The notes under the pieces were generated by a model. It was not told the origin of the DNA and searched no databases. It worked only from the letters and a program-made list of their open reading frames with translations. From CAVQYV01 sp963718295 [NCBI: uncultured Methylomirabilota bacterium] (GTDB lineage: Bacteria > Methylomirabilota > Methylomirabilia > CAVQYV01), in assembly GCA_963718295.1 (NCBI GenBank), contig CAVQYV010000004.1, positions 558,001 to 622,000 of the forward strand: DNA of 64,000 bases, read 5' to 3'. The position numbers were made by a program, and so were the translations under genes. This document shows positions 1-64,000 of the stretch, piece after piece; within the stretch, counting starts at the first letter, position 1; each line of letters starts with the position of its first letter.

Positions 1-96
1 AGTGGCGATCCGCCACCTGGGAAAGGATGGGAGATGGGAATTCCTGGAGGCCCCTCGGGTGGCTCGATTTTGGGTAAAGTCGGCGGCGGGAAAGGG

Positions 97-1140
97 TTAG
101 GAGAGGCGGGCCATCACTCCTTCGATGCCTTGTAGAGCCTCATAGATATCCTCGAAGGAGACATCCAGGTGGGTGACACAGCGGATGAGGGACTTTCCTG
201 TGGGAAGAAGCAGGATGCCCTTTTCCTTGAGCGCGACCGCCACTTCCTGGGCTGTGCGATCGTTCAGGGATATCCCGAAATAGAGGATATTGGTCTGGAC
301 CTCCTCGGGGCGGATGGTCAGATTCTGGATGCGGGCCAAACCCTGGGCCAGATGTTTGGCCTTACGATGGTCTTCCTCCAAGCGGTCAATGTGATGGTCC
401 ATGGCATAAATCCCGGCTGCCGCCAGGATGCCCGCCTGCCGGGTCCCACCGCCCACCATCTTGCGAAAGCGATGGACCCGTTTGACAAAGTCTTTCGGGC
501 CTGCGACCAGAGAGCCGACCGGACAGCCTAAGGCTTTGGAGAGGCAGACCGAAACCGAATCGAAGGGCCCAGCGTATTGGGCAGGGGTGATTCCCGCGGC
601 CACACAGGCATTCCAAATGCGGGCGCCATCCATGTGCATCCGCAGACCCTTGGCGGAGGCCACCTCCCTTATCTTCCGGATATGATCCAGGGGGAAGATG
701 GTGCCGCCCCCCCGGTTGTGGGTGTTCTCGATAACGACCAGACGGCTGACCGGGAAATGGACATCATCAACCCGGATGGCTGCCTCGACCTGGGAGGCGT
801 CAAAGACACCCTGATTTCCGGGGATTCCGTAGAACTGAACCCCAGAAAGCACGGCCCCCGCCCCTCCCTCAAAGTTCATGGCGTGGGAGCTCGCCTCGAT
901 GATCACCTCATCCCCGGGCTGGGTGTGGGCCTTGATGGCCAACTGATTGGCCATGGTCCCTGAGGCCACAAAGAGGGCAGCCTCTTTGCCCAGGAGGCTT
1001 GCGACCTTCTCCTGGAGGGCATTTACGGTGGGGTCCTCACCGAAGACATCATCTCCTAATGGCGCCTCCAGCATAGCCTGGCGCATAGGGGGCGTGGGCC
1101 TGGTAACGGTATCGCTCCGCAGGTCGATATACCTGGGCAT
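97..1140 (-). CDS. ltaE: Low-specificity L-threonine aldolase
   Basis: Predicted cytosolic PLP enzyme that cleaves L-threonine or L-allo-threonine to glycine and acetaldehyde. The 347-residue length is normal for the family. The N-terminal [11 protein letters not shown] is the family signature, HMDGARIW near residue 170 carries the Asp that holds the PLP ring nitrogen, and [10 protein letters not shown] near residue 200 carries the Schiff-base lysine. The ATG is preceded by AAGGAG at 1150-1155 (minus strand), nine bases away, which fixes the start. It diverges from the universal stress gene to its right, and no partner gene is visible to its left before the window edge. Family assignment is firm; substrate preference among threonine isomers cannot be read from the sequence. 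Confidence 0.93.
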
Positions 1141-1462
1141 GGCATCTTACTCCTTGGAAGGTCCTGGATCCAGGAAAGGGGTACTCATTTACCATTTCTC
1201 CGGTTGGTTACTGATTAGCCGATCCCTCACTATTTGTCAAGCGGGCTGAGAAAAGAAGTGACAGGAGTGACCCCTGTTTCTTGATTTGCAGGGGTGCTTT
1301 CTGGGGGATTTGGGTCCGATCTGGGTCTTGAGCTTCCCTTGTCTCACTCAGCGTTACGGAGAAATCCCCTTGCAGCCCGCAGCCGTTTCGGATATGATGA
1401 TTTTAAGCTGGATTGACAGGGGTTTGGCAATTGGGTTTCCATTTTCGGAGGGAGAAAGAACA

Positions 1463-1918
1463 ATGATCAAATTGGAAAAGATCCTCTTTCCCACGGACTT
1501 CTCGGAGGCCTCGGAAAATGCCAAGAGATATGCCATCTCCTTCGCCAAGGCCTTCGGGGCCGCCCTCCACCTGCTCTCCGTGAACCAACCCTTAGCCATG
1601 GCCTTTCTCGATCCCCTTTTCATCACCGATCTGGACGAGAATCGGGAAACGGCAGTGCAGGAAAACCTCGAGCGCCTCAAGGAGGAGATTGCCCGGCAGG
1701 GGATTGAGGTCCTGAGCGAGATGCGTCGGGGATCCACCTCTTTTGAGATTGTTTCCTTTGCCCAGGAAAAGGAGATCGACCTGATCATCATGGGAACCCA
1801 TGGATGGTCCGGCCTGGACCATGTCCTCATGGGAAGTACCGCGGAGGCAGTCGTGAGGAAGGCCCCCTGCCCGGTCCTTACCGTGCGGCCCGCCGTCCAC
1901 GATTTCGTCCAGAGCTGA
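1463..1918 (+). CDS. Universal stress protein (UspA family)
   Basis: Predicted 151-residue single-domain universal stress protein. It begins MIKLEKILFPTDFSEAS, the standard first strand and nucleotide-site Asp, and ends with the ATP-loop pattern GTHGWSGLDHVLMGSTAE followed by the hydrophobic last strand CPVLTVRP. ATP-binding type is inferred from the intact G-2x-G-9x-G(S/T) layout. A longer open frame extends upstream to 1286, but the ATG at 1463 is chosen because GGAGGGAG lies 7-15 bases before it and homology begins there. A TATGAT hexamer at 1393-1398 with TTGCAG 17 bp upstream is a weak promoter candidate. Twenty bases separate it from the next gene, so the two are probably co-transcribed. 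The role in stress is a family property only. Confidence 0.92.
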   Translation: MIKLEKILFPTDFSEASENAKRYAISFAKAFGAALHLLSVNQPLAMAFLDPLFITDLDENRETAVQENLERLKEEIARQGIEVLSEMRRGSTSFEIVSFAQEKEIDLIIMGTHGWSGLDHVLMGSTAEAVVRKAPCPVLTVRPAVHDFVQS

Positions 1919-1938
1919 AAAAGGAGCCAAAAGATACG

Positions 1939-3057
1939 ATGAAGATCTCCGAAGTGAAGAGCCGGGTTCTTTGTGCCCCTTTGAGGGAGCCATGGAAGAT
2001 TGCCAACGCCACCATGTCCAAGATGTACGCCACCCTGGTCTATCTAAAGTCTGATTCGGGGCTGGTGGGTGTGGGAGAATGCCTGACCCGCGTTGCCCCT
2101 TTCGCCCTGGCCAACATCGTGGAGGAGGTCCTGGCGCCGATCCTGCTGGGGCGAGATCCCTTTGCGGTGGAGAGGTTGTGGGAGGAGATGTATGGTGTCA
2201 TGCGGGCCAGGGGTCACTCCAAGGGATTTATGATTGAGGCGATCAGCGGGGTGGACATCGCCCTGTGGGATATGATGGGCAAGGCCCTGGAGCAGCCGAT
2301 CCATCGCCTCCTGGGATCCTATTCCTCCTCCCCCTTGCAGGCCTACGCCTCCTCCATCCTGTTCAAGGAGGAGAAGGCCATGGTCGACGAGGCAGAGGGC
2401 CTGGTGGAGGCAGGCTTTTCAGGCATCAAGCTGAAGATCGGTATGGGCCTGCAGCAAGATCTGGCAAACGTCCGTTCGCTGCGCCGGGCGTTGGGGGATG
2501 GAATCGAGCTGATGGTGGACGCCAATTGTGGCTATGATCGCATCTTTGCGCTGCGGATGGGAAGGGAGCTGGAAGGGATGGGCATCTCTTGGATGGAAGA
2601 GCCCCTCCCTCCGGAGGATCTCGAGGGATATGCCATGCTCAGCCAGGCCCTCGATCTGCCCATTGCCGCTGGAGAATCGGAATTCACCCGCTATGGGTTT
2701 CGAGAGCTGATCGGAAAGGGGAAGGTGGACGTGATTCAGCCGGATGTCGCCCGGGCCGGGGGGATTACCGAATGCAAGAAGATCGCGGCCGTGGCTTCAG
2801 CTTATGGCATCCCCTGTGCACCCCATACCGGGGCCTCTTCCGCAGTAAGCATCGCGGCCTCTCTCCAATTGTCCGCCAGCCTCCCCAATTTCTTGACCTT
2901 CGAGTATATGTATGCCCCCAATCCGCTCCGGGAGGAAATCCTCGTCGCTCCCATCTCGCTGACCTCTGATGGCCGCGTCCCCGTGCCGTCCGGCCCAGGC
3001 CTGGGCATCGAATTGGATGAGGGAAGGCTCGAGAAATTCACCCTGGGGAAGAGCTAA
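1939..3057 (+). CDS. Mandelate racemase/muconate lactonizing enzyme family protein (enolase superfamily)
   Basis: Predicted 372-residue enolase-superfamily enzyme, acting by metal-assisted proton abstraction next to a carboxylate. An N-terminal capping domain (about 1-125) is followed by a TIM barrel. The barrel shows the KLKIG (KxK catalytic pair), DANCGYD (first metal Asp), WMEEPL (metal Glu), AGES (metal Glu) and QPDVARAGG motifs in order, which fits the MLE/dipeptide-epimerase/racemase subgroup. The ATG at 1939 follows AAGGAG at 1920-1925; the open frame reaches back to 1804 but that part overlaps the usp gene. The substrate (sugar acid, dipeptide or cycloisomerisation) cannot be assigned, and the neighbours give no pathway. 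Confidence 0.85.
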   Translation: MKISEVKSRVLCAPLREPWKIANATMSKMYATLVYLKSDSGLVGVGECLTRVAPFALANIVEEVLAPILLGRDPFAVERLWEEMYGVMRARGHSKGFMIEAISGVDIALWDMMGKALEQPIHRLLGSYSSSPLQAYASSILFKEEKAMVDEAEGLVEAGFSGIKLKIGMGLQQDLANVRSLRRALGDGIELMVDANCGYDRIFALRMGRELEGMGISWMEEPLPPEDLEGYAMLSQALDLPIAAGESEFTRYGFRELIGKGKVDVIQPDVARAGGITECKKIAAVASAYGIPCAPHTGASSAVSIAASLQLSASLPNFLTFEYMYAPNPLREEILVAPISLTSDGRVPVPSGPGLGIELDEGRLEKFTLGKS

Positions 3058-3143
3058 GCCTCCGAGGTCGCTTTCCTTGCCAATCTTTTCAGGTCAGGGG
3101 AAGCAGGCCACGGGGATAGAAAGGATGCTTCTTAGACCCGATA

Positions 3144-3302
3144 CTAACGGGGACCCATGATCGTGTTTTCGTTCAATCCCCGATAGGGATAAATGGGCTG
3201 GAAGGGGCCAGGCCTCAATTGGGAGACGCATCCCGAGGCGCACAGGAAGAGCAAGAGCACGCCCAACCAGAACCGTCTATTGCCAGTCAGCCAGTATTTC
3301 AT
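3144..3302 (-). CDS. Tiny predicted lipoprotein (52 aa), unknown function
   Basis: A short reading frame of 52 codons plus stop directly downstream of mutY on the same strand. It starts MKYWLTGNRRFWLG, has a hydrophobic stretch (about residues 11-21) and a lipobox LCASGC with the lipidated Cys at residue 25, then a Pro-rich tail ending NENTIMGPR. GGAGG lies five bases before the ATG, and only 37 bp separate it from the mutY stop, so it looks translated and co-transcribed. Export by Sec and lipidation by Lgt/Lsp are inferred from the signal. The mature part is only 28 residues, similar in size to small outer-membrane lipoproteins such as LptM, but I see no clear match. No function is proposed. 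Confidence 0.6.
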   Translation of the reverse strand: MKYWLTGNRRFWLGVLLLFLCASGCVSQLRPGPFQPIYPYRGLNENTIMGPR

Positions 3303-3339
3303 GATCCCTCCTTCTGCGATTTCATCATTCCCTCTGAGT

Positions 3340-4452
3340 TTACTGTCTTTTTCCCCATGTCTGCTCGTTCAACATCTCGGCGATGCGCCGATCGGAGGCC
3401 GGCATCGCATATTCTTCCAACTCCTGGGGCCAGACCCATCGAAGATCCTGGGAAAGTTTGCCCCTTCCATTCTGACACCGGCCGGAGATGACTCGAATCA
3501 TTTCTTGAAAATGGGTATAGGTGTGAAGGAAACATAGGACTTCTTCCTCCAATTTGACAGGAAGCCCATATTCCTGCCTGAGCCATTCCGGCAACATCTG
3601 GAAGGGCCGTTGGATGTCCTTGGTACGGAGGCTCGGAAATTCCCAAAGTCCCCCCAGGAGCCCGTCAGAAGAGCGGAGACGGATGAGCAGTCTTCCGTCA
3701 CTCCAGATGATCCCCACCGCCCTGTTATGACAAGGGAGAGGAGGGCGCTTCTTGGGAGGGGGAATCCGATCCTGTAGCCCCATCAGGAAGGCCCGGCAGA
3801 GGGAAGACAGCGGACACTCACGACAATGGGGTTTCTTGGGGAGGCAGAGCAGGGCCCCGATGTCCATGAGGCCTTGATTGAATGGACCCGTTTCCTGATC
3901 AGGAAGGATGGTCTCGGCCAATTGCCAGAGGAGATGGGCTGCCTCGGGTTGTGTCGGACCTGCCTGGAGGGCATAGAGCCGACAAAGGAGCCTCCTGATA
4001 TTGCCATCCAGAATGGGGGCACGTTCTCCATAGGCAAAGGTGAGTATCGCCCCGGCTGTGCTCCGACCGATCCCCGGAAGGGATAGAAGATCCTCCATCC
4101 GCTGGGGAACCATGCCACCATGCCTGATCATGATCAATTGGGCGGAGCGGTGCAGATTGCGAGCCCTCGCATAATAGCCCATTCCCTCCCATTGCTTGAG
4201 GACCGCGTGCTGGTCCGCCTCGGCAAGATCCCTCACACTGGGGAAGGTGTGGATGAATTGCTCATAAAAGGCCAGGGCGGTAGTTACACGGGTCTGCTGA
4301 AGCATGATCTCCGAGACCCAGATTCTATAGGGGTCCTTCGTGGTTCTCCAGGGCAGCCTTCGCCCGTTTCCGTGATACCAGTCCAACACCAGCGGCCCGA
4401 TCCATTCCCCTGAGAGAACTGGACGATGAGAGAGCGCCGATGAAGATGTCAC
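3340..4452 (-). CDS. mutY: A/G-specific adenine DNA glycosylase
   Basis: Base-excision repair enzyme that removes adenine mispaired with guanine or 8-oxoguanine. The 370-residue protein has the HhH-GPD domain (about 15-220) with catalytic Glu in WVSEIMLQQTRV, the helix-hairpin-helix SLPGIGRSTAGAI and the Asp in LDGNIRR. The iron-sulfur loop C-6x-C-2x-C-5x-C is complete (CLPKKPHCRECPLSSLC). The C-terminal part (about 225-365) is the NUDIX-like 8-oxoG recognition domain. The GTG at 4452 is chosen because AGGGAGG lies just upstream and homology starts a few residues later; the frame stays open for 60 more codons without family similarity. A tiny lipoprotein gene follows it. Confidence 0.95.
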   Translation of the reverse strand: MTSSSALSHRPVLSGEWIGPLVLDWYHGNGRRLPWRTTKDPYRIWVSEIMLQQTRVTTALAFYEQFIHTFPSVRDLAEADQHAVLKQWEGMGYYARARNLHRSAQLIMIRHGGMVPQRMEDLLSLPGIGRSTAGAILTFAYGERAPILDGNIRRLLCRLYALQAGPTQPEAAHLLWQLAETILPDQETGPFNQGLMDIGALLCLPKKPHCRECPLSSLCRAFLMGLQDRIPPPKKRPPLPCHNRAVGIIWSDGRLLIRLRSSDGLLGGLWEFPSLRTKDIQRPFQMLPEWLRQEYGLPVKLEEEVLCFLHTYTHFQEMIRVISGRCQNGRGKLSQDLRWVWPQELEEYAMPASDRRIAEMLNEQTWGKRQ

Positions 4453-5002
4453 AGGAAATCCTCCCTGAACGTGGTTGTGCTTTTGAGAAGTACAGTCAAC
4501 TCCCATGATAGGATATGCTGGTAAAGCGCGCCCAAGAGCATCTTTGAAAGTGCATCTACCATACCATACATTTCTCTGAAAAGGGATTTCTGCTGCCTTT
4601 TCCCGCAAGATAATCTGATCCAGGAATCTCACTAATTACGATGCAAGATTACCGAGGAAGTCTCCGAGTATTCTCACAGAAAGATGGGACCCGAGTGATA
4701 GTCTGTCCGTGAGATCGAAGGCATGAGATCGGAGGACTGCCTCACTCGTGAGATGTCTACCGGGTTCCTCGATCTGAATCCAAGAAGTTCCTGGCCAATA
4801 GGATTGGAAATTTCCCGTGGAAGGCATGAAGGTTCTCGCGGAGGCAGCAAGTCACGTCACAGCCACGCCGCAGAAATCTCTTGACAGTATCATGTGCCGG
4901 TGATACGTAGCACACCTGTCCAAATCTGCCGCCTTTGCTGATCGGAACCTGCTGCGGCGTACCGTAGGACAAAGATTTCCGTTGGGAGCATGGAGGAGAG
5001 TC
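4453..5002. other. Intergenic region without a recognisable gene
   Basis: About 550 bp between the divergent mutY and MoaD-like genes. Short open frames exist on both strands but none has a convincing ribosome site or family similarity. A TTGACA at 4881-4886 lies about 115 bp before the MoaD-like start and could be a -35 element for the selD operon, but no good -10 follows at 16-18 bp. I looked for a selenocysteine tRNA here and did not find its long acceptor/variable arms or a UCA anticodon loop. Confidence 0.5.
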
Positions 5003-5278
5003 ATGTCCGTTTCGGTATCTTTCGCCTCCCCCTTTCTAAGGCTTGCCGGTGGTTCGAAGGACGTGGAGGGAAACGGGAGGAATGTGGGGGAGCTGATCGA
5101 AGCATTGGAATCTCGATTCCCAGGCATAAGGGCCTCCATCCTGGATGGGCAGGGGCGGATCTATCCTCATCTGAATATTTACTTGAACGAGAGGGATATC
5201 GGAACCCTAAGTGGCCTTGATACACCCCTCCAAGAAGGGGATCAGGTATTCATCGTCCCCGCGATCGCCGGGGGCTGA
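5003..5278 (+). CDS. MoaD/ThiS-family ubiquitin-like sulfur carrier protein
   Basis: Predicted 91-residue beta-grasp protein. The sequence contains the PFLRLAGG and VGELIEALESRFPG blocks typical of MoaD, a HLNIYLNERD strand, and the pattern LQEGDQVFIVPAIAGG with the C-terminal Gly-Gly needed for adenylation and thiocarboxylation. In this family an E1-like enzyme (MoeB/ThiF) activates the tail and the carrier then donates sulfur to molybdopterin, thiamine or cysteine synthesis. No E1, molybdopterin or thiamine gene is nearby. The next two genes are selD and a JAMM peptidase, so a role coupled to them is possible (inference). The ATG at 5003 follows GGAGGAGAG at 4992-5000; the longer frame from 4982 is disfavoured. 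Confidence 0.85.
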   Translation: MSVSVSFASPFLRLAGGSKDVEGNGRNVGELIEALESRFPGIRASILDGQGRIYPHLNIYLNERDIGTLSGLDTPLQEGDQVFIVPAIAGG

Positions 5279-5341
5279 TAGGGCGAGGCAGCGAGCGAAG
5301 GATTTCAGCGAAGGAAAGAAAAGGAGGAAGAGAAAGATCAA

Positions 5342-6397
5342 ATGGGAATGGGTAAAGAGAAAGAAGTTCGCTTGACTTCTTTTTCCCACGGGGCCGGCTG
5401 AGCCTGCAAGGTCAATCCCTCTGACCTGGCGCAGGTCTTGCGCCTCATCCCGTCTCAATGTGATTCAAGGCTCTTGGTAGGTTCTAATACCCTGGATGAC
5501 GCGGCAGTCTACCAATTACGTGAGGATCTGGCGTTGGTCCAGACCGTGGATTTTTTCACCCCCGTGGTCGACGATCCGTACGATTTCGGGAGCATCGCGG
5601 TCGCCAATGCCTTGAGCGATGTCTATGCCATGGGAGGGACGCCTCTGGTTGCCCTCAATATCGTGGCATTTCCCTCTCGCCAGCTCCCGCTGGAGATCCT
5701 GGCGGAGATTCTGAAAGGTGGAGTTGCCAAGGCCAAAGAGGCTGATGTATGTATTGTTGGCGGACATACCATCGACGATCCGGAGCCCAAATACGGCCTT
5801 TCAGTGACGGGCGTGATCGATCCCCAGCGGGTAGTGAGGAATAGCGAGGCAAGGGCAGGCGATCTCTTGGTCCTTACCAAGCCCCTGGGTGTGGGAATCA
5901 TCACTACCGGCATCAAAAGAGGACTATCCTCTCCCGAGTTGATCAAGAAGGTGACCGAAGTGATGGCAGCTTTGAATCGGGAGGCAGCAGAAGCTATGCT
6001 TGAAGTTGGAGTAAATGCCTGCACGGATGTCACGGGCTTTGGCCTCCTGGGCCACCTGTGGGAGATGACTTCTGGGAGTGGAGTCGGGGCCACGGTGAGG
6101 CTGGGCCACATTCCGGTGATGGGGGAGGCCTGGGAACTGGTGAGAAAAGAAGTGGTGCCGGGGGGCACCCGTGCCAACCACAAATTCCTGCAGGAGAAAG
6201 TGATCTGGGAGCAGATCTCTTTCGAGGAGCAACTCATCCTCTCCGATGCCCAAACCTCAGGTGGCCTACTCATTGCTGTTCCCCCTGAGAATTCCGGAAG
6301 GCTCTTGGAGAAGTTGCACGAACGGGGCGCCCTCGAAATGGCGGTGATCGGAGAAATCACTTCAGACGATCCTTTGCGAATCAGGGTGAAAAGGTAG
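5342..6397 (+). CDS. selD: Selenide, water dikinase SelD, itself a selenoprotein (in-frame UGA = Sec)
   Basis: Makes monoselenophosphate from selenide and ATP, the selenium donor for selenocysteine and 2-selenouridine. The frame from ATG 5342 (or 5348) runs through a TGA at 5399-5401 to the stop at 6395-6397, giving 351 residues, close to the roughly 347 of E. coli SelD. Around the TGA the protein reads LTSFSHGAG-U-ACKVNPSDL: the TGA sits exactly at the catalytic Cys of the GAGCxCK motif, and the partner Lys follows three residues later. Downstream are the DDAAVY, VDFFTPVVDDPYDFG and VGGHTIDDPEPKYG blocks of the ATP site. AGGAGG lies at 5322-5327. Annotating only from the TTG at 5438 would lose the active site. 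A bSECIS-like hairpin follows the UGA. The gene lies between a MoaD-like carrier and a JAMM peptidase. Confidence 0.93.
5399..5401 (+). other. In-frame UGA decoded as selenocysteine
   Basis: The codon replaces the nucleophilic Cys of SelD in the conserved SHGAG-U-ACK context. Homology to SelD continues without a break or frame change on both sides, which argues against a real stop. SelD enzymes with Sec at this site are known, so the biochemistry is established; use in this organism requires SelA/SelB/SelC encoded elsewhere. Confidence 0.92.
5428..5444 (+). promoter_or_regulatory. Candidate bacterial SECIS hairpin in selD
   Basis: A six-pair stem GGCGCA/TGCGCC closes a five-base loop GGTCT whose first base is G. 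The loop begins 33 bases after the UGA, within the 16-37 base range described for bacterial SECIS elements, and the GGUCU loop resembles the SelB-binding loop of E. coli fdhF. A second hairpin (AGGTCA 5409-5414 with TGACCT 5422-5427) lies between the UGA and this one and is an alternative. The fold is read by eye only. Confidence 0.6.
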
Positions 6398-6409
6398 GAG
6401 GGCCCTATT

Positions 6410-6907
6410 TTGTTTCTGACTGAGGCGATCTGTCAGGCCATGGTCGGACATGCCCGATCCACTGCGCCGAACGAGGCTTGTGGGATTTTGGCGGGCATGA
6501 AGGAAAAGGTGCTGAAGTTCTATCCGGCCAGCAATCGGGAGGCAAGTCCCACCCATTATCTCCTCGAGCCTGCAGAGCAGTTTGAGATCTTCCGCGAGGT
6601 GGAAGAGAGGGGTTGGGGGTTGCTGGGGATCTTCCATTCCCACCCGGAGGCACCCGCCTTCCCCTCGCAACAGGATATTGAGATGGCCTACTATCCTGAC
6701 GTAATCCACTTCATTGTGTCCCTGCGGAAAGGAAGTGCCCCCGAGCTGCGAGGCTTCTGGATTCGGGGCGGGAAGGTGGTTGAGGAAGAAATCCAGATCG
6801 GCCCGGAGAGGGAGGGAGAGAATTCGACTTGTGATAATCCGAAGCGGGTTGCTGACCACAAGGCCCTTTTGAGGAAAGATCGGTTGGCGATGACCGATTG
6901 CAACTGA
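6410..6907 (+). CDS. JAMM/MPN+ metallopeptidase (M67 family)
   Basis: Predicted 165-residue zinc isopeptidase of the prokaryotic JAB1/MPN+ type. The catalytic Glu is in NEACGILAG near residue 23, and the zinc motif H-x-H-10x-D is complete in FHSHPEAPAFPSQQD near residues 76-89. Bacterial relatives cleave at the Gly-Gly end of ThiS/MoaD-like carriers or their conjugates, which fits the carrier gene two positions upstream. The TTG start is supported by AGGAGGG at 6396-6402, which overlaps the end of selD; the 12-bp gap implies co-translation. The last roughly 35 residues are polar and not conserved in appearance. Whether the target is the neighbouring carrier is inference. Confidence 0.85.
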   Translation: MFLTEAICQAMVGHARSTAPNEACGILAGMKEKVLKFYPASNREASPTHYLLEPAEQFEIFREVEERGWGLLGIFHSHPEAPAFPSQQDIEMAYYPDVIHFIVSLRKGSAPELRGFWIRGGKVVEEEIQIGPEREGENSTCDNPKRVADHKALLRKDRLAMTDCN

Positions 6908-7066
6908 TAACGGGAGCTCCGGGGATCGATAGTGGCCAACTCGGCAGGGGTTCGGGTTTGATCATGGAAGCGGCCCGTGGCAAAGGGGAGGATTTCGGCT
7001 GCGGTGCGTCCTTGTGGCCAGCATGCAATAACAGAGTCCTGGGCGACACCTGAGCCACATTTGGGC

Positions 7067-7109
7067 TTGACAGAAAAAGTGCGTTATGCTTTTATATCCT
7101 GTTATATCC
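7067..7109 (+). promoter_or_regulatory. Candidate promoter of etfBA with a direct repeat
   Basis: TTGACA at 7067-7072 is followed after 17 bp by TTTTAT at 7090-7095 (four of six -10 positions). Overlapping the likely start site are two copies of TTATATCC (7092-7099 and 7102-7109), ten bases apart, on one face of the helix, which could bind a regulator. The etfB ribosome site TGGAGG follows at 7117-7122. Confidence 0.4.
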
Positions 7110-7131
7110 ACTGTTATGGAGGTCTTCATCA

Positions 7132-7923
7132 TTGCGAATTGTGATTTGCGTCAAATCGGTCCCTGATACTGCCTCCCATATCCGGGTCAATTCCTCCTCT
7201 TCCGCTATCGATCTGGATGGGCTCACTTTTGTGATGAATCCCTATGACGAGTTCGCGGTCGAGGAGGCCCTTCGCATCAAAGAGAAGCACGGACAGGCCG
7301 AGATTACGGCGATATCGGTTGGAGGAAATCGGGCGAAGGATGTCCTTCGAATCGCCCTTTCCATGGGGGTTGATCGGGCGATCCATCTCACGGATTCGAG
7401 CTTTGAGGGACTGGACAGCCAGGGCGTAGCCCAAGTGTTGGCACGAGCTATGCAAAAACTGGGATTTGATCTCATCTTATGCGGCAAGCAGGCCGTGGAC
7501 ATGGATTCTGCTCAAGTTGGGCCTGCTCTGGCGGAGATCCTCGGTCTTCCGCAGGTGGGGGTGGTAACCAAATTGCAGTTTGATAGCCATTGGCAATGCC
7601 TTCGAGCTTGGCGGCAGATTGAGGGAGCCACCGAGATCGTCGAGTCTGGCATTCCTTGTGTAATCACAGCCCAGAAGGGACTCAACGAGCCACGATATCC
7701 CTCCCTCAAAGGCATCCTGGCGGCAAAGAAGAAAGAGATACCCGAGTGGGGACCGTCGCAGGTGGAGCCCGAGGGGAAGCTGGGACCGTTGACCTCCAGG
7801 GTCCAAATCGTGGGGCTGCAAAACCCTCCCCCCAGGATTGCTGGCCGCATCCTGGAAGGAGAGGTGGGGGAAAAGGTCAAGGAGTTGGTCCGTCTTCTGC
7901 GAGAAGAGGCAAAGGCGATCTGA
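7132..7923 (+). CDS. etfB: Electron transfer flavoprotein beta subunit
   Basis: Predicted 263-residue beta subunit of a soluble ETF, which passes electrons between acyl-CoA dehydrogenases or other flavoproteins and the quinone or ferredoxin pool. The start RIVICVKSVPDT, the VMNPYDEFAVEEALRIKE block and GKQAVDMDSAQVGPALAEILGLPQV (read in parts near residues 125-150) are hallmarks of EtfB. The TTG start follows TGGAGG by nine bases. The alpha subunit gene follows after 36 bp, giving a two-gene unit. No acyl-CoA dehydrogenase or FixC-like gene lies beside it, so the electron partner is unknown. Confidence 0.94.
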   Translation: MRIVICVKSVPDTASHIRVNSSSSAIDLDGLTFVMNPYDEFAVEEALRIKEKHGQAEITAISVGGNRAKDVLRIALSMGVDRAIHLTDSSFEGLDSQGVAQVLARAMQKLGFDLILCGKQAVDMDSAQVGPALAEILGLPQVGVVTKLQFDSHWQCLRAWRQIEGATEIVESGIPCVITAQKGLNEPRYPSLKGILAAKKKEIPEWGPSQVEPEGKLGPLTSRVQIVGLQNPPPRIAGRILEGEVGEKVKELVRLLREEAKAI

Positions 7924-7959
7924 GTCCGTGGACTTGCGATCTGAACTGAGGTGGGGGCG

Positions 7960-8955
7960 ATGAATTCGGAGATTTGGGTAGTAGTGGAGCATCGGGACGG
8001 ACATCTGCGCCGGATAGCTCTGGAATTGGTGAGCGAGGCACGGCGTTTGGCGGATGGGATGAAGGGCAGAGTCTCCGCGATTGCCTTGGGGGCGGACCTT
8101 GCCTGCCATGCCGAGACCTTGGCTCATTACGGGGCAGACCGAGTCACCCTGCTGCAGAATAGTGGCTTTGCCTCTTATGAAGGGGAATCCTATGCAAAGG
8201 CCCTCTCGGACCTGATCTCTTCGAACCCCCCTGCTATCCTGTTGATGGGAGCCACTTCCCAGGGAAAGGACCTTGCTCCTCGTCTGGCGGCCCGGATGGG
8301 CTTGGACCTGGCCTCCGATTGTATTTCTCTCACTTGGGAAGCAAATGGAGAGCTGAGGGGAGTGAGACCCATCTATGCCGGAAAAGTCCTGGCCACGGTG
8401 AGATGGGAGGGCCAAGAGCCCTGGTTGGCTACTCTCAGACCGAGTGTCTTCCCCCTTCGCCAGCCGGACCTCTCTCGATCTCCCCAATTGGAGGGTTTCC
8501 CGATAGGTCTGGATCCAGGTATCCGGAGGACCCAGACGGTTGAAATCGTTCGGGAGATCGCTGGCGGCGTTGATTTGGGTGAAGCCGAGATCATCATCGC
8601 GGGAGGGCGAGGAATGAAAGGGCCTGAAAACTTCGTCCTCTTGGAGGACCTGGCGAAGGCAATGGGGGGTGCGGTGGGTGCCTCCCGGGCGGCCGTAGAT
8701 GCAGGCTGGAGAGGACATCAGAGCCAGGTGGGGCAAACTGGCAAAGTGGTTTCCCCCAAACTGTACATTGCCTGCGGGATATCGGGCTCCGTTCAGCACC
8801 TGGCGGGCATTTTCTCTGCCAAATATATCGTAGCCATCAATAAAGATCCAGAGGCCCCCATTTTCAAAGTGGCCGATTACGGAATTGTCGATGATCTCTT
8901 TACGGTTGTACCACTCCTAACAGAGGAATTCACAAAGTTGCTCGGCAGTCATTGA
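7960..8955 (+). CDS. etfA: Electron transfer flavoprotein alpha subunit
   Basis: Predicted 331-residue FAD-binding partner of EtfB. The N-terminal domain (about 1-190) is variable. The C-terminal FAD domain has GGRGMKGPENFVLLEDLA, GASRAAVDAGW, QVGQTGKVVSPKLYIACG, GSVQHLAGI and INKDPEAPIFKVADYGIV, all standard contacts to the flavin. The ATG at 7960 is used because GAGGTGGGG lies directly before it; the GTG at 7951 is inside that ribosome site. It follows etfB closely and is followed by a gap of about 370 bp, so the transcript probably ends here. It lacks the N-terminal ferredoxin domain of some bifurcating forms. Confidence 0.94.
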   Translation: MNSEIWVVVEHRDGHLRRIALELVSEARRLADGMKGRVSAIALGADLACHAETLAHYGADRVTLLQNSGFASYEGESYAKALSDLISSNPPAILLMGATSQGKDLAPRLAARMGLDLASDCISLTWEANGELRGVRPIYAGKVLATVRWEGQEPWLATLRPSVFPLRQPDLSRSPQLEGFPIGLDPGIRRTQTVEIVREIAGGVDLGEAEIIIAGGRGMKGPENFVLLEDLAKAMGGAVGASRAAVDAGWRGHQSQVGQTGKVVSPKLYIACGISGSVQHLAGIFSAKYIVAINKDPEAPIFKVADYGIVDDLFTVVPLLTEEFTKLLGSH

Positions 8956-9329
8956 TTTGTAGTTCGTGCAGACCCGTTCCGTGAAAAGAGCATGGACCCT
9001 CCACCATTGATCGGAATGCCAGGAAATCCACCGACAGCCCCCGGCTGCAGATGGACATCTGCGAGCAGATCCAAACAGGTTCTCCAAGAGCCCTATCCAG
9101 CTTCTTTGCCTCGCCTCGAAAGGAAGGTCCTTTCCCTCCAGGAAATGCTTCCTCCTGGGTCTCCCATCCACGATCCCCTTTTGTGCCTTTCAGCAATTTC
9201 CTTAGCCTCCGGAGGAGGCCTTATTCTTTCTTATCGGAATTCCCCGTTATCCTTTGGCTTTTCTTGGCTTCGTAGGGAAATCAATCATTTCAGGGTAGTC
9301 AGTCAACGCATTGGGGGAGGTGTTCTCTA
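8956..9329. other. Intergenic region, nothing recognised
   Basis: About 370 bp between etfA and the ketosynthase gene. Short open frames on both strands lack ribosome sites and known domains. No clear intrinsic terminator or promoter stands out. GGGGGAGGTG at 9313-9322 belongs to the next gene. Confidence 0.4.
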
Positions 9330-10577
9330 TTGAGGGCAAGAAGGGTGGTAATTACTGGCCTGGGGGTGATCGCCCCAAACGGAATCGGTAAGGAGGCCTT
9401 CTGGACGGCCGCGACAGCGGGCAAGTCTGGGATCGGGCCGATCACTCGCTTCGATGCCAGTGAATTCCCCACTCAGATCGCGGGAGAAGTGAACGACTTT
9501 GACCCGACCGAATTCCTGGAAGCGAAGGAGGCCAGAAGAACTGACCGCTTTTCCCAATTAGGAATTGCTGCTTCTCTGTTGGCAGTGCAAGATGCGGGAC
9601 TCAAATTGGAGAGGGAAGACTGCCATCGAATCGGGGTGTTTCTCGGCGCGGCTGCTGCAGGATTGGGATACGCCCAGGCCCAGTATGACACGTTCCTGGA
9701 AAAGGGATACCGACGCATCAATCCTCATATCATCTATGCGGCATTCAGCGACGCTTGTGCGGGAAACATCTCGTTGAATTTGGGACTGAAAGGTCCGAGC
9801 ACGACCATTGCCGCTGCCTGTGCCTCGGGTGCAGCTGCCATCGGCTTGGGTTTCCAGGCCATTCACAGTGGCGAGGCCGATGTGGTTCTGGCCGGAGGAG
9901 CCGATGCCCCCGTTACTTCGATGATTGTAGCCAGCTATTGTTCTGCGAGCGCTCTGTCGACCCGAAATAAAGAGCCGGAGAGGGCCTCTCGCCCTTTCTG
10001 CATGGACCGGGATGGATTCGTGTTGGCGGAGGGGGGAGGCATCGTTGTCTTGGAGGCCCTAGAGCGCGCCATCATGAGGGGAGCCCGTATCTATGCGGAA
10101 GTCAGCGGCTTTGGAATGACGTGCGATTCTTATCACATGACCCAGTCAGCCCCGGAAGGGGAGGAAGCGGCAAGGGCCATTCGACTGGCCTTGAAGGAAG
10201 CCAAAACAGAACCGCAGACCGTTGATTATTTGAATGCCCATGGCACATCCACTCCTATCAATGACAGGGTGGAGACCATGGTGATCAAGAAGGTCTTTGG
10301 CGACCATGCCTACAATCTTCCTGTGAGTTCCATCAAATCCATGATTGGTCATACCCATGGGGCGTGCGGAGGGATTGAGACGATAGCCTGTGCCCTGGCG
10401 ATTGAGAGCCAAATCATCCCTCCCACCATCAACTACGACAAGCCCGACCCGGAATGTGACCTGGATTATGTGCCAAACCGTGCCCGCAGGGGTAGGGTCA
10501 ATGTAGTGCTAAAGACTTCATTCGGTTTCGGGGGCAAGAATGCGGCACTGGTCCTGAAGAGGTTTGCCGGATTGTGA
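9330..10577 (+). CDS. Beta-ketoacyl-[ACP] synthase II (FabF-like)
   Basis: Predicted 415-residue ketosynthase that extends an acyl-ACP by decarboxylative condensation with malonyl-ACP. The start VVITGLGVIAPNG is typical. The catalytic triad is visible: Cys in IAAACASGAAA near residue 167, His in LNAHGTSTPIND near residue 305 and His in GHTHGACGG near residue 342. The C-terminal TSFGFGGKNAALVL is conserved. The TTG start follows GGGGGAGGTG. It stands alone with an SDR, away from a fab cluster, so it may serve a specialised lipid or secondary product and not bulk fatty-acid synthesis (inference). Confidence 0.92.
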   Translation: MRARRVVITGLGVIAPNGIGKEAFWTAATAGKSGIGPITRFDASEFPTQIAGEVNDFDPTEFLEAKEARRTDRFSQLGIAASLLAVQDAGLKLEREDCHRIGVFLGAAAAGLGYAQAQYDTFLEKGYRRINPHIIYAAFSDACAGNISLNLGLKGPSTTIAAACASGAAAIGLGFQAIHSGEADVVLAGGADAPVTSMIVASYCSASALSTRNKEPERASRPFCMDRDGFVLAEGGGIVVLEALERAIMRGARIYAEVSGFGMTCDSYHMTQSAPEGEEAARAIRLALKEAKTEPQTVDYLNAHGTSTPINDRVETMVIKKVFGDHAYNLPVSSIKSMIGHTHGACGGIETIACALAIESQIIPPTINYDKPDPECDLDYVPNRARRGRVNVVLKTSFGFGGKNAALVLKRFAGL

Positions 10578-10644
10578 TCCCCAGGGATCCCAATCGGTAT
10601 TGGGGATGTGAGTTGAGTCGGATGATAAAAGAGGGCCGAAAGAG

Positions 10645-11640
10645 ATGAGGGTCGTGGTTGCGGGAGCCACGGGATTCTTAGGAGGCTATTTGCTTGAAGC
10701 ACTGGTACAGGCGGGCATCGAAACGGTGGCTTTGGCCCGAGGGACCAGCGATCTTCAACTCATAGATCGTTTGGGAATCGAGAAGAGGTTCGCTGATCTG
10801 TTGGATCTCGAATCGATCGGACAGAGCCTTTGGGGAGCGGAGGTCGTGATCAATGCGGCAGGGAAGGTGTCGGATTGGAGTCCCTGGAGGGAGTTCCATG
10901 ATTTGAACGTGCGGGGTACGGTGCACCTACTATTGGCAGCTATTCGGAATCGGGTGAGGCGGTTTGTGCACGTGAGCTCTTTTGCCGCCTATGGGATGCG
11001 GTTCTTCGAATCACGAGTGCTGTCAGAGGAAACGCCGTACCAGAAAAGCCGGATCGGACGAGACTTCTATTGCAAGAGCAAGTTCCTGGCGGAAGAGGAA
11101 GTGAGGAAGGCAGCTGCCGAGGGGAAAATTGAGTTCGCCATATTCCGACCGGGACTTCTTATAGGGGAAAGAGATTCCTTAGCCACAAAGCGGCTGGCCT
11201 CGATTATAAAGGGCCGGAAAAGGATCCTGAACCTGGGAAAGCTGAATGACAAAGTCCAACTGGATCACGCCAATGATGTGGCACGCGCAATCTTGGCCGC
11301 TGGACTTCACGGTCCTGCCAGTGTGGTTTACAACGTCTCCTCTCCCCCTGAGATCACCAAATCAGATTTCTGGTCGCGAGCCCTTAAGGGTTTGGGGTTA
11401 CAGAAAGAAATCAGAGAGGTTTCGTATCCCCTCGGGCTCTTTGCCGGATGGGTCTCGGAGAACCTTCATCTTTTGAAGGGGATCAGGAGAGATCCGAAGA
11501 TCACACTCTGGTCTGCTTATCTTATGGGGAATCGCAATGTTGTTGAGAGTTCGAAAATCTTGAATGCGGGGTGGAGTCCTGTTGAGCACTTGGGTAGTAG
11601 CATTGAACGAGCCTTTCAACAATACGGCAGCCGCAGCTGA
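10645..11640 (+). CDS. Extended SDR: NAD(P)-dependent epimerase/dehydratase or 3-beta-HSD-like
   Basis: Predicted 331-residue Rossmann-fold enzyme. GATGFLGGYL at the N-terminus is the TGxxGxxG nucleotide motif, INAAGKVSDW follows the fourth strand, and the catalytic pair appears as YCKSK (Tyr near 139, Lys near 143) with VHVSSFAAYG carrying the Ser. The substrate domain (after about residue 190) resembles 3-beta-hydroxysteroid/UDP-sugar enzymes but does not reveal the substrate. It follows the ketosynthase by 67 bp on the same strand, so the two may form one transcription unit acting on a shared acyl or isoprenoid product (inference). Confidence 0.82.
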   Translation: MRVVVAGATGFLGGYLLEALVQAGIETVALARGTSDLQLIDRLGIEKRFADLLDLESIGQSLWGAEVVINAAGKVSDWSPWREFHDLNVRGTVHLLLAAIRNRVRRFVHVSSFAAYGMRFFESRVLSEETPYQKSRIGRDFYCKSKFLAEEEVRKAAAEGKIEFAIFRPGLLIGERDSLATKRLASIIKGRKRILNLGKLNDKVQLDHANDVARAILAAGLHGPASVVYNVSSPPEITKSDFWSRALKGLGLQKEIREVSYPLGLFAGWVSENLHLLKGIRRDPKITLWSAYLMGNRNVVESSKILNAGWSPVEHLGSSIERAFQQYGSRS

Positions 11641-11999
11641 AGGAAGGACATCCGGAAGATGGCGGAATTCTTGCACCAATATACACACTGGTCGTATCAG
11701 GTGCTCGGTCCTCTGGGTCCTTCGGAAATCCTGAACCCAGAATACTGCTGCGTGGGCTACGGACTCTTGGGAATTAGAGAAGAGGTGCTACCTTATACAC
11801 CTAATCTCGGTGCAGGGATCGCATGGGATTCCTGAGATCATGATCTTCCGCGATGGCGATTCCTGCCAGCCTTGGATTTGAATCGTAGGGTGAGAATCCC
11901 ATGCAGACTTCATTGAGCAATCCATTCCCAGGCGATCGTGGATCTCTGGGAGGCCTCTCCCAAAGGGAATAGAAACTGAGTCCTTTTACTCTCATTTTC
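11641..11999. other. Intergenic region with an 11-bp inverted repeat
   Basis: About 360 bp without a recognisable gene. It contains GCATGGGATTC at 11821-11831 and its exact complement GAATCCCATGC at 11894-11904, 62 bp apart, with an ATCATGAT palindrome between them. This could be a structured RNA, an operator pair or a remnant of a small mobile element; nothing identifies which. Confidence 0.4.
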
Positions 12000-12599
12000 T
12001 TGACTTACTTTGCCATCGTCGTTGTCATCAAGGTCAGGGTTTTTCGCATTCAAGGGGACAAGGGAGGAACCCTGGCAGACGATTGGACTTTTCTTGCCAT
12101 TTATCCGTCGTACTTCATCGTGGTATGGGGATGTATTTTTGAATTCTTCTTAGAGGACGCCTCCCCCGTCAATGTCTGGGTCTCTATGGTGGGTTATGTC
12201 ATGGCCACCACAGGAGTGGCCATAACCCGACTGAGCGTCTTGGCCCTGAATCGCTGGTGGAGCATCAGGATTGAGATTAAAAATGATCATAAGATAGTTC
12301 GGGAGGGCCCCTACCGGATTTCGCGACACCCCTACTACCTGGCTACGCTACTAGAACTTGGAGGATTGTGCCTCATCCTGAACTCCTTTAGAGTGCTCGT
12401 GTACTTGGCGGCGGTTCACGTTCCCATTCTGTTAGCCCGAATGCGTTCAGAGGAACGGACATTGATCGAAAAGCTGGGGAATCGGTATCTCGAATACATG
12501 AAGCAGGTTCCGATCCTGCCCCGTGTGTCAGCATTGGCTCTCGGGGGATCTGGGGGGATGAGGGGCCATGAACTTTTTCAGCTTCGGAGCACTAATTAA
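12000..12599 (+). CDS. Isoprenylcysteine carboxyl methyltransferase-like membrane protein
   Basis: Predicted 199-residue membrane protein with about four or five hydrophobic segments. The C-terminal half has the ICMT/phospholipid-methyltransferase signature: IVREGPYRISRHPYYLATL, then a hydrophobic pair and EERTLIEKLGNRYLEYM, which form the SAM pocket in this family. Bacterial members methylate small or lipid-linked substrates, and the target here is unknown. The start is uncertain: the frame opens after TAG at 11970-11972 and the only usual start is the TTG at 12000, which has no clear ribosome site. Its end overlaps the following histidine kinase by 32 bp, suggesting translational coupling. 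Confidence 0.7.
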   Translation: MTYFAIVVVIKVRVFRIQGDKGGTLADDWTFLAIYPSYFIVVWGCIFEFFLEDASPVNVWVSMVGYVMATTGVAITRLSVLALNRWWSIRIEIKNDHKIVREGPYRISRHPYYLATLLELGGLCLILNSFRVLVYLAAVHVPILLARMRSEERTLIEKLGNRYLEYMKQVPILPRVSALALGGSGGMRGHELFQLRSTN

Positions 12600-15048
12600 C
12601 TCCATTACGTGCTTCGCCTTAGGGATCTGGGTCTACGTGAAGCGTCCCGATAGATCAGTCAACCGATCCTTCCTTTTGGCTTTGCTGGGAGTGTCCCTCT
12701 GGAGCCTTGGCTACTTTGGTATGACCACTGCCTCGGGGGAATACGTGGCATTGTGGTGGATTCGCTATTTCCTCAATGTGGGGGCCATCCTCAGTCCCGT
12801 ATTGTTCCTCAATTTCGTTCTTACTGCACTGGGCTGGAGGAGGGAGCAGAGAAAGCGAAGGATTCTCGTATCCGCGTGGGCACTTACTTTCCTGTTCATG
12901 GCTCTGAATTTCACCCCCTGGTTCATTAAGGGGGTCGAGCCCTCCATCGGTTTTGATTACTTTATCCACTCCGGCCTGACTTATCCGGTCTTCGAATTGT
13001 ATTTCCTCATCGCGGCTTCGTATGGGCTCTACTTGTTGCTGACTGGATATCGCTCAGCCTCGGGTTTGAAACGGAGTCAGCTTAAGTACATGTTTTGGGC
13101 CTGGCTAATCGGCTTTGCAGGGGGTACCCACACTTTCTTTCCCACCATGGACTTAGACGTTCTGCCTTGGGGCCTCTATCTTATCCCGGCCTGTATCGCG
13201 ACTGAAGCCTACGCCATTGTCAGGTATCGTAGTATGGACGTCAAGATTGCGGTTCGCCGCGGCATGGTGTACTCCATCCTCGCCGTCTTGCTCACCGCTT
13301 TCTTTCTCCTGTCGCTCAATTTGTTCGAGAAGCTTTTCCAAAGTTACATGGGATACTCTTCGATGTTCGGGACGGTCGTCGCCGCCCTGTTACTGGCGAT
13401 CGGGTTTCAACCCCTGAAAGAGAGAATTCAGGTTTTAGTTGACAGGCTTTTCTTCAGGGGTACCTATGATTATCACGGAACCCTGAAAGAGACGAGCGAG
13501 GCCATGACTTCGTTTCTGGACGTGGACAAACTGGTCGATCACTTGCTGGTGCCGATCATTGTGGACATGAAACTAAACAGCGCTTCCCTTTTTTTGATGA
13601 AGGGGGACAGAACCGGCCTCCAACTTTGGGCCCGTCGCTTCTACGAAGCAAAAAGAGTAGAGGAAATCGGTTGCTCCTTAATCAGGGATTCGTGGATCAT
13701 CCGGAGATTGGAGGCAGAGCCAGGCCCACTTTTGTTGGATGAGTTGGAGGATGGCTTTTCGCAGGTGGAGGCGGAAGGTATCCGGCGAGAAATGACGAGT
13801 CTCAACGTCGAATTGGCAGTGCCAGTCAAGCTGAAAAACGAACTGGTCGCGGCTTTGCTCCTGGGATCCAAACTCTCTGGGGACTTCTTCTCGGAGCAAG
13901 ACTTGGGGTTACTTTCTACCCTGGCCAACCAGGCTGCAGTGGCTATCGAGAATGCCCGGCTCTACGATGAGGTGAACAGGATCAAGGAGTATCTGGAGAA
14001 TATTCTCCGCAACCTGGAAAGCGGGGTCATCACTGTGGATAATGAGGGCAGGGTCACGACCCTGAATCGAGCGGCCGAGAAAATGACCCGATGGAAGGTT
14101 TCAGAACTCCTGGGGAAGGATTGTCGGATCATGTCTAACGAGATCACCCGGTTGCTTATGGCGTCGATATCCGAAAGGAAGGGAAGGCCCGGACTGGAGA
14201 CAACGCTTCACACCAAGGAGGGGGAAGTCCTGCCCATCGGAGTCACTACCTCTCTCCTGCAAAGCCAGCAGGGGACTCCAATGGGAGCCATCGCCCTTTT
14301 TGGCGATCTCACGGAGAGGAAAGAGTTGGAGCAGGAGAAGTGGAGGGCAGAGAAGCTGGCCTATATCGGTACTATCGCGGCAAGCATTGCCCATGAAATC
14401 AAGAACCCTTTGGTTTCGGTCAAAACTCTGGCTCAACTTCTGCCCGAAAAGCACTCCGATGCAGAATTTCGCGACCATTTCTCCCAAATCGCCTTAAAGG
14501 AAGTGGACCGCATAGACCTCTTGGTCTCCCAGATGTTGGATTTGAAGGGGAATGGCAGCCCCTCCCGTATGGAAGATCTCCGGATCGAGGAAACCTTAGA
14601 GGAAGTTCTTTTGCTCCTTTCGAACCAGATCGAGAGGGGCGGAATCAGGGTAGAAAGACGATATCATGCGGGGCCTTATGGCGTGCGGGGTGACCGCTTT
14701 CAGCTGAAGCAGGCCCTTTGGAACATCGTCCTCAACAGCCTTCAATCCATGGAAGGAGGTGGGATTCTGAGTGCTTCCGTCGAGCACAGGAGGGACGGGG
14801 GAAAATCTGAGGGAAGGGTCACGCTGAGGGTCTCTGATACGGGGAGAGGCATCTCAGAAGAACATCTGAAAAAGGTCTTCGATCCCTTCTTCACCACCAA
14901 GCCCGAGGGTACAGGACTGGGTTTGTCCATTTGCGACAAGATCATAACGGAACATCGCGGCAACATCCAGGTGGAGAGCCAATTGAACCAGGGGACCTCT
15001 CTTTCTATTTCCTTGCCTGCCGTTGCGATTCCGAATGTCCATGAATAG
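12568..15048 (+). CDS. Membrane sensor histidine kinase (7TM-GAF-PAS-HisKA-HATPase)
   Basis: Predicted 826-residue sensor kinase. Residues 1-285 carry about eight hydrophobic segments of the 7TM histidine-kinase sensor type. A GAF domain (about 305-470) ends in LANQAAVAIENARLYDE, and a PAS domain (about 475-590) follows. The phospho-accepting His is in IAHEIKNPLVSVKTLA near residue 610. The ATPase has the N-box NIVLNSLQSM, the G1 box VSDTGRGISEEH and the G2 box GTGLGLSI. The ATG overlaps the methyltransferase-like gene and has GGGGGATGAGGGG upstream. A second kinase and an HD-GYP regulator follow with gaps under 20 bp, so all three are likely one operon. The signal is unknown. Confidence 0.9.
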   Translation: MNFFSFGALINSITCFALGIWVYVKRPDRSVNRSFLLALLGVSLWSLGYFGMTTASGEYVALWWIRYFLNVGAILSPVLFLNFVLTALGWRREQRKRRILVSAWALTFLFMALNFTPWFIKGVEPSIGFDYFIHSGLTYPVFELYFLIAASYGLYLLLTGYRSASGLKRSQLKYMFWAWLIGFAGGTHTFFPTMDLDVLPWGLYLIPACIATEAYAIVRYRSMDVKIAVRRGMVYSILAVLLTAFFLLSLNLFEKLFQSYMGYSSMFGTVVAALLLAIGFQPLKERIQVLVDRLFFRGTYDYHGTLKETSEAMTSFLDVDKLVDHLLVPIIVDMKLNSASLFLMKGDRTGLQLWARRFYEAKRVEEIGCSLIRDSWIIRRLEAEPGPLLLDELEDGFSQVEAEGIRREMTSLNVELAVPVKLKNELVAALLLGSKLSGDFFSEQDLGLLSTLANQAAVAIENARLYDEVNRIKEYLENILRNLESGVITVDNEGRVTTLNRAAEKMTRWKVSELLGKDCRIMSNEITRLLMASISERKGRPGLETTLHTKEGEVLPIGVTTSLLQSQQGTPMGAIALFGDLTERKELEQEKWRAEKLAYIGTIAASIAHEIKNPLVSVKTLAQLLPEKHSDAEFRDHFSQIALKEVDRIDLLVSQMLDLKGNGSPSRMEDLRIEETLEEVLLLLSNQIERGGIRVERRYHAGPYGVRGDRFQLKQALWNIVLNSLQSMEGGGILSASVEHRRDGGKSEGRVTLRVSDTGRGISEEHLKKVFDPFFTTKPEGTGLGLSICDKIITEHRGNIQVESQLNQGTSLSISLPAVAIPNVHE

Positions 15049-15066
15049 GGAAAAGGAGGGGTAGAG

Positions 15067-17124
15067 GTGAACATCGTCCTCTTGCTTTCACATCGCCGGG
15101 AAGTCATTCGACAGTGCAAGGATTTCTTGTCGCCAGATGTCGTGGTGATTACTGCCTCGTCACCAGAAGATTGCGTGGAAAATTTGGGAAACTGCGGAGC
15201 GGATGCCCTCCTTTTGGACTGTGAACCCCTTACCTTCCCATTAGCCACGACAGTCGACTCGATCCGGAAGATCAGGCCCAATTTGAGTGTGATTGCCATC
15301 TTTCCCAGTGAAGCCACTGAGGATGAAATGGGAAGCCTCGCCGGTGAGATCTACGACTATTTGAAAGAGCCGCTTTCTCCCATCCAGTTACGCGAAACCA
15401 TCCATCGGGCATTGGAGAGACAGAGGCTATTGGAAGCAAATATGTTGTGCGAGAGATCAGAAATGCTACCCTCTCCCATCCGGGAGGGCATCCGCTGGGC
15501 AGACGACGAATATCGCCATCCGGTTTCGTCATTCTCGGAGAGGGCAATGCGCGAACTCTCCAAGGCACTTACCGCCAGGTTCGACCTGTCGCGGCTGCTG
15601 AATCTCTTCGTCGATAGTGTGGCCGACGGCATGGGAATCAGTAAGATCTCGGCCCTCCTGATGGAGGAAGGGGGAATATTCCGGATCAAAGCCTCGCGGG
15701 GGATCAAGCCGGATTTGGCGGCTAACCTGCAGTTTAGGACCGAGGATGCGCTGCCCCTCTGGCTCAATAGGGAAGGAAGGATATTGAGAAGGTCGGAGGT
15801 GCTCGGGATGATTTCTGACCCGCTGTATCGCAGGCTGGCAAGGCAGATAGAGATCTTGCAATGCGTGATCAGCGTCCCCTTCCTCAGCAAAGGAACCCTG
15901 GTGGGTTTCCTCAATCTCAACCAAAAGGTGACAGGCATTCCCTTTACCAACGATGAGTTGGAGATTCTCTATGCGTTGGCCAGCCATATGGCGGTGGCGA
16001 TTCAAGACGTCCTATTTTACCAGCAGATGTACTACCAGAAGACTTACTCCCAGAAGATCCTGGCTCACATGTCCAACGGTGTAGTCGCCATCGATACCAA
16101 GGAGCGGATCACCATCTGCAACTATCGGGCGGAGCAGATTCTTGGGCGGTCGGCCTCGGAGATGCTGGGCAAGGATCTCCGATATCTACCCTCTCCCTTG
16201 GGTGACCTCCTGTACCAGACGATGAGGGAGGGAAAGGCCACACAGAAGGAGGAGATTCGGCTTTTTCAGGGCAAGGTCCCCTTGGAGATTAGCAGCTATC
16301 CTCTGAGCGACGAGCAGCAGCGGCCCATGGGATCGGTAATTCTCTTTGAGGACATATCCTCCAGAAAGAAGCTGGAGGAGGAGAGCAGGAGGGCAGATCG
16401 ATTGAGCCTCCTCAATGAACTGTTGGCCCGCATGGCCCATGAGATCAAAAATCCTTTGGTGTCCATCCGCACCTTTATCCAGCTGATGCATGAACGCTAT
16501 GAAGACCAAGAGTTCAGGGGGTTCTTCTACAACACTGTCACCCGGGAGGCGGAGAGGATCAATGACCTGGTGGAGAAGCTCATCGCTTTTGTGCAGCCTT
16601 TGGTATTCCATTACGATTTCGAGGACCTGAGCACCATCCTGGATAACAGTCTTTTTCTTGCCTGGGAGCGGGGTATCCCCAAAGAGCTCCAGATCATCAA
16701 GAACTTCTCCAATGCTGCCTACACAATCAGAGCGGACAAGGAGCAGATGAGCAAGGCATTTTCCTATATCGTTCTCCATGTGGCGTGTTCTCTGAACGAA
16801 GGAGGAGAACTGGTCGTAGAGACGGAAGAGGTTCGGGATATGGGATCATTTGGGTCAAGCCATTCTGATCCCCGTGGTTCCGTCGTACGGGTTTCCTTCC
16901 GGGATAACAGCCAGGGGATGCCCCCTGAGGATCTGGAGAAGATCTTCGACCCGTTTCGCGCGGCTGAAGGCTTTGGCGCATGCCTGGGTCTCCCCGTGAG
17001 CCAGAAGATCATTGAGGAGCATGGCGGAAGAGTTGAGGTCGAGAGTGAAATCGGAAGAGGGACCACGTTTCACGTCTATTTGCCTTTCGTGACGGAAGGG
17101 GTTCGGAGCACCTCAATCAAGTAA
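15067..17124 (+). CDS. Histidine kinase with N-terminal pseudo-receiver (REC-like, GAF, PAS, HisKA, HATPase)
   Basis: Predicted 685-residue soluble kinase. Residues 1-115 resemble a receiver: the phospho-Asp site ALLLDCEP and the Lys in YDYLKEPLSP are present, but the acidic pair after the first strand is missing (VLLLSHRRE), so phosphorylation is doubtful. A GAF domain (about 165-320) and a PAS domain (about 325-445) follow. The His box is MAHEIKNPLVSIRTF near residue 458. The ATP lid region is degenerate compared with the first kinase: SQGMPPEDLEKIFDP is followed by GFGACLGLPV in place of GTGLGLSI. The GTG start follows GGAGGGGTAGAGGTG. It sits between a membrane kinase and an HD-GYP regulator. 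Confidence 0.86.
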   Translation: MNIVLLLSHRREVIRQCKDFLSPDVVVITASSPEDCVENLGNCGADALLLDCEPLTFPLATTVDSIRKIRPNLSVIAIFPSEATEDEMGSLAGEIYDYLKEPLSPIQLRETIHRALERQRLLEANMLCERSEMLPSPIREGIRWADDEYRHPVSSFSERAMRELSKALTARFDLSRLLNLFVDSVADGMGISKISALLMEEGGIFRIKASRGIKPDLAANLQFRTEDALPLWLNREGRILRRSEVLGMISDPLYRRLARQIEILQCVISVPFLSKGTLVGFLNLNQKVTGIPFTNDELEILYALASHMAVAIQDVLFYQQMYYQKTYSQKILAHMSNGVVAIDTKERITICNYRAEQILGRSASEMLGKDLRYLPSPLGDLLYQTMREGKATQKEEIRLFQGKVPLEISSYPLSDEQQRPMGSVILFEDISSRKKLEEESRRADRLSLLNELLARMAHEIKNPLVSIRTFIQLMHERYEDQEFRGFFYNTVTREAERINDLVEKLIAFVQPLVFHYDFEDLSTILDNSLFLAWERGIPKELQIIKNFSNAAYTIRADKEQMSKAFSYIVLHVACSLNEGGELVVETEEVRDMGSFGSSHSDPRGSVVRVSFRDNSQGMPPEDLEKIFDPFRAAEGFGACLGLPVSQKIIEEHGGRVEVESEIGRGTTFHVYLPFVTEGVRSTSIK

Positions 17125-17139
17125 GGAGCAAAGACCATC

Positions 17140-18180
17140 GTGGATGCAAGGCACATGGTACTGGTGGTGGATGATGAGTTGGGCCCGCGCGAGGCCCTCC
17201 GTATGATATTAAAGGATCACTACGAGGTAAAGCTGGCTGAGAATGGAAATTCCGCCCTCGATCTGATAGCGAGAACGAAATTCGATGTGGCGATCTTGGA
17301 TATCAAAATGCCTGGCCTTGATGGGATTGAAGTACTGAAGATCGCCAAGGAGATCGACCGGGATTTAGAGGTGGTGATGATTACCGCCTACGCCACGGTC
17401 AATACAGCGCAGGAGGCGATTCGGCACGGGGCATTGGACTACCTCATCAAACCCTTTGATAAGTCAGATGTGGAAAAGGTGGTGGAGAGGGGAATCGCCA
17501 GGAAACTCGACCGGCAATTGAGTCGGGAAAGGATGAAAGAGCTGCAATTGGCGACCAATGACCTTTCCCAGCAGGTGGAAAGGGCGAGAACAGATATCCA
17601 GCATCATTACGAGGGGACTGTAAAGGCCCTCATTACGGCGATTGATGTGGTAGATCATTATACCCGAGGACATTCGGAAAGGGTTTCAAATTTCTCCCTT
17701 CAGTTGGCCGACGAGATAGGTTTTCCGAGAGATCAAATCGGACTTCTGCAGCAGGCAGCTATGGTCCACGATATTGGGAAAATTGGGGTAGAAGGCCGGA
17801 TTTTGAGGAAGCGAGGGAAACTATCCACCGAGGAAATGGATGCCATGAAGAGGCACCCTCAGATCGGGGTGGAAATTGTAACCCCGGTTCCCTTCATGGC
17901 AGAGGGGATTCCGGTCATCCTTCACCACCATGAGCGATTTGACGGCAGAGGGTTCCCCTCCGGGCAGAAGGGCGAGGAGATCGTGCTGGGAGCCCGCATT
18001 GTGGCGATCGCCGATGCGGTGGATGCCATGCTCTCAGATCGGCCGTATCGCAAAGCGCTCACTCACCAGGAGGTGAGACTTGAGCTGGAGAGGGAAGCTG
18101 GGGCCCAGTTCGACCCAGCAATTCTCTCAGCCCTTGTCTCATCAAAATTCTTCCAGCATATCGTAGGTCCCATGGGGTGA
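17140..18180 (+). CDS. Response regulator with HD-GYP cyclic-di-GMP phosphodiesterase domain
   Basis: Predicted 346-residue two-domain protein. The receiver (1-120) is complete: the DDE acidic pair, phospho-Asp in AILDIKMPGLDG, Thr in MITAYA and Lys in LIKPFDK. A coiled linker follows, then the HD-GYP domain (about 160-335) with HSERVS, the metal pair MVHDIGKIG, HHHERFDGRGFPSG and IADAVDAM. The GYP triplet reads GRGFP, a common variant, so hydrolysis of cyclic-di-GMP is likely but not certain. The GTG start lies 15 bp after the second kinase, and its probable phosphodonors are the two kinases upstream. With pilT and pilin genes in the window, motility or attachment control is a fair guess. 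Confidence 0.9.
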   Translation: MDARHMVLVVDDELGPREALRMILKDHYEVKLAENGNSALDLIARTKFDVAILDIKMPGLDGIEVLKIAKEIDRDLEVVMITAYATVNTAQEAIRHGALDYLIKPFDKSDVEKVVERGIARKLDRQLSRERMKELQLATNDLSQQVERARTDIQHHYEGTVKALITAIDVVDHYTRGHSERVSNFSLQLADEIGFPRDQIGLLQQAAMVHDIGKIGVEGRILRKRGKLSTEEMDAMKRHPQIGVEIVTPVPFMAEGIPVILHHHERFDGRGFPSGQKGEEIVLGARIVAIADAVDAMLSDRPYRKALTHQEVRLELEREAGAQFDPAILSALVSSKFFQHIVGPMG

Positions 18181-18257
18181 ACGGTTGCCCCCCCTCATTC
18201 CGCAAACTTGGCCCCGCCGCCGGGTTAAATGGAGGCGAAGGGGCCACCCCTTTCCTG

Positions 18258-18286
18258 TTGACAAGCAGGTGGGGTTACCTTAGATT
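18258..18286 (+). promoter_or_regulatory. Candidate sigma-70 promoter of recA
   Basis: TTGACA at 18258-18263 and TAGATT at 18281-18286 are separated by exactly 17 bp, and the recA start lies 75 bp further on. I looked for a LexA-type dyad overlapping it and saw no convincing one, so SOS control is not shown. Confidence 0.6.
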
Positions 18287-18360
18287 AGGACGTATAGAAG
18301 ATGAGAGGCGATTACCTGACGGGCAGTAGCGGCTTACGGCCAGGAGGAGGCTTAGAATCC

Positions 18361-19389
18361 ATGGAGAAGAAAAACAGGGATAAGACCCTGGATTTGGCAA
18401 TTACCCAGATCGAAAAGCTCTACGGAAAGGGATCCATCATGAAGCTGGGGACGGGGGGGCCTCTATTGCCCATCTCGATTATTTCCACCGGCTCCCTGGA
18501 ACTGGATTATGCCTTGGGGGTGGGCGGGATTCCCCGGGGCAGAGTCACTGAGATCTTCGGTCCCGAGGCCTCTGGAAAGACGACCCTGGCCCTTCATGTC
18601 ATTGCCGAGGCCCAAAAGCGAGAAGGGAACGCGGCCTTTATTGATGTGGAGCACGCGTTGGACGCAAAGTACGCAAACAAGTTGGGCGTGAATACGGATG
18701 AGCTCCTGATCTCTCAGCCGGACACAGGCGAGCAAGCGCTGGAGATTACCGATGTACTGGTGAGATCGGGTGCTGTGGATGTGATCGTCATCGACTCGGT
18801 GGCGGCACTGGTTCCCCGTGCGGAGATTGAAGGAGAGATGGGCGATCCGCAGATGGGCCTACAGGCTCGATTGATGTCCCAGGCCCTGAGGAAGCTGACC
18901 GCGGCGATCAGCAAGTCGAATACCTGTGTAATCTTCACCAATCAAATCCGGGAGAAGATCGGGGTGATGTTCGGCAACCCGGAGACCACTACGGGGGGGC
19001 GAGCGTTGAAGTTTTATGCCTCGGTCAGACTGGATATTCGCCGGGTATCTGCGATCAAGGAGGGAGAGGAAATCGTGGGATCCCGAGTGAAGGTAAAGGT
19101 GGTGAAGAACAAAGTGGCTCCTCCTTTCAAGGAGGCGGAGTTCGATATCCTGTATGGAGAAGGTATTTCTCGTTTAGGTGGAATCATCGATTTGGGAGTG
19201 GCACATGAGGTCCTGACCAAGAGCGGCACTTGGTATTCCTATAAGGGAGAGCGCATGGGGCAGGGGAGAGAGAACACCAGGAAGTTTCTTCAAGAGAATT
19301 CCTCTCTGGCAGACGAAATCGAGGTGCGCCTTCGGGAAACATTAGCGCTTCCTAAGCCGGATACGGGAGTAGCCGAGGCATCCCCCTGA
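18361..19389 (+). CDS. recA: Recombinase RecA
   Basis: DNA strand-exchange ATPase and LexA co-protease. The 342-residue protein has Walker [10 protein letters not shown] near residue 65, Walker [11 protein letters not shown], the [21 protein letters not shown] signature (seen in two adjoining parts), the DNA-binding loop with [18 protein letters not shown] and a short acidic-poor C-terminus. The ATG at 18361 follows AGGAGGAGG; homology to RecA begins there, and the 20 residues available upstream (from 18301) are unlike RecA. pilT follows after 27 bp, then recX and alaS, an order seen in Desulfobacterota-type genomes. Confidence 0.97.
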
Positions 19390-19416
19390 TCCGGCCCGAA
19401 TGGGGGAGAGGGAAAT

Positions 19417-20556
19417 ATGCAGCTTAAGGATCTTCTAAAAATTGCGGTCGAGAGAAAGGCCTCGGATCTGCACCTGAAGGTGGGCAGCCCGCCTGTCCTG
19501 CGGATCGATGAGAGATTGATTCCTCTGGTGGACCAACCCCGTTTGACCCCCAATGATACCATCAGCATGGCCTTTAGCATGATGAACAATATGCAGAAGG
19601 AGAAATTCAAAGAACATAGTGAGCTGGATATGGCCTATAGCCTCACCGGCCTGGGGCGATTTCGAGCCAATGTCTTCCAGCAGCGGGGTACAGTAGCCAT
19701 CGTGCTGCGAGTCATTCCTTTCAAGATCCTGACCATGGCAGAGCTCAACCTGCCTCCCATACTGGAAAAACTGTCGATGGAGCCGCGGGGGCTGATCTTG
19801 GTAACAGGCACCACCGGAAGCGGAAAGTCCTCCACCCTGGCAGCCATGATCGAGCATATCAATGTGAATCGGACGGGTCACATCATCACCATTGAGGATC
19901 CAGTCGAATTTCTGCATCGGGACAAGAAGTGCCTGGTAAACCAACGGGAAGTGGGGATTGACACGGAAGGATTTGCTGTCGCCCTGCGAAGTGCCTTGCG
20001 CCAGGATCCGGATATTATCTTGGTGGGGGAGATGCGGGATTACGATACCATCTCAACTGCCTTGGTCGCTGCTGAGACCGGCCACTTGGTAATGAGTACC
20101 CTTCATACCATCGATGCCACCGAGACAATCCACCGGATTATCTCCGTTTTTCCTCCGTATCAGCAGAAGCAGGTGCGGCTGCAATTGTCTTCGGTGATCA
20201 AGGGGATCATCTCCCAGAGACTGGTTCCCAAAGCGGATGGCAAAGGGAGAGTTCCGGCAGTGGAAGTCATGATTGCTACCCAGACGATACGGGAGGCCAT
20301 CGTCGACTCTGATAAGACCAGAAAGATCCCGGAAGTGGTTTCCACCAGCGTCAGCCAATACGGGATGCAGACCTTTGACCAGTCCCTTATGGAGCTTTAT
20401 CGCAGCGGCCAGATCACCTATGAGGAGGCCCTGATGAGGAGTTCCAACCCGGATGATTTCGCCCTCAAGGTGAGAGGTATCGAATCTTTGACTGACCAAA
20501 CCTGGCAGACTGAGGCAGGGGTAAAGGCGCCCCCGGTGGAACGGTTCTCTGGATAA
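19417..20556 (+). CDS. pilT: Type IV pilus retraction ATPase PilT
   Basis: Cytoplasmic hexameric ATPase that depolymerises type IV pili for twitching. The 379-residue protein has the N-terminal PAS-like domain (LKIAVERKASDLHLKVG), Walker A GTTGSGKSSTLA near residue 130, the Asp box IITIEDPVEFLH, Walker B RQDPDIILVGEMRD with the PilT-type GEMRD, and the His box TGHLVMSTLHT. The C-terminus shows the AIREGK-like region only weakly. A gene order of recA-pilT-recX is unrelated in function but recurrent. A prepilin gene lies far away at 61806-62258. Confidence 0.95.
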   Translation: MQLKDLLKIAVERKASDLHLKVGSPPVLRIDERLIPLVDQPRLTPNDTISMAFSMMNNMQKEKFKEHSELDMAYSLTGLGRFRANVFQQRGTVAIVLRVIPFKILTMAELNLPPILEKLSMEPRGLILVTGTTGSGKSSTLAAMIEHINVNRTGHIITIEDPVEFLHRDKKCLVNQREVGIDTEGFAVALRSALRQDPDIILVGEMRDYDTISTALVAAETGHLVMSTLHTIDATETIHRIISVFPPYQQKQVRLQLSSVIKGIISQRLVPKADGKGRVPAVEVMIATQTIREAIVDSDKTRKIPEVVSTSVSQYGMQTFDQSLMELYRSGQITYEEALMRSSNPDDFALKVRGIESLTDQTWQTEAGVKAPPVERFSG

Positions 20557-21076
20557 GAGAAAAGCAGAGGATCTTGACCTGAGATCGGATCAGGCCTACC
20601 GGACGGCCCTGCGGCTTCTCAGCTTTCGCTCGCGGACAGTTCAAGAGGTCCGCGATGGATTGGAAAATAGAGCATTTTCGGAGGCTGAGGCGGAGGCAGC
20701 GGTTAAACGCCTGAGGACTCAAGGGTTGCTAAACGATGCAGGATTTGCCTGCGACTGGGCATGCTCCAGGGTCCCCACCAAACTGTGGGGCCGAGAGAGA
20801 GTGCGACGGGAACTGTTGGCCAAGGGGATTTCCTCGGATTATGTCGAATCGGCCATCGAACAAGTCTATTCAGAATACGATGAATTCGATTTGGCCCTTC
20901 ACGCGGCACAAAGGAAGCGGAGAGGAATGACCGCCAATCGAAGGGGTAGCGAAGGCGAGAAGGTAGCCAGGTATTTGCAGCGACAGGGCTTTCCCTTCGA
21001 GATCATCTTCAAGGTGTTGAAAATGCATAGCGAGCGCGATCCTGACAGCTCTGCTGGGGGGTTGGCGAGCGAATAG
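20549..21076 (+). CDS. recX: Regulatory protein RecX
   Basis: Inhibitor and modulator of RecA filaments. The frame shows tandem three-helix RecX repeats: SDQAYRTALRLLSFRSRTV with VRDGLENRAFSEAEAEAAVKR in the first part, then LWGRERVRRELLAKGISSD and VARYLQRQGFPFEIIFKVL. The usual starts do not cover the first repeat: the only ATG/GTG/TTG in frame is TTG 20660, which removes it. The frame opens after TAA at 20522-20524, so a CTG at 20549, overlapping the pilT stop, is my tentative start (about 175 residues). The last roughly 17 residues (from MHSERDP) are encoded by a dispersed repeat copy. Its place downstream of recA supports the assignment. Confidence 0.82.
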   Translation: MDKRKAEDLDLRSDQAYRTALRLLSFRSRTVQEVRDGLENRAFSEAEAEAAVKRLRTQGLLNDAGFACDWACSRVPTKLWGRERVRRELLAKGISSDYVESAIEQVYSEYDEFDLALHAAQRKRRGMTANRRGSEGEKVARYLQRQGFPFEIIFKVLKMHSERDPDSSAGGLASE

Positions 21077-21137
21077 CGATAGAAAGGAATTCCTTGCCTT
21101 TGAGGACTCCTCGCAGTTTTCCTGCCGGGAGCTTCAA
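21018..21137 (+). repeat. Dispersed REP-like repeat, copy A
   Basis: About 120 bp resembling the segment at 31333-31452. Shared blocks are TGAAAATGCAT at the left, TTCCTTGCCTTTGA in the middle, and an inverted pair ending in GGGAGCTTCA (CTCCTCGCAG against CTGCCGGGAG in this copy). The left part is read as the C-terminus of recX, so the element inserted into or replaced the end of that gene. Confidence 0.6.
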
Positions 21138-21156
21138 TGACCTCAAGGATTGATCG

Positions 21157-23820
21157 ATGAAGCTTTCTGGCTCCGAAATCCGCAGTCGCTTCTTGGATTT
21201 TTTCCGTCGGCATCACCACGTCATTGCAAGGTCCTCATCTCTGATCCCCGATAACGACCCCACGCTGCTGTTCACGAATGCTGGAATGGTTCAGTTCAAG
21301 GACGTCTTTGTCGGCATGAGCCAGCTTTCCTATCGGAGGGCAGCCAGCTGTCAGAAATGCGTCCGAGCGGGTGGCAAGCATAATGATTTGGAGAATGTGG
21401 GCCGAACCTCTCGCCATCATACCTTTTTCGAGATGTTGGGCAATTTTTCCTTCGGGGATTATTTCAAGGAAAAGGCGATCGAGTATAGCTGGGATTTCCT
21501 GGTCCGGGAGGTAGGTCTTCCCGTGGATCGCCTTTTTGCCACGATTTATCGGGAGGATGAGGAGGCCTTTCATCTCTGGCAGAAGGTCGCTGGCCTTCCC
21601 CATGACAGGATCTTCCGGCTGGGAGAGAAAGACAACTTCTGGGCCATGGGAGATACGGGTCCCTGTGGTCCCTGTTCGGAGATCATCATCGACCAGGGGG
21701 AAGAGGTGGGATGTGGAAGGCCAGGGTGCCAGGTAGGCTGCGACTGTGATCGGTATCTCGAACTTTGGAATCTGGTCTTCATGCAGTATGAACGGCTCCG
21801 GGATGGGAGTATCAGGGAATTACCCCGGCCGAGCATCGATACCGGAGCCGGGCTTGAGAGGTTGGCAGCGGTCCTGCAGGGGGCGAAGAGCAATTTTGAG
21901 AGCGATCTCCTTTTTCCCATCATTGCCCGGATGGAAGAAGTGGCGGAGAAGCGTTATGGAGAGGATGAGGCCTGGGATGTATCATTTCGGGTGATCGCGG
22001 ATCATGTGAGGGCTATCACCTTTCTCACCACCGACGGGGTGATTCCCTCTAACGAGTTCCGGGGCTATGTGCTGAGGCGTATCCTCCGTCGGGGGCTTCG
22101 CCACGGAATGATGCTGGGAATCGAGAGGCCCTTCTTCTTCGAGTTGACGGGATCGGTGGTGGACCTGATGGCAGATGCCTATCCAGAATTGGAGGAGAAG
22201 CGGGATCTGATCAGCCGCTTGATTCTCTACGAGGAAGAACGTTTCGCCCATACCCTGCATACAGGGTTGCCTTTGGTCCAGGAGGAATTGGAGGCGGTCA
22301 AAACCCGGGGTGAAACAACCCTTTCCGGCGATAGGATCTTCAGGCTTTATGATACGTACGGCGTTCCCCTTGACCTTCTCGCGGAGCTGGCTTTTGAGAA
22401 AGGGATCGCTTTGGATGAAGAAGGTTTCCATAGGGAGATGGAAGGCCAAAGGGCGAGAGCCCGAGCTTCCGCCCATCTGAGCGCACCCGCATTGGGTGCG
22501 GAGGCCTCCGACTCCCCCCTCCCGGCCGTTACGGAATTCCTTGGCTATGAAGGCACGAAGGGGAAAGCGGCCATACAGGCCTTGTTGCAAGGAGAGAAAA
22601 GAATCGAGGAGGCGGAGGCTCCCTCGGAGGTGGATATCTTATTGGACCGAACGCCCTTTTATGGAGAGGCGGGAGGTCAGGTGGGCGATGTGGGATGGAT
22701 CTCATGGGACGGAGGGAAGGCAGAAGTTCTGGATACCGTTATCCGGGGCAAGGGACTCATATCGCATCATTGCCGATTAAAGACAGGAAGGGTCCACGTG
22801 GGCGAGGAAGTCCTCTGTCAGGTGGATGAAGAAAAGAGGAAATCGACGGCGAACCATCATACCGGTACCCACATCCTCCATGCAGTCCTCCGCCAGACCC
22901 TGGGAGACCATGTGAAGCAATGTGGTTCCTTGGTTGCGCCGGATCGATTACGCTTTGATTTCTCCCACTTCTCTCCCCTAACCAAGCGAGAGATCCAAAG
23001 GGTGGAGGAGCTCGTTAATAGCCACATTCGGTCCAACATCCGCCTGCAGATCGAAGAGATGCCATTAGAGGATGCATTGGCCCAGGGTGCGACAGCGATC
23101 TTCGGTGAGAAGTACGGGGAGATGGTGCGGGTGGTAGCCATCTCGGGCGTCAGCATGGAGCTTTGTGGGGGCACTCATGTGGGGGCTACCGGGGAACTGG
23201 GGCTCATGAAAGTTGTCAGTGAGGGAGGTGTCGCGGCTGGAATCCGGAGGATTGAGGCATTCACTGGCAAGCCGGCCTGGGATTTTATCGGAGACCAGGA
23301 AAGCCTGATCGATGAGATGACGGAAAGGCTCAAGGTAAAGCCGCAGGATCTTCCAGCCAAAATCGATAAGCTACTCCAAACGTTCAAAGCTCAGGAGTCC
23401 GAGCTGAGCAAGATCCAGGTCCATCTGGCCATCCAAAAGAGAGACGAATTGGTGGCGGAGAAGAAGATCGTAGAGGGAATCGAGGTGGTCTCAGGGAAAG
23501 TGGATTTCATGGGGCCTCGGGAATTGAGAAATCTCTCAGACCTCATCCGGGACAGGATACATGAGGGGGTAATCATATTGGCAGGCTCTTCCGATAATCG
23601 GGTCCATTGGGTGGTGGGCAGTTCCGTCTCCAAACGGACCGGTCTCCATGCGGGTCACCTGGTTAATGAGATGGCCCAGATTACGGGCGGTAAGGGAGGA
23701 GGAAGGCCCGAATTGGCAGAGGGGTCAGGGAAGGACTCACAGAAGATCGATCAGGCGTTGGAATCGCTCCCTCATATGATCAAAAAGATGCTCTCGGCGG
23801 TCTCTGAAAGGAAGAAATAG
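21157..23820 (+). CDS. alaS: Alanyl-tRNA synthetase
   Basis: Charges tRNA-Ala and edits mischarged Ser/Gly. The 887-residue length is normal. The class II catalytic domain starts LSGSEIRSRFLDFFRRH and contains NDPTLLFTNAGMVQFKDVF and NVGRTSRHHTFFEMLGNFSFG. The editing domain carries HHTGTHILHAVLRQ and the metal Cys/His in MELCGGTHVG, and the C-terminal C-Ala region ends in the GGKGGGRPELAEGSG motif. An upstream T-box or tRNA-like leader was not seen. It follows recX by 80 bp that contain the right half of a repeat. Confidence 0.97.
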   Translation: MKLSGSEIRSRFLDFFRRHHHVIARSSSLIPDNDPTLLFTNAGMVQFKDVFVGMSQLSYRRAASCQKCVRAGGKHNDLENVGRTSRHHTFFEMLGNFSFGDYFKEKAIEYSWDFLVREVGLPVDRLFATIYREDEEAFHLWQKVAGLPHDRIFRLGEKDNFWAMGDTGPCGPCSEIIIDQGEEVGCGRPGCQVGCDCDRYLELWNLVFMQYERLRDGSIRELPRPSIDTGAGLERLAAVLQGAKSNFESDLLFPIIARMEEVAEKRYGEDEAWDVSFRVIADHVRAITFLTTDGVIPSNEFRGYVLRRILRRGLRHGMMLGIERPFFFELTGSVVDLMADAYPELEEKRDLISRLILYEEERFAHTLHTGLPLVQEELEAVKTRGETTLSGDRIFRLYDTYGVPLDLLAELAFEKGIALDEEGFHREMEGQRARARASAHLSAPALGAEASDSPLPAVTEFLGYEGTKGKAAIQALLQGEKRIEEAEAPSEVDILLDRTPFYGEAGGQVGDVGWISWDGGKAEVLDTVIRGKGLISHHCRLKTGRVHVGEEVLCQVDEEKRKSTANHHTGTHILHAVLRQTLGDHVKQCGSLVAPDRLRFDFSHFSPLTKREIQRVEELVNSHIRSNIRLQIEEMPLEDALAQGATAIFGEKYGEMVRVVAISGVSMELCGGTHVGATGELGLMKVVSEGGVAAGIRRIEAFTGKPAWDFIGDQESLIDEMTERLKVKPQDLPAKIDKLLQTFKAQESELSKIQVHLAIQKRDELVAEKKIVEGIEVVSGKVDFMGPRELRNLSDLIRDRIHEGVIILAGSSDNRVHWVVGSSVSKRTGLHAGHLVNEMAQITGGKGGGRPELAEGSGKDSQKIDQALESLPHMIKKMLSAVSERKK

Positions 23821-23881
23821 CAGGGATCAGGTTACACATGGCAGCGTCCCGTTGGGAAGCTGGAGGCAGGGGGGGATTGAG

Positions 23882-24229
23882 ATGTTAGAACTGTTGCGCA
23901 AGGCGGCCATGGCCGGGTTGGGGATTGTGACCCTCAAAGAGGAGAAGGTAAGAGACATCATCAATGATCTCATCGAACAGGGGGAGTTGAGCAAGGAGGA
24001 GGGCAACCAGTTCTTCAAGGAAATTCGAGAGAGGGTGGAAAGGAATCGGTCGGAGTTGGAAGGGAAGATGGGAGAAATGCTCAAGCGGACCTTGGACAAG
24101 ATGAACGTCCCGAGCAAGGAGGAATTGAATCGCTTGGCAGAAGCGCAGAAAGAGCTGCTCTCTCGAATTGAGCGACTGGAAAGGGAGAGGGGAGAAGAGC
24201 TTGGCAAAACAAGTCCTGATAGTGGATGA
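23882..24229 (+). CDS. Phasin-like/PHA granule-regulator family small helical protein
   Basis: Predicted 115-residue, almost entirely helical and charged protein. The first 18 residues (MLELLRKAAMAGLGIVTL) are hydrophobic and the rest is coiled-coil-like with repeated Glu/Lys/Arg. The arrangement fits the short PhaF/phasin-superfamily proteins common in Desulfobacterota, many of which sit beside signalling genes and may not act on polyhydroxyalkanoate. The ATG at 23882 follows GGGGGGATTGAG. Its end overlaps the start of the next kinase by 29 bp. Function is a family guess. Confidence 0.6.
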   Translation: MLELLRKAAMAGLGIVTLKEEKVRDIINDLIEQGELSKEEGNQFFKEIRERVERNRSELEGKMGEMLKRTLDKMNVPSKEELNRLAEAQKELLSRIERLERERGEELGKTSPDSG

Positions 24230-26642
24230 CGATGCTTTCTTCTTGGAGCTCCTCTCCGACACCCTGGCCGCCCAGGGCTATGAGGTCTTGACCGCCTCGG
24301 ATGGCATGGAGGCTTTGGATAAGGTGCGCCAGCACTTGCCCTCCTACGTCTTCCTGGATCTGATCCTGCCCAAGATCGATGGGGTCCGGGTCTGCCGCTA
24401 TTTGAAGGAGGATCCCCGCTACGCCTCCATCCCGGTGGTGGTCTTGACCGGCATCGCCGCCGAGGCGACCTCCCGCCTCAAGGAGCTCAAGGCCGATGCC
24501 TACATCGCCAAGGGCAGGGTGGAGGAGATTGTGGTCCATGTCCTGGCCACCCTGAAGGCGTTGGAGGAGCGGAAGCCCCTGGCCTCCAGCACCATCCTGG
24601 GCTTGGAGAAGATCTATCCCAGCAAGTTGGTCCAAGCCCTCCTCTTCACCCGGGGCCATCAGGAGCTCTTGCTGGGGACTATGACCGAGGGGGTGATCGA
24701 GGCCGACGCCGAGGGCAAGGTGATTTATGTCAACCCGGCCGCCCTCCAGATCCTGGAGCAGGGAGAGTTCGACCTGATCGGCTCCCCCATCGCCTCCCTC
24801 TGGGATACCTCCCATCAGGAGGCCCTCTCCTCCCTTCTCTCCCATTTGCGTTCCTCCTCCCCCCAGCAGGAGACCCTGACCCTGGGCCACGGGGAGAAGA
24901 CCCTGAATCTGCACTTCACCAATCTCTTGGAGAAGGGCGCCTATGCGGGCGTCCTCCTCCTCCTCCAGGACATCTCCTCCCTCACCAAGAAGATCGAGGA
25001 GCTCTCCACCCTCAATGAGGTGGGCAAGGTCCTCAATTCCACCCTGGAGCTGCAGGCCATCCTCAATCTGGTCATGGAGCGGGTCAAGGAGATGATGAAA
25101 GTGGAGGCCGGCTCCCTGCTTCTGTATGACGAGAACACCCGGGAGCTGGTCTTCGAGGTGGCCTTAGGTCCCTCCGCCGCCCAGCTCAAGGGGATGCGCC
25201 TCCCTGCCCAGCAGGGCATCGCCGGTTGGGCCTTCCAACATGGGGAATCGGTGCTCATCCCCGAGGTCGCCTCCGATCCCCGCTTCGATCCCAAGGTGGA
25301 CGACTTCCCCGGCTCCTTCACCAAATCCCTCCTTTGCGTCCCCCTGAAGGTCAAGGAGAAGAGCATGGGGGTGATTCAGGTGAGCAATCGGGCGAACGGT
25401 CGCTCCTTCGACAAGAGCGATATCGACCTCCTTATGGCCATCTCCATGCAGGCCTCCGTATCCATTGAGAACGGACGGCTCTTTCAACATCTGCAGACGG
25501 CCTATCAGAGCATCAAGGAAAAGCAGGAGCAGCTTACTCGATCGGAGAACGAGAAACTGAGGGCGCTGGGGCAGATGGCCGCGGGAGTAGCGCACGACTT
25601 CAATAATACCCTCCAGGCGATCCTGGCCCGCGTCCAGCTTTTGCAGGATCAAACCCAGGATGAGGAAGTGGTGCGATGGCTGAGGGTTATTGAGCAAGCT
25701 GCCATGGATGGAGCGGAGACGGTACGCCGGATCCAGGAATTCGCCCGTGTCCGTACGGACAAGGCCTTCACCGGGCTTAGCCTGAGAGAGATCATCAAGG
25801 ACGCCATCATGGTCACTCAGGCCCGATGGAAGGATGAGGCCCAGCTCAGGGGGATCAAAATCGAACTCGAGGCTGAATTGATCGAGAATCCCCCGGTAGA
25901 TGGAAATGCCTCCGAGTTGCGCGAGGTTTTGACCAATCTGATCCTGAATGCGATTGACGCGATCCCCCAAGGTGGGAGAATCCGCATTTTGACCAGGACG
26001 GAAAAGGATGGGGTGGCGATCTTGGTGGAGGATAACGGGGTGGGTATGTCCGAGGACGTCAAGAAGAGGGTCTTCGATCCATTTTTCACGACCAAGGGCG
26101 TCAAGGGAACCGGGCTGGGAATGAGTGTAGCCTTCGGAATCATCACGCGGCATGGGGGGCACATCGATATTCAAAGCGAGGAGGGAAGAGGCACGACTTT
26201 TACCGTTTGGCTGCCCCTGGGAAAGGAAATGAGAGATACCGCCGAGATGGAAAAGGCGGTTGCCGCCCGCAAGGCGAACATTTTGCTGGTTGACGATGTG
26301 AAGGCCTTGAGGGATGCCTTTTCTCGGATGCTATTCCGGGCCGGGCATGAGGTGCGAGTAGCCGCCAGCGGCCGAGAGGCCTTGGAGATATTTGATCGAG
26401 AGGGGTTCGATATCGTCTTCACTGATTTGGGCATGCAAGACATGTCGGGATGGGAAGTGGCGAAACATGTCAAAGAGAGAAATCCCAGAATCCCGGTGGT
26501 ACTGATTACCGGCTGGGGCGCACAACTGGATGACAAGAAGGCCAAAGAAAACGGAGTAGATCGTATCTTAGCAAAGCCATTTGGCATTCGGGATATCCTA
26601 AAAGTGACCTCCGAGACATTGGCAGTCTATGAGAAGGAATGA
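24201..26642 (+). CDS. Hybrid histidine kinase (REC-PAS-GAF-HisKA-HATPase-REC)
   Basis: Predicted 813-residue cytosolic hybrid kinase. The first receiver (about 1-120) has VLIVDDD, YVFLDLILPKIDG and VVVLTG. PAS (about 160-265) and GAF (about 280-435) follow. The kinase core has the His box VAHDFNNTLQAILARVQ near residue 470, NLILNAIDAIPQGG, VEDNGVGMSEDV and GTGLGMSVAFG. The last 125 residues are a second receiver (ILLVDDVKA, IVFTDLGMQDMSGWE, ILAKPFG). The TTG at 24201 follows GGGGAGAAG and sits inside the previous gene. Codon use changes sharply: up to about 25490 nearly every third base is C or G (long runs of CTC/GCC/ATC), then the host pattern returns, so the sensory half may have been acquired by recombination. 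Confidence 0.9.
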   Translation: MAKQVLIVDDDAFFLELLSDTLAAQGYEVLTASDGMEALDKVRQHLPSYVFLDLILPKIDGVRVCRYLKEDPRYASIPVVVLTGIAAEATSRLKELKADAYIAKGRVEEIVVHVLATLKALEERKPLASSTILGLEKIYPSKLVQALLFTRGHQELLLGTMTEGVIEADAEGKVIYVNPAALQILEQGEFDLIGSPIASLWDTSHQEALSSLLSHLRSSSPQQETLTLGHGEKTLNLHFTNLLEKGAYAGVLLLLQDISSLTKKIEELSTLNEVGKVLNSTLELQAILNLVMERVKEMMKVEAGSLLLYDENTRELVFEVALGPSAAQLKGMRLPAQQGIAGWAFQHGESVLIPEVASDPRFDPKVDDFPGSFTKSLLCVPLKVKEKSMGVIQVSNRANGRSFDKSDIDLLMAISMQASVSIENGRLFQHLQTAYQSIKEKQEQLTRSENEKLRALGQMAAGVAHDFNNTLQAILARVQLLQDQTQDEEVVRWLRVIEQAAMDGAETVRRIQEFARVRTDKAFTGLSLREIIKDAIMVTQARWKDEAQLRGIKIELEAELIENPPVDGNASELREVLTNLILNAIDAIPQGGRIRILTRTEKDGVAILVEDNGVGMSEDVKKRVFDPFFTTKGVKGTGLGMSVAFGIITRHGGHIDIQSEEGRGTTFTVWLPLGKEMRDTAEMEKAVAARKANILLVDDVKALRDAFSRMLFRAGHEVRVAASGREALEIFDREGFDIVFTDLGMQDMSGWEVAKHVKERNPRIPVVLITGWGAQLDDKKAKENGVDRILAKPFGIRDILKVTSETLAVYEKE

Positions 26643-26667
26643 TCTGATCTTCATGGGAGGAACAGCC

Positions 26668-27027
26668 GTGAGGGGAAAAGGGGGGAGGATCAGCCTGGGT
26701 GTCCTTGTCTTCCTTGCTATCCTTGCCCTGGCAATCTATCTCGGATTCAGGCTGGTTCCCCCTTACTGGGAGTTCTACTCCCTGAAGGAGGCGGCCCGAC
26801 AGGGGGTAGTGGGCGCATCCGCACCACCGTATCATGACTCCGATGCCAGGGACGCCGTAATGGAAAAGGCGAGGAGACTGGGGGTTCCCTTGCAGGAAGA
26901 GGATCTGTCGATCGTCCGTGATGGTAATGCAATTAGCATCGAGTTCTCTTGGAAAAGGGACATCACCCTTCCGGGTTACATCCATCATCTCACCTTTGCT
27001 GTCAAAGACTCTGAACCCCTTCACTGA
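26668..27027 (+). CDS. Single-span membrane protein, DUF4845-like
   Basis: Predicted 119-residue protein with one transmembrane segment near the N-terminus (about residues 8-28, rich in Leu/Ile/Ala) and a soluble C-terminal domain ending PGYIHHLTFAVKDSEPL. The shape and length recall the DUF4845 group, but no diagnostic motif is visible. The GTG at 26668 is preferred because GGGAGG lies seven bases upstream; a longer frame starts at 26629 overlapping the kinase gene. It may be translationally linked to that kinase. Function unknown. Confidence 0.55.
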   Translation: MRGKGGRISLGVLVFLAILALAIYLGFRLVPPYWEFYSLKEAARQGVVGASAPPYHDSDARDAVMEKARRLGVPLQEEDLSIVRDGNAISIEFSWKRDITLPGYIHHLTFAVKDSEPLH

Positions 27028-27290
27028 AGCCGTAACACCCCTATCTCTGCCAATGCACAGCAGGAATGACCAATGATCCCCACCCGTCGCCTCTGGATAG
27101 AATGTTCGAAGAGGGGTGAAACTCCCCGCCTTCAGGGCGAGGCTTCCCGGAAAGGAAGGAGATCTCAATTCCTATTGTGCCCTTGCCCCCGCACACAGTG
27201 CGAAGCTTTCAGGGAACCCTCCGGTCAAGCAAGGACCCTGAAGTTGAGAGGGCCTTTTCGGAAGTCAAACAATTCGCCACTCACTCTGAG

Positions 27291-28217
27291 ATGACGTCTC
27301 CGGCCATCCTGATTGTGGGCCCCACTGCAGTTGGCAAGACCGCCATATCCTTAGGTCTTGCAGAACGATATGAAGGGGAGATCGTCATCGCGGACTCTCT
27401 TCAGGTCTACAGACATATGGATATCGGAACGGCGAAGCCCACTGCCGAAGAGAGAGAGGGGGTGCCCCACCACTTGCTGGACATAGCGGATCCAGATCAA
27501 CCCTTTACTGCCGCCGACTACTCCCGCTTGGCCGAGGAAAAAGTGAGGGAGATTAGGCAAAGGGGACACACACCTTTTCTGGTGGGGGGATGCGGTCTTT
27601 ATATCAGGGCTTGGGCAGACAGCCTTTTTCCTGGACCATCCGAATCGCCGAAGATTCGGCGAAGACTCCGACAGCTGGCTTCCCAAGGCGGGGGGAAAGG
27701 CCTCCATCAAAGGCTGTTTATGCTTGACCCGGCCTCCGCGGATAAGATCCATCCCAACGATACCTACCGGATTCTGCGGGCCCTGGAGATCTTCGAGGCA
27801 AGTGGGAAGAGGCCCTCAGAGATTCGGGGGGCCCAGTGGGCCAGGAGAAGCAATGGGCCCTTTCTCTTGCTTGGTCTCTCCCGGCCGCGGGCTTCCCTCT
27901 ATCGCCGCATTGAGGAGCGGATCGACTCCATGATCAAGGAGGGGTTCCTGGAGGAGGTGGAATTTCTCATGGGTCGTTTTTCGGCCGACTGCAAGCCTTT
28001 CCAGGGACTGGGGTATAAGCATATGATCGAATATCTGCAGGGGCGATGTGAATTCGAGGAGGCGGTCTCCCGTTGGAAAAGGGATACTCGCCGCTATGCC
28101 AAACGACAGATCACCTGGTTTTCCAGGGATGATCGGGTTCACTGGATATCCCTGGAGGAGGACCGGGAAGATGCCTGGGTGAGGATTCAGTCGCTAATCG
28201 AGGCAAACCTGCCTTGA
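27291..28217 (+). CDS. miaA: tRNA dimethylallyltransferase MiaA
   Basis: Transfers a dimethylallyl group to N6 of adenosine 37 in tRNAs that read UNN codons. The 308-residue protein has the P-loop GPTAVGKTAIS, IADSLQVYRHMDIGTAKP (substrate Asp and Gln), VPHHLLDIADP, FLVGGCGLYIRA and a C-terminal KRDTRRYAKRQITWFSRD tRNA-binding helix. The ATG at 27291 is chosen for homology; its ribosome site is poor, and the frame is open back to 27177 with non-conserved residues. It overlaps hflX by four bases (TTGA), a common miaA-hflX pairing. The 260 bp before it contain a short GC-rich hairpin (27121-27142) resembling the right end of the dispersed repeats. Confidence 0.95.
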   Translation: MTSPAILIVGPTAVGKTAISLGLAERYEGEIVIADSLQVYRHMDIGTAKPTAEEREGVPHHLLDIADPDQPFTAADYSRLAEEKVREIRQRGHTPFLVGGCGLYIRAWADSLFPGPSESPKIRRRLRQLASQGGGKGLHQRLFMLDPASADKIHPNDTYRILRALEIFEASGKRPSEIRGAQWARRSNGPFLLLGLSRPRASLYRRIEERIDSMIKEGFLEEVEFLMGRFSADCKPFQGLGYKHMIEYLQGRCEFEEAVSRWKRDTRRYAKRQITWFSRDDRVHWISLEEDREDAWVRIQSLIEANLP

Positions 28218-29356
28218 AGGATCACGAAGGGAGACCCAGAGAGATCGGGGGATCAGAGACGGCTGTGCTGGTGGCCGTGAGACTGGCCGGGAAAAGCATG
28301 GGTGAAGTGGAGGATTCCCTTTCTGAGCTGGAAAAGCTGGCGAATTCCGCCGGGGCCCAGGTGGTGGGGCAGGTGGTCCAGGAGCGAAGGAGCCCGGACC
28401 CGCGCTTCTTTATCGGAGAGGGAAAGGCCCTGGACTTGAAGCGATCCTATCAAGACCGGGCTGACATGATCATCTTCGACTCCGATCTTTCTGGGTCTCA
28501 GCAGAGAAATTTAGAGGACCTATCGGAGATGAAGATCATCGATCGTTCCGGGTTGATCCTGGACATATTTGCCCAACGGGCACGGACGCGAGAGGGAAAA
28601 GCTCAGGTCGAGTTGGCTCAACTGGAATATCTCCTTTCCCGATTGGTGGGGGGTCATCCTTTCCTCTCCCGTCTGGGAGGAGGAATTGGCACCCGGGGAC
28701 CCGGAGAGACGAAATTGGAGAGTGACCGGCGACGGATCCGCCGGAGGATGGATTACATTCGCAAGAGCCTGGAAGGGGTGCGCCGGACCAGGGAGATCAT
28801 GAGACGAAATCGCCGGAGACGCCATTTTCCCATTATCTCCCTGGTGGGATATACCAATGCGGGGAAGTCCACCCTCTTCAATGCCCTGACGCGGGCTCAT
28901 GCAGAGGTAAAAGACCGTCTATTTGCCACCCTCGATCCCACCGTGAGGCGCATCTATCTGCCCGGCGGCAAGCAGGCGCTTCTCTTCGATACGGTGGGTT
29001 TCATTCGCAATCTTCCCCACCAACTGGTCCATGCTTTCAGGGCCACCTTGGAGGAGCTCTTGAGCGCGGACCTGCTTCTGCATGTGGTGGATGCATCCCA
29101 TCCGGATAGAGATGGACAGATTATGGCAGTAAAGGAAATATTGGGGGAGATCGGTGCAGCCTCCAAACCGGTATTGCTTGTCTACAACAAGATCGATCGC
29201 TTGGATGCCCATGAGGGCTCTTGCTTCTGGGGAATTGGGAAAGAACGAATCTTCATTTCTGCCCTTACCGGAAAAGGAATAGAGGATCTCAGGGCGCACA
29301 TCCACTCCTATCTGCTTTCCGATGTTTCCCCCGAGGGAGTGGTGAGTTTGCCTTGA
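28214..29356 (+). CDS. hflX: GTPase HflX
   Basis: Ribosome-associated GTPase that can split stalled or stressed ribosomes. The 380-residue protein has the N-terminal HflX domain (VVGQVVQERRSPDPRFFIGEGK), the GGGIGTRGPGETKLESDRR linker, the P-loop GYTNAGKSTLFNAL, DPTVRRI, switch II DTVGFIRNLP and NKIDRL for guanine specificity. Its TTG start overlaps the miaA stop codon, indicating coupled translation. Homology is continuous from about residue 15. Transcription probably ends within the 350-bp gap that follows. Confidence 0.95.
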   Translation: MKDHEGRPREIGGSETAVLVAVRLAGKSMGEVEDSLSELEKLANSAGAQVVGQVVQERRSPDPRFFIGEGKALDLKRSYQDRADMIIFDSDLSGSQQRNLEDLSEMKIIDRSGLILDIFAQRARTREGKAQVELAQLEYLLSRLVGGHPFLSRLGGGIGTRGPGETKLESDRRRIRRRMDYIRKSLEGVRRTREIMRRNRRRRHFPIISLVGYTNAGKSTLFNALTRAHAEVKDRLFATLDPTVRRIYLPGGKQALLFDTVGFIRNLPHQLVHAFRATLEELLSADLLLHVVDASHPDRDGQIMAVKEILGEIGAASKPVLLVYNKIDRLDAHEGSCFWGIGKERIFISALTGKGIEDLRAHIHSYLLSDVSPEGVVSLP

Positions 29357-29711
29357 CAATCGAGATCCCCTTGTGCTACCAAAACCCCAGTCGTTGCCGG
29401 AGAACAGGTGATGAGGGTAATTCTCTTGGCTCGTGCGAAGCGAGAGTATGCCATCCCAAAGGGGATGGCGGGCTACCCACAGGATCCGTTCGCCGCCCAG
29501 TCTGATTCCTGCCGTGAGCAGCAATCCTTTGGGGGATGAAAGGCTTGAAAACCTCGGGCACAAGCAAGACTGATTTCATCATCCTAATGCCGATGCGGCC
29601 AGCCTTCACCCGGCAGCCGGCAAGGTGAACCTCATGAGCAATTGTCGGGTGATGTCCGTGTTGGATTGAGGAATCCCGGCTTGGGTGGTCAAAAGGGGGG
29701 GGATCGCAGCG
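29357..29711. other. Intergenic region, hairpin but no gene recognised
   Basis: About 355 bp between hflX and the TPR lipoprotein gene. A TTGACA at 29353-29358 overlaps the hflX stop but has no good -10 at the right distance. CCATCCC/GGGATGG at 29452-29468 forms a short hairpin without a T-run. No open frame with a ribosome site is convincing. Confidence 0.35.
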
Positions 29712-30863
29712 ATGATCAGAAGGAGAGGGGTGGGCTCCCTATTTGTCGCTTTCTTGACCTTCGGGGCCTTTGGCTTCGTGGGTTGCGCGGGAAGGGAGCC
29801 TGCAAAGCCGGTATCGGTGATGAATAACCCCGATCATCACTACAATAACGGAGTCAAGTTCCTGGATAAGGAAGAATACGATAACGCACTCCTGGAATTT
29901 GAGTACGCCAAGGCCTTGGAGCCCCAATATGGCAAGGCCTATATGGGCATCGGGTTGGTGAAGGCCTATGAGGGAGATTTCAGTGCAGCCTTTGATTCCA
30001 TGAGGAAGGTAAAGAGCCTGGACGGAGTCTATGCCCACGTGGGAATGATCCGTCTGTACTCCATGCAGCGGGCAGAGGGGTGGCTGGAGAAGGCTGAGGA
30101 AGAATTCGAGGCTGGCAAGAAGAAGGATGACTCCAGTTCGGAACTCTATTTCTACATGGGAAGAGCTTATGAGGTTGCCTTTGAGTTTGACAAGGCAGTT
30201 GCCTCTTTCAAGGTGGTTATGGATCGGAATAAGGACTTCGTGGACGAGGCGAATCGAGAGTGGGCGTTGGTGGAGAAGATCCAGCGCGCGGGGCCGGGAA
30301 CCAGAATGGGCAAGCAGATTGCCCTGGTCGCCAAGGTCACTCGAGCTGACGTGGCCGCGATCTTCATTGAGGAGCTGAATCTGGAGAAACTTTATGAGGC
30401 CGGCAAGGTCAAAGGATATGATGTTTCCTTCAAACCGCCGGAGGACACGTCCTACGCCACTGACAACGTGGTCAAGGTCCCGGTCGAAGTGGATGCCGTA
30501 GATCATCCCTTGAAGGCCGACATCGATGCCGTGATCAATCTGGGCGTCCGAGGCCTTGAGCCATTCCCGGACCGTACCTTTGCCCCGGCCATGCTCGTCT
30601 CCAAGGCCAATTACGCCATGATGGTGGAGGATATCCTCGTTCAGGTCAGCGGAGATGAGAAGCTTGCCACCGAGTTCATTGGCGCCTCTTCGCCCTTCCC
30701 GGATGTGCGATCTGATCATTATGCCTTCAATTCCATTATGGTCTGTACCACCCGAGGCATCATGGAAGCCAGGTTGGATGGCTATTTTGGGTTGGAGGAT
30801 TCCATCTCCGGGGCCGATGCCCTGCTGGTGATCAGGCGGCTGAAGGACGAGCTGAAGTACTGA
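29712..30863 (+). CDS. TPR-repeat lipoprotein with C-terminal SLH-like domain
   Basis: Predicted 383-residue exported lipoprotein. The signal peptide ends in the lipobox GFVGCAG with Cys at residue 24. Three or so tetratricopeptide units follow (HHYNNGVKFLDKEEYDNALL, QYGKAYMGIGLVKAYEGDF, SELYFYMGRAYEVAFEFDKA), then a region from about residue 205 with S-layer-homology-like turns: VTRADVAAIFIEEL, ADIDAVINLGVRGLEPFPDR and SSPFPDVRSDHYAFNSI. This suggests a scaffold that meets other envelope proteins or cell wall. The ATG at 29712 is picked from the signal sequence; a longer frame begins at 29685. The frame stays open for 59 codons after the TGA stop, which I take as chance. Confidence 0.75.
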   Translation: MIRRRGVGSLFVAFLTFGAFGFVGCAGREPAKPVSVMNNPDHHYNNGVKFLDKEEYDNALLEFEYAKALEPQYGKAYMGIGLVKAYEGDFSAAFDSMRKVKSLDGVYAHVGMIRLYSMQRAEGWLEKAEEEFEAGKKKDDSSSELYFYMGRAYEVAFEFDKAVASFKVVMDRNKDFVDEANREWALVEKIQRAGPGTRMGKQIALVAKVTRADVAAIFIEELNLEKLYEAGKVKGYDVSFKPPEDTSYATDNVVKVPVEVDAVDHPLKADIDAVINLGVRGLEPFPDRTFAPAMLVSKANYAMMVEDILVQVSGDEKLATEFIGASSPFPDVRSDHYAFNSIMVCTTRGIMEARLDGYFGLEDSISGADALLVIRRLKDELKY

Positions 30864-31467
30864 GCGAAGGGCGCAAACATCATCCTGGCGAACAATTTGG
30901 GGATGGAAAGGGATACCGCGATCGAGGATCCCCCCCTGCACAACAGCGTGGAGCAGGCTATGGGGACCCTGGTCGATTCCCAGACATGTGTGGAAAACCT
31001 CCCTTGGTGGATGATCGCACCCATTCTCAAAGCCACGGCTCATTAAAGGGATACAGGATCCTCAAGGAAACCGGGCAAGATCAAGCATGAAGACTTATCC
31101 TGGAGGCGTCCTCAACCATGGGCCGCCCCAGGAGGATCTGTGTGTCCTTTCAGCCCCGATATCTTGAGCCCGAAGATCTTGGAGGAATGGACCGAGACCG
31201 CGGGTGCCAGGAAAGAGGTCTTCGTCTCTTGCCGGGGCATTCCCAGCAAGAGCGAGAAGACTGTTTCGGAGGGAGGAGGAAGAGCAGATTGGAAGGAATC
31301 GGGAAAGGGATAAAGCGATCCAATTTCAGGACTGAAAATGCATGGCGAAAGCAATCCCGGAAGCAGCGCTGCGGGATTAGCGAACGAAGACCTATAAAAA
31401 GAGGGTTCCTTGCCTTTGAAGATTCCCCACAAGTCTGCTGTGGGGAGCTTCAGAGAGGAGACGGTCC
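30864..31467. other. Intergenic region containing the second repeat copy
   Basis: About 600 bp between the lipoprotein gene and pgsA. Open frames here (for example 31118-31474) lack family similarity. The right third is the dispersed repeat copy B. Between 30903 and 31043 a 46-codon frame continues the upstream reading frame after its stop but has no ribosome site. Confidence 0.4.
31333..31452 (+). repeat. Dispersed REP-like repeat, copy B
   Basis: Second copy of the roughly 120-bp element at 21018-21137. It has TGAAAATGCATGGCGA at the left, the identical 14-mer TTCCTTGCCTTTGA, and a perfect eight-base stem TCCCCACA/TGTGGGGA before the GCTTCA end. Two copies next to unrelated genes, with a conserved hairpin end and no internal gene, fit REP/BIME-type elements mobilised by a Y1 transposase; a gene of that class occurs at 55154-55825, though with different flanks. 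Confidence 0.6.
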
Positions 31468-32010
31468 GTGCTAAACCTCTCCAATCGTCTTACCATCCTG
31501 CGCATACTGATGATTCCCGTGATCGTAATCCTGCTCGGATATGACTTCAAGATATCCGCCCTGGGAGTCTTTTTTCTGGCGGGTATCACCGACGCCCTCG
31601 ATGGATTCTTCGCCCGCGTGCGCAAGGAAAAGACCCAGCTGGGAACCATCCTGGATCCTCTGGCAGACAAGCTTTTGCTCACCTCCACCTTCATCACCCT
31701 TGCCTACCTGGGGATGTTTCCCCTGTGGCTGGTCATTCTGGTGATCTCCCGGGACCTGATCCTGATCTTGGGATCGGTTGTCAGATATATCACCACCGAG
31801 AACCTGGTGGTCTCTCCTACCATTCTGGGGAAGGCCACCACGGTAGCTCAACTGGTGGCGGTGGTGAATGCCTTGATTCGTGATATCTCCGGCTATATCA
31901 TTACCCCTCCTTGGCTCGCTTCTCTCCTGGTGGCCCTTTTCACGGTCAGCTCGGGTCTGCATTATATTTGGATCGGAGCGAAATCCCTCAATACCCATTC
32001 GTCATATTAG
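31468..32010 (+). CDS. pgsA: CDP-diacylglycerol-glycerol-3-phosphate 3-phosphatidyltransferase
   Basis: Inner-membrane enzyme making phosphatidylglycerol phosphate. The 180-residue protein has several transmembrane helices and the full CDP-alcohol phosphotransferase motif (D-2x-DG-2x-AR-8x-G-3x-D-3x-D), read as DALDGFFARVRKEKTQLG then TILDPLADK. The start NLSNRLTILRILMIPVIV is typical of PgsA. The GTG at 31468 follows GAGAGGAGAC. It ends exactly one base before the next gene, so the two are probably translated together although their functions are unrelated. Confidence 0.94.
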   Translation: MLNLSNRLTILRILMIPVIVILLGYDFKISALGVFFLAGITDALDGFFARVRKEKTQLGTILDPLADKLLLTSTFITLAYLGMFPLWLVILVISRDLILILGSVVRYITTENLVVSPTILGKATTVAQLVAVVNALIRDISGYIITPPWLASLLVALFTVSSGLHYIWIGAKSLNTHSSY

Positions 32011-33327
32011 ATGGAAAGATCCGGTGGCCTGCATGTGAAAAAGGTCCTGCCCGACGGCATCGGGTCACAACTGGGGATCAGGGCGGGGAATCGTATCCTT
32101 TCCATCAATGGTTGCGATCTCAAGGATGAGATCGATTATCGCTTCCTCCTGTCCACGAGGGAGGTGAGGATCCGGATTTTGGATGAGGAGTGCGGAACAC
32201 GAGAGGCCCGCTTGCGCAAAGACTGGGACCAGGGCCTGGGCTTGGAGTTCGAACCGTTTTCCATTCGCTCCTGCAACAATCGTTGCCTCTTTTGTTTCAT
32301 AGATCAGATGCCCCCTGGCCTCCGGAGCTCCCTCTATTTCAAGGATGAGGATTATCGCCTCTCCTTCCTCCATGGCAACTATGTGACCCTCACCAATCTC
32401 TCTTTTCGGGATGAAGCTCGGATCGTCAGACAGCGCCTCAGCCCCCTCTTCATCTCCGTTCACGCCACGGACCTGGGACTACGGCGCTTCCTCCTGGGGA
32501 ACCCCACCGCCCCCGACATTATGCATCAGCTGAGACGGTTGGCGGGAGCCCATATCCGGATGCACCTTCAAGTGGTCATCTGTCCTGGCTTGAACGACGG
32601 ACCCTCCCTGGAGAAAACGATCCAGGACCTCGCGACCCTTCAGCCCTATGCCCAGTCTTTATCTCTGGTGCCGGTTGGACTGACGGCCCATCGCAAGGGG
32701 CTCCATCCACTTCGTCCGATGACCCCTGCTGAGGCCGGGGAAATAGTCAAGCTGTCCGAGCGTTATCGGGGCCAATTCCGCAGATCAGGGGGGTCCTATT
32801 TTCTCCATCTGTCCGACGAATTCTATCTCCTTTCCCAAGGGTCCTTTCCTCCTGTCAGGACGTACGAAGGGTTTCCGCAACTGGAGAACGGGGTGGGATT
32901 CTCCCAAAGGTTCCTCACGGAGTTCAAAAAGAGGGAGAAATCCCTGCCCGGATCGCTGAAGCAGGAGCGATCCTGCCTCATCATGACCGCGAAGATGGCC
33001 TCCAACGTTCTGCGACCGATTGTGGATCGACTCAATGAAATCCGCAATTTGAGAATCGATCTGATTCCGGTGGAGAACTCCCTGTTTGGCCCCCAGGTCA
33101 CGGTCGCGGGCCTGCTGACCGGCAGGGACTTTCGGGAATCCATGAAGAAAATCGAGGCGGAGGTCGAGGTCCTGATACCCAGGAGCCCGCTGCGGGACGG
33201 GGACGATGTTTTTCTGGATGACCTGAGCCTCTCCGAATTGATGACAAGGAGTCGCAGAAAGATCGTGGCCGTCGAAAACAGGGCAGCTTCACTGTTGCAT
33301 GTCCTCATGAAGGCGGAGAGGCAGTGA
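32011..33327 (+). CDS. PDZ plus DUF512 radical-SAM-like iron-sulfur protein
   Basis: Predicted 438-residue protein of the DUF512 family. An N-terminal PDZ-like segment (about 5-65; GIRAGNRILSINGCDL) precedes CNNRCLFCFIDQMP near residue 90, a C-3x-C-2x-C cluster-binding loop as in radical SAM enzymes. The barrel contains GNYVTLTNL, SVHATD and LQVVICPGLNDG, and the DUF512 domain proper occupies the last 200 residues. No reaction is established for the family. It abuts pgsA and is followed one base later by tsaB, placing it in a housekeeping run. Confidence 0.85.
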   Translation: MERSGGLHVKKVLPDGIGSQLGIRAGNRILSINGCDLKDEIDYRFLLSTREVRIRILDEECGTREARLRKDWDQGLGLEFEPFSIRSCNNRCLFCFIDQMPPGLRSSLYFKDEDYRLSFLHGNYVTLTNLSFRDEARIVRQRLSPLFISVHATDLGLRRFLLGNPTAPDIMHQLRRLAGAHIRMHLQVVICPGLNDGPSLEKTIQDLATLQPYAQSLSLVPVGLTAHRKGLHPLRPMTPAEAGEIVKLSERYRGQFRRSGGSYFLHLSDEFYLLSQGSFPPVRTYEGFPQLENGVGFSQRFLTEFKKREKSLPGSLKQERSCLIMTAKMASNVLRPIVDRLNEIRNLRIDLIPVENSLFGPQVTVAGLLTGRDFRESMKKIEAEVEVLIPRSPLRDGDDVFLDDLSLSELMTRSRRKIVAVENRAASLLHVLMKAERQ

Positions 33328-33328
33328 G

Positions 33329-34030
33329 ATGATGATCCTGGGGATCAATACCTCCACCCTGGAAGGCAGCGTAGCCTTGATGAGGGAAAATGGATTGGTC
33401 TGTGAGTATATGCTGAATGTTCAGATCACGCACTCGGAGAGGCTATTGCCCACCATCGATCGGCTGCTGCAGGAGTCTGCGATTCGATTCCAGGACCTAT
33501 CTGGCATCGCGGTGAGCGTGGGGCCGGGCTCCTTTACCGGCCTGCGCATCGGGTTGGCTACCGCCAAGGGATTGGCTCTGGCCTCGTCCCTTCCCTTGTG
33601 GGGAATTCCTACCCTGGAGGCCATGGCCCGAAATCTCCCCTTCTGCCGTTATCCCATCTGTCCACTCTTGAATGCCCGGAAAGGGGAAGTCTATTGGGCA
33701 TTGTATGAGTTTGTTGGGGGGGAATTGAGGCAGACGGAGGGAGAGAGGGTCTCGCCGCCGGAGGTCATGGCCAGGCAGATTCAGTCGGAGACGGTCTTCC
33801 TCGGAGATGGCTCGGTCGACTATCGGACAAAGATCGAGGAGATCCTGAGGGCAAAGGCCCTCTTTGCCCCTATGGCCACGAGGAATGTGAGGGCATCCAC
33901 AGTTGCCGAGATGGGGATGGAAAGGCTGAGGATGGGTGTCCAGGATGACCTGGCCAGCCTGGTGCCGCGGTACATCCGTCGCTGGGAGGCGGAAATCAAG
34001 CGCGGGATCGAGATCAAAGATCCAAGGTGA
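33329..34030 (+). CDS. tsaB: tRNA threonylcarbamoyladenosine biosynthesis protein TsaB
   Basis: Scaffold and partner of TsaD in making t6A at position 37 of ANN-decoding tRNAs. The 233-residue protein begins ILGINTSTLEGSVAL and contains HSERLLPTIDRLL, GPGSFTGLRIGLATAKGLA and LLNARKGEVYWALYE, the family blocks. It lacks the metal-binding His pair of TsaD, as expected. It overlaps rimI by four bases (GTGA), a widespread tsaB-rimI pairing. The ATG doublet at 33329-33334 leaves a two-residue uncertainty. Confidence 0.93.
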   Translation: MMILGINTSTLEGSVALMRENGLVCEYMLNVQITHSERLLPTIDRLLQESAIRFQDLSGIAVSVGPGSFTGLRIGLATAKGLALASSLPLWGIPTLEAMARNLPFCRYPICPLLNARKGEVYWALYEFVGGELRQTEGERVSPPEVMARQIQSETVFLGDGSVDYRTKIEEILRAKALFAPMATRNVRASTVAEMGMERLRMGVQDDLASLVPRYIRRWEAEIKRGIEIKDPR

Positions 34031-34578
34031 TGGAGATGAGGCTCCTCAACCCGGAAAGCGAGATCGAAGTGAGGATCGCGCCCATGCGAGAGAGGGACCT
34101 CGAAGAGATTTTGTCGATCGAGGGGGCATCGTTCTCTTGTCCCTGGACCCGAGAGATGTTCAGGCATGAACTCGCAGCTTCCGTGTCATGGTGCTTCGTG
34201 GCCAAAGAGAGGCAAGGGGAGCATACCTATCCTGATGCCGGGATTTTAGGATACATTTGTTGCTGGATGATAAAGGGCGAGATGCAGATCTCAAACCTGG
34301 CGGTCCACCCCACCTGGCGGAGGAGGGGAATAGGAGGGGCTCTCCTGGGTTTTGCACTGCGCTTCGGAAGACGGCGGGGGGCAAAGGAGGTCTTCCTGGA
34401 GGTACGGGCCTCCAACACGGTTGCTCAGAGGCTTTATCAGGGACTTGGGTTCAAGGTGGTGGGACGAAGAAAAGGCTATTATCAATTTCCCCCCGAAGAT
34501 GCCCTGATCATGGCCCTCGATTTGGAAGACAGGGGTGGGAAAGGGGCCAAAAGCGACTTGACAAGGAAAGACTGGTGA
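34027..34578 (+). CDS. rimI: Ribosomal protein S18-alanine N-acetyltransferase RimI
   Basis: GNAT acetyltransferase modifying the N-terminus of S18 or related proteins. The 183-residue protein has IEGASFSCPWTREMF, the strand ISNLAVHPTWR and the acetyl-CoA loop RRRGIGGALL, then FLEVRASNTVAQRLYQGLGF, all typical of RimI. The first 15 residues are variable, so ATG 34030 or 34036 are possible alternative starts to the GTG used here. Its position right after tsaB strengthens the call over a generic GNAT. Confidence 0.88.
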   Translation: MMEMRLLNPESEIEVRIAPMRERDLEEILSIEGASFSCPWTREMFRHELAASVSWCFVAKERQGEHTYPDAGILGYICCWMIKGEMQISNLAVHPTWRRRGIGGALLGFALRFGRRRGAKEVFLEVRASNTVAQRLYQGLGFKVVGRRKGYYQFPPEDALIMALDLEDRGGKGAKSDLTRKDW

Positions 34579-34586
34579 GATAAAAA
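34558..34586 (+). promoter_or_regulatory. Candidate promoter of the DapA-family gene
   Basis: TTGACA at 34558-34563 inside the end of rimI, 17-bp spacer, then TAAAAA at 34581-34586 (four of six). The leader contains GCTCC/GGAGC, a short hairpin before the AGGAGG ribosome site. Confidence 0.45.
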
Positions 34587-34662
34587 GAAAAGGCTTCTTC
34601 AAATCATCAAAAGCTCCTTTTCTCATCGAGAGGAGCCATTTCATTGTTCACAGGAGGAAGAG

Positions 34663-35541
34663 ATGCCTAAGGGGATTTACCCGCCCATTCCCACTCCCTT
34701 CAGGGATGGAGAAGTTGCTTACGATCAGTTAGCCTCAAACCTGCAGAAGTGGAACCAGACTGGGCTTTCTGGTTATCTGGTGTTGGGATCCAATGGGGAG
34801 TTCGTATTTCTGTCCGAAGAAGAGAAGATCAAGATCTTAGAGGTTGCCAGAGCCAATATCCCAACCTCCTTGAAGATGATTGCTGGGACGGGGTGTGAGT
34901 CCACATGGGAGACCATTGCGTTCACCGACAAGGCGGCAAAGATCGGAGCCGATCTCGCTCTGATCATAACGCCCTCTTACTTCAAGACCTTGATGAAGTC
35001 GGAAGAGATGATAGTGCATTTTCGAGCCGTGGCGGATGCCTCCAAGATCCCTGTCATGATCTATAATGTCCCCAAATTTACGGGGGTCAGTATCGATGCG
35101 GAGACCGTGGCAAAGTTGGCTGAGCACGCGAACATCGTGGGAATGAAAGACAGCTCTGCAGACATGCCCCTCTTTGCTCAGTTCATTAGACAGTGTCCGG
35201 CGGGCTTTGATGTCATGGTGGGAACGGCCAGCGTCCTTTATACCGGACTTTGTCTGGGGGCTGTGGGTGGTATAGTCGCCATGGGAAATGTAGCCCCTAA
35301 GGAGGCGATTGAGATCCAACGCCTCTTCGATGCGGGAAAGCTCAAAGAGGCCCGGGATTTGCAGCTGAAAATGCTGCCGGTGAATGCAGCCGTTACGGCA
35401 ACCTACGGAGTTCCCGGATTGAAGGTCGCCATGGACTTGGTCGGCTATTACGGGGGAGATCCTCGTCCACCACTCCTTCCTCCCAAGCCGGAGGTCAAGG
35501 AGAAGCTTAAGGGGATCCTGCAAAAGGCCGGCCTCATTTAG
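34663..35541 (+). CDS. Dihydrodipicolinate synthase/N-acetylneuraminate lyase family aldolase
   Basis: Predicted 292-residue class I aldolase with a TIM barrel. The Schiff-base Lys is in IVGMKDSSA near residue 163, the catalytic Tyr in MIYNVPKFTG near residue 134, and LVLGSNGEFVFLSEEEK is the GxxGE carboxylate loop. Family members include DapA, 4-hydroxy-2-oxoglutarate aldolase and sugar-acid lyases. The NGE in place of the TGE usual for DapA and the lack of other lysine genes nearby make a HOGA-type or sugar-acid aldolase as likely as DapA. AGGAGGAAG lies at 34651-34659 before the ATG. It has its own promoter and terminator, so it is probably a single-gene unit. Confidence 0.83.
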   Translation: MPKGIYPPIPTPFRDGEVAYDQLASNLQKWNQTGLSGYLVLGSNGEFVFLSEEEKIKILEVARANIPTSLKMIAGTGCESTWETIAFTDKAAKIGADLALIITPSYFKTLMKSEEMIVHFRAVADASKIPVMIYNVPKFTGVSIDAETVAKLAEHANIVGMKDSSADMPLFAQFIRQCPAGFDVMVGTASVLYTGLCLGAVGGIVAMGNVAPKEAIEIQRLFDAGKLKEARDLQLKMLPVNAAVTATYGVPGLKVAMDLVGYYGGDPRPPLLPPKPEVKEKLKGILQKAGLI

Positions 35542-35576
35542 CCCTTTCCCTTGCAGCTTTGTGGGTCTAATCCGAT

Positions 35577-35600
35577 AGGGGGCCCTTACGGGCCCTTTCT
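35577..35600 (+). terminator. Candidate intrinsic terminator after the aldolase gene
   Basis: GGGCCC-TTAC-GGGCCC stem extended by AGG/TTT pairs, with the downstream TTTCT acting as a short U-tract. It lies 36 bp after the stop codon. Confidence 0.5.
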
Positions 35601-35642
35601 CGGAAGACACAATCTCCATTCCTATCGCAGGAGGATTCTCAT

Positions 35643-36380
35643 ATGGAAGCCGGTGAGAGCGTATCATATCTTGTTGCTTTCTCTGCAGGCGTCCTTTCCT
35701 TCGTGTCACCGTGCGTGCTGCCCCTGATCCCTGCTTACATCTCCTTCATCACCGGCTTGTCCCTGACGGAGCTCACCAAAGGAGGCAAGAGCAGCACCCT
35801 CCGCAAGGACACCATGCTGAACTCCCTCTCTTTCATAGCAGGGTTCTCCGCCATATTTGTGGTCCTGGGGATTTCCGCCAGCCTGCTGGGGCAGTTTCTT
35901 TTGGATTATCAATGGGTCTTGAGCAAGGTGGGGGGGGTACTGATCATCATCTTCGGTCTTTTCATTTCGGGCCTCCTCAAGCTTGATTTCCTCTATCGAG
36001 AAAAAAGAATCCATCTCCACGCCAAGCCGGCCGGATATTTGGGCTCTTTGTTGGTAGGAGCCACCTTCGCCCTGGGATGGACTCCCTGCGTGGGCCCCAT
36101 CCTCTCAGCGATCCTCCTCTACGCAAGCAGTTCGCAAAGTGTCTTCTCCGCCGTGGCTCTGTTAGGGGTCTATTCGCTCGGACTGGGGATTCCCTTCTTC
36201 CTATCCTCTCTGGCACTGAACTCTTTCCTGGCCTATTTCGACCGCGCCCGAAAATACATCAAGGCAATCTCCGTCTTAAGCGGCGTCTTTTTAATCGTCA
36301 TAGGCGTCTTGATCCTTACCGACTCATTTCGGCGCGTGTCCAACTATATCATGTACCTGTTCCATTCCACGGGCATCTGA
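35643..36380 (+). CDS. ccdA: Cytochrome c biogenesis / thiol-disulfide transporter CcdA
   Basis: Inner-membrane carrier of reducing power to periplasmic thioredoxin-like proteins for cytochrome c maturation. The 245-residue protein has six hydrophobic segments and the two reactive Cys in FVSPCVLPLIPAY near residue 23 and GWTPCVGPILSA near residue 147, each in the PCxxP setting. The ATG follows AGGAGGATT. No ccs/ccm or ResA gene is adjacent in the window. It runs in the same direction as the next two genes with small gaps. Confidence 0.93.
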   Translation: MEAGESVSYLVAFSAGVLSFVSPCVLPLIPAYISFITGLSLTELTKGGKSSTLRKDTMLNSLSFIAGFSAIFVVLGISASLLGQFLLDYQWVLSKVGGVLIIIFGLFISGLLKLDFLYREKRIHLHAKPAGYLGSLLVGATFALGWTPCVGPILSAILLYASSSQSVFSAVALLGVYSLGLGIPFFLSSLALNSFLAYFDRARKYIKAISVLSGVFLIVIGVLILTDSFRRVSNYIMYLFHSTGI

Positions 36381-36414
36381 TTTCGATCCTGCACGATGAG
36401 AGGCTGATCCTGTT

Positions 36415-37455
36415 GTGGCGTTGAGGCTGGGCGAGGCCCTCGTTCAAGAGGGATTAATCGACAATCAGCAACTCTCCAAGGCCTTGGAGAGGCAGGTCAT
36501 CTACGGGGGCCGATTGGGGACCAATCTGATCGAACTGGGATTGCTCACCGAGGAGTCCCTGGTGCGGTTTATGGGCAAGGTCTTCGGAGTTCCCTATGCG
36601 GATCCAAAGGCCTTTGAGGGGATCAAGAGGGGGATTGTGGATTCGATCGCCCCCGAAATAGCGGAAAGATATCTGGTCATCCCCATCGACCGCGAGCCCA
36701 AGAGGCTCCACCTCGCGATGGTCAACCCCACCGATCTTCGGGTGGTCGACGAGGTCCGCTTCATAACGGGCTACGAGATTGTACCTTATATCGCCTCCGA
36801 GCTCCGCATCCTTTATGCCTTGGAGAGATACTTCGGCATTCAAAGGCCGTTGCGTTTCATTTCGGTGATCTCTGATGTACGGGGAGAACCGCCGCAGATC
36901 TTCACCCCAAGGAAAGGCACCATTCGTAAAGATGGCCGCACACCTCAGAGGGACGATCAGACTCTGGGAACCGCGGAGGATATTGGCCAGAGTTTGGTGA
37001 ACGCGGAGGATCGGGAGGAGATCGCGCGAGTCATATTGGATTGCGCCTCTTCGAATCTGAAACGGATGGTCCTCTTTGTGGTGAAATCAAATATGGCAGT
37101 AGGCTGGATGGGGTTTGGGGGTGAACTCACGGAGGAGAGGATCAGCCTGCTGGAGATCCCCTTGGATCAGCCCTCCATCTTTCGCACGGTGATCGATGGA
37201 AGGGAATTCTACCAAGGACCCATCCCGCCCATTCCCCTGAATGTGCACCTCTTGGAAATGATGGGAGGGGAAAGCCCTCGAGAGGTGATCCTCTTCCCGC
37301 TGACCATCAAAGGGAAGGTGGCCTGCCTGCTTTACGGGGATAGTGGGGATAAATCGCTTCTCATAGGAGATTATGAGGAGCTAAAGAGGATCATGATCAA
37401 GTCTTCCATGGCGCTGGAGATGCTCATCCTCAGGAAAAAGATCCTGGAGATGTGA
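36415..37455 (+). CDS. MshEN (type II secretion/pilus ATPase N-terminal) domain protein without ATPase
   Basis: Predicted 346-residue cytosolic protein. Residues 1-145 form a MshEN domain: LGEALVQEGLIDNQQLSKAL, RLGTNLIELGLLTEESL and YLVIPIDREPKRLHLAMVNP, the module that binds cyclic-di-GMP in MshE/PilB ATPases. No Walker motifs follow. The C-terminal 150 residues look like a GAF-type effector-like fold (IARVILDCASSNLKRMVLFVV, VACLLYGDSGD). It could link cyclic-di-GMP to pilus or secretion control (inference). GTG start; the stop lies three bases before the next gene's ATG. Confidence 0.72.
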   Translation: MALRLGEALVQEGLIDNQQLSKALERQVIYGGRLGTNLIELGLLTEESLVRFMGKVFGVPYADPKAFEGIKRGIVDSIAPEIAERYLVIPIDREPKRLHLAMVNPTDLRVVDEVRFITGYEIVPYIASELRILYALERYFGIQRPLRFISVISDVRGEPPQIFTPRKGTIRKDGRTPQRDDQTLGTAEDIGQSLVNAEDREEIARVILDCASSNLKRMVLFVVKSNMAVGWMGFGGELTEERISLLEIPLDQPSIFRTVIDGREFYQGPIPPIPLNVHLLEMMGGESPREVILFPLTIKGKVACLLYGDSGDKSLLIGDYEELKRIMIKSSMALEMLILRKKILEM

Positions 37456-37458
37456 AGC

Positions 37459-38760
37459 ATGCGATGCTATCGGCATCCGGAGAGGGAAGCCCGGAGGAGG
37501 TGCTATCACTGCAGCAAGTCGATATGTCCCTCATGCCAGATTCGGTCCTTCCATCATATCTTTTGCTCCCGTCAATGCATTCTCCTCTTTCGAATCGGGG
37601 ATAGCCTGCGTCGGGGTCTGAAGGGGCTTTCTGCTCTCCTGGCCATCCCGCCGATTCGCTCCCGAGAGGATCAGCGATGGCTGGCCCCCCCGGTCTTCAT
37701 CGGCCTTTCATTGCTCCTCCTCGTTCCCTTTCAACAGAATCCCTCTCCAACCTCCCAGTTCGTCCGACCGGCCCTTTACGGTACTTTTCGCTCCCTTCCT
37801 CCGTCGATCGAGAAACCGGTCGAGGTGGGCAATCACTTGACTCCCCCCAGACATCTCACTCCCCCCAGAACTCCTCCTTTTCCTTCTTCAAAGCTAAAAG
37901 AGGCGAACGCGAACGCCGTGTGTCTGCCCAAGTCCTCGGCTCCCCCAAAGCCTGCCCTGAGAAGCGAAGCGGGAGAGATGCGGCGGACTTTTCCTCTGGA
38001 CTTTGAGACAGGCGAGAGTAAAAGGGAAGGGAGAATCGATCAGGTGCGGGACATCTCGCGGGGGGATCTCACCCGCAGAGAGATTTCCCTGACCTTCGAT
38101 GGAGGGAAATGGGCCAATGTGGCCCCCGAGATCCTCAACACCCTGAGGGAGAAAGGGATATCGAGCACCTTCTTCTTGACTGGAGAGTTCATTCGAAGCT
38201 ATCCGGATCTGGTGAGGCAGATGGTCGCCGATGGTCACGAGGTGGCAAACCATACCTTTCATCATCCTCACCTGACCTCATTGGCCTTCAATGACCGTCA
38301 GAAACTGCTTAGGGGTGTGGACCGCAAGTTCCTTTGGCAGGAGTTGCAGAGGACGGAGGAGATGTTCTCTGAGGTGACGGGAAAGCGGATGGTTCCCTTC
38401 TGGAGGGCCCCTTATGGGGAACAAAATTCGACCCTCAGGAGATGGGCCCAGGAGGCGGGATATCAACATGTCTCCTGGACTTCCGATCCCAAGAGAAGGA
38501 AGACCCTGGATAGCCTGGATTGGGTGGCCGACCCTTCCCTGAGGATCTATTGCAGTGCCGAAGCGGTGAGAGATCGGATCTTAGGGTATGGGGAGGAGGC
38601 TAATGGGGGGATCGTCCTCATGCACCTGGGGACCTCCCGCACCCACGATCGGGTTCACGAGCGATTGGGTGAGATCATCGATGGTCTCCGAGGCAACGGG
38701 TATCGGATGGTGAAGGTTTCTGAGCTACTGGAGAGCAGGGAAGACAGGGGTGAGATGTGA
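37459..38760 (+). CDS. Cys-rich (B-box-like) membrane protein with C-terminal NodB polysaccharide deacetylase domain
   Basis: Predicted 433-residue protein. Residues 1-45 hold a Cys/His-rich zinc-ribbon or B-box-like module (CYRHPEREARRRCYHCSK, CPSC, FCSRQC). A transmembrane segment lies at about 75-92, a Pro-rich linker at 95-190 and the NodB domain at 195-425. The first NodB motif reads TFDGG (second Asp of TFDDG replaced by Gly), the metal pair is NHTFHH, the third motif is FWRAPYGEQN, and IVLMHLG closes the fold. It should face the periplasm and trim acetyl groups from peptidoglycan or polysaccharide if active. A cytosolic zinc module joined to a periplasmic deacetylase is unusual. It follows the MshEN gene by three bases. 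Confidence 0.8.
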   Translation: MRCYRHPEREARRRCYHCSKSICPSCQIRSFHHIFCSRQCILLFRIGDSLRRGLKGLSALLAIPPIRSREDQRWLAPPVFIGLSLLLLVPFQQNPSPTSQFVRPALYGTFRSLPPSIEKPVEVGNHLTPPRHLTPPRTPPFPSSKLKEANANAVCLPKSSAPPKPALRSEAGEMRRTFPLDFETGESKREGRIDQVRDISRGDLTRREISLTFDGGKWANVAPEILNTLREKGISSTFFLTGEFIRSYPDLVRQMVADGHEVANHTFHHPHLTSLAFNDRQKLLRGVDRKFLWQELQRTEEMFSEVTGKRMVPFWRAPYGEQNSTLRRWAQEAGYQHVSWTSDPKRRKTLDSLDWVADPSLRIYCSAEAVRDRILGYGEEANGGIVLMHLGTSRTHDRVHERLGEIIDGLRGNGYRMVKVSELLESREDRGEM

Positions 38761-39426
38761 TCAGCCTACGGGAACGGAACTGTGGTGCTCTTTTACCTCT
38801 TCGATCTTCTTCTCCAGATCCTGCATGCGGTCCAGGATGCAGTGGATCGCCTGCAACACGGGATCGGGCAGATCGTGGGGATCCAGCCCGATCAACTCCT
38901 CGATTCGCTTGCCATCCCTATAAGTAACTCGCCCCGGGATGCCCACGACTACCGAGTTGGGCGGGACATCCTTCAACACCACCGATCCCGACCCAATCCG
39001 GCTATTATCTCCGACGCTGATGGGCCCCAGGATCTTGGCCCCGGCCCCAATGACCACATTATTTCCAATGGTGGGGTGTCTCTTTTCCTTTTTCCAGCTG
39101 GTCCCTCCCAGGGTCACCCCATGGTACATGGTTACATTCTCCCCGATCTCTGCCGTTTCCCCGATCACCACGCCCATGCCATGATCGATGAAGAACCCAG
39201 GGCCGATCTGGGCCCCGGGGTGGATTTCAATTCCAGTGAAGAAACGACAGAAGTGAGAGAGAAAGCGGCCCAGAAAGTAGAAATGGTGCCTCCAGATCCA
39301 GTGGGCGAGGCGATGGAAGTAGATCGCATGAAGACCTGGGTAGCAGAGGAGTACCTCAATCAGGCCTCGGGCCGCCGGATCTCGGTCGAAGATGGATCGG
39401 ATGTCTCTCTTCAAACGGCTGAACAA
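38761..39426 (-). CDS. cysE: Serine O-acetyltransferase
   Basis: Makes O-acetylserine for cysteine synthesis. The 221-residue protein is the shorter EpsC/CysE type: an N-terminal helical part ([21 protein letters not shown]) and then left-handed beta-helix hexapeptides with [26 protein letters not shown] and the C-terminal loop [19 protein letters not shown], which carry the catalytic His/Asp and the CoA site. The stop abuts the stop of the convergent NodB gene with no spacer. The DUF1858 gene lies 42 bp upstream on the same strand, so both are probably read from the promoter at 39736-39764. Confidence 0.94.
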
Positions 39427-39468
39427 TTGAGTCTCCAGCGTATGGTCCCTTTTAGGGCCGTGACGGAG

Positions 39469-39681
39469 TTACTGCTTGGGCGATTCCGATTCGGAGACCT
39501 TATTCAGATCTACGATCAATTGGTCGATATCGATACCATGAACCATGGCGCCCTGTTCGATATTTTCGAAACGAGCGGCAGAGCAGCCTAAACATCCCAA
39601 TCCGGCCTGCATGAAGACCTTGATGGTCTCCGGATACTTGTTGACTATGTCTTCAATGGTCATCTCTTTAGTGATTTTCAT
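39469..39681 (-). CDS. DUF1858 small hybrid-cluster-associated protein
   Basis: Predicted 70-residue protein of the DUF1858 family. It shows ITKEMTIEDIVNKYPETIKV, then LGCLGCSAARFENIEQGA, which carries the conserved Cys pair, and a C-terminal helix DIDQLIVDLNKV. The family is common in anaerobes, alone or fused to Fe-S hydrolases or hybrid cluster proteins, and may sense or bind redox cofactors; no activity is proven. The ATG at 39681 follows GGGAGGAATGAG; the longer frame from 39726 is not supported. Pairing with cysE hints at sulfur or redox metabolism (inference). Confidence 0.85.
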   Translation of the reverse strand: MKITKEMTIEDIVNKYPETIKVFMQAGLGCLGCSAARFENIEQGAMVHGIDIDQLIVDLNKVSESESPKQ

Positions 39682-39735
39682 CTCATTCCTCCCTCGGTTT
39701 GCCTTGAGCGATGGACTCGCTGGCATCTGCGGTCT

Positions 39736-39764
39736 ATCTTATTTTTTCAGGCCTCAATTGTCAA
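39736..39764 (-). promoter_or_regulatory. Candidate promoter of DUF1858-cysE
   Basis: On the minus strand TTGACA (39759-39764) is followed after exactly 17 bp by TAAGAT (39736-39741). The DUF1858 start lies about 55 bp further downstream. Confidence 0.55.
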
Positions 39765-39842
39765 GCCATCTTTTCGACGCATCTTCTCGAGACGACCCTG
39801 AGAGAGGGCATCTTTGGCTCCGGAGATGGAGAAATCGTTTGA

Positions 39843-40553
39843 ATGCCGAAAGGGCATGAGAAATTGATTTCGACGAAAACCTTAGGAGAAATCGAAAGGC
39901 GCCTCCAAGAGCAATGGGGGCCCGTGAGGAGGAAGCCCTCTCGAAATCCCTTGGATGAGCTGATCCTCACCATCCTCTCCCAGAACACCAGCGACCTCAA
40001 CTCTGGCCGTGCCTTTTCCTCGCTGCGCAACAGGTTCGCCGATTGGGATCGGGTACGCGAGGCTCCTCTCCGGGACATCGAAGTGGCCATCCAGGGAGGA
40101 GGATTGGCTCGGATCAAGGCCGGCAGGATCAAATCCATTCTGGAGGAGATCCATGAGGAGAGGGGAGAGATGAGCCTCGATTTCCTGAAGAGGCTCTCCG
40201 ATGAAAAGGTATGGGCTTACCTGGGACGATTTAAAGGGGTGGGGCCCAAGACCGTGGCCTGCGTCATGCTTTTTTCCCTGGGCAGGCCCGCATTCCCGGT
40301 AGATACCCACGTCCATCGCGTCATCTCCAGGTTGGCAGGGAGGACAGAGGGGGAAAGCCCGGCGCAGATTCAGGAGGAGCTGCAGAGAAGGGTCTCGCCT
40401 GATCTGATGTACTCGCTCCACCTTCATCTAGTGCATCACGGTCGCCGGATCTGTCAATCCCGGCTGCCCCTCTGTGGCCAGTGCAGGCTTCTCAGGCTAT
40501 GCAAATATGCAAGAGGAACAAAGAGGACAAGAGCATCCGCGAGCCGCGTTTGA
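39843..40553 (+). CDS. nth: Endonuclease III
   Basis: Base-excision glycosylase/AP lyase for oxidised pyrimidines. The 236-residue protein has ILSQNTSD, the HhH with catalytic Lys in FKGVGPKTVACVM, the Asp in FPVDTHVHRVISR and the C-6x-C-2x-C-5x-C iron-sulfur loop (CQSRLPLCGQCRLLRLC). The N-terminus is a little longer than in E. coli Nth. The ATG at 39843 has no strong ribosome site. It overlaps the cca gene by 47 bp, implying coupled expression. Confidence 0.93.
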   Translation: MPKGHEKLISTKTLGEIERRLQEQWGPVRRKPSRNPLDELILTILSQNTSDLNSGRAFSSLRNRFADWDRVREAPLRDIEVAIQGGGLARIKAGRIKSILEEIHEERGEMSLDFLKRLSDEKVWAYLGRFKGVGPKTVACVMLFSLGRPAFPVDTHVHRVISRLAGRTEGESPAQIQEELQRRVSPDLMYSLHLHLVHHGRRICQSRLPLCGQCRLLRLCKYARGTKRTRASASRV

Positions 40554-41982
40554 AGGATCGTGGCTCCCCCGCCTGCGCACCCTAAGCAGGGGATGGGCCT
40601 TCCCGATTTACATGGTGGGAGGGATGGTGCGCGATTGGATGGCAGGTGGGCGACTCGGGGAGAGGGACATCGACCTGACGAGCAGGGGAGAGATCCATTT
40701 GTTGGCCGAACGGGCAGCCGCCCTCCTTGGGGGTCGGCCATTTGCTTTGGATGAGAGCACGTGGAGGGTCATCTTCCGGAAGGACCGGGAGCGATGGCAA
40801 CTCGATATCGCCGGCCTGCGTGGAGGGACGATCGAGTCTGACCTGAGGGAGCGGGATTTCACCATCAATGCCATGGCCCTGGAGATCTCCGAGGCAGCCT
40901 TCGTCCCTCACGATCCCCTGCTGGGTGGGGCGGATCTGGCTTCAAGATGTATTCGATGGTGCAATACGAGATGCTTTCGGGACGATCCACTGCGCCTGTT
41001 GCGGGCGATCCGCTTCCAGGCTCAGCTGGGCTTCTCCATCGAGGAGGAAACGTTAGAGGGGATGAGGAGGGCAACACCCCTCCTGGGCACCGTGGCCAGA
41101 GAGCGCATCCGGGATGAGTTCTTCAGAATTCTCGCCCAACCCGGAAGCGCTCACCACATAAGGACCCTGAAGGACCTCGGCCTCCTGCCTGCTGTCATCC
41201 CGGGCATCGGAGATCTGGAGGAAGTCGGGCAGGGATACCGCCATCACCTCCCCCTCTGGGAGCATTCCCTGGAGACCCTGCAAGGCCTGGAGGGCCTGAT
41301 TCAGAATTTGGCGAGGATCATGCCCCAACGATCATCATACCTGCAAGGCCACCTGAGCGGCGAATTGGAGGGAGAGATCGACCCATCTCTGGTCCTGAAG
41401 TTTGTTGCCCTGCTCCATGACATCGGGAAACCCGCCAGCAAGACGGTGGATGAAACGGGGAGAATTCGGTTCTTGGGCCACGAGGAGGAGGGCAGGTCAA
41501 GGATCTCCCAGATCTGTCGATCCTTGAGGCTGGGGAAAAGGGTCAGGGACCGCGCCGCCGCCCTGGTCGGCTCTCATCTGCGACCCATCCTCCTGGCCTC
41601 GGAGCCACATCTAACCCGGAGGGCCAAGTACCGTTTCTTCAGGGATCTGGGGGAGTTGGGAATCGATCTGTTGCTGTTAGGATGGGCGGACCTGCGGGCC
41701 ACGGTGGGTGAAGACGACCCTCAACTTCCGCATTATCAATCCTTTTGTGCGGAGATGCTCGAGTACTTTGTTAAGGATTACATGAGCATGGCGCAGGCCC
41801 CTCTGATCAGGGGAAGTGATCTCATCCGGGCCTTCGGCCTTCCCCCCGGACCCTTGATCGGACTCCTCTTGAAGAGGATTCAGGAGGCGCAGGCAGAAGG
41901 CAGATTTGCCACCCGGGATGAGGGGCTGAGGTTTCTGAAATCCCGCCTCGAAGACTGGATCGAGGGAGAAAAAACTGATTGA
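40507..41982 (+). CDS. cca: CCA tRNA nucleotidyltransferase / poly(A) polymerase family with HD domain
   Basis: Predicted 491-residue class II nucleotidyltransferase that adds or repairs the tRNA 3' CCA. The head has YMVGGMVRDWMAG and ERDIDLTS (the DxD metal pair), then RERDFTINAMAL and DDPLRLLRAIRFQAQLGF, the template-like flexible region. The C-terminal half has an HD domain with LLHDIGKPAS and GHEEEGRSR, giving possible phosphohydrolase activity. The ATG at 40507 lies in the end of nth. Alternatives are a CC- or A-adding enzyme or poly(A) polymerase, which motifs alone do not separate. Its stop codon overlaps the promoter of the tRNA-Gly gene. Confidence 0.9.
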   Translation: MQEEQRGQEHPRAAFEGSWLPRLRTLSRGWAFPIYMVGGMVRDWMAGGRLGERDIDLTSRGEIHLLAERAAALLGGRPFALDESTWRVIFRKDRERWQLDIAGLRGGTIESDLRERDFTINAMALEISEAAFVPHDPLLGGADLASRCIRWCNTRCFRDDPLRLLRAIRFQAQLGFSIEEETLEGMRRATPLLGTVARERIRDEFFRILAQPGSAHHIRTLKDLGLLPAVIPGIGDLEEVGQGYRHHLPLWEHSLETLQGLEGLIQNLARIMPQRSSYLQGHLSGELEGEIDPSLVLKFVALLHDIGKPASKTVDETGRIRFLGHEEEGRSRISQICRSLRLGKRVRDRAAALVGSHLRPILLASEPHLTRRAKYRFFRDLGELGIDLLLLGWADLRATVGEDDPQLPHYQSFCAEMLEYFVKDYMSMAQAPLIRGSDLIRAFGLPPGPLIGLLLKRIQEAQAEGRFATRDEGLRFLKSRLEDWIEGEKTD

Positions 41983-42007
41983 CACCCGGGAGATTTGTGT
42001 TTATATA
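41979..42007 (+). promoter_or_regulatory. Promoter of tRNA-Gly
   Basis: TTGACA at 41979-41984, overlapping the cca stop, a 17-bp spacer and TATATA at 42002-42007. The tRNA begins 16 bp downstream. Confidence 0.7.
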
Positions 42008-42022
42008 AAGTAAGTTGCCCCG

Positions 42023-42099
<77 letters not shown>

Positions 42100-42110
42100 T
42101 CGCTTCAGCA

Positions 42111-42143
42111 AAGGTCCCAATGATTTCGGGGCCTTTTGTTTTT
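42111..42143 (+). terminator. Terminator of tRNA-Gly
   Basis: AAGGTCCC pairs with GGGGCCTT across a nine-base loop and is followed by TTGTTTTT. It lies 13 bp after the tRNA end. Confidence 0.75.
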
Positions 42144-42418
42144 GCGGGAGGTTTGATTTTCTCTTCCCAAACTCTTTCCACGAAGAGGCGAAAGAGACCG
42201 TAAAGACAGACTCCCCACAATGCCTGAAATTATTGCTGAGAATTTTCCTGCAGAGGGTATCTTTCCTCGAAACCCCTCCTTATCATGGCTCGCTTCCTGA
42301 ATATATCTTACGCCGGGCAAGATAGGGACGGGGACCCCAATCGCTCTTTGCAGGCAGCAAAATGGCGGCATCGCCTCGGAGAGGGTTGGTTTCTTGCTGT
42401 AGGAGCTGCAACGGGTAG

Positions 42419-42443
42419 GGCCTCCCCTAAAGGAGGCCTCTTT
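42419..42443 (+). terminator. Terminator-like hairpin without a known gene upstream
   Basis: GGCCTCC (42419-42425) pairs with GGAGGCC (42432-42438) across CCTAAA, followed by TCTTT. A strong intrinsic-terminator shape with no protein gene in front of it suggests a short transcript in 42150-42418. Confidence 0.45.
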
Positions 42444-42453
42444 CCTGGGTTTT

Positions 42454-42510
42454 AAGGCGAGATCTAATTGGGAGGCATATTTACCTACCCCCAAGAGAAA
42501 ATCTCGCCTT
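42454..42510. repeat. Perfect 10-bp inverted repeat
   Basis: AAGGCGAGAT at 42454-42463 and ATCTCGCCTT at 42501-42510 with 37 bp between them. Directly after the terminator-like hairpin. Function unknown. Confidence 0.5.
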
Positions 42511-42777
42511 ATATGGGCGATCCCATGTGTGATTCACAAGATGAATATTGCCGAGGCGGAGGGCTTTTGGCGATGGCTGGGAGAGGGAGGCATTAATTTC
42601 CGGAGAAAATCGACCATGGATACCAGGATAATAAGCCTCTTACGATATGAACTGCCCCTTGTTCCCACCCTGGATTGAAGTCAATCTCAGGCGATTCCTC
42701 GTATTGGGCACAGTGTGATGCTCTCATTTGAACCGCTCTGATGGAGATCCCTCTTCCAAGGGCAGCCTAATTTTCCG

Positions 42778-42806
42778 TTGACTTGCCCAATTCCGGGGAG
42801 TATAAG
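42778..42806 (+). promoter_or_regulatory. Candidate promoter of a small RNA
   Basis: TTGACT at 42778-42783, exactly 17 bp, then TATAAG at 42801-42806 (five of six at both boxes). No protein gene starts within 400 bp downstream, but a strong terminator lies about 100 bp on. Confidence 0.6.
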
Positions 42807-42866
42807 CTGATTCTGGTTGTTTGATTCCTTCTTCCTATCACCTTTCCATTTTGCCTGAGAGGGAAC

Positions 42867-42932
42867 ATGAGCAGGAATCTCCAGAAAATGATCCTATGTA
42901 TGAAGCCTCTAAGGTGGGCGCCGGCCCGCTGA
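42867..42932 (+). CDS. Possible 21-residue leader peptide
   Basis: ATG preceded closely by GAGAGGGA encodes MSRNLQKMILCMKPLRWAPA then R and stop. The TGA stop lies between the inner and outer arms of the following terminator. The peptide is basic and has no clear run of one amino acid, so no attenuation signal is obvious. It may be chance. Confidence 0.25.
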   Translation: MSRNLQKMILCMKPLRWAPAR

Positions 42933-42950
42933 GGGGGCTTTTGTGTTTTC
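42903..42950 (+). terminator. Strong intrinsic terminator of the small RNA
   Basis: Outer stem 42903-42909/42934-42940 (seven pairs), inner stem 42914-42919/42924-42929 (six pairs, loop GCCG), then TTTTGTGTTTT. Confidence 0.7.
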
Positions 42951-43264
42951 AGCCCGGAGTCACGGAGATTTCCCAAAGACCGACAGACTTCTACATAAGA
43001 CGCTGGAACGTCGGAGCTAAGAGGCGGTAGCAGATCAAATCATGGTACGAGGAGCCCCGAAGACCATCGCTTCGTAATAAGGCAATTTCCTGTTGGTGAG
43101 CCGTCCCCCAGCAGGAGGCTAAGAATGGATCCAGGGAAACCAACGACTCTTGATGGAGTTCGAAAATCTATATCCGGTCATTCGGTCTGCATAACACTGA
43201 TTGGCCTGTTATTTCCAGTGTTGGTGGCGAGGGATGAAAACGATTAGACTGCGGAGGATTGACC
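42951..43264. other. Intergenic region before the AIPR pseudogene
   Basis: About 310 bp without a gene. It contains AACACTG (43193-43199) and CAGTGTT (43216-43222), a seven-base perfect hairpin arm pair. GCGGAGG at 43251-43257 precedes the ATG of the decayed gene. Confidence 0.4.
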
Positions 43265-45342
43265 ATGCCCCTTGAACTACATGAGGTAAAAAGAGGCATT
43301 CATCTATTCTTGGAACATCTATAGAAACTCATCGACGAAAATCCAGAAATCTCGGAATATCCATGATGCCTTCGAAAAGTTCTCCATGACCAAGTACTCG
43401 ATCGGAGATGCCACCACATGCACCCGAACCGGCGGCAAGAACGATTGCGGCATTGATTTTTACTCAAGCAACAACGCCACATACCACGTTGCACAGTGCA
43501 AAATCCCTGACACGGGACTGGCTGGAGGCTCGCCCGGAGAAGATCAAACGTTTGGATAGCAGTGCAGTCTCCGACTGCCGTGATGCTCTCAATTTCCTCC
43601 TAGGCACAACAAGACTCACTGCCAATGAGCTCGTGCGATATCTTTAGGAAGATTCAGGACGACAAGACAGGGAGGATTTCAATCTGGTCTTCTTTCTGTT
43701 GTTTTTGGCCGTTTGAACGAACGCGCCGAAGCGGACTTTCCGAACTGAAAAAGGTCTCTGCGGACCAAAAAGTCCGTCTCGTCTTGCAACAGATCGACCA
43801 CATCGTCGATGATTTCCTCGTCGGGGGCGGGCCATCGAGACAGACAAGGTCGAGATTCGTCTGCGAAAAGACAAAGGCGATAGTCTCAACGCACATGACT
43901 ACTGCCACTTTCTTGCCAATGCTGCGGACATCTTTAAGGCATTCAAAGACTACGGCTGGCGCTTGTTTGACCTCAATCTGCGCTATGAGATTCGGAATTC
44001 GACGGTCAATGGCGACATCGTTAATTCGTTGAAACATCACCGCAATCGCAAAAACTTCCACCACTACAACAACGGCCTAATCATTGTATGCCAACATTAC
44101 ACGGTGCGGGACGAAGAGATACGGATCACGAACGCACAAGTCATCAATGGACTTCAGACCGTGAAGTCAATATACAACGCAGTAACAACCAAGGAGGTTG
44201 ATCTTGCTGAGCTCGACATGGACTGCCGCGTCCAGGTAAAAGGTCATCAGGAATGAACAGCCGGACTTCGTGGCTGAAGTCGTGCAGGCGACGAACGACA
44301 GAATCCGATGGCTCCCCGAAACCTGAAGTCGAATGCACGAGAGCAAAAATTGCTTCGACGGGAATTCTGCCTCAGTCAAACCAAGATGGTTCTTCCAAGT
44401 GAAACAAGGCGAATGGGAATCGCTGACTCAGGAAGGAGGCCGTTTTTTCAAAGCAGTTGTTGGCCACCACCCTCGGAGTTCAAGCCAGACCCGAATCGCA
44501 AACGGGGCCGGGTGCTCGACAACCAGGATGCTGCAAAAGCGTGGCTTGCCTTCATCGGTTTTTCGGGATTGGGCGGGCGACCGATCAATTCATTACTTCG
44601 CCAAGGATGAGGTCTACGACGTTGCGTTCCGTCGCTGTCCCAACGGTCCAGCACTGGAAAGCATTTGCGGAGACGACTGATTTCCGGGAGCGAACAGGCC
44701 ATCTTGAAAACTTCGCGTCAGGCTACAGCTTTCAGTACCTTCTCGCGTCTGTGACATGGGAATTCGTGCGCCACTATATCCTTCCCCCTCCACTACAGTA
44801 GAGGAGGCCCTTCAGGAAGGCGTCCTCCAAGGCAAAATCAAGAAGGCGGCGGTTCCTTCCACAAGTTCTGTTAGTGAACAGGAGAACTACTTGGCGGAGA
44901 ACCACACGTACCAGACGTGGCGCCTGATGTCCAACATGAAGGAACTGCTCGTCGAAGCGATCTCTTTTGTGTCGCCCACAGATACACGACCTTGACGAAG
45001 TCTGTTTGTAACAAACCGCTTCTCTCGGCCTTTGATGTCAAGGAGTTCCATGGCGTCTGGCGAATGAAGGAGGTTGCCACTTCAGCTCGTCGTCTGCGGC
45101 AGACCTCTACCGGAAGCCGTTTTCTCCAGAATCTGGGGTTTCTTCGATATGTGGCTGGACAGTACTGGGAGGACAAACGAAACCAAATACTCTCAACATC
45201 TCGGATACGAACCCTCTTACTGAGGTCAGACATGGTGTCGGACTTGAAGGAGAAAATCATGGAACTTAACAAACGGGTGAACCCAGACAAGCCATGGAAA
45301 GCCGCAGGCAAGACATTTGTCGATTCGTTGCCGGCCCTTTGA
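43265..45342 (+). pseudogene. Decayed AIPR (abortive phage infection) family protein with PD-(D/E)xK-like N-terminus
   Basis: A gene of about 690 codons broken by several stops and frameshifts. It begins MPLELHEVKRGIHLFLEHL and meets TAG at 43322-43324. The next frame has GGKNDCGIDFYSSN and YHVAQCK, which resemble the D...QxK core of the nuclease-like domain found at the front of AIPR proteins. From about 43930 the AIPR domain is clear: RLFDLNLRYEIRNS, NFHHYNNGLIIVC and ITNAQVINGLQTVKSIYNA. Further frame changes occur near 43646, 43715, 43830, 44256 and 44600-44910, and the last piece runs to a TGA at 45342 (SDLKEKIMELNKRVNPDKP). Intact AIPR proteins act in phage defence. The number of lesions exceeds what single sequencing errors would give. 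Confidence 0.8.
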
Positions 45343-45474
45343 CAACGGAAGCCTCCAAAAAAGACAGGGTGCAGGGGACGCAGTACCCGGGCGCCTGACG
45401 CGAGGCCTGTGTGCCAGACATAGCACAGAACTCGCACGCGGGGAGTCCCCGTAGCAGGTGTACGTGGAGCCGAA

Positions 45475-45526
45475 GCATAACCACCGGCTGCAGCGGATTC
45501 GCTCTCCGCTGAGCCTGGCGTTAGAC
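45475..45526 (+). repeat. Integron-type attC site
   Basis: R'' GCATAAC (45475-45481) and R' GTTAGAC (45520-45526, matching GTTRRRY) bound an imperfect hairpin. CAGCGGA (45491-45497) pairs with TCCGCTG (45505-45511), GGCT (45486-45489) with AGCC (45512-45515) and CC with GG. G45490 is left unpaired, the extrahelical base expected in attC. The loop is seven bases. It lies 16 bp before the DUF2971 start. Confidence 0.65.
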
Positions 45527-45541
45527 GCCTATTCTTGAGAC

Positions 45542-46269
45542 ATGCGTGCAACACATCCCGTATTTGATAAGTTGCCCACCCCGGAGGCGCGAATTTGGCG
45601 CTACTTCGACTTGCCGAAGTTTGCCTCCCTCCTTCACAACCAGGGTCTTTGGTTTAGCCGCGCCGATTTGTTGGGCGATCCGCTCGAAGGGTCCTTCACT
45701 CGGGCCAGGGAGGCCGATCGGCAGGCGCTCTTGGCGAATCCACCCGAAGGACAAACTCGCGAGCAGCTTGAGGCGATCTTCAGATACAACGCCAGCGTGT
45801 TCGCTGAGATTCCCTCGTACGCCTACGTCAATTGCTGGCATATCGGTGACGACGAATCGATGGCTATGTGGCGCGGATACGGCGGCGGTCCCTACGGAGT
45901 TGCGCTTCGTACGACAGTCGGGCTGTTGAATGACCTTTTGCCTGTCAATTTCAGCGACGGCCCCTTGAACGATATCTTTCTCGCACAGGCTGAGTACGTC
46001 GACCACTCATCGGAGCTGGAACGTATTCCTCACGAGTACAACGTGTACAGCCCATCTGTCTGCAAATCCCTTGCTTACCGACACGAAGCTGAACTCCGGG
46101 CGCTGTTCATGGCACCTGTCGGTATCGGCCAGAGAGCGGACGCCAGGCCCACTTCGTCAAGGTCGATTTGCAGCGCCTGGTGCAGGTCGTCACCGTGTCA
46201 CCGTTGTCGCCGTCGTGGTTCGACGAAGTCGTATCAGCGATGGCCGCAAGATTTGAGTTCAAGTTTTGA
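45542..46269 (+). pseudogene. DUF2971 protein with one frameshift, in a gene cassette
   Basis: The first 195 codons encode a DUF2971 protein: RIWRYFDLPKFASLLHNQGL, FSRADLLGDPLEGSF, AYVNCWHIGDDESMAMWRGY and YRHEAELRALF. Near 46117-46131 the frame must shift by one base to continue with HFVKVDLQRLVQVVTVSPLS and PSWFDEVVSAMAARFEFKF and a TGA at 46267-46269, which is the normal end of the family. Unshifted, the frame runs on as Ser/Arg-rich nonsense to 46309. DUF2971 proteins are frequent in defence regions and integron cassettes, with unknown activity. The gene sits tightly between GTTAGAC at 45520 and GTCTAAC at 46313, as an integron cassette would. Confidence 0.78.
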
Positions 46270-46312
46270 AGTGATGCGCTCGCGGGCCTTCGCTCGCCCG
46301 ATATACTGAGCC

Positions 46313-46490
46313 GTCTAACACGCCGCTGGTGTGCCCTGCAAAGCCATCGTCTGCTCACCGGTGCAAGTCCGGTCGTGGTAACCGCCAGGGGACCACGTAG
46401 CAGGCATCCAGTGCATCTGAGCGATCGGATGTGCTGAAGCGATGTATCCCCCGGGAGAACGGGGAGCCAAGCAGCAGCCCCTAATATCAA
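46313..46490 (+). other. Half attC site with probable group II intron relic
   Basis: GTCTAAC at 46313-46319, the exact complement of the R' core before the cassette, begins a second attC whose right half is missing. In its place lies about 165 bp with RNA-like features: CACCGGTGCAAGTCCGGTC, the pattern GTGCAAGTCCGG common in domain I of bacterial group II introns, then paired GC arms (CCCCCGGGAGAACGGGG). Group IIC-attC introns are known to insert in attC sites. No reverse transcriptase gene remains. The intron call rests on motif resemblance only. Confidence 0.35.
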
Positions 46491-46494
46491 GCCA

Positions 46495-46546
46495 GCACGC
46501 TTTTCACTTTTCCGCCCCTATATATAGAGAAAAGCGTAGAGCGTCA
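46495..46546 (+). repeat. Imperfect flanking repeat, left copy
   Basis: About 52 bp (CGCTTTTC ... CCCTATATATAG ... GAAAAGCG ... GCGTCA) matching the segment at 47352-47403. CGCTTTTC (46498-46505) and GAAAAGCG (46529-46536) are exact complements, so it can form a stem. The two copies bracket the HEPN-type gene. Confidence 0.5.
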
Positions 46547-46640
46547 TTCAACTCCGTTGAAGGACCGATCCCAGGACTTGCCTCGATTTTCGACTGGGGT
46601 CTATTGCTGATCATCGCATAAACAGCAGGTGGCCCGTCGA

Positions 46641-47270
46641 ATGAATAACCTGATCGATTCCCCACTGGACAAGAAGAATATCGGCCTCGCGAAGCTTCTA
46701 TACGAGCTGCGCCAGGATTTGGATATCTATTGTTTGATCTCTGCCAACGCGGACAAGATCAAAGGAAAGGGAATTGGCAATGCCTTCTTTGGCCACCTCC
46801 AGCAGCTTGCTCTCCGATCTATCGCAGTTAACATCTGCAAGATATTCGAGGAAGAAAAGGGATATCAACTGAACTCTATTCCGGAGTATTCCGTCATATT
46901 CGCACCAAGCCCCCCACCGCATGGGATAACGTCAGATTGAAAGATTTCATTCAAAAGCACCACGGACCACCTGACTTCGAGAGCCCGATCTGTGCACTCA
47001 AGGCAACTATTGACGGATTTCAGGACAAATTCAAAGTAGACGATCAGTTCAAGACATTCAGAGATAAAATAGCCACTCATACCGAATATGGCATTGCCAT
47101 TGAAATACTTCCCTCTTACGACGCGATGGAGAGTCTCTTTGCCTTCGGGGCAGACTTCTATGGTCTCATTGCGGGAGCCTTCATTGGGTGGAGTCGTTCC
47201 ATACGACTTCATGACCGGGAGGCAAGTAAAGGTCAGTCTGAAGAGACTTCTTCAGAGAGTTGGGCCTTAA
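46641..47270 (+). pseudogene. HEPN/AbiU2-like protein, two frameshifts
   Basis: About 210 codons split over three frames. The first part (NNLIDSPLDKKNIGLAKLLY, HLQQLALRSIAVNICKIFEE) leaves frame near 46890-46905 at a run of Cs. The second (WDNVRLKDFIQKHHGP, DDQFKTFRDKIATHTEYG) contains R-4x-H (RDKIATH), the HEPN ribonuclease motif. The third, after a shift near 47190, ends VKVSLKRLLQRVGP at 47270. This order resembles AbiU2-type abortive infection proteins. GTG 46629 is an alternative start. Both breaks lie at homopolymers, so sequencing error is possible, but neighbouring genes are also broken. Confidence 0.6.
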
Positions 47271-47351
47271 TGATATCAAGACGGATATGGAGTAGCTATG
47301 GAGTATCTAAGAACGCTCCAGACCTACTAAGAAGCCCAGAGATCTGAACAG

Positions 47352-47403
47352 TACGCTTCCCGCTTCATGGCCCTATATGTAGGGGGAAAAGCATGAAGCG
47401 TCA
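47352..47403 (+). repeat. Imperfect flanking repeat, right copy
   Basis: Second copy of the 46495-46546 element, with CCCTATATGTAGGGGG in the centre and GCTTCATG (47362-47369)/CATGAAGC (47392-47399) as its stem. Compensatory change of the stem between copies suggests selection for a hairpin. Confidence 0.5.
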
Positions 47404-47747
47404 GTCTGACAAAGGACGTTTGGGAGGGGAAAATAGCAGCCAAAGGACTTCGAAGCGACAGTTTGTTTTCATTGGCCCAGGACCCCGAGCAGGGGTAGGG
47501 GTTGCTGGTGACGGGAGCGGAGGTTACTCGGTCCACGCGGCGCTGTCTCGCGGAATGAGGCCTCCTCGACCGTGACACGCTTGTCCTTCCTTCGCACGCA
47601 GACCACCCCGCAGCGGACAGGAGTGTCCGCGCTCCGCCTGAACGCGCGATGCGCCCAACGACGGTCGCGTGTCCGCTTGACGCTTGCGCGCCAAACTCGC
47701 AGGACGCTATAAGCAGGAAAACACGCTCGCAAGAAAGGATTTGTTCT
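47404..47747. other. Non-coding lead-in to a foreign block
   Basis: About 340 bp with no gene recognised. Composition turns GC-rich from about 47480. GCGGACA (47613-47619) and TGTCCGC (47624-47630) form a tight hairpin with loop GGAG, of a kind I associate with interspersed motifs in Verrucomicrobiota/Kiritimatiellota-type genomes (recollection, not tested). Confidence 0.35.
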
Positions 47748-49056
47748 ATGCCGTCCGGAACCAAGCGACCAATCGATACCAGTCGGGTGCTGTGCATCAT
47801 CATGGGAGGCGGTCAGGGAACCCGCCTGTTTCCCTTGACGCGGGAGCGCGCCAAACCGGCCGTGCCCCTCGCCGGGAAGTACCGCTTGGTGGACATCCCC
47901 ATCTCCAACTGCATCAACTCGGGCATGCGGCGCATCTACCTGCTGACCCAGTTCCTCTCCGCCTCCCTGCATCGGCACGTCCATGCGTCCTTCAAGTTCG
48001 ATCACTTCACCGCCGGCTTCGTCGAAATCCTCGCCGCCGAGCAGACCCTCACCGACACTTCCTGGTATCAGGGAACCGCCGACGCCGTGCGCAAGAACCT
48101 GGGTCACTTCCGGAACCTGGATTTCGACTACGCCCTCGTCCTCAGCGGCGATCAACTGTACCGGATGGACTTCCGAAAAATCCTCGAGCAGCACGTCGCC
48201 ACCCAGGCCGACTTGACCATCTCCACCATCCCCGTCCAGCGCGATGCCGCGCAGTCGCTGGGGATCATGCAGATCGATGCGGAAGAGCGCATTATCCGTT
48301 TCGTCGAGAAGCCGAAGGACCCGGCGGTGCTGGATACGTTGGCGATCCCGGCCGCCTCCGCTGAAGCCATGGGCATCAAGGCGAAAGGCGAGTCGTTCCT
48401 GGCGTCGATGGGGATTTACCTGTTCAACCGCGATATTCTCTTTGACCTGCTCGAGAACAACTTCACCGACTTCGGCAAACACATCATCCCCTCGGCGATC
48501 CAGACCCACCGGGTCTTTGCGCACGTCTTCCAGGGATACTGGGAGGACATCGGCACCATCCGCTCCTTCTTCGAGGCCAATCTCGACCTCGCGGCGGAAC
48601 TGCCGCGCTTCAACTTCTTCGACATGAGCGCGCCGATCTATACCCGCCCGCGCTTCCTCCCGGCCTCGAAGATCAACGGGGCCGCGATCGACCACGCCAT
48701 CATCGCCGACGGCTGCATCATCAACCATTGCAAGATTTCCGAGAGCATCATCGGCCTGCGCTCCCTGGTCGACCAAGGCAGCCAGGTCACGCGCACCGTG
48801 GTGATGGGCGCCGACTACTTCGAATCGCATCGAGTCCATCCAGCAAAGCGCCAAGGAGAATCGCCCCCGCATCGGCATCGGCAAGAATACCCGCATCGAT
48901 TACGCCATCGTCGACAAGAACGCCCGCATCGGCGACAACTGCGTCATCACCCCTGCCGGCAAGCCCGACGCCGTGGACCACCCGCTCTACTTCATCCGCG
49001 ACGGCATCGTCATCATCCCCAAGAACAAGGTCATCCCGCACGGGACGGTGATTTAA
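47748..49056 (+). pseudogene. glgC: Glucose-1-phosphate adenylyltransferase, frameshifted
   Basis: ADP-glucose synthase for glycogen. The first 360 codons are intact: IMGGGQGTRLFPLTRERAKPA (pyrophosphorylase signature, read in two parts), KYRLVDIPISNCINSGM, WYQGTADAVRKN, LSGDQLYRMDF and IRFVEKP. Near 48827 the frame must shift by one or two bases to give ENRPRIGIGKNTRIDYAIVD and VDHPLYFIRDGIVIIPKNK with a TAA at 49054-49056, the normal left-handed-helix end. Unshifted, it reads as an Arg/His-rich tail to 49169. Codon use is strongly C/G-ending, unlike the genes on either side. The start ATG has AAGGAT upstream. Confidence 0.85.
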
Positions 49057-49116
49057 CGAAGCTCTGCCGCCCCCTGCCAGGACCATGCCAGCGACTGTTC
49101 CCCACGAATCCGCCCT

Positions 49117-49165
49117 ATGACCTCGCGCGAACGTGTCTTGTCCGCCCTGAACCACCGGGAAGTGC
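49117..49165 (+). pseudogene. Truncated uroporphyrinogen decarboxylase/MtaA-like N-terminus
   Basis: Seventeen codons read MTSRERVLSALNHREV, the standard opening of URO-D-superfamily proteins (usually followed by PDR-P). After that the similarity stops abruptly, and about 55 bp later the host-like glycosyltransferase gene ends on the other strand. This marks a junction between foreign and host-like DNA near 49165-49219. Confidence 0.5.
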
Positions 49166-49218
49166 TTGACTTTTGCACGTCCACCCTCCTCCTTCCCCGA
49201 GGCCCAGTGAACAATCCT

Positions 49219-50628
49219 CTATCTACCCTTCCCCCCCAAGATCACCTTCATCGTCCTCAACAGGATGGAGGAATCCAGGAGGAAAGAGACGTTCTTGATG
49301 TAATAGAGGTCGAATTCCAATTTCTCCTGGGACTCCTCTACGGAAGAGGCATAGTCGGCTTGGATCTGAGCCCATCCCGTGACGCCTGGTTTTACTGACA
49401 ATCGCTCCATGAAGTAAGGCACCTTGGCCTTCAGTTCGTTCAGGAATTCCATTCTCTCAGGTCTGGGTCCCACCAAGCTCATCTCTCCCCTCAAGACATT
49501 CAATAGCTGGGGAATCTCGTCCAGCCTCCATCTGCGAAGGAATCTGCCGACTCGGGTCACTCGTGGATCATGCATGCATGCCCAGACTGGGCCAGTCTCC
49601 TCTTCAGCATTTTGCACCATGGAGCGAAACTTGATCAGGCGAAAGGGCTTTCCGTCCTTTCCGATTCGCTCTTGAATGAAGAAGAGGTCGCCCCGGCTTT
49701 CCACCTTGATGAGAGCCGCGATCAAGAGGGACAGGGGTAAGGTGAGGGCCAGGCCCAGGAGCGAGATGGAGATATCCATCAGCCTCTTGATCCTGTGGAT
49801 ATGGATCTTGGGGATATTGATATAGGAGATGAGAAACCAGAGATCGTCGATGAAATCCAGGGGGATCTTTTTGGAATATTCCTCGGAGAAGGATACGGCA
49901 TCCCGAATCTCAATACCCCCTTGATTGCAGGCGATCAGGTCATGGATGAGAGGCTTGAAGCGCTCAGAGGGGAGGGCAACCACGAGGATGTCCGGACTCT
50001 CCCGATCGACGATCTCCAGAAGCCGATCGGAGGTCCCCAGCATGGGAGGGGCAGAAGGGGATGGGGCCTGGCCCATCGCCGTTCCTTCCAGGCCGATCAG
50101 GCCTCCGGACACCAGATGCATATCGGAAGAGATCGAATCCAGCAGGGACTGCAGCTGGGTCAGGTCCGTGAGATCACCCACCAGAATGACCTTCTTCGAA
50201 AATACCCCCCTCATTCCCAGATGGGAGTAGAGCCATCGCCATGCGAAAATGCCCAGGAAGACCAAGAGACCGTAGAGGGCGATGATGCCTCGGCCCAGGG
50301 TAGTCGAGCGATCCCCATAAAATAGCAAGTAAAAGGACAAGATGGAGATGAGAAGGGATATCGCGGTGGCGGCCCCTACCCGTAAGGACTCAAAGGGACG
50401 ACGATAATCTTTCTTGATCTGATAGAGATCGGCCACATAGAAGACGATCAGGAAGATCGGGACGATCAGAAGGGATGTGGGCCAGCGCTGTGAAATATAT
50501 CGGGGCCCGCCGTCGAGGCCGAAGCGAATGAAGGAGGCGAGAATGAAGGAGACCTGAAAGATCAGGATATCCCCCAGGACTAAAGAGATCCTCTGAATAG
50601 ATATCGCCCTTTTCTGAATTCTTAGCAT
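49219..50628 (-). CDS. Exopolysaccharide polyprenyl glycosylphosphotransferase
   Basis: Predicted 469-residue initiating enzyme that transfers a sugar phosphate to undecaprenyl phosphate. It has four N-terminal transmembrane segments (about 10-125), a Rossmann-like middle (GVFSKKVILVGD), a fifth hydrophobic segment near residue 290 and the bacterial sugar transferase domain: RIKRLMDISISLLGL, ERIGKDGKPFRLIKFRSM, RRWRLDEIPQLLNVLRGEMSLVGPRPE (read in parts) and SVKPGVTGWAQI. The WbaP/EpsE/WcaJ group fits; the sugar is unknown. No other capsule or EPS genes are in the window. The ATG has no strong ribosome site. Confidence 0.93.
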   Translation of the reverse strand: MLRIQKRAISIQRISLVLGDILIFQVSFILASFIRFGLDGGPRYISQRWPTSLLIVPIFLIVFYVADLYQIKKDYRRPFESLRVGAATAISLLISILSFYLLFYGDRSTTLGRGIIALYGLLVFLGIFAWRWLYSHLGMRGVFSKKVILVGDLTDLTQLQSLLDSISSDMHLVSGGLIGLEGTAMGQAPSPSAPPMLGTSDRLLEIVDRESPDILVVALPSERFKPLIHDLIACNQGGIEIRDAVSFSEEYSKKIPLDFIDDLWFLISYINIPKIHIHRIKRLMDISISLLGLALTLPLSLLIAALIKVESRGDLFFIQERIGKDGKPFRLIKFRSMVQNAEEETGPVWACMHDPRVTRVGRFLRRWRLDEIPQLLNVLRGEMSLVGPRPERMEFLNELKAKVPYFMERLSVKPGVTGWAQIQADYASSVEESQEKLEFDLYYIKNVSFLLDSSILLRTMKVILGGKGR

Positions 50629-50656
50629 TTGGGTATCTTCTCCCGGGCCGTGGCCC

Positions 50657-51328
50657 TCAAGGGCTCACCGGATCCGACCAGGCCGGATTCGGTGAGGGTC
50701 CGAAGATCTGAGGGATTCCTTCATCGAGGGAGGCAGCCAAACGCGATGCAAACTCCATGATGCCCAGGCTATATCCCTGGTCCCTCAGGGTGGTCAGGAA
50801 TTCGTGGTGTGCTCGGCCCCTCCGGTAGTCGGGCTCCCAGGGTGGATGTTTCAGGTATCTGGCCATCAAACTCAGGTCCACCCGGAATAAGAGTGACCCT
50901 TGATAGAAGACGATCCATTCTCCTCTCCCTCGACTGACAAATAGACAACAGCCCAATATCTTTCGGTCCTTAAGGGCCAGATCGCTCACGCCCTTCTGAT
51001 ATATATTCCCCACGCCGCAGGAGGTCAATGTTTTTTCAATGATCTGGTTGATGGCCTGGGAATAGTAGAGGTGTCCTTGGAAGCGGCCCGTCCGTGCGGC
51101 CACGGAAAGGACGAGCATTCCGGGAGAGAGGAGGGCACTTTTGCCCCCGCCCAATCTCTTGATGACCCGGATGCGATCCGCCCCGCAGTTCTCCCCCCAG
51201 ATCTCCTCCTCCGAACGGCTGGATCGGCCCAGCACCGCCAAGGGGAAGGTAGGCTCCCAGAGCCGGTATCTGCTTCCTCCGTTCTCCCGCACCCACTCCA
51301 ACAAGTCCTCATCGATCAGCTTTTCCAT
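50657..51328 (-). CDS. Lipoate-protein ligase A-like (BPL/LplA/LipB fold)
   Basis: Predicted 223-residue protein of the LplA family. VIKRLGGGKSALLSPGMLVLSV matches the RRxxGGG..-H-D lipoate loop in outline, and VSDLALKDRKILGCCLFVSRGRGEW contains the KI-G motif with the ligand-binding Lys; YQGSLL follows. The His of the usual GGGAVYHD is replaced by Ser-Ala, so specificity may differ from true lipoate ligases. The ATG at 51328 follows GGAAGG; the ten extra residues from 51358 overlap the divergent promoter. It runs toward the glycosyltransferase gene with a 28-bp gap. Confidence 0.78.
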   Translation of the reverse strand: MEKLIDEDLLEWVRENGGSRYRLWEPTFPLAVLGRSSRSEEEIWGENCGADRIRVIKRLGGGKSALLSPGMLVLSVAARTGRFQGHLYYSQAINQIIEKTLTSCGVGNIYQKGVSDLALKDRKILGCCLFVSRGRGEWIVFYQGSLLFRVDLSLMARYLKHPPWEPDYRRGRAHHEFLTTLRDQGYSLGIMEFASRLAASLDEGIPQIFGPSPNPAWSDPVSP

Positions 51329-51351
51329 GATCCTTCCATATGCTTCCGTCC

Positions 51352-51380
51352 TTGACAATTCATTGTATCAGGGTTTTAAT
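51352..51380 (+). promoter_or_regulatory. Promoter of mrfAB
   Basis: TTGACA at 51352-51357, exactly 17 bp, then TTTAAT at 51375-51380 (five of six). The mrfA start lies 52 bp on. Confidence 0.65.
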
Positions 51381-51431
51381 TAGCACAGCTATTTGCCGAT
51401 CGTCAAAGGATTTGTCGGAAAGGAGACGCCC

Positions 51432-53792
51432 TTGAGCCAGAGCATAGATGAGGTTTGGCAGGCGATCCGCCAGGATCCTCGGTTCGCCTCCCACATCACG
51501 GCCTGGAGATTGATCGAGGCGGCCCCCGCGCTGTGGGCCGATTTCCCTCAGGATGCTCATCCCGACCTGGTGGCTGCCCTGAAGGCCCGGGGGATCGAGA
51601 AGCTCTACTCTCATCAGGCTGAGGCTTACGAGGCGATTGCAGGGGGCGGGAAAAATGCGGTAATCGTCACTCCTACCGCCTCAGGGAAGACCCTTTGCTA
51701 CAACCTCCCAGTCCTGAATCGTCTCCTGGCCGACCCGGAAGCCCGCGCCCTCTACCTCTTTCCGACCAAGGCCCTCTCCCAGGATCAGGTGGCGGAGCTC
51801 CATGAGCTGACCGGAATCCTGGGGAGGCCGATCCGAACCTTCACCTACGATGGCGATACCCCTCAAGATGCCCGCAGGGCCATCCGGCTCCAGGGCAACA
51901 TCGTGGTCTCCAATCCCGACATGCTCCACTGTGGAATCCTGCCCCATCACACCCGCTGGGTCCAACTCTTCTCCAACCTGAAATATGTGGTGATCGACGA
52001 GATCCACAGCTATCGGGGGATCTTCGGCAGCCACTTTGCCAATGTCCTGCGGCGGCTCAAGCGAATTTGCGCCTTCTATGGCTCATCTCCGCAATTCATT
52101 TGCTGCTCCGCCACCATTGCCAATCCCGACCAGCTGGCCTCGCGCCTCCTGGAAGAGGAGGTCCTTCTCATCGACAAGAACGGCGCCCCCCGGGGGGAGA
52201 AGCTGCTGGTTTTCTACAATCCCCCCGTGGTCCAGGAGGCCCTCGGCATCCGCAAAAGCTACCTCCATGAGGCCAGGGACCTGGCCAGCCGCATCCTGCA
52301 GGCCGGGATCCAGACCCTGGTATTCACTACCAGCCGCCTCTCCACCGAAATCCTGGTAACCTATCTGAAGGAGGCGATGGAGAGGGCGGGAAGGGACGGG
52401 GACCTGGTGCGGGGCTATCGGGGAGGGTATTTGCCGCTCCTGCGGCGCGAGATCGAGGCGGGGATGCGGGAGGGGAAGATCCTGGGGGTGGTATCCACCA
52501 ATGCCCTGGAGCTCGGCATCGACGTCGGCCGCCTGGATGCCTGCGTGATCGCGGGCTATCCGGGAAGCATTGCCAGTACCTGGCAGCAGGTGGGAAGGGC
52601 AGGGCGGCGCCTGGGGCTCAGCCTGGCCATCCTGGTGGCCTCCAGCTCGCCCCTCAATCAGTTCATCATCAATCATTCCCAATACTTCCTGGGTCGCTCC
52701 CCCGAACAGGCCCGCATCAATCCCGATAATCCCATGATCCTGATCAATCACCTCAAATGTGCCGCCTTCGAGCTGCCCTTCGCGGAAGGGGAGCTCTTGG
52801 GGGGCTCCGATCCCTCCCAAATGTTGAAGTTTCTGGAAGAGGAACGGGTGATCCATCTTTCCGGAGGGCAATGGCACTGGATGAGCGACTCCTATCCGGC
52901 GGACCAGGTCAGCCTGCGGAGCGTCTCCTCCGACAATTTCCTGGTACTGGATGCCTCCAATGAGAACCGGACCGTCGCCGAGGTGGAATTCAGCGACGCC
53001 CCCTCCACCCTCCATGAGAAGGCGATCTACCTGTGCGAGGGAAAGCCCTACCTGGTAGAGAAGATGGATTATGCGAAGAGACGAGCCTATGTCAAGCCCG
53101 CGGAGGTAGACTACTATACGGATGCCATCACCTACAGCCACCTGCGCATCCTCTCCTGTTTCGAGAGGGAAGACCTGGGGCGGAGCCGGCGCGCCCATGG
53201 CGAGGTCCATGTATTGGAGCAGGTAGTCGGCTTCAAGAAGATCAAATTCTACACTCTGGAAAACCTGGGCTCCGGCGAGGTCCTGCTCCCTGAGCAGGAG
53301 ATGCACACCACGGCCTACTGGCTGACCATTCCCCGGCCTCTCCTGGAGGGACTGCCCCTCTCCCCGGCGGAGGTGGGGAACGGCCTCCTGGGCCTGGCCC
53401 ACGCCCTCCAAACGGTGGCTTCCCTTTTTCTCATGAGCGATCCCCGTGATCTGGCCACCTATATCGGGGACGAATCCATCCTGGACCGTCCCCCGGAGAG
53501 ACCTGGTCTGGAGGGCCCTCCCTCTTCCTCGGCAGCAGGCCTTGTGGCCCTGGCCAGGCCCGATTTTCAGCCCTCGATCTTCCTCTTCGACAATTACCCG
53601 GGAGGGATCGGACTCTCGCCTCGGCTCTATCAGCTCCATGAAGAGCTTTCGCAGAGGACGATGGAGCTGATCGAGGGCTGTCCCTGCCGGCAGGGCTGTC
53701 CTTCCTGCGTGGGGGCCATCCAGGAGGTGGGGCGGGGAGGCAAGTCCTCCACCCTCTCCATCCTGAAAGCGATGCTGGGGCTTGCTTCATGA
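51432..53792 (+). CDS. mrfA: MrfA-type DEXH helicase with C-terminal Zn-binding DUF1998 domain
   Basis: Predicted 786-residue superfamily 2 helicase. Motifs: Q-like YSHQAEAYEAI, Walker A TPTASGKTLCY near residue 90, motif II VIDEIHSYRG, SAT in CCSATIANP, motif V STNALELGIDVG and VI QVGRAGR. The C-terminal DUF1998 domain ends in CPCRQGCPSC, the four-Cys metal site. Bacillus MrfA (YprA) works with the exonuclease MrfB to remove mitomycin adducts and intra-strand crosslinks independently of UvrABC; the same pair occurs here. The TTG at 51432 follows AAAGGAG; the frame opens at 51393. The stop overlaps mrfB (ATGA). Confidence 0.9.
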   Translation: MSQSIDEVWQAIRQDPRFASHITAWRLIEAAPALWADFPQDAHPDLVAALKARGIEKLYSHQAEAYEAIAGGGKNAVIVTPTASGKTLCYNLPVLNRLLADPEARALYLFPTKALSQDQVAELHELTGILGRPIRTFTYDGDTPQDARRAIRLQGNIVVSNPDMLHCGILPHHTRWVQLFSNLKYVVIDEIHSYRGIFGSHFANVLRRLKRICAFYGSSPQFICCSATIANPDQLASRLLEEEVLLIDKNGAPRGEKLLVFYNPPVVQEALGIRKSYLHEARDLASRILQAGIQTLVFTTSRLSTEILVTYLKEAMERAGRDGDLVRGYRGGYLPLLRREIEAGMREGKILGVVSTNALELGIDVGRLDACVIAGYPGSIASTWQQVGRAGRRLGLSLAILVASSSPLNQFIINHSQYFLGRSPEQARINPDNPMILINHLKCAAFELPFAEGELLGGSDPSQMLKFLEEERVIHLSGGQWHWMSDSYPADQVSLRSVSSDNFLVLDASNENRTVAEVEFSDAPSTLHEKAIYLCEGKPYLVEKMDYAKRRAYVKPAEVDYYTDAITYSHLRILSCFEREDLGRSRRAHGEVHVLEQVVGFKKIKFYTLENLGSGEVLLPEQEMHTTAYWLTIPRPLLEGLPLSPAEVGNGLLGLAHALQTVASLFLMSDPRDLATYIGDESILDRPPERPGLEGPPSSSAAGLVALARPDFQPSIFLFDNYPGGIGLSPRLYQLHEELSQRTMELIEGCPCRQGCPSCVGAIQEVGRGGKSSTLSILKAMLGLAS

Positions 53793-55057
53793 ATCAAGAA
53801 TGGGAGCGACTGAAGAGGCTGCTGTCTTTGGGCAATACCCAAATTCCCCCGGGCCCTTGCCTTTCCTCCGCACCACACGGGCCTGGTGCCCCCGCCCTGA
53901 AGGGCGCCTCGCTCCAGGTCCTGGAGGAGGCCACCCCCTTCGGGAGCTTTCTCATGCGGGAGCTGGAATTTCCCCGCTCCCATGTGCACGGCAACACCCC
54001 TCTCGAATGGCTCCTCACATCGGGCAGGGAGGGCAGGGCCCTCTTGGGCAGGGATCATCGGCTGAGGGAGATCGAGCCCGCCTCCCTCCTCTTCCTGGAT
54101 CTGGAGACGACTGGCCTGGGAGGGACCGGCGTTTACGCCTTCCTGGTGGGCCTGGGCTTCTTTCGAAAGGACCGCTTTCACATCCGCCAGTATTTCATGA
54201 GGGACTTCTCGGAGGAGAGGGCGCTGCTCTTCGCCCTCAAGGATTTCTTGGGGGAGGCCCGGGGGGTCGTCAGCTACAACGGAAAGGGGTTCGATCTGCC
54301 CTTGCTGTCGGACCGCTTCATCCTGAACCGGATGAGGAGTCCTTTGGAGGATCTTCCCCATCTCGATCTGCTCCATCCGGCTCGTCGCCTCTGGAAGGAG
54401 CGCATCGGAAGCTGCAGTCTGATCAGCCTGGAGGAGAACTTGCTGGGGATGCGCAGGATGGGGGATGTGCCCGGTGAGCTGATCCCCAGCCTCTATTTCC
54501 GTTACCTGCAATACAAGAATCCCTCCATCATCCAGCCGGTTTTCTATCACAATGCCCACGATCTCCTCTCCCTGATGGCCCTGAAGGCCCGGGCCTGCTT
54601 CATGCTCGAAGATCCTGAAGGATGTGCCCTCCGCCATGGCGAGGACTACTATTGCCTGGGTAGGCTCTTCGAAGATCTAGGCCACTGGGATCGGAGCATT
54701 TCCTGCTATGAGGGCGCCCTCGAAGAAGAGCTCCCTCCCCATCTGCGGGAGGAGGCGCGGCGAAGGCTGTCGTTGATCCTCAAGCGCTCCGGGGATCGTC
54801 CTCGTGCGGTCCAGATCTGGCAGGGCTCTGTCTCCGGAGATGGGCCCGAATTCGATTTCTTCTCCTGTGAGGAATTGGCCAAGCACAAGGAGCATCAGGA
54901 GAAGGATTACGAAGGCGCCCTCCTCATCGTGCAGGAGGCCCTGGACCGGCTCGCTCTCCTCGACCCTTCCTCTCCCGAGGTGAGGGCCCTGGGGGTCGGC
55001 TTTCAGCACCGCCTCCACCGCCTCCAGTGCAGATTGAGGGGCGAGAGGTGGTATTGA
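53789..55057 (+). CDS. mrfB: MrfB-type DEDDh exonuclease with TPR tail
   Basis: Predicted 422-residue partner of MrfA. The ribonuclease H-like exonuclease domain (about 90-265) has FLDLETTGLGGTG (first Asp/Glu), VVSYNGKGFDLPLL (second Asp) and HNAHDLLSL (the His and last Asp), the DEDDh set. The C-terminal 150 residues are helical TPR-like pairs. In Bacillus, MrfB degrades one DNA strand after MrfA loads at mitomycin damage. The ATG overlaps the mrfA stop by four bases, giving coupled translation. The operon ends 43 bp before a transposable repeat. Confidence 0.87.
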   Translation: MNQEWERLKRLLSLGNTQIPPGPCLSSAPHGPGAPALKGASLQVLEEATPFGSFLMRELEFPRSHVHGNTPLEWLLTSGREGRALLGRDHRLREIEPASLLFLDLETTGLGGTGVYAFLVGLGFFRKDRFHIRQYFMRDFSEERALLFALKDFLGEARGVVSYNGKGFDLPLLSDRFILNRMRSPLEDLPHLDLLHPARRLWKERIGSCSLISLEENLLGMRRMGDVPGELIPSLYFRYLQYKNPSIIQPVFYHNAHDLLSLMALKARACFMLEDPEGCALRHGEDYYCLGRLFEDLGHWDRSISCYEGALEEELPPHLREEARRRLSLILKRSGDRPRAVQIWQGSVSGDGPEFDFFSCEELAKHKEHQEKDYEGALLIVQEALDRLALLDPSSPEVRALGVGFQHRLHRLQCRLRGERWY

Positions 55058-55099
55058 GGTGGTGCAGCTTTGAATACTGCTTCCTCGGAACAGAAAATA

Positions 55100-55115
55100 G
55101 GGACACATCCCATTT
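55100..55115 (+). repeat. Left arm of the inverted repeat around the Y1 transposase gene
   Basis: GGGACACATCCCATTT, exact complement of 55824-55839. GGGA-CACA-TCCC can itself form a tiny hairpin. Confidence 0.75.
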
Positions 55116-55118
55116 TTC

Positions 55119-55147
55119 TTGACAACCTCCCGATGTACCGCTAACCT
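55119..55147 (+). promoter_or_regulatory. Weak candidate promoter of the transposase gene
   Basis: TTGACA at 55119-55124, a 17-bp spacer, then TAACCT at 55142-55147 (three of six). Confidence 0.35.
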
Positions 55148-55153
55148 CCTATT

Positions 55154-55825
55154 ATGCCGAGAATCGCCAGGGCCATTGCATCGGGATTCCCCCATCATGT
55201 GGTCCAGAGGGGAAATAACAGAGATCGGGTGTTCTTCAACCGGGAGGATCGAAGGCGGTATCTTTCTCTCCTGAAGAAGTATTCGGAGAAATGGCATTCT
55301 CCGGTGTTGGCTTATTGTCTCATGAGTAATCATGTGCACCTTTTGATCAGACCCACCTCCGAGATCTCTTTGTGCAAGATGATGCAGGGATTGACCTTGT
55401 GTTACACCCAGCACATCAACCGAGAATATGGGCGAACAGGGAGATTGTGGGAGAGTCGCTATCATTCATGTATTGTGGATCAGGAAAGGTACCTCTGGGC
55501 GGCAGCACGATACATCGAGCAGAATCCGGTTCGTTCCCGGATCGCAGAGAGAGCGGAAGAGTATCCCTACTCCAGTGCAAGAGCCCATGTGACCGGAAAG
55601 AGAGACCCCGTGCTGGGAGAGGAAATCTTTTCCCCGGAGGACAGAGAGGATTATGCTAACCTCCTCAGCGAGGCGCTTTTCCCTGAGGTAACTGAAGGTC
55701 TGAGATACCACACGCGGGGGGGGACACCTTTGGGTGACGAAGATTTCGTGGGGAGGATCGAGGCGGAACTGGAAAGGAGCTTGGTGCGAAAACCACGAGG
55801 GAGGCCGAAAAGGAGGACTGAATAA
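55154..55825 (+). mobile_element. REP-associated tyrosine transposase (Y1/HUH, TnpA-REP type)
   Basis: Predicted 223-residue single-strand transposase. It begins MPRIARAIASGFPHHVVQRG, has the HUH pair in CLMSNHVHLLIRP near residue 60, and the catalytic Tyr in AARYIEQNPVRS near residue 119. The C-terminus is basic. The stop codon overlaps the right arm of a 16-bp perfect inverted repeat, and the left arm lies 39 bp before the ATG. Such domesticated transposases usually move REP hairpins in trans and lack typical IS ends. The ATG lies just after CTAACCTCC. Confidence 0.88.
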
Positions 55826-55839
55826 ATGGGATGTGTCCC
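55824..55839 (+). repeat. Right arm of the inverted repeat around the Y1 transposase gene
   Basis: AAATGGGATGTGTCCC, exact complement of the arm at 55100-55115, starting inside the transposase stop codon. Confidence 0.75.
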
Positions 55840-55854
55840 CAATAAAAAGGGGGT

Positions 55855-55875
55855 CTGGGGGCCGCTGGCCCCCAG
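55855..55875 (+). terminator. GC-rich perfect hairpin after the transposase
   Basis: CTGGGGGCC-GCT-GGCCCCCAG, nine pairs with a three-base loop. There is no T-run after it, so a Rho-independent terminator is uncertain; a REP-type hairpin is the alternative. Confidence 0.4.
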
Positions 55876-56033
55876 AGAAGTTTCCGTGCCGCCGCCAGGC
55901 GGCCGGCTGACCGGGGGAGTGGCCAGCCTTCAGAGCCCGAGGAGCCCGAGGAAAGGATGATCTTTCCACTGATCGTAGTCATCGCAGAGAGGCAGGTGGT
56001 CCACTGCGATTCGATTTCGCGAGGAGGAGTCCT

Positions 56034-57527
56034 ATGGCCAAGTTAGAGGAATTGCCCGACCTGAAGATCGTTCCCCAATCGATCGTCGCCACCGAGAAAG
56101 CCGAGTTCGGATTTGCCCAAACCCAGGCTGGGCCGAGCCTGGCGATCCTGGGATCGTCCGGTTCTCTCCTTTTCAATCTCTTCGAAGGCGAATGTAGCAG
56201 TCACGCAGCCCAGAGGCTCTTGGTCGGCCCGACCAACGCCGATAATGCGGCTTCCCTGCGCGCCCTTCTGCCGTGGCTGCAGCCGCGGACATTGGGACTG
56301 CGCACCTCTGCGGGCCTGGGGGATCGCATGGGACTGGCGACTCCTGGGCATGTGCGAGCGGTGAGGGCTTCGGGAGGCAAGGTAGCCCCCATCTTTGCCC
56401 AGCAGTCCATCCGCGAGATGAATCGCACCGGCCGGTCTCCCCAGCTGGTAATGAATGATGCCACCTGGGGGATATTTCAGGAGGGATGGCGGGAAGGGAT
56501 GGGGGCGGATGCGGATCACCTCAAGACCACTGCCGACATCGATGCCTGCCTGCCGGCGGGCTTTACCTTCTTCACCATCGATCCGGGCGAACATGTGGAC
56601 AACGTTGCCGATAAGGCGTCGCTGCCTGATCTCCGAGTCGCCTTCGAAAAGCTACCCTGGAAGGAACTCGAAGACGATCAGGAGTCATTGAAAAGCCGCT
56701 ACTTGGGTGAATCCTTCCGGGCAGAAGGACACGAGATTACATTCGATGAGCGAACTCTCCTGCGGGCAGCGGCAAAGTATGGCCGGGCGGTGGGCCACGT
56801 CGCAGCCATGTACCGGCATCTGGAGCAGGTCTCGGGCGGCCGGAACTGCGAGTTGGAAGTTTCGGTGGACGAGACGGAAACGCCGACGACCCATGCGGAA
56901 CATATCTACATTGCCCAGGAATTGCGGCGATTGGGCGTTCAGTGGGTGAGCTTGGCGCCCCGCTACATGGGCCGCTTCGAGAAGGGCGTGGACTATATCG
57001 GCGATCTGGCGGCCTTCGAGGCGGACTTCGCCATCCATGCCGCCATCGCCCGCCAGTTCGGGCCTTATAAATTGAGCCTCCACTCCGGCTCGGACAAGTT
57101 CAGCGTCTATCCGATCGCGATGCGACAGACGAAAGGTCTGGTCCACCTGAAGACCGCCGGCACCAGCTATCTGGAGGCCCTGCGCACCATCGCTGCGCTG
57201 GATGCGGATTTCTTTCGAGCCGTCTACACCTTTGCCCGGGAGCGCTATGAGACCGACCGGGCCAGTTATCACGTCTCGGCCCGATTGGAGCGCGCCCCTT
57301 TGCCCCAGGATGTGGCCGATGCGGACCTGCCCGCTGTGCTCGAGCAGTTCGATGCCCGGGAGATCTTACATGTCACCTTCGGCTCGGTGCTGACCCTGCG
57401 CACAGAGGATGGTGACCGGCGCTTCTACAATCATTTGATGAACCTTCTGCGTGCCCATCCCGAGGCCTATGCCGCCAACCTGGAGGCCCATTTCCTGCGC
57501 CACCTGCGGCCGTTCGTGCAGGGGTGA
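56034..57527 (+). CDS. uxaE: Tagaturonate/fructuronate epimerase
   Basis: Predicted 497-residue metal-dependent epimerase of the UxaE family, which interconverts D-tagaturonate and D-fructuronate in hexuronate breakdown. Recognisable blocks are FGFAQTQAGPSLAILGSSGSL, TSAGLGDRMGLATPGH, IFAQQSIREMNRTGR, ELEVSVDETETPTTHAEHIY and KLSLHSGSDKFSVYP, with His and Glu residues for metal binding. The length is right for the family. The ATG follows GAGGAGGAG. No uxaB, uxuA or uronate isomerase genes are in the window, so the pathway is incomplete here. A small gene, a HAD phosphatase and an aldo/keto reductase follow in the same direction. Confidence 0.88.
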   Translation: MAKLEELPDLKIVPQSIVATEKAEFGFAQTQAGPSLAILGSSGSLLFNLFEGECSSHAAQRLLVGPTNADNAASLRALLPWLQPRTLGLRTSAGLGDRMGLATPGHVRAVRASGGKVAPIFAQQSIREMNRTGRSPQLVMNDATWGIFQEGWREGMGADADHLKTTADIDACLPAGFTFFTIDPGEHVDNVADKASLPDLRVAFEKLPWKELEDDQESLKSRYLGESFRAEGHEITFDERTLLRAAAKYGRAVGHVAAMYRHLEQVSGGRNCELEVSVDETETPTTHAEHIYIAQELRRLGVQWVSLAPRYMGRFEKGVDYIGDLAAFEADFAIHAAIARQFGPYKLSLHSGSDKFSVYPIAMRQTKGLVHLKTAGTSYLEALRTIAALDADFFRAVYTFARERYETDRASYHVSARLERAPLPQDVADADLPAVLEQFDAREILHVTFGSVLTLRTEDGDRRFYNHLMNLLRAHPEAYAANLEAHFLRHLRPFVQG

Positions 57528-57550
57528 GGAAAGCGCAATTGAAACCTTAA

Positions 57551-58021
57551 ATGGCATCGCAGCCTTTCCCGAGGAGCATGATCATCCGGAATGATGACAT
57601 CCAGGAACTGATCCTGGAGACTCCGGAGGGACACCAACACCGGAGGGCCACGATGATCCTGCAGGATGGCACAGAATTGGTCTTCCAGGAAGCGACGGTA
57701 GCAAATCTGGTGAGGGCTTACATCATTCTCAAGACCCATCCTACCACTGCGAAGACGAGACTCAGGGGCAGGAGACTCGCCGAGGCAAAAGAGGGCTATG
57801 CGGAATGGCAACTGGTGGAGGAAGAGGATCAGGGGGGCGGAAGCCAATGGGAGGTGAGGGGCGGATGGCCGAGAGGGAGAATCGAAAGGTGCAGCTGGTG
57901 TGTCTTGACTATGACGGCGTGTTGGTGGACTCTCTCAGCCGAATGGTCTGCCTCCTCGCCCGGGCACAGGCATCCCTGGGGATCGGGCGGCCGCCTACCG
58001 ATAAGGATCTTCGGAGCATAG
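57551..58021 (+). CDS. Small protein of unknown family, overlapping the HAD gene
   Basis: The frame begins MASQPFPRSMIIRNDDIQEL, and the part up to about residue 95 (TPEGHQHRRATMILQDGTEL, LRGRRLAEAKEGYAEWQLV) has normal composition. Beyond 57865 it overlaps the HAD gene in another frame and turns Trp/Ser/Arg-rich, which looks like shadow sequence. Either the protein is really about 156 residues with a long overlap, or a frameshift hides its true stop near 57860. ATG 57578 is an alternative start. Not recognised. Confidence 0.45.
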   Translation: MASQPFPRSMIIRNDDIQELILETPEGHQHRRATMILQDGTELVFQEATVANLVRAYIILKTHPTTAKTRLRGRRLAEAKEGYAEWQLVEEEDQGGGSQWEVRGGWPRGRIERCSWCVLTMTACWWTLSAEWSASSPGHRHPWGSGGRLPIRIFGA

Positions 58022-58521
58022 CGAATCTCAGTTTGAAAGACCTCGCCTTGAACCTTGGTATTCCACCGGAAAAGATCCCTGAACTGGCGGCGAAGGCCTC
58101 CCAGATCCAACGTGAGGATCGTAGCTGTCCTGCCATGTTTCCGGGCATTCCCGAAGTCCTTCGACAGATCGCAGAGGGCAGCGTCATAGCGATCGTTAGC
58201 TTCAATCTACGCGATGAGATCTTGGATGTACTCTCCACCTACTCCCTCAAAGATTGCGTGTCGCTGATACTGGACGGAGGCGACTCCCGGCCCAAGAGTG
58301 AAAGAATTCGCTGGGCCCTGGAGCACCTGGATATGGACCCCCAGAATGCCTTCATGGTAGGCGATGCTCGAAGCGATATTCGGGAGGGGAGAGCAGCAGG
58401 GGTGCGGACGGTTGCGGTGACCTGGGGATACCAGCCGCGAGAAGTTCTGGCAGTGGAAGATCCGGATTTCGTGGCGACCCATCCCCAGGATCTTCTTGCC
58501 ATATTGAAGGGAAGGGGATAG
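57865..58521 (+). CDS. HAD-superfamily hydrolase (phosphoglycolate phosphatase-like)
   Basis: Predicted 218-residue phosphatase. Motif I is VCLDYDGVLVDSL (nucleophile and acid Asp), motif II AIVSFNL, motif III Lys in DSRPKSERI and motif IV MVGDARSDIREGRAAGV. A four-helix cap of subclass C1 lies between residues 20 and 85. The substrate is not given by sequence; the nearest functional group is phosphoglycolate/beta-phosphoglucomutase-like. The ATG at 57865 follows GGGAGGTGAGGGG. Upstream in-frame codons from 57805 overlap the preceding small gene. Confidence 0.87.
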   Translation: MAERENRKVQLVCLDYDGVLVDSLSRMVCLLARAQASLGIGRPPTDKDLRSIANLSLKDLALNLGIPPEKIPELAAKASQIQREDRSCPAMFPGIPEVLRQIAEGSVIAIVSFNLRDEILDVLSTYSLKDCVSLILDGGDSRPKSERIRWALEHLDMDPQNAFMVGDARSDIREGRAAGVRTVAVTWGYQPREVLAVEDPDFVATHPQDLLAILKGRG

Positions 58522-58587
58522 CCATGAAACATCGCAGATCCTTGCGGCTTGCTGCGAGGAGATCATTGGAAGGCAAAGAGATAATCC

Positions 58588-59574
<987 letters not shown>

Positions 59575-59649
59575 GGGCGAAGGCCATTTCCTATTCATCT
59601 TATTGATCGGGACGTTTTGAACCAATCGATCTCGCAGGGAGGCAAATCA

Positions 59650-61722
59650 ATGATCGGCGACACCCGATTTGAGAGGTTGCTAGAACCGGGGCATATCGGG
59701 CAGGTCATGACCAGAAACCGGATCATAAAGTCCGGTCAGGGGACATCCTTCATTGAGCCCACCGGCTATGTGGGGGAGACCGCCATCGCCTACTATGAAA
59801 CCATGGCTAAAGGCGGTGTAGGGCTTTTGATCGTAGAATCGTGTGGGGTTGAGTATCCCTTGGGTGTCCATCATCCTCCGGTGCAGTTCCATCTGGACGA
59901 TGACAAATATATCCCGAGCTATGCGGAATTGACCACGGCTGTCCACAGACAGGGCTGCCCCATCTTTATCCAGCTATTTCACGCCGGGCCATGGAATCCC
60001 ACCGGTAGGCTGCCCAAGCGCGACACGATAGCCTCCTCGACTTTGGGCAAGAGTGAGCTGCCGGGGCCGGACTTCGATGCGCCCAGAGGTTTGACCCTGG
60101 CCGAGGTGGGAGAATACATCGACAAGTTTGCCAGGGCAGCGGAGCGCGCCCAGAAGGCAGGGTTTGACGGCGTGGAGTTCATTGGCGGCACCTGTCACTT
60201 GATCAATTCCTTTTTCTCTCGTGTCTGGAATCAACGCCCGGATGAGTACGGTCCTCAAAGCCTGGAAAACCGCGCTCGGTTCATGATGGAGATCGTACGT
60301 GAGACTAAAAGACGCCTGGGACAAGACTATCCGGTCTCTGCCCTGATCAACATCGCTGAGTATGGAAAAGAAAAAGCCACCACCGTCGAGGAAGGGGTAG
60401 TCTTTGCCAGACTCCTGCAGGATGCAGGTGCAGACGCAATTCAAGTAAGAGCCCATGGCTATGGTCACCGGGGCGGTTTGTTGCAGCCAGACAGGCTCCT
60501 CTATCCTGAACCCCCGAAGTCACTGCCTAAAGACCTCGATTGGAGCCGTAACGGCGCTGGAGCGACGGTTCCATTAGCGGAAGCCGTCAAAAAGGTCGTC
60601 ACTGTGCCAGTGATTGCTGCCTGCAGGTTGGATCCGGTGCTGGGAGAGATGTTTCTGCGGCAGGGCAAGCTGGACTTCGTCGCTATGACCCGACGACTCT
60701 TGGCAGACCCGGAGTTGCCCAACAAGGTGATCTCAGGAAGGCTGGCGGATATCCGTCCCTGCCCTGGCTGCCTTTACTGCATGGATGTGCGGTTGCACAA
60801 TACTCCCATCCGATGCCGCGTGAATGCAGCTCTGGGAAGAGAGACCCAGATCGTCCGAGCGGCGGAGAGGAAGAAAAGGGTGATGATCGTCGGTGGCGGG
60901 CCAGCGGGGATGGAAGCCGCCAGGATGGCGGCATTTAGAGGACATGAAGTGGTCCTTTACGAAAAAGAGAGCCAGTTGGGCGGACTGATCCCGGTGGCCT
61001 CCATGGTAAAAGACCTGGAAATCGACAGCCTTTCGGACCTGATTCGCTACTACCGAACCCAACTCGCCCAATTGGGGGTGAAGGTGAAAGCCGGGGAAGA
61101 GGTTGGCCTTTCCCAAATTGAAGCGTACAAGCCGAATGTGGCCATTGTGGCTGCGGGAGGCTTACCGGGGATCGCTAAGATACCCGGAATCGACCATCGC
61201 AAGGTAATAGGCACTGCCGACCTGAAGAGGAAGCTCAGCGTTTTTATGAAGATTCTTGGGCCAAGGGCCCTGGAGAGATTGACCAAATGGTGGATGCCCA
61301 TCGGCAAGAGGGTGATCGTCATCGGTGGCGCGGTGCAGGGCTGCCAGCTGGCCGAGTTCCTGGTCAAACGGGGTAGACAAGTGACGATAGTGGATGCAGC
61401 GGAAGAGTTAGGGGAGGGGATGACCGGAGATGACAGGGGACAGCTTTTTGCATGGCTGAAGCAGAAAGGAGCGGTCTGGTTCAACAAGGTTCAGTATGAG
61501 CGAATAACCGATAAAGGCTTGGATATCGTCACTCAGGGTGGAGAAAGAAGAACGCTGGAAGCGGATACGCTCATCGTTGCTTTGCCCTTCCAGCCGAACA
61601 CCGACCTCCTGGAGATCCTGAAGGGCAAAGTCCCTGAAATCTATGCCATAGGCGATTGCAGGGAGCCTCACCTCATGGTACAGGCGATTGCTGACGGATG
61701 GGAAATCGGCAGCACGATTTAG
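59650..61722 (+). CDS. FMN/4Fe-4S/FAD oxidoreductase (2,4-dienoyl-CoA reductase/BaiCD-like)
   Basis: Predicted 690-residue three-part enzyme. An old-yellow-enzyme barrel (1-365; CPIFIQLFHAGPWN, VEFIGGTCHLINSFFSRVWNQR) is followed by CPGCLYCMDV and a fourth Cys in PIRCRVN (4Fe-4S site), then FAD and NAD(P) Rossmann domains (VMIVGGGPAGMEAARMAA near residue 415; VIVIGGAVQGCQLAEFL near residue 555). Relatives include 2,4-dienoyl-CoA reductase, trimethylamine dehydrogenase and bile-acid enone reductases. The usual HAGR of the barrel is HAGP here, so substrate handling may differ. The ATG at 59650 follows GGGAGG; the longer frame from 59617 is disfavoured. Confidence 0.9.
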   Translation: MIGDTRFERLLEPGHIGQVMTRNRIIKSGQGTSFIEPTGYVGETAIAYYETMAKGGVGLLIVESCGVEYPLGVHHPPVQFHLDDDKYIPSYAELTTAVHRQGCPIFIQLFHAGPWNPTGRLPKRDTIASSTLGKSELPGPDFDAPRGLTLAEVGEYIDKFARAAERAQKAGFDGVEFIGGTCHLINSFFSRVWNQRPDEYGPQSLENRARFMMEIVRETKRRLGQDYPVSALINIAEYGKEKATTVEEGVVFARLLQDAGADAIQVRAHGYGHRGGLLQPDRLLYPEPPKSLPKDLDWSRNGAGATVPLAEAVKKVVTVPVIAACRLDPVLGEMFLRQGKLDFVAMTRRLLADPELPNKVISGRLADIRPCPGCLYCMDVRLHNTPIRCRVNAALGRETQIVRAAERKKRVMIVGGGPAGMEAARMAAFRGHEVVLYEKESQLGGLIPVASMVKDLEIDSLSDLIRYYRTQLAQLGVKVKAGEEVGLSQIEAYKPNVAIVAAGGLPGIAKIPGIDHRKVIGTADLKRKLSVFMKILGPRALERLTKWWMPIGKRVIVIGGAVQGCQLAEFLVKRGRQVTIVDAAEELGEGMTGDDRGQLFAWLKQKGAVWFNKVQYERITDKGLDIVTQGGERRTLEADTLIVALPFQPNTDLLEILKGKVPEIYAIGDCREPHLMVQAIADGWEIGSTI

Positions 61723-61805
61723 ATGATACGGGATGTCCAGACTGCCCGCAGGTCTCTGACCCTAAAAGGCAAAAGCAAACGGAGACATCCTATCATCCCC
61801 TCCGA

Positions 61806-62258
61806 TCACAACCCCCGCGCACCACTCTGGTTGGAATAGCCCACATCATCTCCGGCAAAGGCATCGTCCGCCCCGTTGATGCCCACGCTCCATGCCCGGA
61901 TATCATCGGTCATGGCCGTATTCCCCTGTCCTGCGAAGGCTGCCCCGTTCAGGGTGTACTGATAATCAGCGGCCGGGTTGGCGAAGGGATCCCTGATGGA
62001 ACCCACGTAGCCTGCACCTTGCAAGCCCGTGGCTCCCGCGCCCAGGCCCGTAGGGAAAAACTGCCGGTCGATATAGTAAACCTGGGTCTGAGTCACGATG
62101 ACCCTGGTATCCGATGCGGCCCGGGAGACCTTCGAACGTTTGGAGGCGTCGATGAGGTTTGGAATGCCAATGGCCGCCAGGATGCCGATAACTAATACAA
62201 CGATTAGCAGTTCAACGAGCGTGAAACCATCGGCGCCCTTGTGGAACGGTCTGAACAT
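61806..62258 (-). CDS. Type IV prepilin-like protein
   Basis: Predicted 150-residue prepilin. The leader HKGADG ends at the PilD cleavage site before FTLVELLIVVLVIGILAAIG, with the Glu at mature position 5, and the helix continues IPNLIDASKRSKVSRAAS. The C-terminal globular part is Gly/Ala/Asp-rich, like GspG or PilA of Desulfobacterota, and has GSIRDPFANPAADYQY, a GspG-type calcium-loop look-alike. Major pilin and pseudopilin cannot be told apart. AAGGAGGTG lies just upstream. It has its own promoter and a structured leader. No pil operon is adjacent. Confidence 0.88.
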   Translation of the reverse strand: MFRPFHKGADGFTLVELLIVVLVIGILAAIGIPNLIDASKRSKVSRAASDTRVIVTQTQVYYIDRQFFPTGLGAGATGLQGAGYVGSIRDPFANPAADYQYTLNGAAFAGQGNTAMTDDIRAWSVGINGADDAFAGDDVGYSNQSGARGL

Positions 62259-62306
62259 CGTTCTTCACCTCCTTGGCATAGGAGTTGTTCGTTGTCGACC
62301 ATGCAC

Positions 62307-62346
62307 AAAAAACAAACCCCCTTTCCTTTTTTGGGAAACGGGGTTT
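62307..62346 (-). terminator. Terminator-like hairpin in the prepilin leader
   Basis: On the minus strand AAACCCC-G-TTTCC pairs with GGAAA-G-GGGGTTT (one mismatch, loop of seven) and is followed by GTTTTTTG. It lies between the promoter and the start codon, so it would stop transcription before the gene unless bypassed, as in attenuators. Confidence 0.6.
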
Positions 62347-62423
62347 CAATTTTCCTCCTCGACCTACGCGGAAAACCTCCAACCCGAAGAGCGAGTGCGG
62401 GGGGAGGAATTCCACAAATCTCA
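62347..62423 (-). promoter_or_regulatory. Structured 5' leader of the prepilin gene (possible riboswitch-like attenuator)
   Basis: From the predicted start near 62423 to the terminator, the RNA contains TTCCTCC, which can pair with GGAGGAA near its end or with GGAGG in the middle, and CCCG/CGGG arms. The mutually exclusive pairings plus the following terminator give the layout of an expression platform. No class I or II cyclic-di-GMP, preQ1 or other known consensus was matched. Confidence 0.4.
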
Positions 62424-62429
62424 CTCATT

Positions 62430-62458
62430 AATATATTGCGTTAAGAGCGAAAAGTCAA
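62430..62458 (-). promoter_or_regulatory. Promoter of the prepilin gene
   Basis: On the minus strand TTGACT (62453-62458), exactly 17 bp, then TATATT (62430-62435); five of six at both boxes. Confidence 0.65.
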
Positions 62459-62535
62459 CATGAAAGTGTTTGAGTGTTCCGTAACGATCAAAAGTAGACA
62501 TTGGGTAAAAATCAAAACCAGACATCAGGGGACCA
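62459..62535. mobile_element. Possible IS21-family end remnant
   Basis: Two related 16-mers, GATCAAAAGTAGACAT (62486-62501) and AATCAAAACCAGACAT (62510-62525), lie 24 bp apart. Multiple terminal repeats of the form ATCAAAAGTGGACA are typical of IS21-family ends. No transposase gene is present, so this would be a solo end. It adjoins the prepilin promoter. Confidence 0.4.
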
Positions 62536-62880
62536 GTCGGAGGTAATACTCACCCAGCTTCACCTCTCCCCGGCAGATCATGGGCTTCACTTCTGAAAAC
62601 GGGGTGGGGACGTTGGTTCTAAAACAACTTTCCACTTTTGGGACGACGGGAGGGGACGTGGACGAAAAACAATACTTTCCGAGAGAAAGAGGTTACGGTA
62701 GAGAGGGGGGTGTACCGAGGCAGTCAGGTCAGGTGCTCTTGAAAGCCTCCCCCATGCAATGATCCGGGGGATCGACGGTGTGCAGATCTTGCGTGATCAG
62801 GAGAACCGGGAAGACTTCATCTCTCTATCTTTCTCGCACACACATCTTGGTGGATCCCAATAGTCCGCTCAAACACGCCC
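62536..62880. other. Intergenic region, nothing recognised
   Basis: About 345 bp between the IS-like end and the CCG-domain gene. A 60-codon frame at 62580-62762 lacks a ribosome site and known similarity. No terminator for the leftward CCG-domain gene is obvious. Confidence 0.35.
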
Positions 62881-63996
62881 CTATTGCACCAGGGCATCGG
62901 CTACTATGGAACTGAGAAATCGAACTTCAACCCCCATATTATAATGTTTGTTCAGATCGCTTAACTGAGTGTGACAGTTTTCGCACGCCGTGGCCAGGAT
63001 CCTGGCGCCCGTTTGTTTGACCTGGTCCACCTTGACCTTGGCCGACTTCATCCGGAAATCCAGGTTGTCCTCCCCCAGGGCAACCAACCCGCCCCCGCCC
63101 CCGCAGCACCAGTTATATCTCACATCCGGCGCCATCTCTCGAAAATCATCGGTCAATTGGCTCAGGAGGAAGCGCGGTTCCTGGATCACACCCCCATTCC
63201 GAGCGAGCTGACAGGGATCATGGTAGGTGATGGGGTCTTTGAGTTTTGATTTGTCTAACCTGATTCTGTCATCCCTGAGATATCGAGCATGAGCTTCGGT
63301 AATGGATGAAACCTCGAAAGGCTGTTTGCCTGACAGCTGTTTCATCACCCGGTATGCGGTACCGCACTCACAGATACAAACCTCTTTCACTTTGAGGCGT
63401 TTTGCTTCATTTATGATACGCTGCAAGATGAGCTGCGTGCGGGTGGGATCCCCCACAAAGGCGCCGAAATTCACAGCCTCAAAGAAACTCAGGGTCCACC
63501 TTTCCTTTGCCGCATTGAAAACGACGGCCGCAGGGATGATGGAATGGGCCCCGGCCAGGGCGACGTACAGAAGATCTGCCCCCTCCACATCGATCGGGAT
63601 AGGGGTTTCACCAGCCTCCATCCTCCACCTTTTGACCACTTCGGCTTCCAGGTTCTTGATCCCTATGAGAAAGCTCTCCTTGAAGAGATCGAGAGACCTG
63701 CCCTTCTCGATGGAGGTGTCGGCAAGCATGCTCAAGATTTCAGGTTCCGCATGGGCGCCGATCAGGAGGAGCTTGGCGATCGACATGAGCATTTGCGTGT
63801 CGATGCCAAATGGACAGTAGACCATACAGCGCCTGCAGCCCGTGCAGGAATAGGCTGCGTCATAGAGCTCCTGGAGAGCCATTTCGGTCAATTCTTTCGA
63901 GTCGCCCACCGAGGGCCATGCCTTTCCCCGCGCCTTGAAGTGCTTTTTGTAGATTCGGCGAACGATTTCATGTCTATAGGCGGCGATGTATCTCAC
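62881..63996 (-). CDS. CCG-domain iron-sulfur oxidoreductase (HdrD/DsrK/GlcF-like), cut by the window edge
   Basis: At least 371 residues of an Fe-S electron carrier. CTGCRRCMVYCPFG near residue 51 is a 4Fe-4S ferredoxin motif; a second may lie upstream. Two CCG domains follow: CECGTAYRVM with YHDPCQLARNGG, and YNWCCGGGGGL with TACENCHTQLSDL. CCG domains bind the special cluster of heterodisulfide reductase. Relatives include HdrD, DsrK/HmcF and glycolate oxidase GlcF; the length and spacing fit the DsrK/HdrD group best. A GTG at 63996 is the first visible codon, but the gene may extend past the window. It implies anaerobic respiration or flavin-based electron transfer. Confidence 0.85.
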   Translation of the reverse strand: MRYIAAYRHEIVRRIYKKHFKARGKAWPSVGDSKELTEMALQELYDAAYSCTGCRRCMVYCPFGIDTQMLMSIAKLLLIGAHAEPEILSMLADTSIEKGRSLDLFKESFLIGIKNLEAEVVKRWRMEAGETPIPIDVEGADLLYVALAGAHSIIPAAVVFNAAKERWTLSFFEAVNFGAFVGDPTRTQLILQRIINEAKRLKVKEVCICECGTAYRVMKQLSGKQPFEVSSITEAHARYLRDDRIRLDKSKLKDPITYHDPCQLARNGGVIQEPRFLLSQLTDDFREMAPDVRYNWCCGGGGGLVALGEDNLDFRMKSAKVKVDQVKQTGARILATACENCHTQLSDLNKHYNMGVEVRFLSSIVADALVQ

Positions 63997-64000
63997 TTGG

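What the first reader, a model, noticed from the sequence alone, without database searches (positions are those of the whole stretch)
5003..6907. Compact operon of a MoaD/ThiS-like carrier, selenoprotein SelD and a JAMM peptidase
Three genes in one direction with gaps of 63 and 12 bp: a Gly-Gly-ending ubiquitin-like carrier, selD and an intact H-x-H-10x-D JAMM peptidase. Carrier-JAMM pairs are known with an E1-like enzyme and cysteine synthase in sulfur transfer (established for related systems). Here selD takes the central place and no E1 is visible. This suggests a carrier-based route for delivering sulfur or selenium, or control of selenide supply by carrier thiocarboxylation and JAMM cleavage (inference). 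I do not know a described system with this composition.
Basis: partly seen in the sequence, partly recalled or inferred. Interest (0 to 1): 0.75.

Follow-up and report, generated by a model that had tools for sequence, protein, structure and literature searches.

The report
Selenium enzyme in sulfur-carrier protein operon
A bacterial gene trio links a ubiquitin-like sulfur-carrier protein and its trimming protease with the enzyme that activates selenium, and other bacteria repeat this pairing, often in an operon with a cysteine-making enzyme, which suggests that they handle sulfur and selenium together.

Summary
In detail: a CysO/MoaD-like carrier ending in Gly-Gly (5003-5278), SelD with an in-frame TGA at codon 20 (5342-6397) and an intact JAMM protease (6410-6907) form a three-gene run. 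The pairing recurs. Of 80 Actinomycetota JAMM loci examined (60 high-ranked, 20 lower-ranked), 44 have SelD upstream on the same strand and 40 of those 44 also have a carrier; the usual order is selD-JAMM-(MoeB-type E1)-carrier-(CysM). Among 45 high-ranked Actinomycetota genomes with both SelD and this JAMM, the two lie within 4 kb in 41 (the search profile favours linked JAMMs). SelD-JAMM pairs also occur in Chloroflexota. SelB is over its cut-off in 43 of 50 linked genomes, so this is the selenocysteine-pathway SelD. Best reading: a CysO/CysM/Mec-type carrier module that has taken in SelD and joins cysteine (sulfur) and selenocysteine (selenium) supply. My literature searches found no description of it. 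Direct selenium hand-over from carrier to SelD is untested. The exact order carrier-selD-JAMM was seen only in the window, which holds no E1 or cysteine synthase; its genome is not held. New variant of a known kind.

The parts
5003..5278 (+). Ubiquitin-like sulfur carrier (ThiS/MoaD superfamily, CysO/SAMP1-like), C-terminal AIAGG
   Evidence: PF02597 52.4 bits; best solved relatives 4n6e_B and CysO 3dwg_C; groups with ThrC-NIL-linked carriers in a low-resolution tree
5342..6397 (+). SelD, selenophosphate synthetase (selenide, water dikinase), with selenocysteine at codon 20
   Evidence: best solved relative 3u0o_A
5399..5401 (+). in-frame TGA, read as selenocysteine at the catalytic Cys/Sec site (HGAG-U-ACK)
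   Evidence: relatives have TGA or a Cys codon at this site where it could be read
5396..5446 (+). hairpin starting at the TGA codon, candidate bacterial SECIS element
   Evidence: -23.4 kcal/mol, z -3.2, 1 of 200 shuffles as good
6410..6907 (+). JAMM (Prok-JAB) metallopeptidase, Mec/desampylase-like, E22 and H76-S-H78-x10-D89 intact; about 30 extra C-terminal residues
   Evidence: PF14464 82.1 bits; alignment; AlphaFold model mean pLDDT 84, closest to 2kks and to P. furiosus JAMM1 incl. its SAMP2 complex 5lda

Best explanation
The trio is a rearranged, shortened form of a recurrent chalcogen-handling gene group: a CysO/CysM/Mec-type sulfur-carrier module that includes the selenocysteine-pathway SelD. 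Inferred working, by homology to the mycobacterial pathway: an E1 (in the operon of many relatives, not in this window) adenylates the carrier's terminal glycine, and sulfur is loaded there as a thiocarboxylate. A PLP enzyme (CysM; perhaps a threonine-synthase-like enzyme in other lineages) turns it into a carrier-amino-acid adduct. The JAMM protease cuts the adduct, frees the amino acid and resets the carrier. SelD meanwhile makes selenophosphate from selenide and ATP for selenocysteine. Encoding them together would coordinate cysteine and selenocysteine supply and would keep sulfur protein-bound, so that free selenide is left for SelD. Shown: the gene families, the intact motifs, the recurrent linkage and the match with SelB in relatives. 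Inferred: the coupling. Not shown: any direct hand-over from carrier to SelD.
For: Families and motifs. SelD upstream of the JAMM on the same strand in 44 of 80 examined Actinomycetota JAMM loci, 34 of them within 400 bases. Tight spacing in the top loci: JAMM/E1 overlap of 4 bases in 16 of 19, carrier-CysM gaps of 1-18 bases in 19 of 25. SelD within 4 kb of the JAMM in 41 of the 45 high-ranked Actinomycetota genomes that have both. SelB over its cut-off in 35 of those 41, and in 4 of the 16 JAMM genomes without a neighbouring SelD, exactly the 4 that have SelD elsewhere. In the SelD tree the JAMM-linked rows fall in four places and need 6 label changes, at least 4 forced by starred branches. 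The CysM of L066 is closest to M. tuberculosis CysM (3dwg_A), the E1 of L246 to MoeB. CysO/CysM/Mec+ mechanism: passages of PMC3227635.
Against: No CysM or E1 in the window. Of the 80 SelD loci nearest to the window's SelD, 75 showed no such JAMM in the fetched flanks, some of them short. In Nitrospirota SelD was near the JAMM in 0 of 30 loci with 1.5 kb flanks and 0 of 20 with about 4.5 kb (18 of these 20 are among the 30), and in 0 of the 8 close Methylomirabilota loci with short flanks. Only 4 of 20 lower-ranked Actinomycetota loci have SelD. In 7 of the 44 loci SelD lies 1.2-3.6 kb away, in the five read with other reading frames between, at least one on the other strand. Profile A1 was built mainly from SelD-linked JAMMs (11 of 13 rows), which biases the top ranks. 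No fusion of SelD with a module member was found. The tree's changes may be gains or losses, and the window's place apart from the Chloroflexota group rests on unstarred branches.
Confidence: 0.5

Rival explanations
1. Direct selenium delivery: the E1-activated carrier takes up selenide (or perselenide) as a selenocarboxylate and hands it to SelD; JAMM removes blocking adducts and recycles the carrier.
For: SelD and JAMM are the constant pair while the carrier's PLP neighbour varies (CysM in Actinomycetota; ThrC-NIL-linked carriers elsewhere in eight of nine Chloroflexota genomes). The operon E1 examined (L246) has no rhodanese domain by its length and family matches, so the sulfur or selenium donor is open. 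In L002 a TusA-like gene whose best NCBIfam match (49.3 bits, below the cut-off of 79) is the selenium-linked YedF lies next to selD.
Against: No protein selenocarboxylate turned up in the listings. Many carrier-CysM-JAMM loci lack SelD, so the carrier module does not need it. In the Chloroflexota SelD-JAMM pairs other than L002 no carrier was seen in the fetched flanks, which are short in most; L027's contig ends just after the JAMM.
Confidence: 0.15
2. Synteny without function: selD came to lie beside the mec-cysO-cysM locus in a few ancestors and was kept there by shared expression; there is no metabolic coupling.
For: Most linked loci fall in one Actinomycetota clade of the SelD tree (41 of 51 linked rows). 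All module parts also occur without SelD.
Against: Linkage appears in four places of the SelD tree with different gene orders. Linked SelD sequences are diverse (39 clusters at 70% identity among 49), yet adjacency is kept. Random placement within 4 kb upstream in 45 genomes of about 3 Mb predicts about 0.03 cases (arithmetic; it ignores shared descent and the bias of the profile).
Confidence: 0.25
3. Regulation of SelD by conjugation: the carrier is attached to SelD (or to other selenocysteine-pathway proteins), as known from recall for SAMP and TtuB conjugation, and the JAMM removes it.
For: The JAMM resembles desampylases (NF041370 82.9 bits, below the cut-off of 130) and its model is close to the P. 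furiosus JAMM1-SAMP2 complex.
Against: No direct evidence; the CysM company of relatives points to metabolism.
Confidence: 0.06

Closest known systems
Mycobacterial CysO-CysM-Mec+ (MoeZ) cysteine pathway
   Same: Carrier is similar to CysO (3dwg_C); JAMM in the role of Mec+; the CysM of the L066 operon is closest to M. tuberculosis CysM.
   Different: SelD is in the operon. The window has neither CysM nor E1. In the relatives read, the E1 is a MoeB-type protein of 265-289 aa, too short for the rhodanese domain of MoeZR.
ThiS/MoaD-E1-JAB-cysteine synthase operons, rows 4b-4e of Iyer, Burroughs and Aravind 2006 (PMC1779556; passages seen)
   Same: Carrier, E1, JAB peptidase, cysteine synthase or SirA/TusA in sulfur metabolism.
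   Different: SelD is not named in the text: 'selen' matched once, in an author name of the reference list, and 'seld' 0 times.
SelD neighbourhoods of selenium metabolism (PMC2432076, PMC4210487, PMC9312934, PMC5322559; passages seen)
   Same: SelD with SirA/TusA-like sulfurtransferases, YedE/YedF, YbbB, SelA/SelB; L002 has TusA/TusB/TusD-like genes near selD.
   Different: Word counts in the main texts: Mov34 0, JAB 0, JAMM 0, MoaD 0, ubiquitin 0.
Archaeal SAMP1-UbaA-HvJAMM1 system
   Same: NCBIfam profiles of SAMP1 and desampylase match the window's carrier and JAMM, that of UbaA matches the E1 of L246.
   Different: All three are below their curated cut-offs (57.1 of 60, 82.9 of 130, 343.5 of 450 bits); different gene company.

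Membership tests
SelD (selenide, water dikinase) | TIGR00476 over cut-off, catalytic Cys/Sec present | tested here: met
   402.8 bits, cut-off 125; U20 at the site
SelD of the selenocysteine pathway (not orphan) | SelB in the same genome | tested here: inconclusive
   Window: no genome held, but its own TGA implies Sec decoding. Relatives: SelB over cut-off in 35 of 41 Actinomycetota and 8 of 9 Chloroflexota SelD-JAMM genomes
CysO-CysM-Mec+ cysteine pathway | Gly-Gly ubiquitin-like carrier similar to CysO | tested here: met
   but in a short-protein tree the window carrier, a long branch, groups with ThrC-NIL-linked carriers
CysO-CysM-Mec+ cysteine pathway | intact JAMM protease | tested here: met
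CysO-CysM-Mec+ cysteine pathway | cysteine synthase CysM encoded with the carrier | tested here: not met
   none in the window; present in 29 of 44 Actinomycetota SelD-JAMM loci
CysO-CysM-Mec+ cysteine pathway | E1 that activates the carrier | tested here: inconclusive
   none in the window, genome not held; in 19 of 44 loci of relatives
CysO-CysM-Mec+ cysteine pathway | JAMM hydrolyses the carrier-cysteine adduct | not testable with these tools
   needs biochemistry
SAMP/desampylase system | NCBIfam equivalog cut-offs for SAMP1 and desampylase | tested here: not met
   57.1 of 60 and 82.9 of 130 bits

The most novel reading that the evidence does not exclude
A ubiquitin-like carrier protein that carries selenium as a C-terminal selenocarboxylate and feeds SelD, with a JAMM protease resetting the carrier: a protein-bound selenium relay that keeps selenide apart from sulfide.
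Probability: 0.13. Interest if true: 0.88.

Novelty: new variant of a known kind. Interest (0 to 1): 0.6.

Why it matters
How cells deliver scarce, toxic selenide to SelD in a large excess of sulfide is, to my knowledge, still open. A recurrent gene group that joins SelD to a carrier-based cysteine pathway gives named partners to test. It also extends the known carrier/JAMM sulfur operons to selenium.

Tried and rejected
Chance adjacency was rejected as the main reading; synteny without function remains a rival. Molybdopterin synthase as the carrier's partner: related carriers mostly sit with CysM or ThrC-NIL genes, but MoaE was not searched for. Orphan SelD (a third selenium trait) was set aside because of the SelB match. 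The genome-contig scan with the JAMM confirmed nothing; the SelD scan gave 80 loci. JAMM searches in the phylum of G001 (Latescibacterota by its title; 0 of 16) and in the phylum of G013 (labelled Myxococcota; 1 of 193) gave almost nothing; they used E <= 1e-25, stricter than the 1e-20. The origin of the window was not settled: its RecA is 76% identical to one Methylomirabilota genome, the best of 17 tried. Clustering of stop-to-stop frames around the linked loci was too noisy in this G+C-rich DNA to name further conserved neighbours. The promoter/terminator scan was uninformative. Literature searches showed nothing on SelD with a JAMM, CysO or CysM in the titles and abstracts listed; of these only the papers named in this report were opened. 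The library holds only open-licence PMC papers. The term 'ThiS' was useless because it matched the word 'this'.

Full report
1. Observation. The three genes are present and intact on the + strand, at the stated gaps of 63 and 12 bases. The carrier is a ThiS/MoaD-superfamily protein ending AIAGG; its nearest solved relatives are a ThiS/MoaD family protein (4n6e_B) and M. tuberculosis CysO (3dwg_C). SelD has an in-frame TGA in HGAG-U-ACK, scores 402.8 bits against TIGR00476, and a stable hairpin starts at the TGA. The JAMM starts at TTG behind AGGAGG and keeps E, H-S-H and D. Its model (mean pLDDT 84, alignment of six) is closest to 2kks and to P. furiosus JAMM1, including its SAMP2 complex. A HhH-GPD/NUDIX glycosylase gene lies upstream on the other strand and electron-transfer flavoprotein genes follow. 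No E1 or cysteine synthase was found in the 64 kb by phmmer with relatives' proteins; no genome is held.

2. First recurrence. A scan of one genome per species with the window SelD kept the best 80 loci. A JAMM similar to the window's was found in 5 of the 80, downstream of SelD on the same strand (L002, L027, L029, L038 titled Chloroflexi; L066 titled Actinobacteria), and a similar carrier in 2 (L002, L066). The other 75 showed none in their flanks, some of which are short. L066 reads selD-JAMM-carrier-CysM. L002 reads carrier, CysM, TusD-like, TusB-like, TusA/YedF-like, selD, GcvH-like, JAMM.

3. Chloroflexota. Of 400 sampled genomes 168 have the JAMM at E <= 1e-15 and 313 a SelD at E <= 1e-60. 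Comparing the listed places by eye, SelD is upstream of the JAMM on the same strand, directly or one gene away (G002), in 6: G002, G231, G342, G392, G420, G506. Both lists were cut, so 6 is a lower bound. Of the 30 best JAMM loci, 15 have CysM, 13 the carrier, 1 SelD, and 9 none of the queried genes within about 1.5 kb. In ten SelD-JAMM genomes (nine Chloroflexota and G009) the SelD-linked JAMM is the strongest Prok-JAB match of the genome and each genome has at least two ThiS/MoaD matches. In eight of the nine Chloroflexota (not G011) a carrier similar to the window's sits beside a threonine-synthase-like gene and a small NIL-like gene (the NIL name is recalled, NCBIfam had no match).

4. Actinomycetota. 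In the phylum of L066's genome, 143 of 246 sampled genomes have the JAMM at E <= 1e-20 with profile A1. I fetched 60 of the 61 highest-ranked loci (all but L066's own) with up to about 4.5 kb on each side and 20 between rows 63 and 129 of the list. SelD is upstream on the same strand in 40 of 60 and 4 of 20: 34 within 400 bases, 3 with a CysM between, 7 at 1.2-3.6 kb. Of the 20 top loci without SelD, 4 are cut by a contig end within 1 kb upstream. Of the 44, 40 also have the carrier, 29 CysM and 19 a MoeB-type E1. In the top loci JAMM and E1 overlap by 4 bases in 16 of 19, and carrier-CysM gaps are 1-18 bases in 19 of 25. One locus (L287) continues, by eye, with MurI and RdgB, as I recall for the mycobacterial mec-cysO-cysM region. 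A1 was built mainly from SelD-linked JAMMs (11 of 13 rows), so the top ranks are biased; the drop from 40 of 60 to 4 of 20 shows it.

5. Genome-level test. 66 genomes were searched with the SelD and SelB families: 41 Actinomycetota with SelD near the JAMM (the 40 top-ranked and L066's), 16 Actinomycetota with the JAMM but no SelD near it, and 9 Chloroflexota. The 4 top-ranked genomes whose locus is cut were left out, and so were the 20 lower-ranked. Of the 16, 12 have no SelD at E <= 1e-25 and 4 have it elsewhere (G751, G645 as a fragment, G715, G574). So where both are present they are neighbours in 41 of 45; counting only loci within 400 bases or with a CysM between, 34 of 45. SelB is over its cut-off in 35 of the 41, in those same 4 of the 16, and in 8 of 9; four of the six misses among the 41 (G530, G624, G677, G707) show partial matches that may be broken SelB. 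SelD is single in nearly all (G690 has two pieces, G002 two genes, G514 a weak second match). It is therefore most likely the SelD of selenocysteine synthesis, and no orphan trait is needed. In 50 linked SelDs the catalytic site read Sec in 17, Cys in 21 and was not resolved in 12.

6. Number of origins. In a FastTree SelD tree of 149 rows the 51 JAMM-linked rows (window included) need 6 label changes, at least 4 forced by starred branches. In the drawn tree they fall in four places: an Actinomycetota group (41), a Chloroflexota group (8), L002, and the window. Changes may be gains or losses, and the branches between the window and the Chloroflexota group are not starred. The JAMM tree is poorly resolved (11 linked rows, 6 changes, 1 forced). 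This fits repeated linkage or one old linkage lost many times. In a carrier tree of 104 rows the window carrier, a long branch, sits in a 26-row set (support 99) with all 22 ThrC-NIL-linked carriers rather than with most CysM-linked ones. So SelD and JAMM look like the constant pair, and the carrier's PLP neighbour varies.

7. Where it is absent. In Nitrospirota 102 of 148 genomes have the JAMM, but SelD was near it in 0 of 30 loci with 1.5 kb flanks and 0 of 20 with about 4.5 kb (18 of them among the 30). Whether those genomes have SelD was not tested. In the phylum of G005 (Methylomirabilota) 8 of 95 genomes have a close JAMM (E < 1e-35), all 8 beside CysM and none with SelD in the short flanks. 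The order carrier-selD-JAMM was not seen outside the window in the loci annotated here.

8. Mechanism. PMC3227635 (passages) states the mycobacterial pathway: MoeZR activates CysO and forms its thiocarboxylate, CysM with O-phosphoserine makes a CysO-cysteine adduct, Mec+ releases cysteine. The L066 CysM is closest to that CysM, the L246 E1 to MoeB. The best reading is therefore a carrier-based cysteine module with SelD added, coordinating sulfur and selenium supply. Direct selenium hand-over is possible and testable but has no evidence beyond genome context.

9. Literature. Iyer et al. 2006 (PMC1779556, passages) describes carrier-E1-JAB-cysteine synthase operons and does not name SelD. Passages of four papers on SelD neighbours (PMC2432076, PMC4210487, PMC9312934, PMC5322559) name SirA/TusA-like proteins, YedE, YedF, YbbB, SelA and SelB; the JAMM/JAB/Mov34/MoaD terms searched in each had no match. 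PMC2948915 on archaeal ubiquitin-like proteins had no match for 'selen' or 'SelD'. Ten full-text searches listed no report of the linkage. Subscription papers and preprints are not in that library.

10. Verdict. Real and recurrent; a new variant of a known carrier operon. The linkage is the solid result; the mechanism is inference.

Noticed in passing
window 46355-46489 (+): Rfam match to a group II intron domain (RF02003, 57.8 bits, gathering score 49).
   Followed up: no
L120 61-819, L132 1183-1878; L116 1943-3163, L086 57-1451, L088 1933-3243, L237/L288: Stop-to-stop frames in which a carrier runs on without a stop into a JAMM (2 loci) or into CysM (4 genome places; L237 and L288 are the same one), as if the carrier were made as a precursor that needs trimming.
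   Followed up: partly
L361-L364, L369-L371, L375, L379 (Nitrospirota); L175-L182 (Chloroflexota): A carrier beside a threonine-synthase-like gene and a small NIL-like gene, in these Nitrospirota also near E1 and JAMM: possibly a carrier-dependent route to a threonine-family or sulfur amino acid.
   Followed up: partly
L002 686-5508: Sulfur-relay cluster: carrier, CysM, TusD-like, TusB-like, TusA/YedF-like, selD, GcvH-like lipoate-domain protein, JAMM.
   Followed up: partly
SelD genes of L281-L339: Within one kind of operon SelD is a selenoprotein in some genomes and a cysteine form in others (17 Sec, 21 Cys, 12 unresolved of 50 linked SelDs).
   Followed up: partly
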